Shown here one piece after another: positions 1-57,335 of a DNA stretch of 57,335 nucleotides. The DNA comes from Candidatus Aegiribacteria sp. (GTDB taxonomy: Bacteria; Fermentibacterota; Fermentibacteria; Fermentibacterales; JCC-6): contig JAUVLV010000009.1 of assembly GCA_030600545.1 (NCBI GenBank), positions 1-57,335 of the forward strand. Reading direction: 5' to 3'. Within the stretch, counting starts at the first letter, position 1. Every line of letters starts with the position of its first letter. Position numbers and translations under genes: made by a program. The notes beneath the pieces were generated by a model that searched no databases, had not been told where the DNA came from, and was given only the letters and a program-made list of their open reading frames with translations.

Positions 1-382
1 AAAATGACCCACCTCCCGGAAATCAGATACTATGGAGCGGATATTCCACACTTCAATTAATGTGCAGGGGCTTTGAATTGTCGATGGAGTTATTGAATGA
101 CAACAGTTAAAGAACACTTATGGGTAAAGGGCAGTCCTAGCGCAGTTATGCCAGTACTGTCTCTTAGATCGTTGTAGAGTAAGAATGTCAGCGCCTGGAG
201 TACTACGTTCAATCAGAAATTGGACCTATTAAATTCATCCTCGCTCAAGATTTTATCAGATTCGACCATAAGCTTCGAGATCCTTCCCCGATATTATCGA
301 ATAAACCCTTATTATTTTGGCCATTACCTGAAACACTTGATTGATATTAATAGTTGTTATACATGTATGGATGAGATATTTG
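1..382. other. Gene-free left edge
   Basis: No convincing reading frame, RNA gene or hairpin is seen in these 382 bases. The sequence is AT-rich and broken by stops in all frames. The short minus-strand frame at 256-498 only mirrors the 3' end of the neighbouring lipoprotein gene. The first 20 bases resemble conserved ends seen near some transposons, but this cannot be supported at a window edge. Confidence 0.5.
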
Positions 383-1477
383 TTAAATGACCTTGAATCG
401 GTATATAGTACTGGTGGAATACTGCCGGACAAATAGTTCATCATCATCTGTATAAATGCAATGAGACCCTCCACGAACCGGTATGCAGAAACTGTCAAGA
501 TAGTTGCCAGTATAATCGTAGCGGTCTATTATTGTAACAGGCGCCCATTCTTCAAATGGGATATTTGTAACTTTAAACTCAGCATCTGCACTGAATGATG
601 ATAATTCTACACAAATCGTGCTATCAATACCAAGAAAGGGCTGTCCCATAACACTCCAAGCCACCCCACCACGAGTTGTTTCGTATTCGGTAGGATACTC
701 CCTAGCAAAATTATCTGAGACAGTTCTATCCTCAAGATAAAAGAAAAATATCTGATTACAGAATCTGGATGTTACAATCAATGTGTCTCCAACAAGCATA
801 CCAGCAAGATCGCTGTTAGCTCTAATTCCACTATGTGTCCATTCAGGTCTTCCAAAGGAGTAAAGAAGCGAATCGGGTAGTTGATACACTTGAACATTGC
901 CACCGTGTTCAGCTTTTGAAAGTACAGCAATAGTGCTGTCAGACAAAGCGATGACATCCTGCGGATTACTGACCGTAATCAGACTAATCCTTTCTCCACT
1001 TCGATTCAGTATCTCCACACGATCACCGTAGGTGTTGCAGACTGCAACCCAGCCTGATCCTGTGTCAATGCCTCCTATATAGCAGAAGTGACCCGGACCT
1101 TCTCCCTCCTCGCCGTAGCTCCAGTAAAAAGAACCATCCAGTCCCATGCAAACCAGTGTTTCCTGAGCCTGATCTGAAACGAAGAGAGTATCACCGGTGA
1201 TGTGCATCCAGTTTACTTTGTAGAAGGGAGGGTTCAAAAGATCCTCACCACCATATGTAGAGACTAATTCAAGATTCACCGAATGCTCTGGATTGTACTC
1301 CCATAAGCCATCATCAGTTCGCATTGCCCATGTGGCCCATTTGTCAAGAGTATCCGGATGGACAAGATAATCGGTTAAATCCGAGGTTGTATCGTTATCT
1401 TCAGATCTACCATTACTGCATGCGAAAGATGTTACAATAATGCACATGAGCAGTACTAATATACAGTAAACTTTCAT
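383..1477 (-). CDS. Beta-propeller lipoprotein (6-bladed type)
   Basis: This 364-residue protein starts with a lipoprotein signal: a hydrophobic stretch followed by a Cys at about residue 20 in the lipobox-like context TSFAC. It is therefore probably anchored by lipid in the cell envelope. The rest contains repeated beta-rich units of the NHL or 6-bladed propeller kind, for example a GEEGEGPGHF-like turn near residue 125 that recurs as GRRGSGPGEF in the lipoprotein at 6309-7442. A ribosome site (AGGTG) precedes the ATG. Function is unknown; propellers of this kind usually bind proteins or ligands. It is a divergent relative of the genes at 6309 and 34321. Confidence 0.75.
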   Translation of the reverse strand: MKVYCILVLLMCIIVTSFACSNGRSEDNDTTSDLTDYLVHPDTLDKWATWAMRTDDGLWEYNPEHSVNLELVSTYGGEDLLNPPFYKVNWMHITGDTLFVSDQAQETLVCMGLDGSFYWSYGEEGEGPGHFCYIGGIDTGSGWVAVCNTYGDRVEILNRSGERISLITVSNPQDVIALSDSTIAVLSKAEHGGNVQVYQLPDSLLYSFGRPEWTHSGIRANSDLAGMLVGDTLIVTSRFCNQIFFFYLEDRTVSDNFAREYPTEYETTRGGVAWSVMGQPFLGIDSTICVELSSFSADAEFKVTNIPFEEWAPVTIIDRYDYTGNYLDSFCIPVRGGSHCIYTDDDELFVRQYSTSTIYRFKVI

Positions 1478-1655
1478 TATCTTTCACCTACTTGATCAAG
1501 TATCTGATTGGATCTCATATTTTTATTGTACCGGCATATGCTATCACCTATGAACCCATTAATTTTGCCTGTTCTCATATATGCCTTACCCCTGCAACCG
1601 CCAAGACAAAGATTAAAGAGTTTTCGGATGGAGTCTAGCTAGCTTCCCGCTTTCC

Positions 1656-3821
1656 TTACCTCAGCACGATCAGTTTTGCGGAATCGGAAATACCAGCGTT
1701 CGTAATACCCCTGCAGAAGTATATACCTGAAGGAACCGGGACACCGTTATCATTTCTGCAGTTCCAGGAAACAATATGATTCCCCGGATCGAGCATATCA
1801 TCAGCCAGAACGGATATTATTCTTCCATTCATGTCGTACACTTCAATTCTTGCTTCCGATGCGGAAAGACCTCCCAGATAGAAGGAAATTGAAGCAGATG
1901 ACCCGCACGGATTGGGATAGATACTGTGGAAACACAGGGATGAAACCCCTCCTGGCTCCGTCTGTTCAGCAATCCCTGTCTGGTCTTCGTATAGATAGGC
2001 TGTCAGGTTAATGCGCTGTGTTACGTTGAGAGATGACTCATTCGATATTATCGACCTGTACTGTTCATCGGAGGGAATAACAAAATCCACATTCCCCGAA
2101 CAGGCGTTCTCTGATATTTCATACGCTTCAAACGGATCACTGCTGATATAACTCGAGTAGTTTATCTCATCACAAATGAAGAAATCAACGTTCCCCGGAG
2201 AAAGCGTTTCTGAATAGACATCACCATCATCAAAATTTGTACCGTAAATGGTCTCACCCGAAACATCGTAATCAATCATAAGCCTGTAATCATCGGTAGG
2301 TGGTACGGGAGGTGAATCAGGTGAGATATCCAGCGAGGTTACTTCTCCGGATAGTACTACATCAACCGTATAGTGCAGACCTGTAACAGTTGATGTCGTG
2401 ACAGTGGAGTAACCTGAAACCGGATAATTCCCGATGGGGCTTGTTACCTTCATGTAGAGCGGCCTGCTGTCGCCAAAAAGAAATTGCCCGGTACCTGAGC
2501 TTGCGGTGTAACCCACCAGGCATCGCGGGCCCGGAGACCCATCACTGTCCAGTACTATACAGGCTCCATCCACCGGATTTCCAAGATTGTCCTTCACATT
2601 GACCGTCAGCGTGCATACTTCGGTATACCTCTCCGTGACATTCCATGTGTAACCGTCTCCCCTCCAGTTAAACACACTGGCCATATCCCATCCCCAGCCG
2701 GGATCGTAAACTCTGGGGTTGTTTATATGCGTTCCCACCGGCTCCCAGGCTATCCATTCCCTCTCCCAGAATTCGTTTATCTTGTGGTTGTCTCTGTACA
2801 TTGCCGATACTGTCGCGGGGACAAAGGCGGTTCTCGAAGCCGCAGCGGTCAGATAGGAATGAACACTGCAGGTCCCTTCATGCCAGTTATATATCCTGAC
2901 AGGCTGGCTATGGTGTGTATGTGAATGGAACCACATGCTTTCCGTCACCCATGTGCTCAGGGCTCCAATCGCTCCGTTGTCGAGACTGCTCACATTGCAG
3001 TTCCAGAGGGTTTTGCAAACCGAAAGGAAATCTTTCAGCAGAGGATATCCCGTATCCGCGTGGTTGAAAAGGTAATCCCTCCAGAAAACACCGGTAGGGG
3101 GATCGGCATGACCTCCCGTTGCTGGATTTATGTAATCCGGCCTCTCTCTGTGGATTTTAGGGTGAGCCACAAACCAGTAATAGATGTCCTGCGGAAGTTC
3201 AAACGTTAACGTGTCTGGATCCTGGTAAACCTTGTACTCGATGGTCGAGTAGTAGTTACCGCCGTTTGATGAAGTTCCGTAGTCTATTATGTCGGCGTAA
3301 GCCAGAAATGCATCTGTATCGTACAGTAGCGACACATTGAATGTAAGAACTTCAGGATGAAAAAGATGGCTGCCGAGTGTCTGCGGAGCAATATGCGCAA
3401 TTTCAAAGGCGATCTCATCAACGTAAGGATCGGAAGCTGTCATAATAATATCAGCGTATATGTCCTGATAGTAACTCGAAAGCCTTGAAAAATTATCTGC
3501 AAGATCGATCTGCAGCCATTCGGGAGCCTTCTCGACCGCGTCCTGAGCGTTGCTTGTCAAATCGCTCGGGGGAGGCTCGAACTGCAGTGTTCCCGAGCTG
3601 TTTGAAAAGGTTATCACACAATTTTCGCCGGTGGGAACTCTAATCGAAGCGTTAATCGAATCTACAAGTACCCATTCATAACTATTCTGCTGCAGTTCAT
3701 TTTCAAGTCCGGCACCTGTTATTTCACAGGGCAGAGAAAGCAGGACAACAAACAGTGTGAAAACCGGGAAGAATATCCCTGAGTTTGTAGAAATGATCCT
3801 ATAACTGATACCACCGCTCAT
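1656..3821 (-). CDS. Secreted transglutaminase-like protein with sorting domain
   Basis: The protein has about 721 residues. The N-terminus has a hydrophobic segment at about residues 15-38 that fits a signal peptide. A transglutaminase/papain-like core is suggested by Cys near residue 317 (GTCSVHS), His near 346 (DNHKINE) and Asp near 373 (RVYDPGW), in the right order for a Cys-His-Asp triad. A carboxypeptidase-regulatory-like Ig segment follows (about 420-515). A C-terminal Ig-like domain (about 635-721, beginning SIYPNPCG) matches T9SS type A or FlgD-Ig sorting domains. I chose the internal ATG at 3821 because it overlaps the upstream stop as ATGA; longer starts would run into the upstream gene. 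Substrate is unknown: it could be a protease, a cross-linker or an inactive binding protein. Confidence 0.8.
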   Translation of the reverse strand: MSGGISYRIISTNSGIFFPVFTLFVVLLSLPCEITGAGLENELQQNSYEWVLVDSINASIRVPTGENCVITFSNSSGTLQFEPPPSDLTSNAQDAVEKAPEWLQIDLADNFSRLSSYYQDIYADIIMTASDPYVDEIAFEIAHIAPQTLGSHLFHPEVLTFNVSLLYDTDAFLAYADIIDYGTSSNGGNYYSTIEYKVYQDPDTLTFELPQDIYYWFVAHPKIHRERPDYINPATGGHADPPTGVFWRDYLFNHADTGYPLLKDFLSVCKTLWNCNVSSLDNGAIGALSTWVTESMWFHSHTHHSQPVRIYNWHEGTCSVHSYLTAAASRTAFVPATVSAMYRDNHKINEFWEREWIAWEPVGTHINNPRVYDPGWGWDMASVFNWRGDGYTWNVTERYTEVCTLTVNVKDNLGNPVDGACIVLDSDGSPGPRCLVGYTASSGTGQFLFGDSRPLYMKVTSPIGNYPVSGYSTVTTSTVTGLHYTVDVVLSGEVTSLDISPDSPPVPPTDDYRLMIDYDVSGETIYGTNFDDGDVYSETLSPGNVDFFICDEINYSSYISSDPFEAYEISENACSGNVDFVIPSDEQYRSIISNESSLNVTQRINLTAYLYEDQTGIAEQTEPGGVSSLCFHSIYPNPCGSSASISFYLGGLSASEARIEVYDMNGRIISVLADDMLDPGNHIVSWNCRNDNGVPVPSGIYFCRGITNAGISDSAKLIVLR

Positions 3822-5563
3822 TGCAGATGTACCAGTCTTGTTGTGTAATTCCTGGATCCGGCCGTAAGGCGGCAGATATAGATTCCGCTGGGCGTTTGGT
3901 TCCCGCTGGTTCCGCTCCATGTTACCGTATTCGTTCCCGCCGGCATATTGTCGCTGATCAATGTGTCAACAAGTCTTCCCGTGATGTCGAATATCTCAAG
4001 TGTGACAGGCACCCGTTCAGTAAGATCAAAAGAAATAACTGTAGAACCTGAGAACGGATTCGGGCTGCTTGCAAGATTGCAGTCGATAAAAGGCTGTACG
4101 CCTCCGCCGCCTATACCTGTCAGAGGATTGCATGTAAAAGTGAGCTCTCTTGTAGCACCCGCCGGCAGAGGATCTTCATTCTTATTCCAGATATGCATAA
4201 TAGCGAAATTGTCAGTAACGACAACATCCTTACAGTCATGACTTACCACTATGATATCTTGGGCTCTGATGGGGAGAAGGACTATTGGAGACCTGTAACC
4301 CCACTTATTCGTATAACCGGGACTTCCCTCTATATTCATAGTTATAGTCACAGTGACTTCCCACGGAGTGTCCGTACAGTCAACCACTACATCTTCAGAA
4401 TAGAGCAGTGTATCGTAAACACCCACATCGATGGGAACCCTCGCCTCCATAGCGGGATCTCCGTAAAGCGCGGAACCGTTCAGATCGGGTGCGCCTCCCG
4501 CTCCGGGAGTTGCGTTGTGCATGTCGTAATAGAGAGCCTGATTCGCAAGGAAATACGCCTGCGGCCAGGTGTAATGCGCCTGGCGCTCAAAATAAGCCTT
4601 TGTGCCTCCGTGCTGCTGACTTAAAGTACCTTCATTGATAACGTATCCGGTATAGAAATAAGCTCCGGCGGTATGAAGCCATCCAAGAGCCATCGAATTG
4701 TCGTTGTATATTTTACCGATCTTACAATTTCCCAGGCCAAAGAATATCTTCGGATTGATAGAATTTATATGCAGCGTGTCTCCTCCATGTGTACGGCCGA
4801 TTGCCTGGCATCCCAGGCTGCCGTACGATTTGAAATATCCTTCGTCACCGGGAGTTGGATAGTGCATCTGCCATTGGAAGTGAGCTCCGTGTCCGCTTGT
4901 AATGAAAATATTGATACTGTCGGCATTCAGACATTCAACAAGCCATTCCGTTCTGTCCCTAGGACCATCAGTATGCTGAACAGCAAGGGGGTCGTTCAGT
5001 GCTTTGGTATAGTAAAGTCCATAGTTGGCTTCGCTTGTGGAAATACCCTGCGGATAATGGGTAAGGTCACAGCTGGTAGTTCCTCCGAGAACGGTTATTA
5101 CGTCAAACCCCTCAGGACCGGTGGCAATTCTCAGTGCGTCGGACGCATAGTACCCTGTAATGATTCCCCATATAGCGTCTCCGTATGGATCGTCATCCAG
5201 TTCACGGCCGAATTTCCATACGGTATCCACAAATGTCGCTGTTGCGTTATCCCATTCAGATACGAATGCAATGTAATCCGGTGCGTACAGGCTGAGGGGA
5301 TATTGAATACTATAGATACTGCCGGAGTAGTTAAAAACCTCAGCCGAATACTTCGCTACAAGGCTGTCCACCACCTCGGCCCAGTCGGCCTCCAGGTAAG
5401 TATCATCCCGAATCACTACCGCATACCTGAATGAACCTCTTTCCGCCGTCCACTGTGCCGTGACCGGCGCGGCAAAGATGCAAAAAAGGCACAGGAGAAC
5501 AAGGAGAGTGCCAGCTTTTCCAGCATTCGCGAAAGAACGAACTGAGCCCGGGTAATTCTTCAT
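3818..5563 (-). CDS. Secreted caspase-fold peptidase (C25 gingipain-like)
   Basis: The protein has 581 residues with a clear signal peptide (hydrophobic core about 18-35, ending PVTAQ). The clan CD pattern is visible: a His-Gly in ITSGHGAHF near residue 225 and a Cys in GLGNCKIGK near residue 280, each after a hydrophobic strand. This fits the catalytic dyad of C25 gingipain-like and other caspase-fold peptidases. The C-terminal 80 residues (starting SSPNPFSG) form a T9SS type A-like sorting domain. The gene is first in a two-gene operon with the transglutaminase-like gene, coupled through ATGA. The assignment to C25 rather than another clan CD family is an inference from layout and motif. 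Confidence 0.82.
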   Translation of the reverse strand: MKNYPGSVRSFANAGKAGTLLVLLCLFCIFAAPVTAQWTAERGSFRYAVVIRDDTYLEADWAEVVDSLVAKYSAEVFNYSGSIYSIQYPLSLYAPDYIAFVSEWDNATATFVDTVWKFGRELDDDPYGDAIWGIITGYYASDALRIATGPEGFDVITVLGGTTSCDLTHYPQGISTSEANYGLYYTKALNDPLAVQHTDGPRDRTEWLVECLNADSINIFITSGHGAHFQWQMHYPTPGDEGYFKSYGSLGCQAIGRTHGGDTLHINSINPKIFFGLGNCKIGKIYNDNSMALGWLHTAGAYFYTGYVINEGTLSQQHGGTKAYFERQAHYTWPQAYFLANQALYYDMHNATPGAGGAPDLNGSALYGDPAMEARVPIDVGVYDTLLYSEDVVVDCTDTPWEVTVTITMNIEGSPGYTNKWGYRSPIVLLPIRAQDIIVVSHDCKDVVVTDNFAIMHIWNKNEDPLPAGATRELTFTCNPLTGIGGGGVQPFIDCNLASSPNPFSGSTVISFDLTERVPVTLEIFDITGRLVDTLISDNMPAGTNTVTWSGTSGNQTPSGIYICRLTAGSRNYTTRLVHLQ

Positions 5564-5634
5564 TATGACCTTCCTCTACGGTTATATGAATACTTCACTT
5601 TACAATATCTTCCTATTTCAAAACAATAAGTTCT

Positions 5635-6024
5635 CTATCTATTCCGATATAACCAGTCACTTTCCGGTTGCGATTGAGCTTCCTGCACAAGCGTCAGATC
5701 GTTATCACTCATTGACTGCACTGCGCCATCGAGATTACCGTTGATCTTCGTGTAATAAGTTGATGTGGTCTGCTGGGAACTTTTTGCCCAGACTATATGG
5801 ATGTTGTTCTCCTCATCGATATCCATCTGAGGTGCCCAGACCTGATTGCTTGCCGATGTAAGGAAACTCTCATCGATACAGATACTTCCATCGGGATAGA
5901 GTTTCATGTAACAAAGAAGGTTGGATGATCCCGTCCACTGCTGCCAGATAATATGAGCATTTCCGTTACTGTCACAGCATATCTGAGGTTTATTCATCTG
6001 GTTGGAAGCATTGTAGCAAAGGAA
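5635..6024 (-). pseudogene. Truncated repeat-protein remnant (BNR/sialidase-like)
   Basis: An open stretch of about 130 codons encodes two to three units with the pattern D-x-x-(G/N)-N-x-H-I-(I/V)-W, as in NAHIIWQQ and NIHIVWAK, typical of BNR-like propeller blades. The first ATG is at 5997, but the repeat pattern continues upstream of it (ASNQ before the Met repeats as ASNQ 40 residues later) until a stop at 6025-6027. The frame therefore looks like the 3' end of a longer gene whose 5' part is lost. There is no signal peptide. It sits just upstream of the C25-like gene on the same strand. Confidence 0.6.
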
Positions 6025-6027
6025 TTA

Positions 6028-6308
6028 GGATGGCCCATTCCTCCTTCCAAGGCAACCCCAGGGAAAGTGCACACTATATCGGACACAACTCAGAAAGCCT
6101 CCTAATTCTATTATAGAAAGTATTAGCATAATAGACAACATCTCTCATCCACAATATGAGAAGGTCTAATTGTAGATGGCGAGATGACAAGCTGCCTTAT
6201 TCTTGAAGATATTCTCAGTGAATAGGACACCAGTGAAAATATTTGACAATATTTTAGTATTATGTATAATTTTATGATTGCCATTAAACATATGGAAAGG
6301 ATTCCGTA
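6028..6308. other. Non-coding gap with a strong promoter at its right end
   Basis: About 280 bases hold no convincing gene. The left part may carry decayed sequence of the repeat-protein remnant. The right end holds the promoter for the propeller lipoprotein, listed separately. Confidence 0.6.
6243..6270 (+). promoter_or_regulatory. Consensus sigma-70 promoter
   Basis: A perfect TTGACA at 6243-6248 and a perfect TATAAT at 6265-6270 are 16 bases apart. The start codon of the lipoprotein gene follows 39 bases after the -10 box, which leaves room for a short leader. It is the closest match to consensus in the window, so high expression is expected. Confidence 0.85.
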
Positions 6309-7442
6309 ATGAAATATGAACTTTTTTTAACATCAGCTGTACTAATTTTTACTCTCTCCGGTTGCGGCAAAGAACAGACTGAACGGATTCCGGACGAACC
6401 GGAAGCAGACACAGAATTTGTTCTGGAACTCGTGATTACCGACTCTATAGGTGTCGAACTCGGCGACTCGAATTACGTTTTCGGCTCAATAGAAGCTTCA
6501 TCGCATACTGCGGAAGGCAATATTCTCGTTCTCGACCGGCCTGCATGCTGTGTTCGCGAGTACACTCCCGATGGCGATTTCGTCAAGAACTTTGGAAGAC
6601 GGGGTTCAGGCCCCGGTGAATTTTACAATCCGCTATCCATGGTTCGCCTGAATGACGGACGAGTATCCATATTTGATATGCAGACCGGGATGAGCGTTTT
6701 TCTTGCAGAAGGCGAATGGGATGGAATTACCGCCGAGATCTTCGGAGAACCGGTTATGTGGTTAACCGCGGCTGACAGTAATCGATACATTGGAACAATT
6801 AACGATTTCGAGATTATTGATGATCAGCCGATTCTCACGGCTTATGTGGGCAGATTCGAGATAAACGAGACAGAACCATCCCTTATCTACTGGGAGAACT
6901 CTTTCGTGTTCGATTTCTCGAATTCTTCACAGATAGTCGAAGATGCTTATTTCGCCAAAACATGGGCTTCAGACAGAGATGGAAATGTATTCCTTGCCTC
7001 CAGGGACACCGAGGAGTATCTGATCACCGGATTTGACACAAATGGAGATGAATTCGTCGAAATATCGATGGATCTTCCTGCGGTTCAAAAATCAGAAGAG
7101 GAGATCGCTGAAGAGACTGAATTCTGGAATCAACGGGCAAAGAACATGGGGTATGGCGGCCAGCTCAACTACCAGCCTGATCCGTACCGCTGGAAGATCC
7201 ACTCGATGGGAATCGACAGTCAGAGTAAACTCTGGGTCAGAAGAGGAACCGAAGAGATTCCCACATTCGATGTATTCGATTACGAAGGGAATCACCTCTT
7301 TGCTGCGCACATTCCATCTATTATCGGAGCTGACGGTCTTCTATGGGAGGTGCGCGTAGATGAATTCGGAATACTCGCATGGTCTCTCAACCCGCTTGAT
7401 GGGTACCAGAAACTCTATACACTCGAACTTGCCTCAAATTAA
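6309..7442 (+). CDS. Beta-propeller lipoprotein (6-bladed type)
   Basis: This 377-residue protein has a lipoprotein signal with Cys at about residue 19 (LSGCGKE). It then shows propeller-like repeats, including the segments DSIGVELGDSNYVFG (about 46-60) and GRRGSGPGEF (about 97-106). Both are shared nearly word for word with the lipoprotein at 34321-35559, and the C-terminal DPYRW segment also recurs there, so the two genes are paralogues. It is a single gene behind a consensus promoter. A cell-envelope binding role is likely, but nothing in the sequence names a ligand. Confidence 0.8.
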   Translation: MKYELFLTSAVLIFTLSGCGKEQTERIPDEPEADTEFVLELVITDSIGVELGDSNYVFGSIEASSHTAEGNILVLDRPACCVREYTPDGDFVKNFGRRGSGPGEFYNPLSMVRLNDGRVSIFDMQTGMSVFLAEGEWDGITAEIFGEPVMWLTAADSNRYIGTINDFEIIDDQPILTAYVGRFEINETEPSLIYWENSFVFDFSNSSQIVEDAYFAKTWASDRDGNVFLASRDTEEYLITGFDTNGDEFVEISMDLPAVQKSEEEIAEETEFWNQRAKNMGYGGQLNYQPDPYRWKIHSMGIDSQSKLWVRRGTEEIPTFDVFDYEGNHLFAAHIPSIIGADGLLWEVRVDEFGILAWSLNPLDGYQKLYTLELASN

Positions 7443-7463
7443 AGGAGGAAAAAGAAAAAGGGG

Positions 7464-9812
7464 TCATTCGATGCTTACCGGCTGCATCAGGTAAAGAAGC
7501 TGATCGGAACCCAGGAATTCAATAAGGCTTTCGAATACTCCAAATCCCGGCATTTCCATGGTTCCGGGAAAAGACGGCGTCGGATAAATACGTACGCCGG
7601 GAACTTCATCGGTATCCATCCCGGTCAGCCCAGCAGCGTAGTAAACCGCATCAACGACTCCTCCACATTCGTCAATAATACCGATTTCAAGAGCGTCGGT
7701 ACCGGACCATATTCTGCCACGTCCTATGGAATCCACTTCTTCGAAGGTCATATCTCTGCCTTCAGCCACCGTTTCTACGAAAAGGTTGTATCCATCCTCC
7801 ATGAGGTCGAATGACCTTTCCCTCTCTCTTTCAGTATACGGGCGGAACGAGCTGTACATCGATGCCATAGAGCCTGTCGAAACTTCCTCAATGTTTATTC
7901 CAAGATTTTCCATCAATCCGCCAAAGGAGAATTTACCTGATATTATTCCAATGGAACCTGTTAAGGTCATCCTGTCGGCAAAGATCCTGTCCGCCCCGCA
8001 GGCAATGTAATAACCGCCCGAACCTGCCACGCTACCCATGGAAACGATTACCGGAATCTCTCTGCGTATCCTTTCAACGGCATGGTGTATGTCGGTGCTG
8101 GCGAGTGCATCCCCTCCGGGGGAATTGATTCTAAGTACAATAGCCTGAACCCCGGGCTGCGATGCGGTCTCGGAAAGAATATCACATACGGTCTCACTGC
8201 CCATGACCCTGCCAAAGGGGAAAGATGAACCGCTCTCTCCTCTCATGATAGCACCTGACGCCACTACTACCGCGATACACTTGTCCGGCCCCCATGTATC
8301 ATCCGCAGGAATTGAAGCGGCGTAAGCCTCTATTGAGATTGCATTGATATCCCTGTCCAGTTCTTCTCCCACCTTTTCCTCAACCTGATCCTGATAACAG
8401 ATACCGTCTACCATTCCTGCTGTTACCGCTCTCGAAGCAGTGTAAGAGCCAGCGTCTATGATAGTACGCAGCTGTGCCGGTTCAAGCCCCTTGCCGTTGG
8501 CGACTCCTGCCGTAAGCTCACACTGAAAAGATTCAAGAAGAGCGGTCATAGCTCTTCTCTGGGCATCGGACATATCCGACCGGGTAAGCATATCACTTGC
8601 ACTCTTGTACTCGCCTATATGCTGGAAGTCAGGGTAGATACCCACGTTGTCAAGAAATTCCCTGAGGAAGAACGCCTCCGACGCGAGACCGAGGAAAGAA
8701 ATCTCTCCAGCGGGATGTATCCAGATTCTGCTGCCGCAGGAAGCCAGATAATATCCTCCGTTACCGATAGTTTCAACATAGAAATAGACTTTCTTTCCGG
8801 ATTGCTTTATTCGCTGCAGAAGGTTCCTTATTTCCTCAGCCTGTGCCAGATAACCCGATGATCTCTTTATGTCGACTATCACTCCAGAAACGGTATTATC
8901 TGAAACTATTCTATCCAGAAGAAGGGCTGTTTCAGTAAAGCAGGGCTGAACTGAGCCCAGGAACGGCCTCTGCCTGAGTTCATCAAAATCGCTCGTTTCA
9001 ATTCGCACGAATATGTCCGATGGTTCAAGCAGATTCGCACCCGGGCCGGTAGTGAATGTAATATCTCCTCTTGAAGAGCAATACGAATAATCATCATCAC
9101 TGACTGCTCCGAAGGAAATACCCGCTTTTCCGAATCCGGCTTCCATTCCGAAGCTCAGATAGTCCTCTCCCGCATCAGCTCTGATGGCAAGCCCTTCCAG
9201 GGGACGAATTTCGAGTCCCGCTGAGAACCTGTAATCATCAAGCACCGTTCCTGTTTCAAGGTTGGTAACAATCGTAAGGTCTTCGCCCAGAGGTCTTACC
9301 GCGAATCCTGCTCTGTAAACGGCTTCAACATCGATGTCACCGGGAATATCCATTCCCCCTTTTCTCACAAGACCGAAACTGAACCAGTCAAGGGGACGGA
9401 CTATCATGCCAAGAGTATAGAAATTCTTCCCTGAAAAGGGGCTGGCTTTCACTGTAGGATCGAACCAGGAATAAGCCATGCCGAACGATGCAATATTTTC
9501 GAAGACATTCATACTGGAGGAAAGGGTGAATTTTCTCATGCTGACGTCATCTTCCCACCATCCGGAAATACCGGCGCCGGGAAATGCAATTGAAACCCTG
9601 TCGAACCCCTCAAACGCGCTGTCGGACGCGGCCATACCCAATCTAAGTCTCAGACTGCTTAAAAAACTGAAACCGGCGGGATTAACAAGTTCGGGATTTC
9701 CCACCTCGGGATATGCAACCCAGTCGAATACATCTTTCGGCCCGGGCACATCGTATGCTCCCGCCAGCGATACAAGAATAAACAGAATTGAAATGATACT
9801 TAATACTCTCAT
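7464..9812 (-). CDS. sppA: SppA-type signal peptide peptidase with N-terminal barrel domain
   Basis: The protein has about 782 residues. After a signal peptide (MRVLSIISIL start) comes a region of about 230 residues rich in alternating beta strands with aromatic ends, resembling an outer-membrane barrel. Two SppA/S49 domains follow. The catalytic Lys is in IGEYKSASD (near 401) and the catalytic Ser in GSVAGSGGYY (near 596), the Lys-then-Ser order of the long SppA (67K) type. The family cleaves leftover signal peptides in the membrane. A longer start at 9851 exists, but the ATG at 9812 begins the signal peptide. The added barrel-like domain is unusual; it might tether the peptidase in the outer membrane. 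Confidence 0.85.
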   Translation of the reverse strand: MRVLSIISILFILVSLAGAYDVPGPKDVFDWVAYPEVGNPELVNPAGFSFLSSLRLRLGMAASDSAFEGFDRVSIAFPGAGISGWWEDDVSMRKFTLSSSMNVFENIASFGMAYSWFDPTVKASPFSGKNFYTLGMIVRPLDWFSFGLVRKGGMDIPGDIDVEAVYRAGFAVRPLGEDLTIVTNLETGTVLDDYRFSAGLEIRPLEGLAIRADAGEDYLSFGMEAGFGKAGISFGAVSDDDYSYCSSRGDITFTTGPGANLLEPSDIFVRIETSDFDELRQRPFLGSVQPCFTETALLLDRIVSDNTVSGVIVDIKRSSGYLAQAEEIRNLLQRIKQSGKKVYFYVETIGNGGYYLASCGSRIWIHPAGEISFLGLASEAFFLREFLDNVGIYPDFQHIGEYKSASDMLTRSDMSDAQRRAMTALLESFQCELTAGVANGKGLEPAQLRTIIDAGSYTASRAVTAGMVDGICYQDQVEEKVGEELDRDINAISIEAYAASIPADDTWGPDKCIAVVVASGAIMRGESGSSFPFGRVMGSETVCDILSETASQPGVQAIVLRINSPGGDALASTDIHHAVERIRREIPVIVSMGSVAGSGGYYIACGADRIFADRMTLTGSIGIISGKFSFGGLMENLGINIEEVSTGSMASMYSSFRPYTERERERSFDLMEDGYNLFVETVAEGRDMTFEEVDSIGRGRIWSGTDALEIGIIDECGGVVDAVYYAAGLTGMDTDEVPGVRIYPTPSFPGTMEMPGFGVFESLIEFLGSDQLLYLMQPVSIE

Positions 9813-9902
9813 ACTTTTCCCTTTCACGATGATAATTATCCAGGAATGCAAGATTTGTTTCAGCAGGATGAAGAAGGCCTGAATGCAGAATCAGAACATA
9901 GA

Positions 9903-10391
9903 TCAGATGGGATGTATTATGGGGTCTTCCTTCAGAACCCTGCTGAGTGTATAGGAAGCGGTATCAGCCTCCGCATCCGTAAGTACAACAAAAATTCTGT
10001 TCCTGCTGGCGGCGATATGTTTGATATCTATATGCTCTTTGGCAAGGGCACTCAGCGCGAGAGTCATGGTTCCTATTATCGTTTCACATACGGTCTCTTC
10101 AAGGTCGAAGCTGAGTATCGCCAGATCATGCTGTACGGTAATATCATCGATTCCTATTTTTTCCTTTACATCCTCAAGAACTTTTCTTGTCTTTTCGAAG
10201 CAGCCTTCAGCTACGCTGAAGGTTATGTCTCCCTCTTCGCTTCCATGTTCCGTATTGAACATATGAATAACGTTTATTTTCTTCTCCCCAAGCGCGGTAA
10301 AAAGCGTACCTGCTGTACCCGGTTTAGCCGGAACCCCATGACAGGTGAAACGGGTAATCTTTCTTCTTCGTGTCATTAGAATTTCGTTCAT
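9903..10391 (-). CDS. Tandem ACT-domain protein
   Basis: This 162-residue protein consists of two ACT-like units (about 12-80 and 88-160) and no catalytic domain. The pattern KPGTAGTLFTALGEKKINV is characteristic of the ACT pair at the C-terminus of aspartate kinases, which bind amino acids such as lysine or threonine. It is probably a stand-alone sensor or regulatory partner for an amino-acid enzyme encoded elsewhere. Start could be ATG at 10391 or the Met five residues later. It lies 90 bases upstream of sppA on the same strand, with no functional link apparent. Confidence 0.75.
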   Translation of the reverse strand: MNEILMTRRRKITRFTCHGVPAKPGTAGTLFTALGEKKINVIHMFNTEHGSEEGDITFSVAEGCFEKTRKVLEDVKEKIGIDDITVQHDLAILSFDLEETVCETIIGTMTLALSALAKEHIDIKHIAASRNRIFVVLTDAEADTASYTLSRVLKEDPIIHPI

Positions 10392-10494
10392 TACGTTTCC
10401 TTTCCCGCGCTTTCACCGGCATTGTACAAAGCAATCATTTCTTATTGAATCTACACTCATGCCTGCAAAAAGCCAGTGAAACATTCCTTTAACC

Positions 10495-10519
10495 CGGGGG
10501 ACGGCAACGCCGCCCCCCG
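10495..10519 (-). terminator. Strong hairpin after malic enzyme gene
   Basis: Eleven base pairs (one G-T) with a three-base loop lie nine bases past the stop of the malic enzyme gene. The T-run after the stem is poor, so termination may need Rho or the hairpin may mainly protect the 3' end of the operon transcript. Confidence 0.6.
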
Positions 10520-10527
10520 CAGATACA

Positions 10528-11982
10528 TCAGCTGACAGAATCAACTGCCAGCCTGACAGCTTCCTCAATGAGTTCCATCGGCGGTTCCTTTATGAAACCT
10601 TCCTCCATAAGCCTGTTAACCAGATTCCTTGATTCCATTATATCGGCTCTGGCTTCCTTGAGAACCTGTTCCCTCGTTTTATCCAATCCAGCAACTCCGT
10701 CCTTTATAGCCTGCATGGCCACATCTGCCGCTTCTTCCGGGAAAACATCCGCTTCATCCATAGTCGGAATAATGTAATCCGCGTTAAGTCCCTTTTTCCT
10801 GGCGAAATCCGCGAGAGATCTCGCTGCTGCAACGGCCATGTTATCCGTGATCTTCCTGGCCCTTATCAGCAGAGCTCCCTTCAGAATCCCCGGGAATCCA
10901 AGCGAGTTATTTACCTGATTCGGGAAATCCCCCCTCCCTGTGGCGACTATCGCGGCGCCGGCTTCTTTTGCTTCGTACGGGTAAATCTCTGGAACGGGAT
11001 TGGCACACGCGAACACGATGGGATCCCTAGCCATGGATCTTATCCATTCATGGGGAATAAGCCCCGGACCGGGTCTTGATACTGCAATCAGAACATCTGC
11101 TCCGGCACAGGCTTCTGCATGGGTCTGAATCCTTTCAGGATTCATGGCCTGGCAGAGCTCCCATTTTCTGTAAAACCGCTTATCAGCTTTGATGTCTTCT
11201 CTGTCGCTTGAAAGGCTGCCTTTTGAATCGAACATAACCATCTTTTCAGGGTCACCGCCCGCGGTTATTATCAGCCTGGCTATTGTTGTGTTGGAAGCGC
11301 CTGCGCCGATAAATACTATACGGACATCCTCCAGTTTTTTTCCGACTACTTCAAGGGCGCCAAGAAGCCCGGCAAGAGTAACGCATCCGGTTCCCTGAGC
11401 GTCATCGTGCCATACGGGAATATCACACTCCTCCCTGAGAGTATCAAGAACCTTGAAACAATTCGGCTGGGAAATATCTTCCAGATTAATGCCACCGAAG
11501 CTTGGCTGAACCATTTTCACGAAATCAATGATCTTGTCGGCGTCAGGCTTTCCATCCTTATCCCGGTTGTCAATGCACAGAGCCACAGCATCCACTCCGC
11601 CGAGATATTTCATAAGGAACGCTTTACCCTCCATGACTCCAAGTCCGCCCGGAGGAGTGCAGTCACCGTCTCCCAGTACCCTTGTGGAATCGCTGACAAC
11701 ACCTATGAAATTGCCCTTGTTCGAAAGCTCGTATGCAGCTTCGTTGTTATCACGAATGGTAGTTGATACCTTTGATACTCCGGGAGTATACCAGACGTTG
11801 AACCAGTTGAAACCGTACAGCCCTGCCTTGGGAACGGTCATCATCTTTCCCTTGTAGAAGCTGTGCGTTCTGTACGCAAGTTCTTTCAGAAAAACAGTTT
11901 TTGCTTTAGCTATCTGTTCCTCGGAAAAGTCATCGGGAAAAAGGTCGCCGAGATTATTCAGTGTCAGGTCAAAACCCATCAT
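10528..11982 (-). CDS. NAD(P)-dependent malic enzyme (decarboxylating)
   Basis: This 484-residue enzyme converts malate to pyruvate and CO2 with reduction of NAD or NADP. The N-terminal malic domain carries the conserved Tyr region (AYELSNKGNFIGVVSDST), the metal-site DDAQGTG motif near residue 195, and a Rossmann dinucleotide loop IVFIGAGASNTTIA near 223-236. The length fits bacterial malic enzymes with a C-terminal extension of about 70 residues. It is last in the sucC-sucD-fumarase-malic enzyme operon, so it drains fumarate-derived malate to pyruvate. Cofactor preference cannot be read from the sequence. Confidence 0.92.
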   Translation of the reverse strand: MMGFDLTLNNLGDLFPDDFSEEQIAKAKTVFLKELAYRTHSFYKGKMMTVPKAGLYGFNWFNVWYTPGVSKVSTTIRDNNEAAYELSNKGNFIGVVSDSTRVLGDGDCTPPGGLGVMEGKAFLMKYLGGVDAVALCIDNRDKDGKPDADKIIDFVKMVQPSFGGINLEDISQPNCFKVLDTLREECDIPVWHDDAQGTGCVTLAGLLGALEVVGKKLEDVRIVFIGAGASNTTIARLIITAGGDPEKMVMFDSKGSLSSDREDIKADKRFYRKWELCQAMNPERIQTHAEACAGADVLIAVSRPGPGLIPHEWIRSMARDPIVFACANPVPEIYPYEAKEAGAAIVATGRGDFPNQVNNSLGFPGILKGALLIRARKITDNMAVAAARSLADFARKKGLNADYIIPTMDEADVFPEEAADVAMQAIKDGVAGLDKTREQVLKEARADIMESRNLVNRLMEEGFIKEPPMELIEEAVRLAVDSVS

Positions 11983-12016
11983 TTTACCATCCTGTCAGAA
12001 GTGAAATGTACAATAT

Positions 12017-12574
12017 TTATCCTTCGCGACGGTACTCTGCCACTCCGGCCTCAAACAGATCGTTGCCTTTAGTATCGTTGACAACAAACAGAGGCATTCT
12101 TTCAACAACCAGTCTTCTTACGGCTTCAGGTCCAAGATCTTCGTAAGCAATAACTTCTGCTTCCTTGACTGAAGAAGCTATTCCGGCTGCGGCTCCTCCC
12201 ACGGCAGCGAAGTAAACGCCTTTGTTTTTAACCATCGAATCCCGGACTTTCATGGATCTGGGTCCTTTCCCAATGGATCCTTTCAATCCGTGTTCAAGGA
12301 GAAGGGGAGTAAATACATCCATTCTGTAACTTGTTGTGGGACCGGCGGAATTCATTACCTGTCCCGGTCTTGAGGGGGCCGGGCCGACGTAGTAGATAAC
12401 GGCTCCCCTGAGATCAAAGGGAAGTTCCTTGCCTTCCTCGACCAGGGCAACAAGCCTTTTGTGCGCGGCGTCCCTTGCGGTATATATCTCGCCGGAAAGG
12501 AATACTTTGTCCCCGGATTCAAGTTCTGATACCTGTTTTTCATCCAGGGGAGTTTTCAGTTCAACCGTTTTCAA
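12017..12574 (-). CDS. Fumarate hydratase class I, beta (C-terminal) subunit
   Basis: This 185-residue protein matches the C-terminal half of class I fumarases, which in many anaerobes is a separate chain. The conserved patch GPTTSYRMDVFTP (about 95-107) and the KGPRSMKVRDSM segment are visible. It pairs with the alpha subunit encoded just upstream to form a [4Fe-4S] enzyme interconverting fumarate and malate. The start is a TTG at 12574 behind a strong AGGAGG site. The relative L(+)-tartrate dehydratase is an alternative; the sucCD and malic enzyme neighbours favour fumarase. Confidence 0.9.
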   Translation of the reverse strand: MKTVELKTPLDEKQVSELESGDKVFLSGEIYTARDAAHKRLVALVEEGKELPFDLRGAVIYYVGPAPSRPGQVMNSAGPTTSYRMDVFTPLLLEHGLKGSIGKGPRSMKVRDSMVKNKGVYFAAVGGAAAGIASSVKEAEVIAYEDLGPEAVRRLVVERMPLFVVNDTKGNDLFEAGVAEYRREG

Positions 12575-12594
12575 TTATCTCTCCTCCTGTCTTA

Positions 12595-13440
12595 CTAGAT
12601 AATCGTTTCGCCATGCCTGCTGACATGACATTGAATGTTCACCGCAACCGGCATCGAAGCGATATGGCATGGAACCATCTTTATGTGAACCGCCAGCGCG
12701 GTGGTCCTGCCTCCAAGCCCCTGCGGTCCGATCCCCAGATTGTTAATTCTCTTTAGAAGATCCTTTTCAACCTCATCGTAAACCGGGTCGGGATTTGGTT
12801 CTCCGATAGTTCTCATGAGAGCTTCCTTCGCAAGCATGGCGCATCTCTCGAAACTGCCGCCCAGACCCACTCCCACGACTATCGGAGGGCAGGGATTGCC
12901 TCCCGATCTGGAAACCCTGTCAACCACGAAATCCTTTACTCCATCTATACCGTCGGCAGCCGTCATCATGCGTACTTCGCTCATGTTCTCAGCTCCGCCG
13001 CCTTTGGGAGCAAAGACGATTTTAATTTTATCCCCTGGAACGATTCTTGTATAGATGACAGCCGGTGTGTTATCGGTTGTGTTCTTCCTTTCAATTACGG
13101 GGTCCGCAACCATCGATTTACGGAGATAGCCTTCTTTGTATCCCTGCCTCACACCTTCGTTGACGGCGTCTTCCAGAGCACCTCCAACGAGATGCACTTC
13201 CTGTCCGACCTCCATGAAAACGATAGCCACTCCGGTATCCTGGCATATGGGCATTTTCTCTTTTTCCGCGATATCATGGTTATCAAGAATAACCTGAAGG
13301 ATCTCTTTCCCCATAGGGGACTCCTCCCTCTCAAGTGATTCTCTGAGAGCCTTCTTCACATCATCCGGAAGATAGATGTTCGTTCTGATGCTCAGATCCT
13401 TCACCGCTTCCGTTATCCTGGCAACATCAAGTTCTCTCAA
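12595..13440 (-). CDS. Fumarate hydratase class I, alpha (N-terminal) subunit
   Basis: This 281-residue chain matches the Fe-S-binding N-terminal half of class I fumarases. Conserved Cys residues are visible in PICQDTG (near 64), in GGNPCPPIV (near 180) and in the FERCAML patch (near 197); the three cysteines would ligate the [4Fe-4S] cluster that binds fumarate. It starts with TTG overlapping the sucD stop as TTGA and lies 20 bases before the beta subunit, so the two are translated together. Such oxygen-labile enzymes fit an anaerobic or microaerobic life. Confidence 0.92.
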   Translation of the reverse strand: MRELDVARITEAVKDLSIRTNIYLPDDVKKALRESLEREESPMGKEILQVILDNHDIAEKEKMPICQDTGVAIVFMEVGQEVHLVGGALEDAVNEGVRQGYKEGYLRKSMVADPVIERKNTTDNTPAVIYTRIVPGDKIKIVFAPKGGGAENMSEVRMMTAADGIDGVKDFVVDRVSRSGGNPCPPIVVGVGLGGSFERCAMLAKEALMRTIGEPNPDPVYDEVEKDLLKRINNLGIGPQGLGGRTTALAVHIKMVPCHIASMPVAVNIQCHVSRHGETII

Positions 13441-14312
13441 CTTTTTCCTCCCAATCCATCACTAACAAGATCAACAATCTGCTCCACAGTATCCGCAACA
13501 GGTATGTCATTATCTTTAAGAACCGCAACCTTTGCGTCAACGGTACTGTCAGCGCCTGAGATGATAGCGCCTGCATGCCCCATCCTCTTTCCCGGAGGAG
13601 CGCTGCGACCGACTATGTAGCCCACCACAGGTTTGGTGATATTGTTTTTAACAAAGGCAGCTGCGTCCTGTTCGTCGGTTCCACCTATCTCTCCGACGAT
13701 AACCATCAGCTCCGTTTCTGCGTCATTCTCAAAACGTTCAAGGTAATCGTTGTATTTCATTCCTACTATGGGATCTCCTCCCATGCCTATCGCTGTAGAC
13801 TGGCCGTATCCTGCGGCAGTAAGATGGTTAACAACTTCGTATGTAAGTGTTCCGCTTCTGGAAATTACGCCTACAGAACCTCTCTTGAATATATTTCCGG
13901 GCATGATTCCCACCTTTGATTTGTCCGGGGAGATCAGGCCGGGGCTGTTAGGACCAATAAGAGCTGTCCCCAGTTCATCTAGTTCCCTCACAATTTTGGA
14001 CATGTCAAGAACCGGGATGCCTTCACTGACTGCTATAACGAGTTTTATTCCCGCATTGGCTCCTGCTAGAATGGCATCGCCCGCGAAGGGAGCGGGAACA
14101 AAAATAACCGAACATTCAGCACCCGTTTCCCTTACCGCTTCTTCAGCGGTGTTGAATACAGGAAAATCCTGGAAACTGCTCCCGCCTTTTCCGGGGTGAA
14201 CACCCGCGACAACATTCGTTCCGTACAGTATCATCTGTTCCGCATGGAAAGAGCCGTCACGGCCAAGACCCTGTACCATTACCCTTGTACTCTTATCTAA
14301 AAGTATGCTCAT
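13437..14312 (-). CDS. sucD: Succinyl-CoA synthetase, alpha subunit
   Basis: This 291-residue subunit binds CoA and carries the active-site His that is phosphorylated during the succinyl-CoA/succinate/NTP reaction. The N-terminal GLGRDGSFHAEQM segment matches the CoA-binding Rossmann start. The phospho-His patch GHAGAIISG appears near residue 245. The ATG at 14312 overlaps the sucC stop by one base (TGATG), giving coupled 1:1 synthesis with the beta subunit. Confidence 0.95.
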   Translation of the reverse strand: MSILLDKSTRVMVQGLGRDGSFHAEQMILYGTNVVAGVHPGKGGSSFQDFPVFNTAEEAVRETGAECSVIFVPAPFAGDAILAGANAGIKLVIAVSEGIPVLDMSKIVRELDELGTALIGPNSPGLISPDKSKVGIMPGNIFKRGSVGVISRSGTLTYEVVNHLTAAGYGQSTAIGMGGDPIVGMKYNDYLERFENDAETELMVIVGEIGGTDEQDAAAFVKNNITKPVVGYIVGRSAPPGKRMGHAGAIISGADSTVDAKVAVLKDNDIPVADTVEQIVDLVSDGLGGKS

Positions 14313-15457
14313 CAGCTTCCTCCTCCCTCTTTCGCAAGGCGGATGGCTTCCCTGGCTCCTTTTGTCATATCCTTCATGGCTGTAATACCGAAATCGGAAA
14401 GTATCTTTATACCCTCCTCCTCGTTGGTTCCGGTAAGACGAACTACAAGAGGAAGATCTGTTTTGATTTCGCTCAGTGCCGCAACCAGGCCGTTCGCGAC
14501 ATCATCGCATCTGGTAATACCACCGAAAACATTTATGAATATGGTCTTTACATTACAGTCCGAGACAAGAAGCTCCATAGCATGAATAACCTTCTCGGGG
14601 CTTGAACTCCCCCCTATATCGAGGAAATTGGCCGGAGTGCCTCCGAGATGCTTTATGATATCCATTGTTGCCATGGCCAGACCCGCCCCATTAACCATAC
14701 AGCCTATTTCACCCTCGAGCTGCACATAGCTCAGACCATGGTTTTTCGCGTCGAGTTCCTTTATCTCTGAGGGTGTGGGTAACCGAAGTTCTTCCATGAC
14801 GGGATGTTTGAACATAGCGTTGTCATCAAGAACTATCTTGGCATCGAGCGCGATAATTGAACCGTCCTTAAGTTCAGCAAGTGGGTTTATTTCTGCCAGA
14901 GAAGCATCAATATCATGAAAACACTTCCATAGTTTTTCCATTATTGAAGCGGCTGCCATTGCCTTTTTCTTATCCGGAAATAACTTGAATGCAAGCTGCT
15001 TCGATTCGAAGGAGCGAAGCCCCCTCTCGGGATTGATCTCCTGGAAAAATATCAGCTCCGGGGTTTCGGCAGCTACTTTCTCGATATCCATACCGCCAGA
15101 TGCGGAAACCATCATAACCGGCTGTTTCTTCCTTCTGTCAATTGTGATGCCAACGTAGTATTCCGCAGAAATAGATACTGCCGGATCAACAAGCAACCTC
15201 TCAACCTTAAAACCCTTTATATCCATACCAAGTATAGATTCAGATGCCATGTAGGCTTCCGGCGGCGTTCCGGCAAGTCTCACCCCTCCTGCCTTGCCTC
15301 TACCTCCCGCCTGAACCTGAGCTTTGATAACCACCGGACATCCGATCTTTTCGGCAGCACTTCTGGCTTCCTCTGCCGTAGTTACCATTACTCCGTCAGG
15401 AGCGGGGATACCGTAATCTCTGAACAGTCTCTTTGCCTGAAATTCTTCAAGTTTCAT
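14312..15457 (-). CDS. sucC: Succinyl-CoA synthetase, beta subunit
   Basis: This 381-residue subunit has an ATP-grasp fold at the N-terminus (KLEEFQAKRLF start, then VIKAQVQAGGRGKAGGV near 44-60) and the CoA-ligase segment FINVFGGITRCD near 312-323 that contacts the alpha subunit. It forms ATP or GTP from succinyl-CoA, or runs in reverse. It is first in the five-gene operon sucC-sucD-fumarase alpha-beta-malic enzyme. Nucleotide specificity cannot be decided here. Confidence 0.95.
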   Translation of the reverse strand: MKLEEFQAKRLFRDYGIPAPDGVMVTTAEEARSAAEKIGCPVVIKAQVQAGGRGKAGGVRLAGTPPEAYMASESILGMDIKGFKVERLLVDPAVSISAEYYVGITIDRRKKQPVMMVSASGGMDIEKVAAETPELIFFQEINPERGLRSFESKQLAFKLFPDKKKAMAAASIMEKLWKCFHDIDASLAEINPLAELKDGSIIALDAKIVLDDNAMFKHPVMEELRLPTPSEIKELDAKNHGLSYVQLEGEIGCMVNGAGLAMATMDIIKHLGGTPANFLDIGGSSSPEKVIHAMELLVSDCNVKTIFINVFGGITRCDDVANGLVAALSEIKTDLPLVVRLTGTNEEEGIKILSDFGITAMKDMTKGAREAIRLAKEGGGS

Positions 15458-15526
15458 TGTCCTCCATACTATTCCGGTAAGACGAAAACCAAAGGAAAAT
15501 ACTCAGCACACAAATAACCAGCATAA

Positions 15527-15555
15527 ACAATATCACATACATAATGACCTTACAA
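15527..15555 (-). promoter_or_regulatory. Possible promoter of the sucC operon
   Basis: On the minus strand, TTGTAA and TATTGT are 17 bases apart, about 70 bases before the sucC start. Each box matches consensus at four of six positions, so this is only plausible. Confidence 0.35.
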
Positions 15556-15693
15556 GTGATATTATTCACCACGCCTGCACAAGCTGAATTGCAGTCTTTT
15601 TTTTAAGTCGAGATTCCAACCATTACTGCAAAGCATAATCCGATGCTTATATTCGTTAATTAAGAAATATCATGAAACAGTTGAGAGGTTCTT

Positions 15694-17193
15694 ATGACAG
15701 CCAAAAAAATCAGAACAAGACTTGCCCCGTCACCAACCGGAGACCCTCACGTGGGAACGGCCTACCAGGCCCTTTTCGGATATGTCTGGGCGAAGAAAAA
15801 CAATGGCAGTTTTATTCTGCGAATTGAGGATACCGATAAGGAACGATCTACTCCGGAATCCGAAAGAGCTATCGTTGATTCTCTGAAGTGGCTCGGCCTC
15901 GAATGGGATGAAGGTCCCGAAATCGGCGGAACCTATGGACCTTACAGACAGAGCGAGAGGCTTGAAATCTACCATGAATATATAAACAGGTTAGTCGCAG
16001 AAGGTCATGCGTATCCCTGTTTCTGCAGCAGGGAACGCCTTGCCGAAGTACGAAACGAAAGACAGAAAGCTGGTGCGTCCAGCGGCTACGACAGAAAATG
16101 CAGAGACATCCCGCCGGAGGAAGCCACAAAGAGAGTTGAAGCCGGGGAGGAATTCACCGTAAGAATGAAGGTTCCCCTTGAGGGCACGTGTGTTTTTGAG
16201 GATCTGCTCCGCGGAGAAATAGAGAAGGACTGGGCATCCATAGACGACCAGGTGATTATGAAAGCTGACGGATTTCCAACATACCATCTTGCGGTAGTAG
16301 TGGACGATCACCTTATGAAAATCTCCCATATTATAAGGGGTGAGGAGTGGATCAATTCGGTACCGAAGCATGTTCTTCTTTACGAATTTTTCGGGTGGGA
16401 ACCACCTGTATTCTGCCATCTTCCCCTTCTCCGCAACAAGGATAAAAGCAAGCTTTCAAAGAGAAAGAATCCGGTATCCATAGACTGGTACAGGAAGACG
16501 GGAATTCTACCTGAAGCCCTTCTCAACTATTTAGGGATGATGGGCTGGCACCTTTCGGATGACAGGGAGAAATTCTCCCTCCATGAAATGATAGATAATT
16601 TCAGGCTTGAGGATATCAGCCTCGGAGGCCCTGTTTTTGATCTTGATAAGCTTCTCTGGCTCAACGGCAGGTATATAAGAGAGGATTTTTCAACAGATGA
16701 TCTTCTCGACAGGCTTGTAGAGTGGGGGCTTAACAGAGAGCACTTCGAAAAGATTCTCGATATCTGCAAAGGCAGGATGAGCTGCCTTTCGGACTGGGGT
16801 GACATGACTAACCACTTCTTCAACAACAATATTTCCCTCTCAAAGGATGAACTTCTCATTAAGAACAGGGATGAGACTGAAATATGCGAGATTCTTCAGA
16901 TGATCCTCTGGGAACTGGAAAAACTTGACCGCTTTACAAAAGAAAGCATCTACTTGCTATTCAAAGAGTTTTCCGAAAAGCTGGACATCAAGCTGAAATA
17001 CCTTACTCAGCCTTTGTACATAGCCATCAGCGGCAAAGCGGTTTCAACCCCTCTTTTTGACACGATGGAGATTCTTGGAAGTGATATCAGCCGCATGAGA
17101 ATCAGGTCCGCAATGGAAGAACTTGGAAATCTATCAGGCAAGAAGCTCAAAAAACTGGAAAAGAAATACAACTCGTTGTTCGCAGACATCTGA
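15694..17193 (+). CDS. gltX: Glutamyl-tRNA synthetase
   Basis: This 499-residue class I synthetase charges tRNA-Glu with glutamate. The HIGH-type signature appears as HVGT near residue 19 (RLAPSPTGDPHVGT), and the KMSKS-type loop as KLSKR near 253. A Cys-x-Cys and later YDRKC (near 109-138) resemble the zinc-binding SWIM-like insert of many GluRS enzymes, with Asp where some have His. The C-terminal helical half is the anticodon-binding region. Whether it also charges tRNA-Gln is not visible. The tRNA-Glu(CTC) gene follows 63 bases downstream. Confidence 0.95.
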   Translation: MTAKKIRTRLAPSPTGDPHVGTAYQALFGYVWAKKNNGSFILRIEDTDKERSTPESERAIVDSLKWLGLEWDEGPEIGGTYGPYRQSERLEIYHEYINRLVAEGHAYPCFCSRERLAEVRNERQKAGASSGYDRKCRDIPPEEATKRVEAGEEFTVRMKVPLEGTCVFEDLLRGEIEKDWASIDDQVIMKADGFPTYHLAVVVDDHLMKISHIIRGEEWINSVPKHVLLYEFFGWEPPVFCHLPLLRNKDKSKLSKRKNPVSIDWYRKTGILPEALLNYLGMMGWHLSDDREKFSLHEMIDNFRLEDISLGGPVFDLDKLLWLNGRYIREDFSTDDLLDRLVEWGLNREHFEKILDICKGRMSCLSDWGDMTNHFFNNNISLSKDELLIKNRDETEICEILQMILWELEKLDRFTKESIYLLFKEFSEKLDIKLKYLTQPLYIAISGKAVSTPLFDTMEILGSDISRMRIRSAMEELGNLSGKKLKKLEKKYNSLFADI

Positions 17194-17256
17194 AAACATC
17201 CACCGGCCTTGACTGAACGGTTTGCGGGCCTGATATTTGCGGCCTGAAATTAATGC

Positions 17257-17331
17257 GCTCCCATCGTCTAGCGGCTAGGACGCTGGCCTCTCACGCCGGA
17301 AACCGGGGTTCGATTCCCCGTGGGAGCGCCA
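17257..17331 (+). tRNA. tRNA-Glu (CTC)
   Basis: A complete cloverleaf is present. The acceptor arms GCTCCCA (17257-17263) and TGGGAGC (17321-17327) pair fully. The anticodon stem CTGGC/GCCGG encloses the loop CTCTCAC, with anticodon CTC at 17290-17292. The T arm has the usual GGTTCGATTCC core. Discriminator G and CCA (17329-17331) are encoded. The gene sits just behind gltX, whose product charges it. Confidence 0.96.
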
Positions 17332-17548
17332 TTATCAAAATGCATCAGAACTGCGACCATTTTTCACTCCAGTATAATAGCACTTCGTTAAGAACTTCCT
17401 ACTATGACCATAATAAGGTTGAATACAGCATAATGATACCGGGAACTGCTTCTGTGCTGGTTTCATATTATGATAATATGCAATGGGATTGACATATCAC
17501 AGAAAAACTTCGACTGTACTTGATATGCAGAGAGGAGGAATGAGGTAA

Positions 17549-18727
17549 ATGTTTCCATCAGAGAAATCTCCATCTTTTAATACTATTCTTCTTGTACTTA
17601 TATCTGTCATTCTTTTTACGGTATTCCCTGTGTATTCTGGCCCCCCGGAAATCATCTGGGAAAGAACAATAACTACAGGATTCGATTGCCGATTCTGGGG
17701 TGTTGACTGCACAGATGACGGCGGAGCTGTATGCGTAGGAGAATCCGCAACTGAAGATGAGGAGATATCTTCCCTTTTCCTGGTGAAATATACATCTCAG
17801 GGGCTTCTCCAGTGGGAATGCGTTACCGGTTGGAGCCTGGCAACAACAGGCCAGAATGTGCTACAGATTCCCGGCGGATACGTAGTCTGCGGAAGCATCT
17901 TCTCCGGAACCGACTACGATGGGTTTTTGGCGAAGTTCGACTATTTCGGCAACATTATCTGGTACAATCGCATCGAGAATCCAAACGATGAAATTCTCTA
18001 CGATGTAGCCCAGGCGGGAGACAGTTGTTATATCGCTGCTGGCTATACCAAATCCATGGGAGCTGGTGAAAAGGATGCCTGGCTTATACTGGTTGATTTC
18101 AGCGGTAATCTCAAGTGGTCAAGAGCATTCGGCACTTCAGAATCTGAAGTAGCCTATTCTGTGGCTGCCCTGAGAAATGGAGGTTTTGCTCTTGCCGGAG
18201 GAGGCGGGGGTAATTTCTATATGGTTATTACAGACGAAAATGGAATTGGAAGAAACGCCAAAAGCTACGATAATGGAGGTCATGAGATTGCCAGATCTCT
18301 TATAGAATCCTTAGAAGGAGGGTTTCTCCTTGCCGGATCTACAATGGGGTGCGGCGATTACCAGTCTGACATCTGGCTTGTAAGAACGGATTTTACAGGG
18401 GAGGAGGTATGGACCTTCGAAATAGAGGGCGAAGACAACGATTCAGCGTGGGATGTCGTTGAGCCGGAAACCGGGGGTTACATTATCCTCGGGAATACAA
18501 TGTCTTCAGGCAGCGGTAAGTACGATGCTGTACTCTACAGAATTGATCCCTGGGGAAATATCATCTGGAAGACATGCGCAGGTGACAGCCTCTGGAACAC
18601 TGGTAGCGGTCTTTCAATGGATCCTGAGGGTAACCTGTTCTTCGCGGGGAGAACGGAATCTGTTGAAAACGGATTGTTTTCTGCATGGCTGGTTCACACC
18701 AGCACTGAAGACCTTTTGAACTGGTAG
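17549..18727 (+). CDS. Secreted beta-propeller repeat protein
   Basis: This 392-residue protein has a signal peptide (hydrophobic core about 12-30). It is built from about six repeats of 45-55 residues with a pattern of G-G-x-x-x-x-G, then D-A/G-x-L and D-x-x-G-N-x-x-W, for example FDYFGNIIWYN and IDPWGNIIWKT. This fits a propeller of the delta-60 or PQQ-like kind. It lacks the C-terminal sorting domain, so it may stay in the periplasm. A strong AGGAGG site precedes the ATG. It is first in a run of five closely spaced plus-strand genes; role unknown. Confidence 0.75.
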   Translation: MFPSEKSPSFNTILLVLISVILFTVFPVYSGPPEIIWERTITTGFDCRFWGVDCTDDGGAVCVGESATEDEEISSLFLVKYTSQGLLQWECVTGWSLATTGQNVLQIPGGYVVCGSIFSGTDYDGFLAKFDYFGNIIWYNRIENPNDEILYDVAQAGDSCYIAAGYTKSMGAGEKDAWLILVDFSGNLKWSRAFGTSESEVAYSVAALRNGGFALAGGGGGNFYMVITDENGIGRNAKSYDNGGHEIARSLIESLEGGFLLAGSTMGCGDYQSDIWLVRTDFTGEEVWTFEIEGEDNDSAWDVVEPETGGYIILGNTMSSGSGKYDAVLYRIDPWGNIIWKTCAGDSLWNTGSGLSMDPEGNLFFAGRTESVENGLFSAWLVHTSTEDLLNW

Positions 18728-18739
18728 AGAGGAGTAATT

Positions 18740-19474
18740 ATGTCCGGTAAAGATTTTCTGAAAGCCAACTGGAACCTCCTGGAAGACTTCAAAAGCGATC
18801 AGGCAAAGGGAATTGAACATCCCGATCTTCAGAAACCGGTGGATGGCAATACATCTGTCATAAACCTTCCCGAGGCAGAATCAGGAATTTTTCCTGATGC
18901 AACTGTCCGGGAAGTTATCAATTCAAGAAGGAGCGTTAGGAAATTCACCGATGACCCCGTCAGTCTCGAGGAACTCTCATGGCTCCTCTGGTCTACGCAG
19001 GGGGTCCAGAAGGTACTGAAAAACGGGATTGCAACATTGAGAACTGTCCCTTCAGGGGGAGCCCGCCATCCATTCGAGACGTATCTTCTTGTAAACAACG
19101 TTAACGGGCTGGATCCGGGATTGTACAGATACCTTCCTCTTGATCATTCCATTGCCCATCTTGACGAACAGATCCCCCGGGAAAAGGTAATCAGCGGTTG
19201 TCTTGGTCAGAATTTTTGCGGGGAATGTGCTGTCACTTTCGTATGGTCCGTTATCCCTTACAGAACCGAATGGAGATACGGCCCTGTCTCACACAAGATA
19301 ATAGCTATTGACGCCGGTCATCTATGCCAGAACCTGTACCTTGCCTGCACAGCTGCCGGTCTTAGCACTTGCGGCATTGGAGCCTACGATCAGAAAGCAA
19401 TGGATTCCCTGCTTGGATTCGATGGCGATGATGAATTCGTGATATACATCGCTCCTGTAGGACGAAGAAGGTAA
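18740..19474 (+). CDS. SagB/ThcOx-like nitroreductase-family flavoprotein
   Basis: This 244-residue protein has the nitroreductase fold: SRRSVRKFTDDP near residue 55 (FMN phosphate binding), a TVPSGGARHPFETYL patch near 98-112 typical of the SagB-type subgroup, and a GLSTCGIGAYD patch near 215. SagB-type enzymes oxidise azolines in peptide natural products, but many relatives have other unknown redox roles. It has a GAGGAG ribosome site, lies 12 bases after the propeller gene and 7 before the C39-like gene, so it is probably cotranscribed. No azoline-type precursor peptide or YcaO gene is visible in the window. Confidence 0.8.
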   Translation: MSGKDFLKANWNLLEDFKSDQAKGIEHPDLQKPVDGNTSVINLPEAESGIFPDATVREVINSRRSVRKFTDDPVSLEELSWLLWSTQGVQKVLKNGIATLRTVPSGGARHPFETYLLVNNVNGLDPGLYRYLPLDHSIAHLDEQIPREKVISGCLGQNFCGECAVTFVWSVIPYRTEWRYGPVSHKIIAIDAGHLCQNLYLACTAAGLSTCGIGAYDQKAMDSLLGFDGDDEFVIYIAPVGRRR

Positions 19475-19481
19475 AAGCTTC

Positions 19482-21710
19482 ATGAATGCAATCATTTTCG
19501 TTTTTATGCTTGCTGGTTTTCCAGATCCCGCAGCATTCACCATAACTATTGCGGATTCTCCGGAAGGACTGCTTTGCACCGATGGCCGCCATACCGGGCT
19601 TTACCTTGACGGTAACAGAGCAGAAGTTGAAGTACTTTCACTTCAGCCCGGAGCAGGACGCAATGTTGTCATTGCCGGTGAAAGTATTCTTTTCAAGGAA
19701 TGTGCAGCAGGTGAATTCCAGAGAGTCATCAGCATTACCGAAACAGGTGAAAGAACGGTTCTTTTCGAGAGAGATTATTTCAGTGGTCCTTTCGAATACA
19801 CGGACAGCAGATTTCTGATCGCCGAGAGAGGCAGAATCATCGAATACAATTTCAACGGTGAAGAAATGTCCAGCTGGATCATAAACGGTTTCCCTGCATG
19901 GGTAGCCTCCTCTGGAGGAACTCTGTTCTATACAGGAGAATCGGGCGGTCTTGAAATGGTCGATATCCTGTCCGGAGAACTTTCGGAAATGTCAAACTAC
20001 GGAGAGACAACTTTTTCAAGTATTACAACCGGGTCCGGTGGCATGCTTCTGGCTGAAAAATCGCCCTGTGGTTTCACAGTTCTTGATCCTTCAGGTTATG
20101 TAATCCTTGAAAACCGGGAAGGTTACTTCCCTTCATGGACCGATGAGGGTAACATTCTGTGTTCGTACCTTGAATTCGAGGGAATGGAACCCGTAGCAGG
20201 AAAGATCTGCAGCATTAATCCCCATAACGGGTCAGAACGATTCCTTGCCGATGAAGGTATCCCCCTGTATCCTCTTGAGCTTGCGGATGGAGAAATTTTC
20301 TGGACCGATGCCGATGAGGGCTCTATTCACGGAATTGATACATCACGTTTTCCAGTTATCGAAACAGATTCCGGTACGGATGATCCCGATGCTCATTTCG
20401 ATGTTTCCTACATGCACCAGAGATGGGATACGCCCGATTGGTTCAACGGAAGCTGGTCGTGCGGCCCCACTTCATGCATGATGACAGTTCAGTACTACAT
20501 GATGCTCACCCCGGATTCCATATGGGCTTCGTATCCCTCCCCAGGTCACTGGAGCATGTGGGGCAACTATATTCCCGTAGAGTACACTTTCCTTGGTTAT
20601 ACCTACGATGAATTTGGTGACTGTCCCGGAGATTCGGTTCCCGGCGCCCACGGGTTCATATGCCCTGATGGCGGAGCCTGGTGGAACAACATGGTTGATT
20701 TTCTCAACCGGCATGAGGTTAGCTCTTCATGGGCGGGTACTTCATGGTCTACCCTCACAGGTCAGATAGACAGTGATTACCCGGTGGTCTGTTCGAGCAA
20801 TGTTCTGGGCCATGGCCATATAATTCTCCTGAACGGTTACTACTCCAACCATACAATTGTGGTAAATGACCCCTACGGAGACGCAAATGAAAGCGGCTGG
20901 GGTAATTACTACAACGGCAAGGACGTTCTGTACGACTGGCCGGGCTACAATAACGGCCACGTAGAAATAGGAGTAAGCCAGCTCTTCTACGCCCAGGCAC
21001 AGATACCTTCCGAACCGGACACTCTGGTGGACGACTGCAGCAGGGGCTTTTACAAGTACGCCAACTGCCGCTACTGGCACCTGACGGGAAGCGGCTACAA
21101 CGGTAACGCATGGTGGACATATTCAACCGGGGCACTACCTGACACCTGCATCGCCGAATGGCATCCGGTACTGCCTTTCGAAGGAGATTACGATGTATCC
21201 GTTTATATCCCTCCTGCCTATGCCTCGGCAACGGGGAAATACAAGCTGCAGACATCAACAGGCATTATAGAAATCAGCCTTAACCAGGGATTGTACAGTG
21301 GAGAATGGGTTACCCTGGGCACTTTTAATCTCGATAATGGTTCTTACCTCAGGCTTGGTGATTACACCGGAACCGGGGGTCAGTACATATCCTTCGACGC
21401 TGCCCTTTTCAGCCCATCGGGAACTGAAATCAACGGGGATGGATCAGCTGTCCGGCCTCAGGAAATACACTTATGGCCGAATCCCTGCGGAGAGCTTGTC
21501 TCTATATGCCCCTCATCCATAAATGAAGGGGTATCGATAGAAATATACGATACTTCGGGAAGACTTGTTTCAAATATCTCGTTCACCGGGTTCACTGATA
21601 TCATGCAGCTGGACGTGTCATCCTTTTCTGCAGGGCTTTACTTGCTTCGGATCAACGTGATCGGAACAGGCGATTCAACATTTTCCAGGTTCCTTACAGT
21701 CTGCAGATAA
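19482..21710 (+). CDS. Secreted propeller/C39-like peptidase/golvesin/sorting-domain protein
   Basis: This 742-residue protein has a short signal peptide and four regions. Residues 20-300 look like a beta-propeller. Residues about 305-510 are a C39-like papain-fold peptidase: Cys near 327 in GSWSCGPTSCM, His near 444-446 in GHGHIILLNG, and Asp near 463 in VVNDPYGD. Residues about 515-650 resemble the golvesin C-terminal-like domain. The last 80 residues (LWPNPCGEL start) form a T9SS type A-like sorting domain. Standard C39 peptidases cut double-Gly leaders inside ABC exporters; this one is instead predicted to be exported and surface-bound. Substrate unknown. Confidence 0.82.
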   Translation: MNAIIFVFMLAGFPDPAAFTITIADSPEGLLCTDGRHTGLYLDGNRAEVEVLSLQPGAGRNVVIAGESILFKECAAGEFQRVISITETGERTVLFERDYFSGPFEYTDSRFLIAERGRIIEYNFNGEEMSSWIINGFPAWVASSGGTLFYTGESGGLEMVDILSGELSEMSNYGETTFSSITTGSGGMLLAEKSPCGFTVLDPSGYVILENREGYFPSWTDEGNILCSYLEFEGMEPVAGKICSINPHNGSERFLADEGIPLYPLELADGEIFWTDADEGSIHGIDTSRFPVIETDSGTDDPDAHFDVSYMHQRWDTPDWFNGSWSCGPTSCMMTVQYYMMLTPDSIWASYPSPGHWSMWGNYIPVEYTFLGYTYDEFGDCPGDSVPGAHGFICPDGGAWWNNMVDFLNRHEVSSSWAGTSWSTLTGQIDSDYPVVCSSNVLGHGHIILLNGYYSNHTIVVNDPYGDANESGWGNYYNGKDVLYDWPGYNNGHVEIGVSQLFYAQAQIPSEPDTLVDDCSRGFYKYANCRYWHLTGSGYNGNAWWTYSTGALPDTCIAEWHPVLPFEGDYDVSVYIPPAYASATGKYKLQTSTGIIEISLNQGLYSGEWVTLGTFNLDNGSYLRLGDYTGTGGQYISFDAALFSPSGTEINGDGSAVRPQEIHLWPNPCGELVSICPSSINEGVSIEIYDTSGRLVSNISFTGFTDIMQLDVSSFSAGLYLLRINVIGTGDSTFSRFLTVCR

Positions 21711-21800
21711 TCCGGATGGTTTAAACTGCTCTATCTATCACTGGCGGTAGTCTGCAGCACTTCAATTGCCCTGATATTCAAAGTAAGTGAAACCCGGGAC

Positions 21801-22649
21801 ATGAACCGTTACACCGTCACAACTTTCAATTACCTGATCGCATCTCTGGTATCTTTCTTCTTCGTTCTGATGGAGGGTTCCCCTCAGGCATACTTTACCG
21901 AAGCCCTTTCCAGTTTTTCGACAGAGTTCTCATCTGTAATCGGAGGAGGAACATTCAGCCCCGCGGGAAGCGCAGGCTGGGCACTGGTCACCGGTCTTCC
22001 TTCGGGTGTTCTCTATTTCCTGGGTTTCATCTACCTTCAGAAAGCCATAAGAGAAAGCGGAGTAAGCCTTGCCGGAAGTTTTTCAAAAATTGGAGTTCTG
22101 GTTCCTATGGTTCTTGCAATTTTCCTGTGGAATGAACTGCCAACGGAAATACAATGGATTGGTATTTTTCTGGCATTGGTTTCCATTCTGCTCGCAAACA
22201 TAGACACTTCAAATCCTGGCGGGATAATGGCAGGTTTTCAACCCGTGTTGCTGATACTGTTTCTTATTATCGGATTGTCGGAATTCAGCAATAAAGTCTA
22301 TCAGAGATATGGTGTTCTGGAAATGAAGAGTTTCTTCCTGTTCTTCGTTTTCACTACCGCATTGCTAATTAGCGGCTTGAAAACATTCAAACAGAGGAAG
22401 AAGATTCATGTCTCTCATTTTCTCACCGGCATCGCGGTGGGCATACCCAATTACTTCGCTTCTTTCTTTCTTATTCTATCTCTCTCCAGGCTGAAAACTG
22501 CGGTTGTGTTCCCCGTTTACAGCGCTGCTACTATTGTATTGATAAGTCTTGCCGGCTGGCTGTTTTTTAAAGAAAAACTGAAAAAAAGGGAAAGGATTGC
22601 AGTGGGTCTTACTGTGACAGCTCTGGTGCTGGTGAATATTCAGCAGTGA
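21801..22649 (+). CDS. EamA/DMT-family transporter
   Basis: The protein has 282 residues from the first ATG and shows about nine hydrophobic helices in two EamA-like halves, as expected for drug/metabolite transporters. A further helix is readable in frame upstream (21714-21800: KLLYLSLAVVCSTS and on), which would complete the usual ten. No ATG, GTG or TTG lies in frame between the previous stop (21708-21710) and 21801; only CTG codons do. An ATG at 21716 is out of frame by one base. Either a CTG start is used, there is a one-base error, or the protein is short. It overlaps the next gene by GTGA. Confidence 0.75.
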   Translation: MNRYTVTTFNYLIASLVSFFFVLMEGSPQAYFTEALSSFSTEFSSVIGGGTFSPAGSAGWALVTGLPSGVLYFLGFIYLQKAIRESGVSLAGSFSKIGVLVPMVLAIFLWNELPTEIQWIGIFLALVSILLANIDTSNPGGIMAGFQPVLLILFLIIGLSEFSNKVYQRYGVLEMKSFFLFFVFTTALLISGLKTFKQRKKIHVSHFLTGIAVGIPNYFASFFLILSLSRLKTAVVFPVYSAATIVLISLAGWLFFKEKLKKRERIAVGLTVTALVLVNIQQ

Positions 22650-24025
22650 AACGGAAAGAACTTTCTGCAGCGGAGCGAACCGGTCTTATGGGAACCCAGC
22701 CCATAGGCAGGCTTCTGATAAGGCTTTCGGGTCCCGCAATAACCGGGATGCTGGTCCAGTCAATGTACAACCTCGTGGATACCATCTTTGTAGGCAAGGG
22801 AGTAGGAACCCTGGCGCTTGCAGCCCTTGCTGTATGCTTCCCTGTCCAAATTTTTCTGCTTGCGGTGAGCAAGATGGTAGGTATAGGAGCAGCATCAATA
22901 ATATCAAGGATGCTTGGGGCCGGCAGGGAAAAAGAAGCCGGAAGAATTGCAGGCGGCTCATTCGTTCTGGTAGCTTTTCTCGGGTTCTGCATCTCTCTCT
23001 TGGGTCTGGTATTTCTTGATCCTGTACTTGAATTGTTCGGTGCCAGCAGCAGGATTATGCCATACGCCAGGGATTACCTCTCCATAATATTTCTCGGTGG
23101 CACTTTCTTTTCTGTAACCGTCTGCTCCAACAATATCGCAAGGTCAGAGGGCAACGCCAGGGTAGCTATGATAAGCATGTTCATTGGAGCGGGAATAAAT
23201 ATCATACTGGATCCCATCTTCATCTTTGCCCTGAACATGGGAATAAGGGGTGCTGCAATTGCCACGGTCACCGGCCAGTTTTTCGCCTTCGCCTGGATTA
23301 CAAGGTATTTCTTTACAGGCAGAAGCCATCTGAAATTCGACTGGAAGCATCTTGTTCCAAGATTCAACCAGTCCCTGAAGGTGCTGCAGATAGGCTCTTC
23401 TTCCTTTGCAAGGATATCAGGAGGAAGTCTGATGGCTATTGTAGTAAACAATACCATCATGCATTACGGCAATGAAATGCACCTTGCTGTACTCGGGGTG
23501 ACCAACAGGATGCTGATCTTCGCCCTCATGCCTCTTTTCGGCCTGGTCCAGGGACTTCAGCCTGTTATAGGATACAATTATGGCGCAGGATCCTTCGAAC
23601 GGGTCAAGAAAGCCCTGAAATACTCAATTATTTCCGCAACTGCTCTTTCCGGAGCTTACTGGCTTCTCTTTCAACTGGCCCCCTGTTTCATACTGAGCCT
23701 TTTCAGCAACGATGAGAATCTTATTTCCTCCGGCGCGGGAATACTGAGAATACTTGTTCTCATGATGCCTGTTGTGGGTTTTCAAGTTATTGCAGCGGGA
23801 ACCTTTCAGTCTCTCGGGAAAGCCGGAATAGCTTTTGTTCTTTCCATCTCACGACAGATCCTATTCCTCATTCCTCTGGCGTTTCTTCTGCCTCGTGTAA
23901 TATCGCCGCCCCTTACAGGTGTCTGGACAGCATTTCCGTTAGCGGATTTTCTGGCAGTCTGCGTGACAGCCGTTTTCTTCATCCGTGAAATGCAAAAAAT
24001 AGGAGCATCTGCTTCAGTTACATAG
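22646..24025 (+). CDS. MATE-family efflux transporter
   Basis: This 459-residue membrane protein has about 12 hydrophobic helices in two halves. Family features include the N-terminal PIGRLLIRLSGPAITGMLVQ segment and the matching second-half segment. MATE proteins export drugs or metabolites in exchange for Na+ or H+. The GTG start overlaps the EamA stop (GTGA), so the two transporters are coupled. They end the five-gene run that begins at 17549, and a new promoter follows. Confidence 0.9.
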   Translation: MKRKELSAAERTGLMGTQPIGRLLIRLSGPAITGMLVQSMYNLVDTIFVGKGVGTLALAALAVCFPVQIFLLAVSKMVGIGAASIISRMLGAGREKEAGRIAGGSFVLVAFLGFCISLLGLVFLDPVLELFGASSRIMPYARDYLSIIFLGGTFFSVTVCSNNIARSEGNARVAMISMFIGAGINIILDPIFIFALNMGIRGAAIATVTGQFFAFAWITRYFFTGRSHLKFDWKHLVPRFNQSLKVLQIGSSSFARISGGSLMAIVVNNTIMHYGNEMHLAVLGVTNRMLIFALMPLFGLVQGLQPVIGYNYGAGSFERVKKALKYSIISATALSGAYWLLFQLAPCFILSLFSNDENLISSGAGILRILVLMMPVVGFQVIAAGTFQSLGKAGIAFVLSISRQILFLIPLAFLLPRVISPPLTGVWTAFPLADFLAVCVTAVFFIREMQKIGASASVT

Positions 24026-24034
24026 TCCACGCTA

Positions 24035-24063
24035 TTGACTGTATCCTCATGTAGCAGTAAAAT
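24035..24063 (+). promoter_or_regulatory. Sigma-70-like promoter
   Basis: TTGACT (24035-24040) and TAAAAT (24058-24063) are 17 bases apart, each five of six to consensus. The caspase-like gene starts 50 bases downstream behind a GGAGG site. Confidence 0.65.
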
Positions 24064-24112
24064 ATTATGGTATAATAATATAAGGCTTTTTCCCATCAAC
24101 TTTGGAGGCATA

Positions 24113-25407
24113 ATGAAGGCAAGTTTTTCTATTCTGATTCTTCTCACGGCTATCGCTGCAGCCACCGGCGCTGTAGATGCCAATTCGGCTGCGAATCTGG
24201 TATACACTGACATTCTAGTCGAGAATATCACCGGCAAATCCATCATGGTGCTTGACAGGGCACTCACCCATGGATCAAAAGTAGAAACCTGGCACGATGA
24301 AGTAACTGTGCCCTTTAATGGCTACCTTGTCCTAATCGATGACATGGCTTACGCTAACTGGGAACATCCCTGCCGATGGGTGTTCGTAAGCACGAATGGT
24401 GAAATGGAAATCATCAGGATGATCATATCATCGTCTGTTTCGCGGACGGGCTCAATCCCGATTCCGACCAGTCGGGCGGGATAAATTCTAATCCCGATTT
24501 TGACGATGACGGCGACAGTGATATTATCTACGACGCCACTTCATCTGGAGTAACCAGCGGATTCAATGACATCAACAACCTGGTGGGTGCCGATGATCAC
24601 CTGTTTATATTCACAACGGATCATGGCGGCTCCGGTATGGGCAGTCTTGACAGCCCTCCCGAAGTCATTCTCAACCTTTGGAACGGTACGCTGGATGACG
24701 ACACATTTATGGGATACATGGATACATTCTCCGGCATATCCATTCATGTGGTAATGGAACAGTGCTACTCTGGCGGATTCCTTGAAGAGGTTATCAACAC
24801 CGGAGCAACCCAGCCCAGAACATTTGCAAGCGCTGCGAATGCCACTGAATCAAGCTGGTCGGGAGCAACTTATCCGGAATACGATGAGTATGTATACTAC
24901 TGGACAGGCTCCATGCACGGTTCGATCCCACCGAGCAGCGGCCCTGGACCCGGAGCGCTTCCTGGAAACCCTGACATGAACGGTGACGGTCATATTTCCA
25001 TGTACGAAGCAGCCACAAAATCCAGGGAATGGGACACTGCCGGAGAGCATCCTCTGTGGGACGATACCCCGGACAGCTGTGGCGACACGTATTACCTTGG
25101 TGGACTGATTGAAACCGGCATAGGTGACTCCGAATACTCCTTTATTCCATCAACAGTCGATCTCACAATTACGGCTAATCCGGTATTATCCTTATCAAGC
25201 GTTGTCTTCAACCTCGGCAGCCCGGGCGAAGTGAATATCACTGTTTACGACATGAGCGGCCATGCAGTTGACAATCTGCTCAGTAATGAACTCGCAGCGG
25301 GTCAGCATACAGTCAACTGGAGTACAGACGGGCTTGCGGCCGGAGTATACATCGTAAAGTTCACAACAGGGAATTATATGGAAAGTGTTAAAGCGGTTAA
25401 GTTCTGA
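24113..25407 (+). pseudogene. Frameshifted secreted caspase-like peptidase with sorting domain
   Basis: A GGAGG site and ATG at 24113 open a frame with a signal peptide (MKASFSILIL start) that stops at 24484. From about 24400 the sequence continues as a good protein in the -1 frame to 25407. The second part has a caspase/legumain-like dyad, His at 24622-24624 (TTDHGGSG) and Cys at 24763-24765 (VMEQCYSGGF), and a T9SS type A-like C-terminal domain (ITANPVLS to the end). The frame 1 part opens after a TGA near 24399, so the shift lies close to 24400-24412, before QDDHIIVCF. A short stretch expected between the halves also seems missing. It is either a disrupted gene or a sequence error. Confidence 0.75.
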
Positions 25408-25431
25408 CCTTATCCTGCCTTACAAATGAAG

Positions 25432-25455
25432 CGGGGGGAAATCCCCCCGTTTTTT
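25432..25455 (+). terminator. Rho-independent terminator
   Basis: Stem CGGGGGG (25432-25438) and CCCCCCG (25443-25449), loop AAAT, followed by six T. It is an ideal intrinsic terminator for the caspase-like gene. Confidence 0.92.
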
Positions 25456-25471
25456 CAATTAACGGTTTTTC

Positions 25472-25936
25472 CTAAATCTGTTGGTAAACACCTTCCAAGG
25501 CACGCACATATTCGCCTACCGTGCGAGTGGTTCCTACTATCCTGTTTATTTCCGATCCATCTGCTTCAGCGATTACAACACACGGTATTGCTGAAACGTT
25601 GTACCGCTGGGCATAAGGAGCTACTTCCGGATTATCAACATCAAGCCTGAGAAGCACGAAATTGGAGAGGATCGGATACATTTCATCGCTGGTAAAATAC
25701 TGCTCCCCCAGGGTTACACAGGGCCCGCACCAGTCGGCGTACATGTCGATAAGGAGAGGTTTACCTGATGCTGCCGCCTCGGCACTTGCTGCATCGAAAT
25801 CGTCAATAAACCATGTGAGTTCTCCTGCTGCATCCTGTTGCAGGCCGTTATCCGGCTGTTCCGATGCGCTTTCGGAATTCCCGCATGCCCCGGTCATCAA
25901 TCCTGCAATTATCATTATTATCATGTACTTAGTCAT
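25472..25936 (-). CDS. Thioredoxin-fold lipoprotein
   Basis: This protein of about 154 residues has a lipoprotein signal with Cys near residue 18 (LMTGACGNS), then a thioredoxin fold with the active site YADWCGPC near 66-73 and the cis-Pro patch SAIPCVV near 118-124. WCGPC and the following layout resemble the C-terminal domain of DsbD or envelope thioredoxins, so it probably reduces or exchanges disulfides in the periplasm. The Met at 25936 was chosen because it begins the signal peptide. It converges on the terminator of the caspase-like gene. Confidence 0.85.
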   Translation of the reverse strand: MTKYMIIMIIAGLMTGACGNSESASEQPDNGLQQDAAGELTWFIDDFDAASAEAAASGKPLLIDMYADWCGPCVTLGEQYFTSDEMYPILSNFVLLRLDVDNPEVAPYAQRYNVSAIPCVVIAEADGSEINRIVGTTRTVGEYVRALEGVYQQI

Positions 25937-26029
25937 TTTTACCCTTTCATAAGGTGTTCTCATTCGATCTTGTTCGTATATATACTGTAATATAAGCTAT
26001 TTGTTCCAAACGTAACAAACGGAGGATTT

Positions 26030-26455
26030 ATGAGACCTGTAACCCCGCTTCTTACCGTTGACGCGATAATAGAACTTCCAGACGGAAATATAGTCCTTGT
26101 TGAAAGAAAGTACCCTCCTATGGGATGGGCAATCCCCGGAGGTTTTGTGGATCCGGGGGAAAGCCTGGCGGATGCGGTCCGGAGAGAGGCTCTGGAAGAA
26201 ACCTCACTGAATACAGAAGTCATCAGTATCTTCCATGTCTATTCAAAACCCTGGCGGGACCCCAGGGGAGATACTGTTAGTGTGGTTTATTACTGCAGAG
26301 CGGATGGAGAACCAGTCGGCGGGGACGATGCCGCAAAGGCAGTAGCATTTTCCCCCGACAGACTTCCGGATAAGATGGCATTCGATCACAGAATGATACT
26401 GCATCAGTTTTTTGAATGGAAAAGAACCGGCATCAAGCCATCCGTGGAGGAGTAG
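26030..26455 (+). CDS. Nudix hydrolase
   Basis: This 141-residue protein carries the full Nudix box GX5EX7REUXEE, seen as GFVDPGES then VRREALEET near residues 45-65. The family hydrolyses nucleoside diphosphates linked to another group; the start TPLLTVDAIIEL and the short length resemble ADP-ribose or 8-oxo-dGTP type enzymes. It has a GGAGG ribosome site and stands alone, ending at a GC-rich hairpin shared with the convergent OmpA gene. Confidence 0.9.
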   Translation: MRPVTPLLTVDAIIELPDGNIVLVERKYPPMGWAIPGGFVDPGESLADAVRREALEETSLNTEVISIFHVYSKPWRDPRGDTVSVVYYCRADGEPVGGDDAAKAVAFSPDRLPDKMAFDHRMILHQFFEWKRTGIKPSVEE

Positions 26456-26470
26456 CCTGATAAAGGAAGG

Positions 26471-26493
26471 AGGGGGCGGATTAACCGCCCCCT
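26471..26493. terminator. GC-rich hairpin between convergent genes
   Basis: AGGGGGCGG pairs with CCGCCCCCT across a five-base loop, between the Nudix stop and the OmpA-family stop. The plus side is followed by TTTC and the minus side by a pyrimidine-rich run, so it could serve both genes. Confidence 0.75.
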
Positions 26494-26505
26494 TTCATAA
26501 TGATG

Positions 26506-28512
26506 CTATCTGGTAGAAAGAACCGTGAACTCAATCCTTCTGTTCATCGCTTTGTTCGATGCGGAAGTATTGGGAACAACCGGCTGGTTTTCTCCAAATC
26601 CCATTGTGGTCAACATTCTCGCAGGCACGCCCCGCTGCACAAGATAATTGAACACTGATGTCGCCCTCTGTTCGCTGAGGGTCTGGTTGTAACTTGAGCT
26701 TCCATCCGAATCTGTGTGTCCGGCTATCTGAACAACTGCGTTCGTGTTGGCGTTCAGAATCTCAACCATATTGTTAAGAAGGTAGTAAGATTCGGGTTTG
26801 ATGTTTGCGCTTCCACTATCGAAGTAGATGTTATCAAACGAAATAACCTGTCCGGTCTGCAGTTCTGGTTTAAGAACGAAGTCAACTATCGCAGTCCCGT
26901 CAGTTTCTATTACGACTACGTCAGAAGATGCCTTGTAATCGTCTGCTTCCGCTTTTACCGTCCAGGTTCCTTCAGGAACATCAAACTGGAAAATACCGTC
27001 TTCAGTAGATTCGAATGATATGGTAGTATCCTCAAGCACTACTGATATGGTTGCCAGCAGAGGGTCACCGTTCTCAAATTCAGTTACGGTTCCCGCAATC
27101 TGGCCAATACCGCCCTGAGGTTCAAGAATGAAGTCAACAACAACATCCTGTTCCACTTCAAGTACTACAGTTGCCGATGCTGCTTTGTAACCATCAGCTG
27201 ATACCGTTACGGGAATGCTCCCCGCCGGAAGTGTGGCCGAGTAGAATCCGGTTTCAGAATCTGAAATCACATCAGCAACAGCAGTTCCGGGGAAGGATAC
27301 GGTAGCCTCAACGGCTTCTCCTTCTTCCTGCTCAGTAACCATACCGGATACTGTTCCGGTCGTGATGCCCGGTCCTCTGTCAAGCAGGTCACTGGAGAAG
27401 GCAATGCTTGCTGAAACACCCCAGTCCTGTGTTCCGCCATCAGGAAGTGGAGCTCTCTGGTTCCTTTCCTCAATGTCTACGCTTCCATCCTGATAAAGAC
27501 CATGTCCGTAATCAAAGAATTCCGAATTGAAAGAAGTAAGACCCATATTGAAACAGAAGTCCATAATAACTCCGCCACCGGAATAAACGCGGATTCCGGG
27601 GGTAAAGTATGCTACATGGTTATAACTGTCTCTGTCGAGATATTTCTTCACGGAATACTCAGTGTAGAGAACAGCGAATTCGGTGGGAAATTCCAATGCA
27701 ATACCGAAATCCAGAGCGTTATCATCAACAATCGAACTAACAAGAACCTGATCTGCCTCTGTTCTGTGTCCGGTACTGTCGAACTGAAGTCTGTAATCGT
27801 TCAAGGTTACAGTCTGCTTGTACTTGGAGTACCCAACGTTGACATGCATACGAAGCGGTGTCCCCGGCCACAAATTGGCCATATCGGCCGATATCAGCCC
27901 ATCAACTCCCATGCTTGTATGCCCCGTTGACAGGCTGGGCTGGCGCATGGTGTACATGGGTGTTTCCGCGTTGAATCTGCCGTCGTATTCTTCACATTCG
28001 ACAGTCTGATTGCTCGATGGAGCGAATGAGAACCAGTTGTCCATTCCGAGCCAGAGGACTTCACTGGATGGAGTAGGGCTGAAACCGACTTTGTATCCAA
28101 GCATGATGTCACCCATGCCGTGGACGCCGTCCCACTGACCTACGCTCTCATTCCTTGGTGGTGTAAGATCAAACTCGTAGTACGTGGCCACGTAGCTGAT
28201 TCTTGCGGCTATTTCCATGAAACTCGTAATACCATAACCAAGAGCAAAGTACCCCTGAGCCAAATGTTCGGAGTCCTCTACACTTAAAATGGTATCAGAC
28301 GTACTTCCAACCGGGCGGAAATGAAGATTACTGTAATCGTCCGAACTGCTCCAATACCTCCCGATAATGCTGAATGCCATCTGATTCGACCCGATAGTTC
28401 TGGCATCGATAACCCTGTTAACTCCTCTGAACCCCATTATTGAGGGCAGAGAAAACGCAGATCCCGCTAGTACTAAGAGCGTCAGGATCAGAATTAAACC
28501 CCTGCTTTTCAT
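26506..28512 (-). CDS. OmpA-family protein with barrel and two Ig-like repeats
   Basis: This 668-residue protein has a signal peptide (LILTLLVLAGSAFS). An outer-membrane barrel-like region follows (about 25-370), then two carboxypeptidase-regulatory or PEGA-like repeats (about 385-465 and 470-545) sharing GxVxExExGxPLxATI-like patterns. The C-terminal OmpA domain (about 555-665) contains the peptidoglycan-binding signature with IAGHTDSDGSSSYNQTLSEQ. It would link the outer membrane to the cell wall. A near-consensus promoter precedes it and it is divergent from another barrel gene. Confidence 0.9.
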   Translation of the reverse strand: MKSRGLILILTLLVLAGSAFSLPSIMGFRGVNRVIDARTIGSNQMAFSIIGRYWSSSDDYSNLHFRPVGSTSDTILSVEDSEHLAQGYFALGYGITSFMEIAARISYVATYYEFDLTPPRNESVGQWDGVHGMGDIMLGYKVGFSPTPSSEVLWLGMDNWFSFAPSSNQTVECEEYDGRFNAETPMYTMRQPSLSTGHTSMGVDGLISADMANLWPGTPLRMHVNVGYSKYKQTVTLNDYRLQFDSTGHRTEADQVLVSSIVDDNALDFGIALEFPTEFAVLYTEYSVKKYLDRDSYNHVAYFTPGIRVYSGGGVIMDFCFNMGLTSFNSEFFDYGHGLYQDGSVDIEERNQRAPLPDGGTQDWGVSASIAFSSDLLDRGPGITTGTVSGMVTEQEEGEAVEATVSFPGTAVADVISDSETGFYSATLPAGSIPVTVSADGYKAASATVVLEVEQDVVVDFILEPQGGIGQIAGTVTEFENGDPLLATISVVLEDTTISFESTEDGIFQFDVPEGTWTVKAEADDYKASSDVVVIETDGTAIVDFVLKPELQTGQVISFDNIYFDSGSANIKPESYYLLNNMVEILNANTNAVVQIAGHTDSDGSSSYNQTLSEQRATSVFNYLVQRGVPARMLTTMGFGENQPVVPNTSASNKAMNRRIEFTVLSTR

Positions 28513-28567
28513 TGTACCTCCCTTTTTGTACAGTATTGATTATGACTTGCGCACAGACAATTATACT

Positions 28568-28596
28568 ATTAGAAAAGCATAAGGTATATATGTCAA
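28568..28596 (-). promoter_or_regulatory. Near-consensus promoter of the OmpA-family gene
   Basis: On the minus strand, TTGACA and TCTAAT are 17 bases apart, with the GGGAGG ribosome site and ATG about 56 bases downstream. Confidence 0.72.
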
Positions 28597-28663
28597 CTGG
28601 TTGATAATACTATTTACATTCTCTTTTGAAAACGGGAGAATTATTCAGGAAAGGATATTTTAC

Positions 28664-29602
28664 ATGTATGGATATCGAATCTTAATTTCTGTTATACTTC
28701 TTACCAGCAGTGTTGCGCTGGCATACGATCCTCTTTACTACAACAATCTCACAGAGGCACTTCATGCAATGAAAGCCGATGGAGACGTTGCATTCGGGTA
28801 TTTTGGAGCAAATCAATACTGGCGGACGGATACCCTTGGCAACAATGAGGAACATGATTACGTCACCGGTATTGGAGTAATCAGATTCCAGTTTCTCGGC
28901 AGGTACGGATTAACAAATAGCCATACATTATCACTGATCATCCCCGGTTATCTGCAGCTTCAGGGTCCGGGGGATACCACAGGCGTCGGAATCGCGGACC
29001 CGTGGATCTCCCTCGACGGATGGCTTACAAGAGAACCAAGGCTCTTTGCCAGGGGTGCTATCAGAATCCCTCTCAAGAGCGCACTGGAATCCGGACATTA
29101 CTCAGAAAGTGACAGGCATTTCGCCTTTGATGGCGCTATGACAATCGTGAGTTCCCTTTCGGCTGGTTCAGGCATCAATATCGAAGCAACGGCCGGGCTG
29201 AGATATTACCTGTCAGCCTGGGATATGCTCCACGCCAGCAAAACAGACTCGGCGGAAACCAAGCCTCCCGTCGAACTCAGGTTATGCGGGTTCTTTGTTC
29301 TCCCGGTCAACCCGGAACTCTGCCTGAGGCTCGGAGGAGAAATAGCCACAAGGGGAGAAACTGAGGCCAGAATAGATGGAAGTTGGACGAACCAGAACGG
29401 AAGCGCATTCAGCCAGCGTGACCTCAGGGCAGGTTTTTCCATTAACAATGAAAGTCTTAACCTTACGGCAGAGGTATTCTACAGGCTCGGAGGTGAAAAC
29501 ACAGCAAAAGAATGGGGGTTAATGATAAGTGGGATCGGTCTTGATTTTACAGACCTGTTCTCCACCGGATCAACCAGTTCTTCCGGCGGAAGCAGACAAT
29601 GA
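28664..29602 (+). CDS. Predicted outer-membrane beta-barrel protein
   Basis: About 312 residues, starting with a signal peptide (ILISVILLTSSVALA). The body is a series of amphipathic strands with aromatic residues, such as HDYVTGIGVIRFQFLGRYGL and LSLIIPGYLQL, of the kind found in porin-like or transporter barrels. The Met at 28664 follows AGGAAAGGA; an upstream in-frame Met at 28601 would put 21 unlikely residues before the signal. It overlaps the next gene by ATGA. No specific family is recognised. Confidence 0.75.
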   Translation: MYGYRILISVILLTSSVALAYDPLYYNNLTEALHAMKADGDVAFGYFGANQYWRTDTLGNNEEHDYVTGIGVIRFQFLGRYGLTNSHTLSLIIPGYLQLQGPGDTTGVGIADPWISLDGWLTREPRLFARGAIRIPLKSALESGHYSESDRHFAFDGAMTIVSSLSAGSGINIEATAGLRYYLSAWDMLHASKTDSAETKPPVELRLCGFFVLPVNPELCLRLGGEIATRGETEARIDGSWTNQNGSAFSQRDLRAGFSINNESLNLTAEVFYRLGGENTAKEWGLMISGIGLDFTDLFSTGSTSSSGGSRQ

Positions 29603-30408
29603 AAAAAGCCCTTTATGCCGTTGCTGTTCTTCTGCTGGTTTTCAGTGCCTTTGTTGCTCGGCAAAACAGTACCGGGAAAAAGTTGATCGATACCGGAAAA
29701 AGCTATATGGAACATCTGGCTGCAGGTGAAGAAGAGGAGGCGTACTCTTTTCTTTCGGACAGCCTGGCGGGTTTTCTGACTCCTGGTATCCTGGGTTATC
29801 TTCAGTGTACACCCGCCACCGGCAGCATCAGAACCGGCAGAAATGAGTATCGAGGGTTTACCCTTTCCATTTCACTTGCAGAAGGTGGTTCAAGAACTCT
29901 ATGGCTCAGAGAAGAAACCAATGGAAAATGGAAGATATCCGGAGACTCTTCTCTTGATAATCTTCTTGGCAACGCTACCGTTCTTTGCTTCTCGTACGCG
30001 AAGGGAACAGTTATTCCCGCGATTACCGAAGGAGAAGACCCGGGAGATTATTTATGCCCGGTAAGCGGTTCCCCCTATTACGTTGAAGATGGGAAACTGT
30101 TCTGCCCCGACGGTCATCTTGGAAATGGAATCGATGTTGAGGGTTCTGCCTGCAGCGCCCGAAGAGACAGCCTGGCTGCGGTAGTTTTCGAGTATGTTTC
30201 CGCCGGTTACGAGTATCCATCCAGTTTCAGTGAAATGTACGAGAGAAGTAATGGAGCGTTCAGTCAGAGGGGTGGATTCCATTGTCCCAACGACGGTTAT
30301 TCATATTACAAAATAACGTCTGATGGAGTATACTGCCCTTTTCATAGGGAAACAGGCATTATTAAAAGTCCGGGCTTAGCGGAATCACCTGATTCCACTT
30401 TTCACTGA
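29599..30408 (+). CDS. Exported protein with two Cys-rich CP...CP.H repeats
   Basis: This 269-residue protein has an N-terminal hydrophobic segment (about 5-20) and no lipobox. The middle is alpha/beta and unassigned. Near 152-173 the pattern CPVSGSPYYVEDGKLFCPDGH appears and near 233-252 CPNDGYSYYKITSDGVYCPF-H. Both are CP-x(n)-YY-x(n)-CP-x-H units resembling small zinc ribbons. The gene overlaps the barrel gene by ATGA and precedes rnd by 22 bases. Role unknown; export with metal-binding knuckles is the visible fact. Confidence 0.6.
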   Translation: MKKALYAVAVLLLVFSAFVARQNSTGKKLIDTGKSYMEHLAAGEEEEAYSFLSDSLAGFLTPGILGYLQCTPATGSIRTGRNEYRGFTLSISLAEGGSRTLWLREETNGKWKISGDSSLDNLLGNATVLCFSYAKGTVIPAITEGEDPGDYLCPVSGSPYYVEDGKLFCPDGHLGNGIDVEGSACSARRDSLAAVVFEYVSAGYEYPSSFSEMYERSNGAFSQRGGFHCPNDGYSYYKITSDGVYCPFHRETGIIKSPGLAESPDSTFH

Positions 30409-30430
30409 TAGAATCTGAATTGGGAGAAAT

Positions 30431-31612
30431 TTGTACAGAACAGCAATGATAAGTACGCAGGAAGGTTTGAAAAAACTTACAGATAAACTCGAGAAAGAGG
30501 AAGTTTTTGCCCTTGATACCGAATTTCATGGTGAAAGAAGATACTGGCCCGACCTGTTTCTTATCCAGATAGCAGACCAGGATGGTCCCGTAGCTATTGA
30601 TCCACTTGAAATTGAGGACCTTTCTCCCCTTGGCAGACTTTTTGAGTCCACAACGCCGGTCAAGGTTATACATTCATCCAGGAACGATATCGATGTTCTC
30701 ATGCATCATTTGAACATTGAATTTTCCTCCGTGTTCGACACCCAGCTCGCTGCGGCTTTCCTGGGACACCCCAGGCAGACAGCTCTGTTCAAGCTTGTCA
30801 AAGCTGAATGTAATATTTACCCGAAAAAAGGACACACTCTCAGTGACTGGTCATTGAGGCCTCTGGCCAACGATCAAATCGAATACGCCCTGGATGACGT
30901 CAGGTACCTTCTGGAGATATACAGGAATCAGGTGAAAAGGCTTAACGAAATGGGCCGATATAGCTGGTACTGCGAGGAAGCGAAAACTCTTACCGACCCG
31001 GCAACATACAACAGTTCGATCAACAAACTATTTCGTAAGGTCAAATCAAAATCGAAGATAAGAAGCAATCGGCTGCATATCCTCTGGGCTCTTATCAAAT
31101 GGAGGGAATACGCGGCAAAGCAGGTAAACAAACCAAGAAATTTCGTTGTCAAGGATTATGTACTCGGAGCAATTACCACTATGGCCCCGGAAAACAAAAG
31201 GAGCCTTGCCAGATTGAGGGGAATATCAAGCGGTTTTATTTCAAAATGGGGTGATGAAATCATTAAGGCTATTTCAGATGCGGATAAAATTCCCGATAGT
31301 GAGATTCCTTCAATTCCCCGTCATCATTCGCAACCCGGAGTTTCTGCACGAAAGGATATACTTCGCATATTTCTGAAACAGGAATCATGCAGGCTGAATA
31401 TTTCTCCGGAACTTCTTCTTTCAAAAGACCTGATTAACGCCCTTGCTAAAAATCCACCGGATACAGAGGAGGAGCTTTATTCTCTCAAGGAACTCTCCGG
31501 CTGGCGTAAGGAAGCCCTCGGAGATGGGCTTATATCCCTTCTTAAAGGTAAACTCGCCCTGAAACTGAATTCCAGAGGTAATTCCGGGCTGGATTTCATC
31601 AGGACGGAATAG
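30431..31612 (+). CDS. rnd: Ribonuclease D family 3'-5' exoribonuclease
   Basis: This 393-residue protein has a DEDDy exonuclease domain: FALDTEFHG near 26-34 (first Asp and Glu), HSSRNDIDVL near 78-88, and QIEYALDDVRYLL near 150 with the Tyr and last Asp. One HRDC-like helical domain follows near 205-290, with a second degenerate one to the end. The family trims tRNA 3' ends. The start is TTG at 30431 with GGGAGA six bases upstream; the ATG at 30446 has no ribosome site. Its stop shares one base with the nth start. Confidence 0.9.
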   Translation: MYRTAMISTQEGLKKLTDKLEKEEVFALDTEFHGERRYWPDLFLIQIADQDGPVAIDPLEIEDLSPLGRLFESTTPVKVIHSSRNDIDVLMHHLNIEFSSVFDTQLAAAFLGHPRQTALFKLVKAECNIYPKKGHTLSDWSLRPLANDQIEYALDDVRYLLEIYRNQVKRLNEMGRYSWYCEEAKTLTDPATYNSSINKLFRKVKSKSKIRSNRLHILWALIKWREYAAKQVNKPRNFVVKDYVLGAITTMAPENKRSLARLRGISSGFISKWGDEIIKAISDADKIPDSEIPSIPRHHSQPGVSARKDILRIFLKQESCRLNISPELLLSKDLINALAKNPPDTEEELYSLKELSGWRKEALGDGLISLLKGKLALKLNSRGNSGLDFIRTE

Positions 31613-32256
31613 TGTCTGAATTCACTCCATCTAAAATTCTGAACATTATGAAAAATACGTTTAACTCCTCTGAGATCCCCGCTCCCCTGGTGGAATCCCG
31701 CAGAGCGTTTCCCGTCCTTGTCTCAACCATTATCAGCCTCAGGACAAGGGATGCCGTCACCAGAAAGGTTTCCAGGCAAGTCCTGAAGAAAGTTCCGGAC
31801 ATCGATACTATGATCGCAATTAAAAAAGAGGAGCTTGAACAGCTGCTTCGCCCTGCCGGATTCTACAAACAGAAGACCGAACAGCTGAAAAGAATAGCTC
31901 TAATTCTCCAAAGAGATAATAAGAGCAAGGTTCCCGATGATATGGAAAGTCTGCTGAGCCTTCCCGGGGTTGGAAGAAAAACAGCGAATTTCGTGCTGGG
32001 AATGGTCTTCGGTAAACCTTCCATTTGCGTGGATGTTCACGTCAACAGAATTTCGAATAGACTGGCTCTGGTTAATACAAGGACCCCGGAGGAAACAGAG
32101 TTCGCTCTTCAGAAGCTTTTCCCGAAGGCGGAATGGACGGGAATCAATTATATCATGGTCAGATTCGGCCAGGAGATATGCAGACCGGTGAAGCCGCTCT
32201 GCGACAAATGCCCGTTAAACGGTCAATGCCCTTCCAGAATTCAGGAGAAAGGCTGA
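31612..32256 (+). CDS. nth: Endonuclease III (DNA glycosylase/AP lyase)
   Basis: This 214-residue protein has the helix-hairpin-helix LLSLPGVGRKTANFVLG near 118-134 with the catalytic Lys, the catalytic Asp in VDVHVNRI near 142, and the [4Fe-4S] loop C-x6-C-x2-C-x5-C (CRPVKPLCDKCPLNGQC) near the C-terminus. It removes oxidised pyrimidines from DNA. Start GTG at 31612. It forms an operon with rnd and the cyclase-family gene. Confidence 0.95.
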   Translation: MSEFTPSKILNIMKNTFNSSEIPAPLVESRRAFPVLVSTIISLRTRDAVTRKVSRQVLKKVPDIDTMIAIKKEELEQLLRPAGFYKQKTEQLKRIALILQRDNKSKVPDDMESLLSLPGVGRKTANFVLGMVFGKPSICVDVHVNRISNRLALVNTRTPEETEFALQKLFPKAEWTGINYIMVRFGQEICRPVKPLCDKCPLNGQCPSRIQEKG

Positions 32257-32259
32257 TTA

Positions 32260-32883
32260 ATGGAATACAGAATATCACCAGAGGAACTGATCGATATAAC
32301 AATGCCTCTTTCCCACAGTACACCGGCATGGCCCGGAGATATCCGGTTCAGTAAATACACTTCAGTAATTAACGGTTTCCGAACATCCAAACTCACCATG
32401 AGCAGCCATTGCGGAACTCATATCGATTCCCCGGCACACCTGGCCTCCTGCAGCACTTTCGTTAACGATATTTCTCTCTCTCGCCTTATCCTCCCCGCAG
32501 TTGTCGTTGATTGCGAAGGGAATCGAAGTATCGGGAAAAATCTTATCGAGAATCTTTCTTTGGATGGAAAAGCCCTGCTTCTGAAAACATTGTCAGGTCA
32601 TTCACAAGAAATTCTTGATACGATGGATTACTCGTACCTTACCGCAACAGCCGCAGAGCTGGCTGTAAACAGGGGAATAAAAACGGTCGGTATCGATACG
32701 CTTTCCGTGGACTCGCCAGATTCAATACGCGTTCATGAAATACTTCTGAACTTATCTGTACCCATACTTGAAAACCTTGTACTGAAAGATGTTCGCCCGG
32801 GAAATTATCTGCTTATCTGTTTTCCTCTGAAGATAGAATCAGGTGATGGCTCTCCTGTACGAGCCTTTCTGCAGCCTTGCTGA
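32260..32883 (+). CDS. Cyclase/kynurenine formamidase-like hydrolase
   Basis: This 207-residue protein begins with DITMPLSHSTPAWPGD and carries the metal-binding motif H-x-G-T-H-x-D-x-P-x-H (HCGTHIDSPAH near 47-57). This is characteristic of the cyclase family that includes kynurenine formamidase (KynB) and isatin hydrolase. A second conserved patch KTVGIDTLSVDSP lies near 145. It has no tryptophan-degradation neighbour, so the substrate is not decided. It is the last gene in the barrel-rnd-nth run. Confidence 0.88.
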   Translation: MEYRISPEELIDITMPLSHSTPAWPGDIRFSKYTSVINGFRTSKLTMSSHCGTHIDSPAHLASCSTFVNDISLSRLILPAVVVDCEGNRSIGKNLIENLSLDGKALLLKTLSGHSQEILDTMDYSYLTATAAELAVNRGIKTVGIDTLSVDSPDSIRVHEILLNLSVPILENLVLKDVRPGNYLLICFPLKIESGDGSPVRAFLQPC

Positions 32884-32990
32884 ATGACAGGTTTTGGAGC
32901 AGAAGCTCAAATCAGATTCTGGCCTAAGGAAACCCTGTCCGGGAATGAGATCTGCCTGATGACAACCTCCTCTCAGGTTTCAACTTATCA

Positions 32991-33019
32991 TTGACAGTTT
33001 CTTAATATCCATAAATACT
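32991..33019 (+). promoter_or_regulatory. Sigma-70-like promoter of the repeat lipoprotein gene
   Basis: Perfect TTGACA (32991-32996) and AATACT (33014-33019) are 17 bases apart, 38 bases before the start codon. Confidence 0.6.
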
Positions 33020-33057
33020 ATGATAGAAGTTTCATAATAAATTGAAGGGATGTTGTT

Positions 33058-34263
33058 ATGAACAATTCAATAAAAATAGTAATACTGTTTAGCGGTATTG
33101 CGGCTTTTTCCCTGTTGGGCTGTGGCGGCGGAGAGCCTGCCGAACAGACCGAAACAGTTGAAGAGACAGAGACTGAAACGGTTGATCAGGGGGAAAGCAC
33201 CGAGGTAACTCCGGTTGCAGAAACGGGAGGAGCCAACTCAGCTGTTGATGCCATAGCTATTGATGTCGGCACGACAGTGGGTGAACTCGAAGTTGAGGAA
33301 GATCAGGACTGGTACGTCTTCAGTGTTGAGGGTGGAGAGACCTTCGAGCTGACTTTCGCTCCGGGTGATGAGGCGGAGGCAATTTCTTTTGATGTACTGA
33401 ACGGCGAACTGGATTGCATCTGGTACAAAAGCAACGTAAAACCTCCCGTAACGCAGACTTTCAGCTATACGACATCCGCTGAGGCTGGCGGCGACTATTA
33501 CGTAGAAGTATCGCAGGGACAGCCGGGCAGCTATTCAATTGAACTCTCCAAACAGATGCAGAACGACGCGGGTTCCGGTATCGATTCCGGTAACAGTGCT
33601 GTACATGCAATTGAGATCGCTGCAGATGAATCAATTGAAGGAGAAGTTGGAGATCTGGACGAAAGTGACTGGTATATGTTCGAGATTCCTCAGGGCGATA
33701 TTTTCACTTTAACGTTTGCTCCAGGCGATAATTCGGAAGCAATCGATATCGACTTATTTGATAGTGAGCTGGATAATTATTGGTACAATTCAAATGTTCA
33801 GCCAGGTGTTACCGCGACCAAAACGGTGATAATGAGTTCTTCTTCCGGTGATAATTACTATGCAGAAGTATCGGACGGCAAAGGGGATTATACTCTCGAA
33901 ATAAACCTGACTTCGCAGAATGACGCAGGTATCGGAACAGATGCGGGTGACAGGGCTGTTGATGCAGTTCCAGTCGAGCCGGGGAATACTTATACAGGTC
34001 AGCTCGGAGATTACGATGCTCATGACTGGTTCTCCGTTGAAGTTGCAGAGGGACAGAGCGCTGGATTTACTGTAATTCCCGGGGATGATGGAGAATATCT
34101 CGGTGTTGATATTTATGATGCTGAACAGGATAATCTTGACTACAAGAGGAACCTTGACGCAGGAATGACCTGTGAGATGAGCCTTCCGGACGATGCTGCT
34201 GCCGGAACGTACTATCTGGAATTATCAGGCGGGCAGGGAAGTTATTCGTTTGTTATAGAGTAA
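33058..34263 (+). CDS. Lipoprotein with three pre-peptidase C-terminal-like repeats
   Basis: This 401-residue protein has a lipobox Cys near residue 22 (FSLLGCGGG) and an acidic low-complexity linker (EETETETVDQG). Three repeats of about 110 residues follow, each with the pattern D-W-(Y/F)-x-F/V near the start, then FAPGD or IPGD, and a closing S-Y-S-(I/F)-x(E). The pattern resembles the pre-peptidase C-terminal (PPC) beta-sandwich domains of secreted proteins. It would sit on the envelope as a repeat scaffold. It has its own promoter and terminates at the following hairpin. Confidence 0.82.
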   Translation: MNNSIKIVILFSGIAAFSLLGCGGGEPAEQTETVEETETETVDQGESTEVTPVAETGGANSAVDAIAIDVGTTVGELEVEEDQDWYVFSVEGGETFELTFAPGDEAEAISFDVLNGELDCIWYKSNVKPPVTQTFSYTTSAEAGGDYYVEVSQGQPGSYSIELSKQMQNDAGSGIDSGNSAVHAIEIAADESIEGEVGDLDESDWYMFEIPQGDIFTLTFAPGDNSEAIDIDLFDSELDNYWYNSNVQPGVTATKTVIMSSSSGDNYYAEVSDGKGDYTLEINLTSQNDAGIGTDAGDRAVDAVPVEPGNTYTGQLGDYDAHDWFSVEVAEGQSAGFTVIPGDDGEYLGVDIYDAEQDNLDYKRNLDAGMTCEMSLPDDAAAGTYYLELSGGQGSYSFVIE

Positions 34264-34276
34264 ACAGTTAAAAGAG

Positions 34277-34306
34277 GCTGCGTCCCTGTTTGAGCAGGGA
34301 CGCAGC
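34277..34306. terminator. Long hairpin terminator between convergent genes
   Basis: GCTGCGTCCCTG (34277-34288) pairs perfectly with CAGGGACGCAGC (34295-34306) around a six-base loop. It lies between two convergent lipoprotein genes. On the minus side CTCTTTT follows the stem, so termination of the glnA operon is the better supported direction. Confidence 0.8.
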
Positions 34307-34320
34307 TTGAAAGCGGTGAG

Positions 34321-35559
34321 CTATCTGGGCTCATCCTCCGTTTTAGTGTAATCTTCGGTTCCCGGCAGATCTCCTATAAATACCTGCGGAAAAAATTCGG
34401 GATCGGCATCAAAGGCAAGGAATCGGTTTTCCTTGATTACAATCGCCCACGTTTGTGCCCTGGAGCCGGCATCGAGAGCGGCGGTGAAAAGCAGGTTCCC
34501 TTCCATATCGTAAACGTTGTAGGAAGGTGTCAGTGTTGTTCCTTTTGTTACCCACATTCTGTCAAGTTCATCAACCCAGAGACCTGCTATTGATGTCCTG
34601 TATGGATCGGGTTCCCAGTTAGCCATTGATTCCGGCATTCCTCCCTGAACCATCCTGTTGTTCACCGCTTCAGTTTCTATATCGATCTCTTCCTGCGTTT
34701 TCAGCACTCTTTCGAAATCTTCATCGGTTACAGTGAACAGTTCCTCTCCTTCAGGGCTCCATACGGTGAATTCGAACATGTCCGTGGACATAGGCGAGAT
34801 AAGAACGATTCCTTCGGGAGTAGCTCCAAAAACGGCAATGTCATTCTGCAAACTGCTCAGGTCGGAAGGGTCGAATGGAGACATGCTTTCGAAATAGATT
34901 ACCGACGGCTCGGCTTCACCCATTTCCCATCTTGCAACGGTAAAACCCATGAACATGCCTTCCTCGTTCTGAAGGAATTCAGGCTTCATCCCTACAATGG
35001 CGCCATTATTCACGGCTGTGAGAGGAGTTGGTGGTGACGGGAAGAAGCCCTGAGCATCCATCATATATTCCATATCAGTATCAAAATAGATCAATTTTCC
35101 CCCCATTGCATCCGAAACCACGACGCCCGGTTCCAGAGAATCAGCAACAGTTATCTCGGAAACAACTATACCTTCACTGCCGGGGAAGAACGACATTCCA
35201 CTTGCAAGCTGGAATTCACCGGGACCGCTACCCTGGCGGCCAATACGCTGTATAAACTCACCAGCCGGAGAGAATATGCTGATACAGGATTTCTGCATAT
35301 CCAGTACTGCTATTTTCCCCTCCGGAGTTACATCGGCTCCGAGTATCTGGCCGAAAACGTAGTTGCTGTCCCCCATTTCGACTCCGATTGAATCTGACAG
35401 GGTTATGTAAACATCGGCTTCCGGAAGAACGTATTCTGCGGCCTCCGCAACTGCATTTCCTTCGTTATCTCCCCCGGTGGATTCATCCGTTGCCGGCTGC
35501 TCACCGCACGAAAGCGCGAATATTAGCGCACTGAAAATTACAAACAGTATCTTTTTCAT
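34321..35559 (-). CDS. Beta-propeller lipoprotein (6-bladed type)
   Basis: This 412-residue protein has a lipoprotein signal with Cys near residue 18 (FALSCGEQP) and an acidic linker. It shares DSIGVEMGDSNYVFG (about 57-71), GRQGSGPGEF (about 110-119) and a C-terminal DPYRTSIAGLWVDE segment with the lipoprotein at 6309-7442. The pair are paralogues about 28 kb apart. It lies 16 bases after glnA, with an AGGAG ribosome site and a hairpin behind it. Ligand unknown. Confidence 0.85.
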   Translation of the reverse strand: MKKILFVIFSALIFALSCGEQPATDESTGGDNEGNAVAEAAEYVLPEADVYITLSDSIGVEMGDSNYVFGQILGADVTPEGKIAVLDMQKSCISIFSPAGEFIQRIGRQGSGPGEFQLASGMSFFPGSEGIVVSEITVADSLEPGVVVSDAMGGKLIYFDTDMEYMMDAQGFFPSPPTPLTAVNNGAIVGMKPEFLQNEEGMFMGFTVARWEMGEAEPSVIYFESMSPFDPSDLSSLQNDIAVFGATPEGIVLISPMSTDMFEFTVWSPEGEELFTVTDEDFERVLKTQEEIDIETEAVNNRMVQGGMPESMANWEPDPYRTSIAGLWVDELDRMWVTKGTTLTPSYNVYDMEGNLLFTAALDAGSRAQTWAIVIKENRFLAFDADPEFFPQVFIGDLPGTEDYTKTEDEPR

Positions 35560-35575
35560 CGTTTACTCCTTTTTT

Positions 35576-37003
35576 CTACAGACTGAAATAGAGGGAATGC
35601 TCCCTCGGGTGCGGGCTTCCAAGAAAACTCGCGACTTCGTTCCTTTTAATCTCAAGATAACTATCTATCATTTCTTTTGAAAAAACGTCTCCCTCTTCGA
35701 GGAATTCCCTGTCGGCTTCCAGGGCATCCAGGGCCTCACCCAGGTTTGCCGGAAGTTTATGGAGATCTTCCGTATTGTAATCGTCCGCAAATACGTTCTC
35801 ATCGATCGGTCCGTAACCAAGTTCGCCAGGATTCATTTCTTTTTTCATTCCATCAATCGCGGCCATGAGTATAGCGCTCATGGAAAGGTACGGATTGCTG
35901 CTTCCATCGGGAACTCTGTACTCAAATCGTATTGATTCCGCCGTTCTGGCATACGATGGGATCCTTACAGCAGCACTTCTGTTGGGGCCGGAAAAGAATC
36001 TGTATACAGGCGCTTCCTGGCCGGGAACAAGCCGGTGGTAACTGTTGACCGTAGCGTTGCTGAAAGCGCATATAGCGGGAGCGTGAAAAAGAACTCCGGC
36101 AATTGCGCTCAGGGCCGCCTGGCTTGCGCCACAATATCCATCTTTGTCAAAGAATATCCTTTTCTGCTTGTCTGTCATGAACATATGAAAATGCATACCG
36201 GAGCCCGGTTCGCCCTCCGCCGGTTTGGGCATGAATGTCGCGGAAAGGCCGTTACTGAGGGCGACATTCCGGACTATGTGCTTTGTCAACATAACATTAT
36301 CCGCAGCACTGAGGAAAGGAGTGAAAGTTACTTCCACCTCACACTGCCCCATCCTGCCTACTTCGTGGTGGTGGTATTTAATCTGTATTCCAGCCTTCTG
36401 CATCTGTTTTGTTATCTCAGATCGTATATCATGAAGACTGTCCATAGGATACATCATATGGTATCCTGATTTGCAGGGATGAACAAATCCTTTTGATTCG
36501 GTGAGTTTTGAACTCTCCGGATTCTCTATGCTGCCAACACGATAGCCCTGGCTTCCCCGTTCAGACCAGAAACTGGCCTCGTCAAAAATGTAGAATTCGA
36601 ACTCGGGCGCCCAGTAACTGTCAGTGGCAATATCAGATTCTTTGAGGTAGCTGACCGCTCTTTTGGCAATCCCCCGGGGATCCTTTGAAAAGGCTTCTCC
36701 GCTTATGGGATTTACAATGTCTGCAAGAATCACAAGTGTTTTTCTCTCGGTGAACGTATCTTCAAAAACCCTTTTCAGGTCGGGTTTTAGAACAAGGTCT
36801 CCAGCTTCAGTCCGGGTCATACCTGTCAGGGTAGAGCCATCAAACCCTACTCCACGGTGGAAAAATTCTTCGTCCACCATCGATGCCGGTACTGTCACAT
36901 GGCGCCAGTATCCCTTCAGATCGGTGAATCTTATATCAAGCTCTTCATAATTCTCGCTTAAAATTCTTTCAAGTTGAATTTTTACTGCCTTGTTAGAAAC
37001 CAC
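35576..37003 (-). CDS. glnA: Glutamine synthetase type I
   Basis: This 475-residue enzyme joins ammonia to glutamate with ATP. The N-terminal beta-grasp has VGFDGSTLTG; the catalytic domain shows APEFEFYIFDE (metal-binding Glu) near 130, HHHEVGRMGQCEVE near 213, and GSGMHFHMF near 269. The C-terminal segment NTEDLHKLPANL lacks the Tyr-containing NLYxLP motif used for adenylylation in GSI-beta enzymes, so this form is probably not adenylylated. GTG start behind AGGAGG, 14 bases after ispG. Confidence 0.94.
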   Translation of the reverse strand: MVSNKAVKIQLERILSENYEELDIRFTDLKGYWRHVTVPASMVDEEFFHRGVGFDGSTLTGMTRTEAGDLVLKPDLKRVFEDTFTERKTLVILADIVNPISGEAFSKDPRGIAKRAVSYLKESDIATDSYWAPEFEFYIFDEASFWSERGSQGYRVGSIENPESSKLTESKGFVHPCKSGYHMMYPMDSLHDIRSEITKQMQKAGIQIKYHHHEVGRMGQCEVEVTFTPFLSAADNVMLTKHIVRNVALSNGLSATFMPKPAEGEPGSGMHFHMFMTDKQKRIFFDKDGYCGASQAALSAIAGVLFHAPAICAFSNATVNSYHRLVPGQEAPVYRFFSGPNRSAAVRIPSYARTAESIRFEYRVPDGSSNPYLSMSAILMAAIDGMKKEMNPGELGYGPIDENVFADDYNTEDLHKLPANLGEALDALEADREFLEEGDVFSKEMIDSYLEIKRNEVASFLGSPHPREHSLYFSL

Positions 37004-37017
37004 TTTTTATCCTCCTG

Positions 37018-38097
37018 CTATTTTTCCGATTTTTGAATGTAAGAATCTACAATTTTGTCAAGATACCCCTCAAGATCGGATTCAGGTATCATGCCTTTGC
37101 TTTTCCCGTCAATGAAAAGCTGTATTCCCGATGGAGTTCCGATGAGAGCAACATCTGCTTCTCTCGCCTCTCCTGGCCCGTTAACTTCGCATCCCATCAC
37201 TGCTACGGTGATATTCCCGACTTTTCCTTCAAGGCTTTCCTGAACGGATTCAGCGAGCCCGGCAACGTCGATACGGGTCCTTGCGCAAGTGGGGCAGCTT
37301 ATTACCCTTGGGAATCTACGTCTGATATCCAGGGAAGATAGAATCTCCCATGCTACAACAGGTTCCTTCTCAGGTGAACCTGAAAGGGAAATTCTTACAG
37401 TGTCACCGATTCCCTCAGCCAGCAGAATTGAAAGGGCTACAGCGCTTCTGACACTTCCTGTCAAACGGGGGCCTGCCTCAGTAACTCCCAGATGAAGGGG
37501 GTAATCGCATTCAGCGGATGCCAGCCTGTTGGCCTCAACTGTAAGCATTGGGTCGCTCGATTTAAGAGAAAGAACGATGTTCCGGAAATCCGCTTTCTCG
37601 AACAGTTCCAGATGTCTCTTCGCGGCAGCCCACATTGAATCTCTGTTCACCCCTCCGTATTTGTCCCTGAGATCACCCGGCAAACTGCCGGAATTAACTC
37701 CTATCCGTATGGGAACCTGAAGTTCCGATGCCTTTTCGGAGATTCTCCAGATGTCAGCTTTTCGCCTTATGTTTCCGGGATTAAGCCTCAATTTGTCCGT
37801 TCCCGCTTCGAGTACCATTATGGCAAGCTCCGGATCGAAGTGTATATCTGAAACTATCGGAACCGGTGATCTCTCGATAATACTTCTCAGAGCAATAGCA
37901 GATTCCCTGTCCGGCACTGCCACCCTTACTATTTCGGCCCCGCGGGTTGCCAGCATTTCTATCTGACTGCAGACAGCATCTACATCAGTTGTGGGAACGT
38001 TCGTCATGGATTGAACGGATATTGGTGACCCTCCGCCTATCGGCAGTCCACCAGCAATAACTTTCCTGGTTCTGGATCTATTGATGCGGATGCCCAT
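37018..38097 (-). CDS. ispG: 4-hydroxy-3-methylbut-2-enyl diphosphate synthase
   Basis: This 359-residue enzyme makes HMBPP from MEcPP in the MEP isoprenoid pathway. The N-terminal TIM barrel begins RKVIAGGLPIGGGSPISVQS. The [4Fe-4S] ligands appear as SCPTCART near 270 and VMGCEVNGPGEA near 307-318. ATG at 38097 follows AGGAGG; an upstream Met at 38127 lacks one. It is followed by glnA and the propeller lipoprotein in one operon. Confidence 0.95.
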   Translation of the reverse strand: MGIRINRSRTRKVIAGGLPIGGGSPISVQSMTNVPTTDVDAVCSQIEMLATRGAEIVRVAVPDRESAIALRSIIERSPVPIVSDIHFDPELAIMVLEAGTDKLRLNPGNIRRKADIWRISEKASELQVPIRIGVNSGSLPGDLRDKYGGVNRDSMWAAAKRHLELFEKADFRNIVLSLKSSDPMLTVEANRLASAECDYPLHLGVTEAGPRLTGSVRSAVALSILLAEGIGDTVRISLSGSPEKEPVVAWEILSSLDIRRRFPRVISCPTCARTRIDVAGLAESVQESLEGKVGNITVAVMGCEVNGPGEAREADVALIGTPSGIQLFIDGKSKGMIPESDLEGYLDKIVDSYIQKSEK

Positions 38098-38109
38098 TAT
38101 CCTCCTGTC

Positions 38110-38358
38110 ACAACACCACAATATCATACAGTAAAGAAATATGCATCCCGTGAAGCTATTTTACAAGATCCGCCTGCATGTATCGGAGACAATGCCACTT
38201 CTATCTATCTTAACTTCAGCCAACTGCCAGAAGGCCTTTCGGGCCATCTTGCTACAGACATCATCGATATGCTTGAAAAAGGAGTTGTAGAAGGCAGTAT
38301 CGGTACTGACTTCTCATCGGATGCCGCAAGATTCAATCTGCACATCAGGAGACAGTAA
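38110..38358 (+). pseudogene. Possible plus-strand gene remnant
   Basis: The 309-base gap between ispG and the next gene holds an open plus-strand frame ending at TAA 38356-38358. Its last 60 codons read as plausible protein (LPEGLSGHLATDII, EGSIGTDFSSDA). No ATG, GTG or TTG is found in frame before residue Met 38269, and it runs back into the ispG start region. It may be the end of a lost gene, or chance. Confidence 0.25.
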
Positions 38359-38406
38359 ACCTCATCAGCACTGACGGCGGAAAATAGAAATCCGTTTTCC
38401 TTATGT

Positions 38407-39564
38407 TCAACTACCAGAATCGAGAACTCCTCTATAAACACCCATTGTCCTGTGCGCAGTGTCTTTCCAGGAGAAATGCTTTGCTCGATCGAAACCTTTC
38501 TCTATCAGTTCGTCTCTTCTGACGGGATTTGAAATCATATCCTTCATTGCGGACAGGATATCACCAATGTTATATGGATCAACCAGTATTGCCGCTTCAC
38601 CTGCCACTTCCGGCATGCAGGATACATTGGAAGTAATCACAGGGCAGCCACACCGCATTGCCTCAACGATCGGAAGCCCGAAGCCCTCATCGAGAGAAGG
38701 AAACAGAAATGCTACCGCCGAGGAGTAGAGTCTCACAAGTTCTTCTTCTGACACTCCGCCAAGTACAACGATGTTCGGTAATGACAGTATATTCCTGTTT
38801 CTCTCTTTGAAATCCGACAGGTGACTGGCAACACCCGTCAGAAGCAGAACCAGAAAGTGTTTTGCTTTTTGTGCCTCCGGCAGTCCAAGATATGCTTCAA
38901 GAATCCTGTCCAGATTTTTTCGGGGATATGCGCTTCCCACATACAGAAAATATGAAGTCCCTTCCGGCAGCAATTCTTTCAGGGATTCCGGTGGAGAATT
39001 CCTGTTCTGCCTGAACCCGGACCCGGCAGCAAGTGGAACAACTTTAACCTTTTTCCTAACCTTTGGATACAAATCGCACAGCTGATTCGCCGTATATTCC
39101 GTTGGAACGATAATTGCCTTTGTTCCTTCCAGAATGAAGGTAATGTTGGAATCGAATTCTTTCTTCGCGTCTTCTCCATGATAGTCATCCAGAGTAAGTG
39201 GAAAAAGATCCTGAACTGTAATTATACTGTTACGTGAGCCTGTTCTTTCTGCGAAAGGCTTCGTGATATGCAGTATATCAAAACTTTTGGCCTGATGTTT
39301 GATGATCATCGATCTTAGAAAGAGAATCAGATTAATAAAAGAGGAGCCAAGAGCAAGCCGGTTAGGAAGTACAGATTTTATTTCGAGGTTCCGGTGAACG
39401 CCAAATTTCTGTTTCAGTTTCCTCTTCCTTGATTTGCTGAACGTGGATAGCAGTACAAATTGATGTTCCGGAAATTCCTGAATCAGATGCCTTATCAACT
39501 CTCTTGAATACGTATGAATGCCACAGTAACCTGAGATCCCGGACGCATCAAATCCAATTCTCAT
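38407..39564 (-). CDS. Glycosyltransferase, GT4 (group 1) family
   Basis: About 385 residues with two Rossmann-like halves. The N-terminal half begins MRIGFDASGISGYCGIHTYS. The C-terminal half has the nucleotide-sugar pattern YVGSAYPRKNLDRILEAY near 207 and the E-x7-E-type patch FLFPSLDEGFGLPIVEAMRC near 290. It transfers a sugar, likely mannose or a similar hexose, to a cell-surface glycan. ATG at 39564 follows GGAAGG. It lies near the GT90-like gene, suggesting a small surface-polysaccharide locus. Confidence 0.9.
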   Translation of the reverse strand: MRIGFDASGISGYCGIHTYSRELIRHLIQEFPEHQFVLLSTFSKSRKRKLKQKFGVHRNLEIKSVLPNRLALGSSFINLILFLRSMIIKHQAKSFDILHITKPFAERTGSRNSIITVQDLFPLTLDDYHGEDAKKEFDSNITFILEGTKAIIVPTEYTANQLCDLYPKVRKKVKVVPLAAGSGFRQNRNSPPESLKELLPEGTSYFLYVGSAYPRKNLDRILEAYLGLPEAQKAKHFLVLLLTGVASHLSDFKERNRNILSLPNIVVLGGVSEEELVRLYSSAVAFLFPSLDEGFGLPIVEAMRCGCPVITSNVSCMPEVAGEAAILVDPYNIGDILSAMKDMISNPVRRDELIEKGFDRAKHFSWKDTAHRTMGVYRGVLDSGS

Positions 39565-39778
39565 TTCGTACCTTCCATTCGCTGGTAACTCCATTCTACA
39601 GAAGCATCAAATGTTTTGCGTCTTCATACCGAGAAAATACACTTCACTAACTTCATAGTTCAGACATTGCTTTCGTGTAAAGAAATAGGCTTCAGCTCTG
39701 GCAGGCATTAACCCGGACCCATCACAAATACTTTACTACAACGCCGTATACAGCAGCGTTTGATTCATTTCAGAAATA

Positions 39779-40825
39779 TCAAGAAGAACAGTCAAGCGAG
39801 TTCAGCAGTTCCACCATATACGCAATGACTGCCTCGCTGGAAAACCAATTCCTTGCAAACTGCTGGCCTTGCTTTACTACTTCTTCGCGCAATGCTTTAT
39901 TGTTGTTGAACTTGTGCATAATATCCTTTATATCATCGACGTTTTCAGCAGCGAGATAGTGAACTCCCTTTTGTAGCGCAAGATCGTACCAGTTCATGCA
40001 ACGAGGCCTGAAATAGATCGGTACGCATTTTGAAGCCAGTATCCATGCCATCCGGTCCCAGGATGCGCTATTGCCATCGGCGTTTAACAGATACATGTGC
40101 CTGGCCTGCTTCGCTATTTTCACTTTTTTTCTGATTGTTTGTTTTTTTGGAGGTGTCCAGAAGCCATGTTGCGCTACGATAATACGTACATCGAGCCATT
40201 TCCGATCAGCTGCCGCAGAAGTTAATACTTGACGAGGACCTCCGTCGTAACCTGTATCGGATCCGGCAAAGAATGCAACTTTGGTATTAGTGGGGTTCCG
40301 TGCAGAACGCGCTTCATCCACGTACCTCTGCATTGACCCGTTCAATGCGTACATATTCGGTATGAGCGCAACGCCGGGGGGAATCCGGCTATCGCTTGAC
40401 CATGTCAGCTGAGGAATTCCAAACTCCTGTTTCTGCGGGTTGTCGTGAAGATTTATCAATACCCGCACTCGCAAATTACTCCGTAGAGGGAGCATTCGAA
40501 GGAACGATGAGAGGACAGAGAACCTCTCTTCGAGACCAGGTACACTGAATGAGGCTGACCTAGATACCCGGATGATTGCACCATTACCCGTACCTGAAAT
40601 GTCTAACAATATCGTATCCTCAAACAGCGCTGGTTTTTCCATCACTATTTCCTGCAATCGCAACCATGCGTCACCGATTGATGCGATATCAATTGTGGTA
40701 TTTGCATGATGTGCATGCTGCCGAGCAGCCTCATGAACGTCCATTATTCTCTTTTCGACAAAGTGTTCAGGCATCTTCAAACAGGACAGATATCGTTCAG
40801 TAGCAGTACAATATTCTTTTCGCAA
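39779..40825 (-). CDS. GT90/CAP10-like glycosyltransferase
   Basis: This 348-residue protein has no signal peptide. The C-terminal half matches the CAP10/GT90 pattern: LLNADGNSASWDRMAWILAS near 255, then SKCVPIYFRPRCMNWYD and GVHYLAAENVDD. Such enzymes include LPS-core xylosyl- or glucosyltransferases (LpsA type) in bacteria. The N-terminal half is weakly conserved. It lies 24 bases beyond prmC's end on the same strand, but the 214-base gap to the GT4 gene shows no operon link. Confidence 0.75.
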   Translation of the reverse strand: MRKEYCTATERYLSCLKMPEHFVEKRIMDVHEAARQHAHHANTTIDIASIGDAWLRLQEIVMEKPALFEDTILLDISGTGNGAIIRVSRSASFSVPGLEERFSVLSSFLRMLPLRSNLRVRVLINLHDNPQKQEFGIPQLTWSSDSRIPPGVALIPNMYALNGSMQRYVDEARSARNPTNTKVAFFAGSDTGYDGGPRQVLTSAAADRKWLDVRIIVAQHGFWTPPKKQTIRKKVKIAKQARHMYLLNADGNSASWDRMAWILASKCVPIYFRPRCMNWYDLALQKGVHYLAAENVDDIKDIMHKFNNNKALREEVVKQGQQFARNWFSSEAVIAYMVELLNSLDCSS

Positions 40826-40848
40826 ACGCCGATGACAATATCGCCATA

Positions 40849-41688
40849 TCAGGTAGCCCGGGCAATGACAATTCTCGGCCGGCCAGTAAAGTCACGAAAA
40901 GTATTTATGTCCTTCCAAAGAGGATCATTCTCAAGGATTTCTGAAACGGGTTCCACCTGTTCCTGATCCAGTTCAAGTGCGAGAATTCCACCCTTTCTCA
41001 GAATGCCCGGCACAGTATCAATTAACTCGGAGACCAGATCCAGTCCATCAGTACCTCCATCAAGTGCAATAAGGGGATCTCCGTCACTGACCTCGGGCTC
41101 AAGGTCATGGATCTGACTCGAAGGAATGTAGGGAAGGTTGGCTATTACCCCATCGAATATTCGAGAATTCCGTTTGAATGTTTTCAGAAGATCGGTTCTG
41201 ATTAATGATAGATTACTGGTTCCGAAAAGTTCTTTATTTCTTTGCGAAATGATCAGTGCTTCCCGGCTTATATCCGTTCCGATAACCACCGCGGCCGGAA
41301 ATTCAAGAGCCAGTGAAACCGCTATTACACCGGATCCGGTTCCAACGTCGAGAATATAATCGGGTGAAATAAATTCCTTTATGAACCGCTCAGCAAAAAA
41401 CTCGGTTTCAGGTCGTGCTATCAGGGCTTCCGGGCCTGCAATGAAAGATCGTCCCAAAAAATCCACTTTACCTGTAATATGCTGAAGGGGTTCCCTGTTC
41501 TTCCGTCTGAAGACGATTTCCCTGTACTGCTTAAGGTTGGACTTACTGATTTCTTTTTCATGATTAAGATATAGCTCGTGCTTTTTCCAGTTCATCAGAT
41601 GACACAGGAGAAGTTCGGCCTCCAGCCGGGGGAATTCGAGCTCTCCAAGTTCAGCTTCAGCCCACCCGCGGGAATTAAAAAAATTCAT
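40849..41688 (-). CDS. prmC: Release factor glutamine methyltransferase
   Basis: About 279 residues. It methylates the Gln of the GGQ motif in release factors using SAM. The SAM-binding loop ILDVGTGSGVIAVSLALE lies near 115-132. The catalytic motif, usually NPPY, here reads NLPY (VIANLPYIPSS near 185), an uncommon change. The ATG at 41688 is four bases after the prfA stop; an upstream Met at 41766 would overlap prfA heavily. Typical pairing of modifier with its target gene. Confidence 0.9.
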   Translation of the reverse strand: MNFFNSRGWAEAELGELEFPRLEAELLLCHLMNWKKHELYLNHEKEISKSNLKQYREIVFRRKNREPLQHITGKVDFLGRSFIAGPEALIARPETEFFAERFIKEFISPDYILDVGTGSGVIAVSLALEFPAAVVIGTDISREALIISQRNKELFGTSNLSLIRTDLLKTFKRNSRIFDGVIANLPYIPSSQIHDLEPEVSDGDPLIALDGGTDGLDLVSELIDTVPGILRKGGILALELDQEQVEPVSEILENDPLWKDINTFRDFTGRPRIVIARAT

Positions 41689-41692
41689 TTGA

Positions 41693-42769
41693 TCACAAGT
41701 TCGACGAAACCTCCGCAAGGAGTCTTTCCTGCTCGGCTTCAATAAGCGGCTTGATGACCTGATCAAGGTCCCCGCTGAGAATATCTTTCAATGAATGGAG
41801 GGAAAGATGAATCCGATGGTCGGTAACTCTTCCCTGTGGGAAATTGTACGTTCTGATCTTGGCGCTTCTGTCACCGGAACCAACCATTCCTTTCCTGACT
41901 TCAGCACGTTTTGCCTTTTCCTCCTGCTGCTTTTTAGCGAATAGCCTTGACCTGAGAACCTTCATAGCCTTCACTTTGTTCTTGTGCTGGCTCTTCTCAT
42001 CCTGACAGGAAACAACCAGTCCCGTGGGGACATGGGTAATGCGTACTGCGGAATCTGTCGTATTGACGCTCTGACCGCCTGGTCCTGAAGAACGGTAAAC
42101 ATCGACTCTGATGTCCTCCAGGTTGATCTCAACCTCTACTTCCTCAGCCTCCGGAAGTACCGCCACCGTACAGGCGGAAGTGTGAAGCCTTCCAGAGGTT
42201 TCCGTTTCGGGAACCCTCTGAACTCTGTGTACGCCAGCTTCGAACTTCATTCGGCTGTAGACACCCTTTCCCCTGAGAGCAAAGGTAATTTCCTTGAAAC
42301 CGCCTCTTTCGGAACCGCTGCTGCTGAAATTTTCCTGCGACCATCCGTTCTTTTGCGCATAACTGGTGTACATTTTGTAGACGTCCGCGGCGAATAGTGC
42401 TGCTTCTTCCCCCCCAGTTCCGGAGCGTATTTCAATGATCACATCCCTGCTGTCGTTTGAATCGGGGGGAATGAGGAGCTTTTTCAGCTTATCTTCCAGC
42501 TTCTCAAGCACTTTTTCCATTACGGGGATCTCTGTCGCTGCCAGATCTGCCAGTTCCTGATCGTTATCGCTTAAGAATCCCTTCATCTCTTTGATGGAAG
42601 ATTCGGTTTTACTGATCTCTTCAACTGTGCCCAGAATTCTGGAAAGGCTGGCACGCTCTTCAGTAAGGGAACGGATAAGTGGAGGTCTTTTCAGCGTTTC
42701 CGGAGAACAGAGACTTTTATCGATTTCCTTTACTCTCAGCTCCATGGATTCTATATCAGAGGTTTTCAT
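41693..42769 (-). CDS. prfA: Peptide chain release factor 1
   Basis: About 358 residues. It recognises UAA and UAG and releases the peptide. The GGQ motif is in [16 protein letters not shown] near 227. The PxT-type stop-recognition tripeptide appears as PET in [20 protein letters not shown] near 180. The ATG at 42769 follows AGGAGG and overlaps the upstream gene by 14 bases. Next gene prmC modifies this protein. Confidence 0.95.
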
Positions 42770-43784
42770 TTTCCTCCTCGGGACTTTTTTTCGTATCTCC
42801 GCCGTAAAATTCAACTTCCGGCCCGGGATCCCTGCCCAGAGAAACGTATAGAGACGCAATTGCAACCTCTATTTCTTCCAATCCCGCTTTTCTCGTAGTT
42901 AGCTTTTGAAGAAGCAATCCGGGAGCTGTTACCGCTCTTGCTAACGCAGAAGTCTCAAGATGCTTGTCCGCCAGTTTCAGCAGTTCATAACTCAGCCCCA
43001 TGACAAGGGGGATGAGAGGCAAATGGTAAAGTATCCTGATAAAAGCACTGGGGTTGTAACCGCTCAGCAGTACGACCAGTGAATCAAAAACTCCATAGAA
43101 TATTATTGTTCCAAGCATAACAAGCAGCAGAAAACTGGTTCCGCACCTCTGATGCAGAGGGCTCTGCTTAACAGCGTTCTCAGCCAGAGGGGAGAGCCCT
43201 TTCTCCCAGGCATGAATGGTCTGGTGCTCAGCACCGTGATACATGAAAAGCCGTCTGACATCAGGCATGAACGATATTGCGCCCAGATAAATAAGAAAAG
43301 CGATGATCCGGAACAGACCTGCAAGCATGTGAATTCCGAACTGCTGGCCCGCTGCTGCAGAACCGTTTTCAAGTATCCATTTGCTGCTCTGCAGAGGCAG
43401 CCAGGCGAAAAGTACGATTGCGAGTATGAATGCAAAGGCGGTGGTTAGAAAGGTCGCTGCGCTGGATCTGCCTTTGTTATCTTTCTTTTTGCCTGAGCTT
43501 GAGGATTCCTCAGCAATGTCTGCTGACCAGTTAAGAGCTTTCATACCAAGTCTAAGGGTATCTATTAGAACTGCTGCTCCTCTGAAAACGGGCTTTGTCC
43601 AGATGTTGCCTCTGTCTTTAAGCTGCTTCATTTTCAGCTTTCTGGCAAGAATCTGTCCCCCGGGAGTTCTAACCGCGACTGCTGTAGAAATGGGAGAACG
43701 CATCATCACTCCCTCTATAACGGCCTGGCCGCCTGTTTTCGATTCCTCTGGAGCTGATTCTTTGTCTATTTCAGGATTCGTCAT
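42756..43784 (-). CDS. yqhQ: DUF1385 (YqhQ-like) membrane protein
   Basis: This 342-residue protein begins with the family signature [14 protein letters not shown] near 18-31 and RTPGGQI. It then has about four hydrophobic helices (about 110-130, 145-165, 210-230, 240-260) and the conserved [16 protein letters not shown] patch near 178, with His and Glu residues. Family function is not established. It sits between rpmE and prfA, as in many bacteria. Confidence 0.85.
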
Positions 43785-43827
43785 AGTCTCTCCTACTGAT
43801 GTGTGCCGTTTTGAAACGGAGAATAGT

Positions 43828-43853
43828 GAAGGGGGAGTTTTTACTCCCCCTTC
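43828..43853 (-). terminator. Hairpin after rpmE
   Basis: GAAGGGGGAGT pairs with ACTCCCCCTTC with an AAAA loop on the minus strand, just behind the rpmE stop. No T-run follows, so it may only attenuate between rpmE and yqhQ. Confidence 0.5.
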
Positions 43854-43875
43854 AAGTCATAATAAGATTCAACAG

Positions 43876-44094
43876 CTATTTTTTACTGTTATCTTCTTTT
43901 TTTCCGTACCTCTTAAGATACTTGTCTACTCTTCCTGCAGAATCAACAAGTTTCTGTTTCCCCGTGTAAAAGGGGTGGCAGTTTGAACAGACATCGAACC
44001 TTTTGTCGCCGCCTGTTGAACGGGTCTTGATTTTGTTTCCGCAGGTACACGTGAATGTGACTTCATTGTACTCCGGGTGTATATCCTTTTTCAA
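43876..44094 (-). CDS. rpmE: 50S ribosomal protein L31
   Basis: This 72-residue protein begins [16 protein letters not shown] and has the zinc-binding form (CTCG near 16-19 and CSNCH near 36-40). The last residues are Lys-rich. It is encoded 38 bases after rho, in the usual order rho-rpmE-yqhQ-prfA-prmC. Confidence 0.96.
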
Positions 44095-44131
44095 CTTATT
44101 TCCTCCATGTTTTCAAGCAGAATTAACGGTA

Positions 44132-45412
44132 CTACTCTGACATTGTACCCATTGCGTCAAGGAATCTCTTATTTGATTTGTGCTTAGAAAGCTGCTTTTT
44201 CAAAACTTCCATGGCTTCCACCGGGTTCATGTCAACAAGGATCTTCCTCATGATCCAAATTCTGCTCAGGCTCTCTTCATCAACCAGAAGTTCTTCCTTT
44301 CTGGTGCCCGATTTCGTTATATCAATCGCAGGCCATATTCTCCTGTCAGCAAGACGCCTGTCAAGGACTATCTCCGAATTGCCTGTTCCCTTGAATTCCT
44401 CGAATATAACCTCATCCATCCTGCTTCCGGTATCCACCAGAGCGGTTCCTACTATTGTAAGGCTTCCGCCCTCGACAATATTCCTTGCTGCGCCGAAGAA
44501 TCTCTTTGGTTTCTGAAGCGCGTTGGAGTCTACTCCCCCCGAAAGGATTTTGCCTGAATGGGGCATTACCTGGTTGTTCGCCCTGGCAAGCCTTGTTATG
44601 GAATCAAGAAGAATGACAACATCGTAACCGCTTTCGACAAGCCGTTTGGCTTTCTCAAGCACGATGTCAGCTATCTGGATATGTCTTTTGGGAGCTTCAT
44701 CAAATGTGGACGCGATTACTTCTCCATTAACATGTCTTCTCATGTCGGTTACTTCTTCGGGGCGTTCATCAATGAGAAGTATTAACAGTTTCGTATCGGG
44801 ATGATTTGCCGAAATGCTGTTTGCAAGATGCTGAAGCAAAATTGTTTTTCCAGCTCTTGGAGGAGATACGATCAAAGCTCTCTGTCCTTTGCCTATGGGG
44901 GCAAGAAGGTCAAGAATTCTTCCAGACATTTTATCAGGGGTAGTTTCCAGATTAAATCTTTCTTCCGGATAGTAAGGAGTAAGTTTGTCGAATGACGGTC
45001 TGTTCTTTAACTCATCAAGACTTTTTCCATTGACGCTTTCTATCCTGAGAAGAGCATAATATTTCTCTCCGTTTTTCGGGTTTCTCACCTGACCTGAAAC
45101 AGTATCTCCAGTACCCAGGGAAAAACGCTTGATCTGCGAAGGTGATACATATACGTCCGTTGAAGAAGGAAGGTAGCAGCCTTCGTTCGATCTCAAAAAA
45201 CCGTATCCATCCGACAGAACTTCAAGTACACCTGTTGAATAATCAAGTCCGTTGCTTTGTGTTTTCTTCTCAAGCAGCTTTACTATAAGATCTTTCTTTC
45301 GTACACCGCTTACTTTTTCTAAACCTTTTTCTTTTGCCATAGACTGAAGTTCAACAAGTGTTTTTCCTTCAAGGTCGTTCTGCGATAATCCGGGCAGTGG
45401 TTTTCGGCTCAT
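44132..45412 (-). CDS. rho: Transcription termination factor Rho
   Basis: This 426-residue hexameric helicase terminates transcription. The N-terminal Rho domain (about 14-52) and cold-shock-like RNA-binding domain (about 58-128, DGYGFLRS) are followed by the ATPase with Walker A PPRAGKT near 186, Walker [17 protein letters not shown] near 268, and the [22 protein letters not shown] region. Length is near the short Rho form with no large insert. It leads the rho-prmC operon. Confidence 0.97.
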
Positions 45413-45715
45413 TTATCCTCTTCAGTTCGGGTTTGACCAGTGAAATACATAGGTCGATAGCATCGGCTAAGAAAGCCTATACTGAAATTTCAAGAAATTA
45501 TGTGTCCTCAGGCTTTATAAAGTTTTGTTCACCGGGTGTACAAGGGGGTCATTTATGGTTTACAGATAAGTACGTCAAAAATCTGAAATTTTATACTGAT
45601 CGTCAACCCCCTGCAGTAGAGCAACAAAAAACCATCGCGACTTTAATCATCTGTTTTCACATATTAGAAATTATTCAATAGCATCTTAATCACAATACAA
45701 CTGGAGAGAAAACTT
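45413..45715. other. Divergent intergenic region, rho and GGDEF genes
   Basis: 303 bases between divergent start codons with no gene supported. Reading frames on both strands are broken or lack ribosome sites. It should hold the rho promoter and leader, but no single promoter stood out by eye. Confidence 0.5.
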
Positions 45716-47758
45716 TTGAGAATCCTGAGAATTCCCGGATATGCTGTTATGCTCGTGCTGCTCCTCGTACTGGCTTCCGGCAGATTCCTCCGCAGTGGTA
45801 TAAACTCCCAGGACCCGGTTATTCTTCTTATTGGAACAGGCCTGCTTCTGCTCTCGGCAGCACTTGCAATGCTGGTTCAGAAGAAAATTACATGGACAGA
45901 TGGCAAAATTACGATCTACTGGATCTGTGCGGGTCTTCTTTTAAGCGTACAACTTACGGGAGGCTCCGGCAGTATTTTTTATTCAGCCTATCTGTTGTTC
46001 CTGATGTGGGCATCATTGCCTTCAGTAGCAGGGGTGGCGACTGAACTCGGCCTTCTTATTGGCTTTATTGAGGCTTTCTCTCTTCTGAATGCCTCGATCT
46101 GGATAGGAGGTGATTCCTTTATTTCCAGGCTTATTCCATTACTTCTACCGGCATTGAAAGCACTTCTCGTTCCTTTCGTTTTCGGACTGGCTTCGGACTG
46201 GCTCATGGAAAGGGAATTCTCTTCAGGAAAGCCTGAATCCCCGGTTAAACCCTGTAAAACACCGAAAAGGGATAAAATTTCTTCGTCGATTGATTCAAAT
46301 ACTCTGTACCCTATTCTTCAGATTATGCATAGGAACAGCGGAGCGAATTCAACGTGTTTCTTTGTTCGAAGCAATGATGGCTGCTTTCGTCTGGCAGAGT
46401 ACATCGCGGAGGATAATACAATTATTTCCAGGTTCATGCTCCCTTCCCAGCACCGGCTTGCAAGAATTGCGGAGAACAGCAAAGAAACCTTCTCAATCAG
46501 AGTAAACTCCAGGGAAGAGCGGTCTGAGCTTACGCCTTACCGTATTCCGCGACCTGCAAATGAGGAGCCGCTCTGGATCATCCTGTGCCCTTTAAGGAAA
46601 GATAACATGCTGAATGGTTTTCTGCTTCAGGATTTTTCGAGAGACAGACCATCTGAAAGCACTATTTCCGACCTGAAGAGCCTTTCCGTAATTTTTCAGG
46701 GATCAGGCAGCAAAAAATCTTTTCCCCCTGCGGATGACTCCTTATGGATGTCAAAGCTCGTTTCCGCATGCAATGAAGACAGTCTGGATAAAACCGTACA
46801 CGGAATGGCTGAGATCCTCTCAGAGATAGTACCTGACTCCACTATTTCCATAGCTGATGTTGACATTCAGAACAGCAGAACAAGGGTATGGGTCTCCAGG
46901 GGGCCACTTGCCAGGTGGCGCCGGGGGAAGATTTTTAACAGTACCGATGGAATTGCTGGATGGATTGTTAAAAACAGGGTTCCCTGCAAACGTTCAAGAA
47001 TAAGGTACGGAGAAAAGAATGTATATGCATTCACTGCTGAATCAGACACGCGCAATAGAACGGGAAGCTGTATGGGGGTTCCCGTAGTCAGAGACGGTAT
47101 AGTTATCGCCCTTATCATGGCAGAACATGAAGATGATAGTGCTTTCATGCAGCATCATGAAGGAATTCTGCTTTCAGCAGCAGCAATGTTCTCAATGAGG
47201 GAGGAGCTTGCCGGTCTGAGACACAGGTTCATGAATATTTCGGGAATGGATACTCTAACGGGTCTTCCGGGCATAACCCTTCTTGACAATCACTTGCATC
47301 AGATGGCGAAAGAGGTGCAGACATACGGCTGGAATGTAGGTGTTATTGTAGCGGATTTAGATGAATTTGATTCATTTAACAAAATGCTTGGCTACAACGA
47401 GGGGGACAGCCTTCTTTCGAATGCAGCAGATCTTTTCCGTGACTGTTTCTCAGATGATGTGTTCATCGCCAGGATAGGACCGGACAGTTTCGCAGCCTGT
47501 ATTCCCAGGGCAGGAAAAGCTGTGATGGAAGCCATGAGCCAGAGAGCGACAGACGCCCTTTCGTTCGAATACAGAAAAAGGACATCTGACTCTTCCGTAT
47601 CGGTATCCGCTTCTGTTGGGAGTGTTTACACCCACGTTAACAGAAAGGTTCTGCTCTTAACCGGGGAAGCGGAAAAAATTGCTTCTGAAGCTTCAGCTAC
47701 CGGCCCGGGGACCTGTATTGTTAGAAAAATCGGGCTTTCAGTACCCGAGAAAAGATGA
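45716..47758 (+). CDS. Membrane GAF-GGDEF-like protein with degenerate active site
   Basis: This 680-residue protein starts with TTG behind GGAGAG. Residues 1-165 contain about five membrane helices. Two GAF-like regions follow (about 190-330 and 345-500, with KTVHGMAEILSEIVPDSTIS). The C-terminal GGDEF-fold (about 515-675) begins MDTLTGLPGITLLDNHL and keeps DLDEFDSFNKMLGYNEGD, but the GG(D/E)EF loop itself reads RIGPDSF. Two of five positions are altered, so diguanylate cyclase activity is doubtful and it may bind nucleotide as a sensor. It overlaps the VanZ-like gene by ATGA. Confidence 0.85.
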   Translation: MRILRIPGYAVMLVLLLVLASGRFLRSGINSQDPVILLIGTGLLLLSAALAMLVQKKITWTDGKITIYWICAGLLLSVQLTGGSGSIFYSAYLLFLMWASLPSVAGVATELGLLIGFIEAFSLLNASIWIGGDSFISRLIPLLLPALKALLVPFVFGLASDWLMEREFSSGKPESPVKPCKTPKRDKISSSIDSNTLYPILQIMHRNSGANSTCFFVRSNDGCFRLAEYIAEDNTIISRFMLPSQHRLARIAENSKETFSIRVNSREERSELTPYRIPRPANEEPLWIILCPLRKDNMLNGFLLQDFSRDRPSESTISDLKSLSVIFQGSGSKKSFPPADDSLWMSKLVSACNEDSLDKTVHGMAEILSEIVPDSTISIADVDIQNSRTRVWVSRGPLARWRRGKIFNSTDGIAGWIVKNRVPCKRSRIRYGEKNVYAFTAESDTRNRTGSCMGVPVVRDGIVIALIMAEHEDDSAFMQHHEGILLSAAAMFSMREELAGLRHRFMNISGMDTLTGLPGITLLDNHLHQMAKEVQTYGWNVGVIVADLDEFDSFNKMLGYNEGDSLLSNAADLFRDCFSDDVFIARIGPDSFAACIPRAGKAVMEAMSQRATDALSFEYRKRTSDSSVSVSASVGSVYTHVNRKVLLLTGEAEKIASEASATGPGTCIVRKIGLSVPEKR

Positions 47759-48165
47759 TGACAGCGAAGAGTTACTTAAATACAGCAGCAAAAAGAGGTT
47801 TCCTGCTTTTAATGCTGGGAGGGATATTCTACCTCAGCGATCAGCCTTCACTGAAAGTGATTCCTCATCTTTTCCCTCATCAGGACAAAGTTCTTCACAC
47901 AGGAATGTTCTTTCTTCTGTTTATTTCAATGATCATCAACCGGGATCTATGCCGGGGCTTTCATCCCGTTCCGGTCCTTTTCGCATCCGGCGTCATTTAT
48001 GCTGTCAGTGACGAGATCCATCAGAGCTTTGTCCCCGGAAGAGATTGCTCAGCAGGGGATCTGATTGCGGACATTGTCGGGCTCACGATTGGTCTTTTCG
48101 TTTATTTGTATTATTGTAATGTGCAACTGAAAAAGACTGAATCTTCTTATTGGGATTCTTCTTGA
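47755..48165 (+). CDS. VanZ-family membrane protein
   Basis: This 136-residue protein has three to four hydrophobic helices and the VanZ-like pattern HQDKVLHTGMFFLL near 43-56 and YAVSDEIHQSFVPGRDCS near 82-99, with conserved Asp-Glu-His-Gln. The family includes the teicoplanin-resistance protein VanZ, but most members are of unknown role. Coupled to the GGDEF-like gene through ATGA. Confidence 0.85.
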   Translation: MMTAKSYLNTAAKRGFLLLMLGGIFYLSDQPSLKVIPHLFPHQDKVLHTGMFFLLFISMIINRDLCRGFHPVPVLFASGVIYAVSDEIHQSFVPGRDCSAGDLIADIVGLTIGLFVYLYYCNVQLKKTESSYWDSS

Positions 48166-48190
48166 CATTAAATACTATTTCGTTAAGATT
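48162..48190 (+). promoter_or_regulatory. Possible promoter of the lipoprotein/LysM pair
   Basis: TTGACA (48162-48167) overlaps the VanZ-like stop; a weak -10 AAGATT follows after 17 bases. The lipoprotein ATG lies about 100 bases downstream. Confidence 0.45.
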
Positions 48191-48291
48191 CTATATTGGT
48201 GTTTAGCCGTACGAGTATATGAAAATGTATGCGTACATTTGTATTGTCGTAAGTAACTTAAAACGAACGAAATCGAGAGGAGGTGCCAGGT

Positions 48292-48564
48292 ATGCTCAAG
48301 GCGAGAACAAAATGGTTCTGTCTTGGACTCCTGAGCGTGTCTTTGCTGTTTGCAGCATGTGGACCAAGCGCCGCAGAACTTCGGGCAAGAGACGATGCCC
48401 GTGCAGCGGCTCTAGCTGCGGAAGCCAGAGCAGATGGCCTTGAGGAAGAACTCGAAACTCTTCCAGGTCACATTGCTGATGAACTTGAACAGATTACTGC
48501 TCTTGAAGCGGAACTTGCTGAACTTCAGCAGGAATATCATGCACTCGGCGGCGGAAGCCGTTAG
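48292..48564 (+). CDS. Small coiled-coil lipoprotein
   Basis: This 90-residue protein has a lipobox Cys near residue 20 (LFAACGPS) and is otherwise one long helix of Ala, Glu and Leu heptads (AELRARDDARAAALAAEA), a coiled coil. ATG at 48292 is eight bases from AGAGGAGG; the GTG at 48283 lies inside that ribosome site. The next gene, 18 bases on, also has a coiled coil followed by LysM domains, so they may work as a pair at the cell wall. Confidence 0.8.
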   Translation: MLKARTKWFCLGLLSVSLLFAACGPSAAELRARDDARAAALAAEARADGLEEELETLPGHIADELEQITALEAELAELQQEYHALGGGSR

Positions 48565-48582
48565 CAAGGAAAGGGGAAACCA

Positions 48583-49257
48583 GTGAAGCGTACAATAGTA
48601 TTAGCTCTTATGATTTGCCTCGGCCTTGCTTCAACAGGTCTTGCAAAGACCTGGACTGCCGAGGAGCTTTCAGCGTATTCACAAGCTGAAATCGAAGCAA
48701 TGGGAAATGATAACATTCATCTTCAGATCGCATACTGGGAATGGAGAAAATCCGAGGCCGATGCCCGCACAAACGAGCTTGAGCCTCAGGTTCTTCCTCT
48801 CAGAGAAGAACTTGTAATCGTTGATGCCAGAATCGCTGAGCTCACAAGCGAGATCAACGCCCTAAGGGCCGAGATCGCACGTTTGCGTAGCGCCGGCGTC
48901 CGGCATACAATTCTTGATGGAGAATGTCTCTGGATAATTGCATCCTATCACTACAACTACGGTGATGGTTCGCAGTGGCCTCTCATCTACGAACGCAACC
49001 GCGATACAATAACTGATGCCAACCTTATCTATGCGGGACATACTCTCTGGGTACCGCTGCCTATGCTCAACAGTTACACAGTTATCGAGGGGGATTTCCT
49101 CGGTAAGATTGCTGGATTCAGCAGAGTTTACGATGACAGAGGCATGTGGCCCCAGCTTTACGAAGCTAATCGCAACATAATCAGCGATCCTAACCTGATC
49201 TATCCTGGACAGGTTCTTAACATTACTCGCTCGGGGAGTTTCGGAGGATCACGCTAG
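48583..49257 (+). CDS. Exported coiled-coil protein with two LysM domains
   Basis: This 224-residue protein has a signal peptide (LALMICLGLASTGLA), a helical region with heptad Leu/Ile repeats (about 55-105), and two LysM domains (about 108-160 and 165-215), each with the pattern G-x-x-x-x-x-I-x-G then ANL/PNLIY-x-G. LysM binds peptidoglycan or chitin-type glycans. GTG start behind AAGGGG. It is the likely partner of the upstream lipoprotein and ends at a strong terminator. Confidence 0.9.
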   Translation: MKRTIVLALMICLGLASTGLAKTWTAEELSAYSQAEIEAMGNDNIHLQIAYWEWRKSEADARTNELEPQVLPLREELVIVDARIAELTSEINALRAEIARLRSAGVRHTILDGECLWIIASYHYNYGDGSQWPLIYERNRDTITDANLIYAGHTLWVPLPMLNSYTVIEGDFLGKIAGFSRVYDDRGMWPQLYEANRNIISDPNLIYPGQVLNITRSGSFGGSR

Positions 49258-49275
49258 AATTATCAGCGAATATGG

Positions 49276-49312
49276 AAGGCTCTTCACAGTTTCTGTGGAG
49301 AGCCTTTCTTTA
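49276..49312 (+). terminator. Rho-independent terminator
   Basis: AAGGCTCTTCACAG (49276-49289) pairs with CTGTGGAGAGCCTT (49293-49306), one G-T, three-base loop, followed by TCTTTAT. It ends the LysM transcript just before phoH. Confidence 0.88.
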
Positions 49313-49330
49313 TCTGAAAGTATTTACTGA

Positions 49331-50293
49331 ATGAAAGATCTTTCAACAGAAGACGGGAAAATTCTTCTTCCCGGGGAATCCGCAGCTAAGATTTTCGGAA
49401 CTGGAGATATAAACCTTCGGAATATATGCAGATCTCTTGATATCAAAGCTGTTTACAGAGACGGAATTCTTAACATCTCCGGCAGCAAAATAGCAGTAAA
49501 GAAAGCGAAGGCCGTTATTGCAAGGCTTGAACACGAGCTTAATGCCGCCGGCCTCCTGAGCGACCACAGTATTGATGCTGCATTGAGCTTCCCTGAAAAG
49601 CATGACGTATCTCTTGAGCTTTCTGTTCCGGGGCGCGCCGGGAGGATTCTTCCAAAAACCTCGGGGCAGGAAGAATATATGCGTTCTATCAGAAGTTCAG
49701 AAATAGTCTTCTGCATAGGTCCGGCGGGCACCGGGAAGACTTTTCTTGCAGTTGCGAGCGCCGTGCGCGCGCTAACTGACGGTGAAGTTGAGAGAATAAT
49801 CATTTCAAGGCCTGCTGTTGAAGCGGGAGAAAGCCTGGGGTTCCTCCCGGGAGACCTCCAGCAGAAGATAGATCCTTATCTGAAACCCGTATACGATGCT
49901 CTCGATGACACTCTGTCCCCGGCAAGGGTACGCCGATCAATAGACAACAGAATTATTGAAGTTGCCCCCCTCGCATATATGAGAGGAAGAACTCTTAACA
50001 ACGCTTTCGTTATCCTTGATGAGGCACAGAACACCACCATAACACAGCTTAAGATGTTCCTGACAAGGCTCGGATACGGTTCCAGGGCGATCATAACGGG
50101 CGACATTACACAGATAGACTTGAAACCAACGTCATCTTCCGGCCTCGTTTTAATAAGAAAAATTCTTTCGGGTATAGAAGGAATCGATTTCACGTACCTT
50201 GACCAGAACGATGTTGTAAGACATCCTCTTGTCCAGAGAATTATTGAAGCTTTCCAACGCGATTCAGATGAAGGCAAAAAGGACCTGCAGTGA
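49331..50293 (+). CDS. phoH: PhoH-family ATPase
   Basis: This 320-residue protein has an N-terminal KH-like domain (about 25-70) and a P-loop ATPase with GPAGTGKTFLA near 135-145, the PhoH signature IISRPAVEAGESLGFLPGD near 156-174, and VILDEAQNTT near 233. Its role in RNA metabolism is suggested by family and by the neighbours ybeY and pgpH. The ATG lies 18 bases after a terminator, so the promoter must overlap the LysM 3' region or lie just before it. Confidence 0.93.
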   Translation: MKDLSTEDGKILLPGESAAKIFGTGDINLRNICRSLDIKAVYRDGILNISGSKIAVKKAKAVIARLEHELNAAGLLSDHSIDAALSFPEKHDVSLELSVPGRAGRILPKTSGQEEYMRSIRSSEIVFCIGPAGTGKTFLAVASAVRALTDGEVERIIISRPAVEAGESLGFLPGDLQQKIDPYLKPVYDALDDTLSPARVRRSIDNRIIEVAPLAYMRGRTLNNAFVILDEAQNTTITQLKMFLTRLGYGSRAIITGDITQIDLKPTSSSGLVLIRKILSGIEGIDFTYLDQNDVVRHPLVQRIIEAFQRDSDEGKKDLQ

Positions 50294-50336
50294 CAGTCGT
50301 TTTCAGGTTTCACGCATCTCAGAATCCTTCATCATA

Positions 50337-52352
50337 ATGAAGATAAAAAACATACTTATCGGCAGCATTATTGCTGTTGTCTTCATAGGTGCCTTTTACG
50401 CGTTTTTCATTCCTGACCATCATATTATTGATCTTAATCTTACTATCGGGCAGACTCTCCCTCATGATATCGTTGCTCCCTTTGATTTCAATCTCCCATA
50501 CCATGAGGATGAATTCGCTGAAATTCGCGATGGAATGCTCGAATCGATCCCTGTACATCTGAAGTACGATGAAACTGTCTGGCAACCCCTGAGGGACAGG
50601 CTTTATCCCCTGATGCTTCTGTCAACTTACGATTCATCCTTCGCAAGAGGTATGATTGAGGAACTTTCATCAATTTACGAAGATGGTGTGTTCAACCTTG
50701 ATCATATGCGTGAGTTCTACGATGGAGAACAGGCCGTTATACTGAGCTCCTCCGGCTCAGAGGACAAACAGCTTTTCGATCTGAACGAAATAGAGGACGT
50801 AAGAGAAATTCTTGAAATAAGGATGGGAAGATGGGATCTCTCCAGCAATCATCTCGATGAGATATCCTCCATTCTTCTGCCCAATCTTATTGTGAACGAT
50901 TCCTCCAGGCAGGTTAACGCGGAAATCGCTGTTGCCGGGATCAGTAACATTGATACAACGATAACTGCGGGAAGTATCCTTCTGAAAGCGAACGAACCGG
51001 CGACTTCGAGAACTATCGAATACCTTGACCACCTGAAAGAAACCTCCATGGAAAGCCGCTTTTTTAAGCATGTTTCAAGTCTGCTGCTTCTCTTTATTTT
51101 ACTAATGGGAATAGCGTTCTTCTACATTCATGACATCATGCCAGATACATGGGAAGCAACTAACCGTTTTCTTCTCCTTGGTTTGATCTGGATAATATCC
51201 CTTACTACAACCGGAACTCTATGGCTGGTGCTTAAGAACAATACAGGTTATCCCTGTTATACGCTGGTTACATTCGGGGCAGCCATGACCAGTATTTTCT
51301 TTCACAGAAGACATGCGATCTTTTTCACCTTGATTTTCTCTTTGATTCTTGGCCTTGTCAATCCTCATCCTTACTCCGTTGTTCTGATTTCTGCTGTTTC
51401 AGGTATTCTGGCTACTCTAACCGTATGGGATGTCAGGGAAAGGCGCAGTGTACCTTTCGCGATAGGTCTGTCGGCAACGGGAGGTATTACTGTTTATCTT
51501 CTACTTCAGATGCTTAATACATCGCTCTATTCGTCCTCAATGATGGAATCAATCATTGGCCTTCTACTTGTTCCCTTTATTGGTATAGGTTCCTCAAATG
51601 CACTTCTTTTCCCTTTTGAACGAATTTTCGGAGTCTATACTGTCCTCTCCATCGATGAAGTAAACAAAACCGACCATCCTCTTCTCAAGCAGATGCGGGA
51701 TGTTGCGCCCGGAACATGGAATCATTCGCAGACTGTCGCTGAGCTTGCAAGCCGGGCAGCGGGAGCTGTTGATGCCTGGGAATCACTCGCTTCCGCAGGA
51801 GGATATTTCCACGACATAGGTAAGATAGTTACCCCGGAGCTGTTCATTGAGAATCAAAGAAACATGGTGAATCCTCATGACAGCATGAGCCCATGGGACA
51901 GCGCAAGAAAAATCATCACACATGTGAAAATTGGAGTAGAGCTTGCAGAAAAGGCAAAGATTCCCAGGGCAGTTATCGATATTATTCAGCAGCATCATGG
52001 AGTGGGTCTCACTAAATTCTTCTACAATAAGGCCCTGCAGGAATCAAATGATCCGGAAAGCGTGAAAAAAAGCGATTTTTCCTACCCCGGACCAAGACCC
52101 CTTACTGTAGAGGCAGCTATTGTCCTGCTTGCGGATCAGACGGCATCCATCACCAAAAATCTGACTTCTCCAGATGAAGTAGCTGAACTGGTTGCCAGGA
52201 TTGTGGATCAGAAAGACCTTGATGGAGAACTTGATGACTGTCATCTTACTCGAAGAAATCTTAAGACAATTGTGAAAGTTTTCACGTTAGTTCTGGAAAG
52301 TAAATTTTACAAAAGGGTAGACAATTATCCAATTGGGGATTCAAATGGCTGA
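50337..52352 (+). CDS. pgpH: 7TM-HD domain c-di-AMP phosphodiesterase-like (PgpH/YqfF)
   Basis: About 671 residues: an N-terminal helix, an extracellular domain of about 230 residues, seven membrane helices (about 240-450), and a cytoplasmic HD domain with GTWNHSQTVAELASRA near 460, YFHDIGKIVTPE near 490 and QQHHGVG near 552. PgpH-type proteins hydrolyse c-di-AMP to pApA. ATG at 50337 chosen because it begins the helix; an upstream Met lies inside phoH. Position between phoH and ybeY is typical. Confidence 0.9.
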   Translation: MKIKNILIGSIIAVVFIGAFYAFFIPDHHIIDLNLTIGQTLPHDIVAPFDFNLPYHEDEFAEIRDGMLESIPVHLKYDETVWQPLRDRLYPLMLLSTYDSSFARGMIEELSSIYEDGVFNLDHMREFYDGEQAVILSSSGSEDKQLFDLNEIEDVREILEIRMGRWDLSSNHLDEISSILLPNLIVNDSSRQVNAEIAVAGISNIDTTITAGSILLKANEPATSRTIEYLDHLKETSMESRFFKHVSSLLLLFILLMGIAFFYIHDIMPDTWEATNRFLLLGLIWIISLTTTGTLWLVLKNNTGYPCYTLVTFGAAMTSIFFHRRHAIFFTLIFSLILGLVNPHPYSVVLISAVSGILATLTVWDVRERRSVPFAIGLSATGGITVYLLLQMLNTSLYSSSMMESIIGLLLVPFIGIGSSNALLFPFERIFGVYTVLSIDEVNKTDHPLLKQMRDVAPGTWNHSQTVAELASRAAGAVDAWESLASAGGYFHDIGKIVTPELFIENQRNMVNPHDSMSPWDSARKIITHVKIGVELAEKAKIPRAVIDIIQQHHGVGLTKFFYNKALQESNDPESVKKSDFSYPGPRPLTVEAAIVLLADQTASITKNLTSPDEVAELVARIVDQKDLDGELDDCHLTRRNLKTIVKVFTLVLESKFYKRVDNYPIGDSNG

Positions 52353-52734
52353 CATCAGCATAATCCTTGAAAATGCCGGATTCTGTAAGGATGAACTGGA
52401 AAAACTGGTAGGGAACCAGATCGATGGTTCCGTTGAAATTGTCCTTGCTGATCCGGGTTATCTGAGAATCCTTAACAGGAAGTACCGTCACATTGACAGA
52501 ACCACTGATGTCCTTACTTTTGATCTGGCTCTTTGTGACGAGGACAGGCCTGAGGGGACGATCTTCGTTGACGGACGACTGTTCCCTCCCATTGAAGAAC
52601 TTCTTGAAAGGATCTTCCACGGGTATCTGCACCTTAAAGGATATTCACACAGCAACGAGAAGGACGCCGGTATTATGAGACGGAAAGTTAATTTTCTTGT
52701 TGCTAACTCTCTGAGAAACCAGGCTGAAAATTGA
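52345..52734 (+). CDS. ybeY: Endoribonuclease YbeY
   Basis: This 129-residue protein carries H-x3-H-x5-H as HGYLHLKGYSH near 92-102, the zinc site of the family, preceded by RKYRHIDRTTDVLTFDL near 44-60. YbeY matures 16S rRNA and takes part in ribosome quality control. The ATG at 52345 overlaps pgpH by eight bases, and its stop overlaps the TTG start of the next gene. Confidence 0.95.
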   Translation: MADISIILENAGFCKDELEKLVGNQIDGSVEIVLADPGYLRILNRKYRHIDRTTDVLTFDLALCDEDRPEGTIFVDGRLFPPIEELLERIFHGYLHLKGYSHSNEKDAGIMRRKVNFLVANSLRNQAEN

Positions 52735-53951
52735 TTACCGCTGCCGCACTGTATCTAGCAGGTCTTTTGATTTTGTTCCTTTCATCGGGAATCAGATCCT
52801 GCATACCTGAACTTACTCTCTCAGAGGGCAGGGATCCTTCCGAACGCAGACATGCAGCCATTTTTCACCTGCGTATACTCTGGCTGATGAATTTTGCCGG
52901 TACGATTCTCTCCGGAGCGGGCGCAATACTAATGGCAGGGGAGATTTCTTCATATATCTCCTTGTCATTCTTGGTTATAACACTCATCCTTGTTCTGGCT
53001 GCTTTTACTCTTTCTGTAATAATGCCGTCACTTATCGCAAAAAATAATGCCCTCCGGTTTCTGTCCATACTGAAGGCTCCCTACTTAATGATTTCTCTCC
53101 CATTCCGTCTGCCTGCTCTTCTTCTTTTCGGAAGAAACAGGAACAGTAATCCTGATTCTATTGACTGGTTTATCACCCCTCCGGATGTTATCTGGCTGGA
53201 ACGGCGCAGAGAAAAGGGTGATCCGGGGGAATTTGAAAAAGAGCAGGAACTCATGGACAGTATTATTGATTTCTCAGACAAGATCGTAAGGGAGGTCATG
53301 GTTCCACGGATCGACATGGTTTGCGTGGAAATAAAAGCAGACCTGTCAACAGTATTTGATGAACTGAAAAAAGCCGGGCACTCAAGAATACCCGTTTACG
53401 AAGAGAAGATAGACAACATCCAAGGAGTGCTGTATGCCAAGGATATTCTTGTTCTTCTCTCAAAAGATGATACGAATTTTGAGTTGAGAAACATTCTGAG
53501 GAAACCTTATTTTGTTCCCGAATACAAAAGAATCGATGAACTTCTTCGCGAGTTTCAGTCGAACAGAATACATATGGCTGTTGTGGTCGACGAATACGGA
53601 GGAACAGCGGGACTTGTCACGATAGAAGACATCATGGAAGAAGTTTTCGGTGAGATTCTTGATGAATACGACAAGGAAGCCCTTCTTATAAGAAAACTCG
53701 ATGACAATTCCTATATTCTGGATGCTCGCATACCCATTGACGACCTGAATGAACTCCTCGACACAACTTTCGAAGATGTCGGCTATGAAAGTCTCGGGGG
53801 TATGGTATACCAGCTTATGGGTAAAATTCCCCATCAGCAGGATGCTGCCGAGTTGTCAGGCTACCGATTCACCGTTGAACAGATAAAGGCGCAGCGAATT
53901 CTTTATGTCAGAGTAGAACCGGTCGGTATCGCGGGAGACAATGCAATCTAG
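52731..53951 (+). CDS. CBS-pair transport-associated membrane protein (CorC/HlyC-like)
   Basis: This 406-residue protein starts with TTG (TTGA overlap with ybeY). Three to four hydrophobic helices cover about 1-135. A CBS pair follows (about 175-300, EVMVPRIDMVCVE and DEYGGTAGLVTIED), then the C-terminal transporter-associated domain (about 310-395, GGMVYQLMGKIP). The layout fits CNNM/CorB/CorC-type Mg2+ or haemolysin-family proteins. The start codon TTG at 52731 keeps the operon compact. Confidence 0.88.
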   Translation: MITAAALYLAGLLILFLSSGIRSCIPELTLSEGRDPSERRHAAIFHLRILWLMNFAGTILSGAGAILMAGEISSYISLSFLVITLILVLAAFTLSVIMPSLIAKNNALRFLSILKAPYLMISLPFRLPALLLFGRNRNSNPDSIDWFITPPDVIWLERRREKGDPGEFEKEQELMDSIIDFSDKIVREVMVPRIDMVCVEIKADLSTVFDELKKAGHSRIPVYEEKIDNIQGVLYAKDILVLLSKDDTNFELRNILRKPYFVPEYKRIDELLREFQSNRIHMAVVVDEYGGTAGLVTIEDIMEEVFGEILDEYDKEALLIRKLDDNSYILDARIPIDDLNELLDTTFEDVGYESLGGMVYQLMGKIPHQQDAAELSGYRFTVEQIKAQRILYVRVEPVGIAGDNAI

Positions 53952-54696
53952 AGTTACAACTCCTTCATTTGTTATTCGCAGAGTTCGATGGAGTGAATCA
54001 TCACTGATACTGACTCTGTATTCGCTGGATTTCGGAAGGATATCTGCAATAGCCAAAGGAGCCCTCAGGCCAAAAAGCTCTTTTTACGGAAGGCTTGAGC
54101 TTCTCTCGATGGTGAACATATCTCTTTCCCGGCGAGAAGGCAGGGAAATGGATACTGCCACTGAAGCCACAGTCATTAACCATTATGAGTCAATCCGCAG
54201 CAATCCTGATGCTTTTGTTTATTCCTGTATTTTCATTGAATGGCTTTTAAACACTATCACTGGCAGCGAGCCATCTCATCCCATGTACCACCTGATAAGC
54301 GGCGTTCTTGATAACTTCGCCGCAGGCGCTCCCTACTGGCCTGTGTTATGTTCCGGAATCGAGAAGGCTCTGAGGCTTTCAGGCTTCGGTATGGAAATCG
54401 ACCGATGCACGCGATGTGGCGGGAATCCAGGAAAATCATCGATGTGGGACACAACTTCCGGTGGGATTGTCTGCAAGAACTGTAGTGACAATTCTGAAAA
54501 GATTCCTCCAGGGCTTATCGCATTCATACGTAAATCAAGAAGCAACAGGCTCGATGAAGTTCGTAATCTGAAACTCTGGCGGGGTGGATACAGACAATGT
54601 TTTGATCTCATGAGAAAATTCGCGGAAGTACATATGGAAACAAGAATGAAATTGAAATCACTTTCAGTACTGGAGGCTCTTGAAAATGACCGCTGA
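53941..54696 (+). CDS. recO: DNA repair protein RecO
   Basis: This 251-residue protein has an N-terminal OB fold (about 1-85, beginning FVIRRVRWSESSLILTLYS), a helical middle, and a zinc site CTRCGG near 154-160 with KNCSD near 177. RecO anneals and loads RecA with RecR. ATG at 53941 overlaps the CBS gene by 11 bases. The pairing ybeY-corC-recO-glyS is common. Confidence 0.92.
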   Translation: MQSRVTTPSFVIRRVRWSESSLILTLYSLDFGRISAIAKGALRPKSSFYGRLELLSMVNISLSRREGREMDTATEATVINHYESIRSNPDAFVYSCIFIEWLLNTITGSEPSHPMYHLISGVLDNFAAGAPYWPVLCSGIEKALRLSGFGMEIDRCTRCGGNPGKSSMWDTTSGGIVCKNCSDNSEKIPPGLIAFIRKSRSNRLDEVRNLKLWRGGYRQCFDLMRKFAEVHMETRMKLKSLSVLEALENDR

Positions 54697-56020
54697 CATC
54701 ACCGACCTGATGAAAAAGCTTGTATCTCTCTGTAAAAGACGTGGGTATGTCTTTCAATCAGGAGAGATCTACGGAGGGCTCCAATCCTCCTGGGACTACG
54801 GTCCGCTGGGGATTGAACTGAAAAAGAACATCGAAAACAGCTGGTGGAATTTCATGGTAACTACTAGACCGGACGTTGTAGGAATGGATTCAGCCATAAT
54901 AACGCATCCCGATGTCTGGAAGGCTTCAGGGCACCTGAAAAATTTCCATGATCCAATGGTTGACTGCATGAAATGCAAAAGCAGGTTCCGACTGGACCAT
55001 ATTAAGGGGGACACCTGTCCTGAATGTGGGGGACCTTTGACAGAACCCAGGGATTTCGGGCTTATGTTCAAAACACAGATGGGCGCTCTGGAGGACGATT
55101 CTTCCACTGTCTACCTCCGCCCAGAAACCTGCCAGCCGATCTTCGTGAATTTCAGGAACATCGTAAACGCGACCAGGCAGAAACTTCCTTTCGGAATAGC
55201 TCAAATGGGCAAAGCTTTCAGGAACGAGATCACTGCGCGGAATTTCATTTTTCGGTCAAGAGAATTCGAACAGATGGAAATGGAGTTCTTCTGTCTCCCC
55301 GAAGAAGCGGAGAAATGGTTTGAATTCTGGTTAGACGAGAGAATGAAATGGTATTACGGACTCGGTATAAAAAGCAGGAATCTTAGAACCCGGAGGCATG
55401 ATGACAGCGAGCTTGCACATTACGCCAGTTCCTGTTTTGATATAGAATACACTTTTCCTTTCGCCACAGACGGCTGGGGGGAGCTTGAGGGCGTAGCAAA
55501 CAGGACTGATTACGACCTGAAGGCGCACATTGAAGGTAGCGGTCAGGACCTATCGTATCATGATCAGATCAGCAATACAAAGACCGTTCCATACGTTATA
55601 GAATCAAGCGGGGGCATCGGAAGAACCATGCTGGCTGTTCTCCTGGATGCGTACCGCGAGGAGGAAGTGGAAGGACGAGAGAGGGTTGTTCTGGGCCTTC
55701 ACCGCAACCTGGCTCCCATCAAGGCCGCCGTACTGCCGCTTTCAAAGAAACTTTCCGAAAATGCGATGGAAGTTTTCGATACGATAAGACCTCTTTTCCC
55801 GGTAACGTTTGACGTGACCGGATCGATCGGAAAGCGGTACAGGAGAATGGACGAGGCGGGGACACCTTTCTGCGTTACCTACGATTTTGATTCCCTTGAT
55901 GATAAGAAGGTCACCATCCGCGAAAGGGATTCCCTCGAACAGATGAGGATACCAATTGAGACACTGGCAGATAAGCTGAAGGATCTGATTGATAACGGCT
56001 GGCCCGAAGAAGGAATATGA
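54686..56020 (+). CDS. glyS: Glycyl-tRNA synthetase (alpha2 type)
   Basis: About 444 residues, the dimeric single-chain class II enzyme. Motifs: GGLQSSWDYGPLGIELKKN near 29 (motif 1 side), zinc-like CxxC pairs CMKCKSRF and CPECGG near 95 and 115, the Gly-binding and ATP patch YLRPETCQPIFVNF near 145, and FRNEITARNFIFRSREFEQ near 180 (motif 2), then RVVLGLHRNLAPIKAAVLPL near 345 leading into the anticodon domain. ATG at 54686 has GGAGG nine bases upstream; a TTG at 54680 is possible. Confidence 0.95.
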   Translation: MTADITDLMKKLVSLCKRRGYVFQSGEIYGGLQSSWDYGPLGIELKKNIENSWWNFMVTTRPDVVGMDSAIITHPDVWKASGHLKNFHDPMVDCMKCKSRFRLDHIKGDTCPECGGPLTEPRDFGLMFKTQMGALEDDSSTVYLRPETCQPIFVNFRNIVNATRQKLPFGIAQMGKAFRNEITARNFIFRSREFEQMEMEFFCLPEEAEKWFEFWLDERMKWYYGLGIKSRNLRTRRHDDSELAHYASSCFDIEYTFPFATDGWGELEGVANRTDYDLKAHIEGSGQDLSYHDQISNTKTVPYVIESSGGIGRTMLAVLLDAYREEEVEGRERVVLGLHRNLAPIKAAVLPLSKKLSENAMEVFDTIRPLFPVTFDVTGSIGKRYRRMDEAGTPFCVTYDFDSLDDKKVTIRERDSLEQMRIPIETLADKLKDLIDNGWPEEGI

Positions 56021-56808
56021 ACCCATTTTCGGTAGTCATTCCAACATGGAAAAATCTGGAATATCTGGATCTTTGTTACAGGGGTCTCACCAGGAACAGT
56101 GCTGTGCCTCATGAGACAATTATCTTCTTCAACGAATTCGATAAATCCTGCGAAGAATGGACACGGGGAAAGAACATCCTGTCCTGCCTCTCCGAAAAGA
56201 ATACCGGTGTATGCCCCGCAGTCAACAGAGCAGCGGAATTGGCAACAACGGATTTCATCTGTTACATGAACGATGACATGTATCCTCTTCCCGGCTGGGA
56301 TACCGCACTTGCGGGATACATAGGCCTTGCCGATAAGCTGTGGCTGTCAGGAACGGCGATAGAACCCGGCAATTCAACTCCATGCTACATCGGAAACAGG
56401 AATTACGGTGATTCCCCGTCCGTTTTCGAAGAAGAGAAACTCTTAAATGAGTATAGAACTCTCATAAGACCATACAATGTGGTTAGCACCTGGACTCCCG
56501 TTCTTCTTTCCAGAAAAGACTGGGAGGCTGTTGGGGGCTTCGATGAGGAATTCTTCCCTGGTTTCGGCAGCGACCCCGATCTTGCCATGAAAATGCATAG
56601 TTACGGATGCCGGCATTTCATCGGTGTTGGGAACAGTCTTGTTTACCATTTCGCCAAGCGGACAACTGCCCGTTTCAGCGGCCCGGAAACCATGGATCCA
56701 CGTGAATATTTCAAGAACAAATGGGGAATAAGCTGGAAGAAATTCTTCAAAAAGGTCATACACCGCAACTCCATCATTTCCCCTGTGCTTCTCGATAAAA
56801 CACTTTAA
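56017..56808 (+). CDS. Glycosyltransferase family 2
   Basis: This 263-residue protein has a GT-A fold. It begins FSVVIPTWKNLEYLDLCYRG, has the metal-binding DxD-like ICYMNDDMYPLPGWD near 86-100, and the acceptor-side GGFDEEFFPGFGSDPDLAMK near 174-193. It likely adds a sugar to a surface glycan. It overlaps glyS by ATGA, so it is carried on the end of the phoH-glyS operon. Confidence 0.88.
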   Translation: MNPFSVVIPTWKNLEYLDLCYRGLTRNSAVPHETIIFFNEFDKSCEEWTRGKNILSCLSEKNTGVCPAVNRAAELATTDFICYMNDDMYPLPGWDTALAGYIGLADKLWLSGTAIEPGNSTPCYIGNRNYGDSPSVFEEEKLLNEYRTLIRPYNVVSTWTPVLLSRKDWEAVGGFDEEFFPGFGSDPDLAMKMHSYGCRHFIGVGNSLVYHFAKRTTARFSGPETMDPREYFKNKWGISWKKFFKKVIHRNSIISPVLLDKTL

Positions 56809-57059
56809 TTACATATTCAGAAACCTCTGTTTGAATTCCTCTAATTTCATCTGTTCCATATCAACCTTCCTGTATATGTAACTGCACCATATCAGTGTTA
56901 CAACGGTAATGGTGTACATGTGTTTATAGATACATGTCAAGTCAGATCGTTTTGACAATTAGATAGCTTAATTAACATGATATTGGTTAGTAGGTACATT
57001 ATGCAAGCATCGAGATATGTTGCAGTTACATAATCATTGTTCTGCGAGAAATATCAACC
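56809..57059. other. Gap before the toxin gene
   Basis: About 250 AT-rich bases with no reading frame supported. Two copies of ACATGT lie near 56917 and 56933, with no function assigned. Confidence 0.5.
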
Positions 57060-57088
57060 TTGACGGCTATACGCCAATGGCGTATATA
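57060..57088 (+). promoter_or_regulatory. Promoter with built-in palindromic operator
   Basis: TTGACG (57060-57065) and TATATA (57083-57088) are 17 bases apart. Inside, TATACGCC and GGCGTATA (57068-57075 and 57079-57086) form a perfect inverted repeat with spacer AAT, covering the spacer and the first bases of the -10 box. The toxin ATG is only six bases beyond the -10 box. A repressor dimer binding the palindrome would block RNA polymerase. Confidence 0.72.
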
Positions 57089-57094
57089 TGACTC

Positions 57095-57335
57095 ATGAAG
57101 TTTATAGAAACATCAATATTTACAAAGCAAGTTCAAAAACTACTACCTGATGAAAATTACCGAATGCTACAATCAGCTTTAATGTTCAAACCTGATGCCG
57201 GTCCAGTTATTAGTGGTAGCGGTGGCTTGCGCAAAATTAGATGGAGATTGCCTGGTTCAGGAAAAAGAGGATCACTACGTTTGATTTATTACTGGGATCC
57301 TCCAGAAAACATCTACATGATCTTCATGTATAAAA
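57095..57335 (+). CDS. HigB/RelE-family toxin (partial)
   Basis: The frame opens at ATG 57095 and runs 80 codons off the window edge without a stop. The product starts MKFIETSIFTKQV and carries SGSGGLRKIRWRLPGSG-K-RGSLRLIYYWD, a hallmark of the RelE/HigB mRNA interferases of type II toxin-antitoxin systems. Usual length is about 105-115 residues, so roughly three quarters are present. In HigBA-type loci an antitoxin gene follows the toxin, beyond the edge here. The palindromic promoter fits autoregulation. Confidence 0.82.
   Translation, partial: MKFIETSIFTKQVQKLLPDENYRMLQSALMFKPDAGPVISGSGGLRKIRWRLPGSGKRGSLRLIYYWDPPENIYMIFMYK

Follow-up and report, generated by a model that had tools for sequence, protein, structure and literature searches.

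A conserved gene pair of Candidatus Aegiribacteria sp. predicted to encode exported gingipain-like and transglutaminase-fold hydrolases

The window, meaning the whole 57,335-nucleotide stretch of contig JAUVLV010000009.1 that was analysed, carries two genes on the minus strand, here called A and B, with the following features.

1656-3821, minus strand: gene B (P0002), 721 aa, transglutaminase-fold candidate with export signals; its profile-nearest solved relatives are peptide:N-glycanases
1665..1922, minus strand: T9SS type A C-terminal sorting domain of gene B (TIGR04183)
2628..2927, minus strand: stretch of gene B matching peptide:N-glycanases (residues about 299-398, positions 255-354 of alignment A5)
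2868-2870, 2784-2786 and 2742-2744, minus strand: codons of the putative gene B triad C318, H346 and E360, assigned by conservation and profile match
3818..3821, minus strand: ATGA in which the stop codon of gene A and the start codon of gene B overlap, read from the sequence
3818-5563, minus strand: gene A (P0001), 581 aa, candidate cysteine peptidase resembling C25, with export signals
3830..4063, minus strand: T9SS type A C-terminal sorting domain of gene A (TIGR04183)
4109..5449, minus strand: core of gene A, residues 39-485 (alignment A4), with DxDxYGDAxWG, H225, C280 and YxDP
4889-4891 and 4724-4726, minus strand: codons of H225 and C280 of gene A, aligned on the C25 His and Cys

The ATG of gene B (3821-3819) overlaps the TGA of gene A (3820-3818), as the original prediction had stated, and the resulting ATGA is identical in all ten pairs of the order. 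In the window, the longest reading frame for B starts at 3920, ahead of the ATGA; a start at the ATGA is supported because seven of the ten pairs of the order have their longest B frame beginning exactly there. We infer that translation of A and B is likely to be coupled. Both proteins have N-termini that look like signal peptides by eye, and both end, as had been proposed, in T9SS type A sorting domains (TIGR04183, 39.4 bits for A and 32.8 bits for B; NCBIfam cut-off 23), while with Pfam Por_Secre_tail (cut-off 27) A scored above (30.4) and B below (24.7). The genome encodes the sortase PorU (424.4 bits; cut-off 420) and gives a weak match to the translocon family SprA_N, above the cut-off, in two pieces within one 1866-aa frame. 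The sorting domains, PorU and this weak match support the earlier idea of a surface-directed pair, and both proteins would be exported. With 75 sorting-domain matches in 2.3 Mb, this genome is rich in such domains, so the shared tail alone would be weak evidence for a pair; the conserved adjacency and the ATGA junction are stronger evidence.

The A and B pair is conserved across several bacterial phyla, in agreement with the pairing that the original prediction had drawn from one genome, and the lack of conservation that would have spoken against that prediction was not observed. Within the order, A was found in 10 of 42 genomes and the same 10 hold B adjacent to it, both proteins being full-length with an identity of at least 72%. 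Outside the order, a close B (below E 1e-240, a cut chosen after the scores had been seen, the next value being 1.2e-180) was present in 8 of 41 A-bearing genomes, every time on the A contig, adjacent in seven and in one separated from A by two genes but encoded on the same strand. Six of these eight B sequences helped to build the profile used for the search, which necessarily raises their scores; those of genomes G117 and G130 lie outside it. Among 132 genomes of the Zixibacteria, the phylum of G120, B (E <= 1e-40) occurred in three, all adjoining A, and A (E <= 1e-30) in four; two of the genomes with both genes (G119 and G120) were previously in our set, and the third (G269), also adjacent, was new. 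The gene order is reversed, with B first, in two lineages (locus L103 and genome G130). Every full-length close B found, in the order, outside it and in the Zixibacteria, sits on the contig of A. In genome G027 a B-like tail of 66 residues lies at the edge of a contig, where its placement was impossible. In 33 of the 41 A-bearing genomes outside the order there is no close B, and A can therefore work without it. The distance matrices of A and B correlated with r = 0.97 over 18 pairs, a figure that includes species history; the A tree was built from a subset of the rows, 18 paired and 25 unpaired, and the B tree from 18 paired rows together with 13 unpaired ones. For gene A, dN/dS was about 0.14-0.17 (against G018 and G015), which denotes purifying selection, and the same applies to gene B.

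Gene A had been predicted to encode a caspase-fold His-Cys peptidase. Its His-Gly and Asn-Cys motifs are real, and His225 and Cys280 are invariant in 49 of 49 aligned rows (the window protein and 48 relatives, left from 51 loci after removal of L100 and L124, which gave no A frame in the ORF search, and the fragment L130); the invariant motif columns of the family are DxDxYGDAxWG, GH, C and YxDP. The enzyme assignment was not matched by Pfam, where no enzyme domain was found in the protein and no family reached A; with the C25 model (PF01364) nothing scored above the gathering cut-off, the window protein being unmatched and one of 49 relatives giving E 0.092. The A family profile had zero matches to PDB sequences at E <= 5, and single-sequence searches, Pfam and PDB together yielded no family assignment. 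Profile comparison by hhalign with 20 diverse C25 domains gave a probability of 74.7% (E 2.6e-5) over 198 columns, with His225 and Cys280 falling on the C25 His and Cys, and the conserved order of a catalytic His-Gly followed by Cys was thereby aligned to C25. In the controls the reversed comparison reached 5.0% and 20 column shuffles at most 0.8%. A separate, less diverse C25 set of 30 sequences, of which the one tested by name was confirmed as PorU, gave weaker values, 9.9% (E 0.0032) with 17 of the 30 and 25.8% (E 7e-4) with all 30, many stretches of which exceeded the domain length. These results suggest that gene A probably encodes a divergent relative of C25 (gingipain) peptidases.

The transglutaminase-like character proposed for gene B was supported by Transglut_core (PF01841), which at E <= 1 matched the cores of 13 among 14 paired B proteins. 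The family cut-off is 23 bits; the window protein falls just short of it (22.5), and the orthologues of G006, G008 and G010 exceed it (29.2-31). A Cys-His-acid triad (C274, H302 and E316 in A5 numbering) is conserved without exception in the 14 paired cores, so that the Cys and His of the predicted Cys-His-Asp triad stood, whereas the acid proved to be Glu. In a wider set of 29 rows Cys and His are each present in 29, and the acid position holds E in 22, Y in 5, Q in 1 and D in 1. When the B family profile was compared with PDB, peptide:N-glycanases were the best matches (E 2.1e-7, 2.3e-7 and 4.7e-6), the match spanning C318, H346, E360 and the stretch downstream of the triad. With family profiles they were the only solved structures to match the catalytic stretch of B at E <= 1, and no solved transglutaminase matched it at this threshold. 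The match required the family profile, since the single B sequence gave no N-glycanase in PDB at E <= 1. According to PMC9102325, CXXC pairs that bind zinc precede the catalytic Cys in Png1/NGLY1; both of the pairs of Png1 are absent from the window B core, and CXXC occurs in 4 of 29 rows, never paired. Against a Transglut_core family from this order (6 sequences, 6 of 25 loci having passed the motif filter), B aligned at 41% (E 2.8e-4) with Cys, His and acid in register. An ordinary Transglut_core protein encoded near another A gene, searched as a single sequence and not as a profile, matched 3isr and 6g49 and no N-glycanase. From these comparisons B is probably a side-chain amidase, and perhaps a de-N-glycosylase.

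The gene next to the pair encodes another peptidase in 4 of 18 pairs: C10 twice (G006, with an inhibitor domain, and a clustered homologue in G017), papain-type C1 (L093) and M28 (L099/L181). In the other 14 no peptidase is known to follow, part of the neighbours having been scanned and some contigs ending there. The known enzymes encoded next after the pair are peptidases, with no T9SS part among them. Ten neighbour proteins, two beside paired genes and the others near unpaired B, were scanned for N-glycan use and included none; one of the ten is an S9 peptidase. GH92 alpha-mannosidase was absent from all 31 order genomes searched, and a route for released high-mannose glycans is therefore not evident. 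Fusions linking A to B were considered and rejected: in the fused A proteins scanned (L091, L092, L103, L125 and L179) the N-terminal region contains no transglutaminase, but mainly Ig-like domains (below the cut-off in L103) or GH127 (L125).

Together, these findings suggest, with a probability that we put a little under one half, that A and B form a co-translated, T9SS-exported module degrading extracellular proteins, probably glycoproteins, in which A would cut the chain and B would hydrolyse a side-chain amide. A would act as a cysteine endopeptidase of clan CD, a divergent one of C25-like, gingipain type, and B as a transglutaminase-fold cysteine hydrolase whose most likely target is a side-chain amide, perhaps the bond between N-glycan and asparagine as in eukaryotic Png1/NGLY1, so that B could make the substrate accessible to A and, where the pair has such neighbours, to additional peptidases. 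Both activities, export itself, the common substrate and the order of action are inferred. Png1/NGLY1-type enzymes strip sugar chains from proteins in human cells. We regard as unlikely the bolder claim that B is an exported bacterial transglutaminase-fold peptide:N-glycanase, related to Png1/NGLY1 and translated with a gingipain-like protease in several phyla around the FCB group, which would make the pair an extracellular counterpart of the eukaryotic deglycosylate-then-degrade route; a literature search for such an exported enzyme turned up none.

Slightly more credible than that claim, and still tentative, is that B belongs to the ordinary enzymes of the transglutaminase superfamily, as a peptidase, a glutamine deamidase or a cross-linker, and forms with A a plain proteolytic or protein-modifying pair. 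Transglut_core is the sole Pfam enzyme family to match most paired B cores, B resembles N-glycanases only remotely and lacks their zinc motifs, and the in-register alignment with the same-order family, the peptidase neighbours and the absence of GH92 also fit this reading; yet only peptide:N-glycanases match the catalytic stretch among solved structures, and the ordinary Transglut_core protein, albeit one sequence, did not match them. The transglutaminase fold is also capable of transamidation, and A could be a C25-type sortase like PorU with B joining cargo to the surface. PorU is itself a C25-type enzyme and both proteins bear sorting domains, but this attachment role is improbable given that the genome already has PorU, that the known enzymes encoded next are peptidases, and that the PorU-containing set matched A more weakly than the diverse one, the two sets having been prepared differently.

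The original prediction had further proposed that one protein activates or cuts the other, or that both process one substrate. The second proposal fits better, with a peptidase next in 4 of 18 pairs, whereas the first found no support: gene overlap and joint inheritance would suit a maturation pair, but 33 of 41 genomes with A have no close B, so that A does not depend on B, and an unsystematic look noticed no cleavage site or propeptide, which leaves such maturation about as improbable as attachment. That the genes are chance neighbours, as the many sorting-domain matches of this genome might allow, is very improbable in view of the adjacency in several phyla, the fixed ATGA junction and the presence of every full-length close B on an A contig.

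The degradative module that we favour ties two enzyme families without settled function by gene order across phyla, and gene B points towards chemistry like that of N-glycanases among exported proteins of bacteria. If true, it would provide a testable NGLY1 counterpart, possibly a new enzyme tool for releasing glycans, and a mechanism for the opening of glycoproteins by bacteria of sediments; even in the plain reading, a conserved exported-hydrolase pair has been identified in uncultured lineages.

Compared with known systems, A resembles peptidase family C25 (gingipains and PorU) in its 198-column profile match, aligned catalytic His and Cys, and sorting domain, but goes unrecognised by Pfam C25 and has invariant motifs of its own. 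B is like the Transglut_core superfamily (TgpA and animal transglutaminases) in its family match in 13 of 14 paired cores, and differs in that the catalytic part of its profiles finds no solved transglutaminase at E <= 1. The fold of PNGase F is unrelated. Were B a de-N-glycosylase, it would have its reaction in common with bacterial PNGase F-type enzymes while being of transglutaminase fold; a review (PMC10154615) describes those enzymes as extracellular and of nutritional use. Unlike eukaryotic cytosolic Png1/NGLY1, B is bacterial, has a sorting domain, lacks the zinc CXXC pairs and in paired proteins uses Glu as the acid, but it shares with that enzyme the aligned Cys, His and acid together with the stretch after the triad.

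The window carries two overlapping minus-strand genes, A and B, listed below.

3818-5563, minus strand: gene A, candidate C25-like peptidase, 581 aa
1656-3821, minus strand: gene B, transglutaminase-fold enzyme, 721 aa

The overlap reads ATGA in the window sequence and both products carry a C-terminal T9SS type A sorting domain above the NCBIfam cut-off, in agreement with the original prediction of overlapping genes that share this domain. Judging by these domains, A and B would both be exported. The source assembly (2.3 Mb, 73% complete) contains 75 T9SS type A sorting domain matches, a SprA_N match that is weak yet over the cut-off, and a PorU sortase that narrowly passes (424.4 vs 420); SprA_N was present in 21 of the 24 Fermentibacterales genomes covered by that search. 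The window has 2 more T9SS sorting domains (21474-21659 and 25174-25401, both plus strand). Immediately upstream of A lies a BNR-type remnant of 120 aa (5635-5997, minus strand), which appears truncated; its homologue in genome G018 (L062, 6355-7284) has at least 309 aa and a sorting-domain-like tail, and only the first 103 residues match the remnant (88% identity). A perfect TTGACA-16-TATAAT promoter-like site (6243-6270, plus strand) stands upstream of a divergent gene at 6309-7442.

When 117 genomes were searched with protein A and with protein B, full-length A turned up in 10 of the 42 that belong to the order. These 10 also carry B (at least 72% identity), each time directly beside A on a shared contig. 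The ATGA junction was kept in all ten pairs while the surrounding bases drifted, and the proposed gene pair is conserved among related genomes. No flanking gene was common to the ten, and several contigs stop shortly past the pair. The A relatives that are at least 60% identical came from Candidatus Aegiribacteria, Sabulitectum, Fermentibacteraceae, and Fermentibacteria, in keeping with our reading of the order as Fermentibacterota. A second A copy without an adjoining B, 60% identical to the window protein, occurs in G029 (L066, 1159-2889, minus strand, contig C32). A further A copy in G008 is interrupted by the contig end, and a B-like tail of 66 residues at a contig edge in G027 could not be placed. 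Members of a more distant B subfamily (31-37% identity) are common across the order, often where the genome has no A; no A core was found near distant B within the stretches of the 8 regions examined (6 from the order). G044 has an A relative about 40 kb from a distant B on one contig.

Among 49 A members, no Pfam family matched more than 2 at E ≤ 1, and the enzyme part gave no convincing NCBIfam or PDB match. His225 and Cys280 are invariant in the 49 aligned members, with further conserved residues in the DxDPYGDAxWG and YGDPA stretches. Compared with a profile of 20 diverse C25 domains, drawn both from these genomes and from others, the A profile aligned over 198 columns (74.7%, E = 2.6e-5), against 5.0% for the reversed control, at most 0.8% for 20 shuffles, and 0.3% for the B core; two earlier comparisons gave weaker matches. 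The PDYIAFV and DPYGDAIWGIITG stretches of A land on their C25 counterparts, and TSGHG and GNC land on the C25 His and Cys, which we take from the gingipain literature to be the catalytic ones. We read A as a putative divergent C25-like peptidase that is not a PF01364 member. Peptidase C25 itself has 17 matches in the 2.3 Mb source assembly and 10-26 per genome in the 32 genomes of the order searched, which is a large gingipain-type expansion. At L125 (7430-11239) the A domain makes up the C-terminal portion of a roughly 1270-aa protein, a layout repeated in L128 and L132; a Pfam scan of L125 only placed a GH127 beta-L-arabinofuranosidase in the N-terminal part.

Transglut_core matched 13 of 14 paired B cores at E ≤ 1. 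Against solved structures, the paired B profile had peptide:N-glycanases alone below E = 0.1 (5.6e-5, 6.3e-5, and 0.0026). The wider B profile including unpaired members strengthened these matches (2.1e-7, 2.3e-7, and 4.7e-6); the next chains, 8qox (E = 0.021) and 3e8v (E = 0.028; a possible transglutaminase-family protein), matched outside the catalytic part. The peptide:N-glycanase match extends beyond the triad and takes in a further stretch that ends near DG..dVt.rY. One Transglut_core protein of the ordinary kind, encoded at a Latescibacterota A locus and compared as a single sequence, matched 3isr and 6g49 instead. The acid residue is Glu in all 14 paired cores; across 29 wider rows the position holds E in 22, Y in 5, Q in 1, and D in 1.

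A profile scan of named genomes placed A relatives at 51 loci, in Fermentibacteria, Zixibacteria, Tariuqbacter, Latescibacterota, WOR-3, Stahlbacteria, TA06, Cloacimonadota, Fibrobacter, Chitinispirillaceae, Kiritimatiellae, and others. When 41 genomes outside the order, selected for having A, were searched with both profiles, close B (E < 1e-240) was found in 8, six of whose sequences belong to the search profile and score high by construction (those of G117 and G130 do not), and B adjoined A in 7 of the 8. The gap is 313 bases in G117, containing one called 86-aa frame, and 499 bases in G118; in G130 both genes lie on the same strand with Kelch and FG-GAP proteins in between. Ten of the 41 had weaker B-like proteins only, never on the A contig, and 23 had no B at E = 1e-15. 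Because these genomes had been picked for carrying A, we also scanned one entire phylum, that of G120. Of its 132 genomes, 4 have A (E ≤ 1e-30) and 3 have B (E ≤ 1e-40), with B beside A in 3 of 3: the previously known G119 and G120, and the new G269, where 23 bases separate the frames. Gene order is reversed, B first, in L103 and G130. Since the assemblies are mostly fragmented or incomplete, some unpaired cases may reflect contig breaks, as possibly in G127, where B is located at a contig end.

In the B tree, one well supported group holds 18 paired and 3 unpaired B, and pairing requires 3 changes vs 10.3 in shuffles. The A tree requires 6 vs 14.0, so pairing has come or gone several times in the history of A. 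Distances of A and B across the 18 pairs correlate at 0.97, a value not corrected for species history, and two comparisons put dN/dS at about 0.14-0.17 for each gene.

A peptidase gene follows the pair in 4 of 18 cases. In G006 it is a C10 peptidase with an I69 inhibitor domain, with a clustered homologue in G017; the C10 genes are listed below.

L069, 5773-7257: C10 (streptopain-type) peptidase with I69 inhibitor and sorting domain, directly after A-B (Pfam, L069 only)
L070, 9654-11138: C10 (streptopain-type) peptidase gene, directly after A-B

A papain-family peptidase gene follows the pair in L093 (Zixibacteria), and an M28 peptidase gene overlapping B follows it in L099/L181 (Latescibacterota); in L097 and L098 the M28 gene overlaps A directly, with no B at E = 1e-15. 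Other pairs are followed by opposite-strand genes, contig ends, or small frames, that of L094 by a protein that has a sorting domain but no named enzyme domain, and that of the window by a weak beta-propeller match (383-1477). The C25 and M28 peptidases of Latescibacteria were interpreted as nutritional in the portion available of one study (PMC4454575), and an extract of an Aegiribacteria paper describes a genome encoding multiple proteases and peptidases (PMC4846661). Together with the neighbouring peptidases, this literature leads us to favour a role of the pair as a putative exported protein-degrading module, in which A would cut the polypeptide chain and B would take off a side-chain amide group, possibly N-glycans. 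GH92 was absent from all 31 genomes of the order searched, which argues against high-mannose glycans as food, not against deglycosylation exposing protein.

In open-access full text, we found no paper combining gingipain with a transglutaminase-like enzyme and type IX secretion, none combining peptidase C25 with transglutaminase, and none in which PNGase, N-glycan, and protease occur together with type IX secretion. For bacterial N-glycan release, the accessible part of a 2023 review lists enzymes of the GH18, GH85, and PNGase types, without using the word transglutaminase (PMC10154615). Png1, as described in a section of PMC9102325, has zinc CXXC pairs, whereas B is without them. Yeast PNGase is placed in the Rad4 family, near Transglut_core, in an excerpt of a 2023 classification (PMC10318531).
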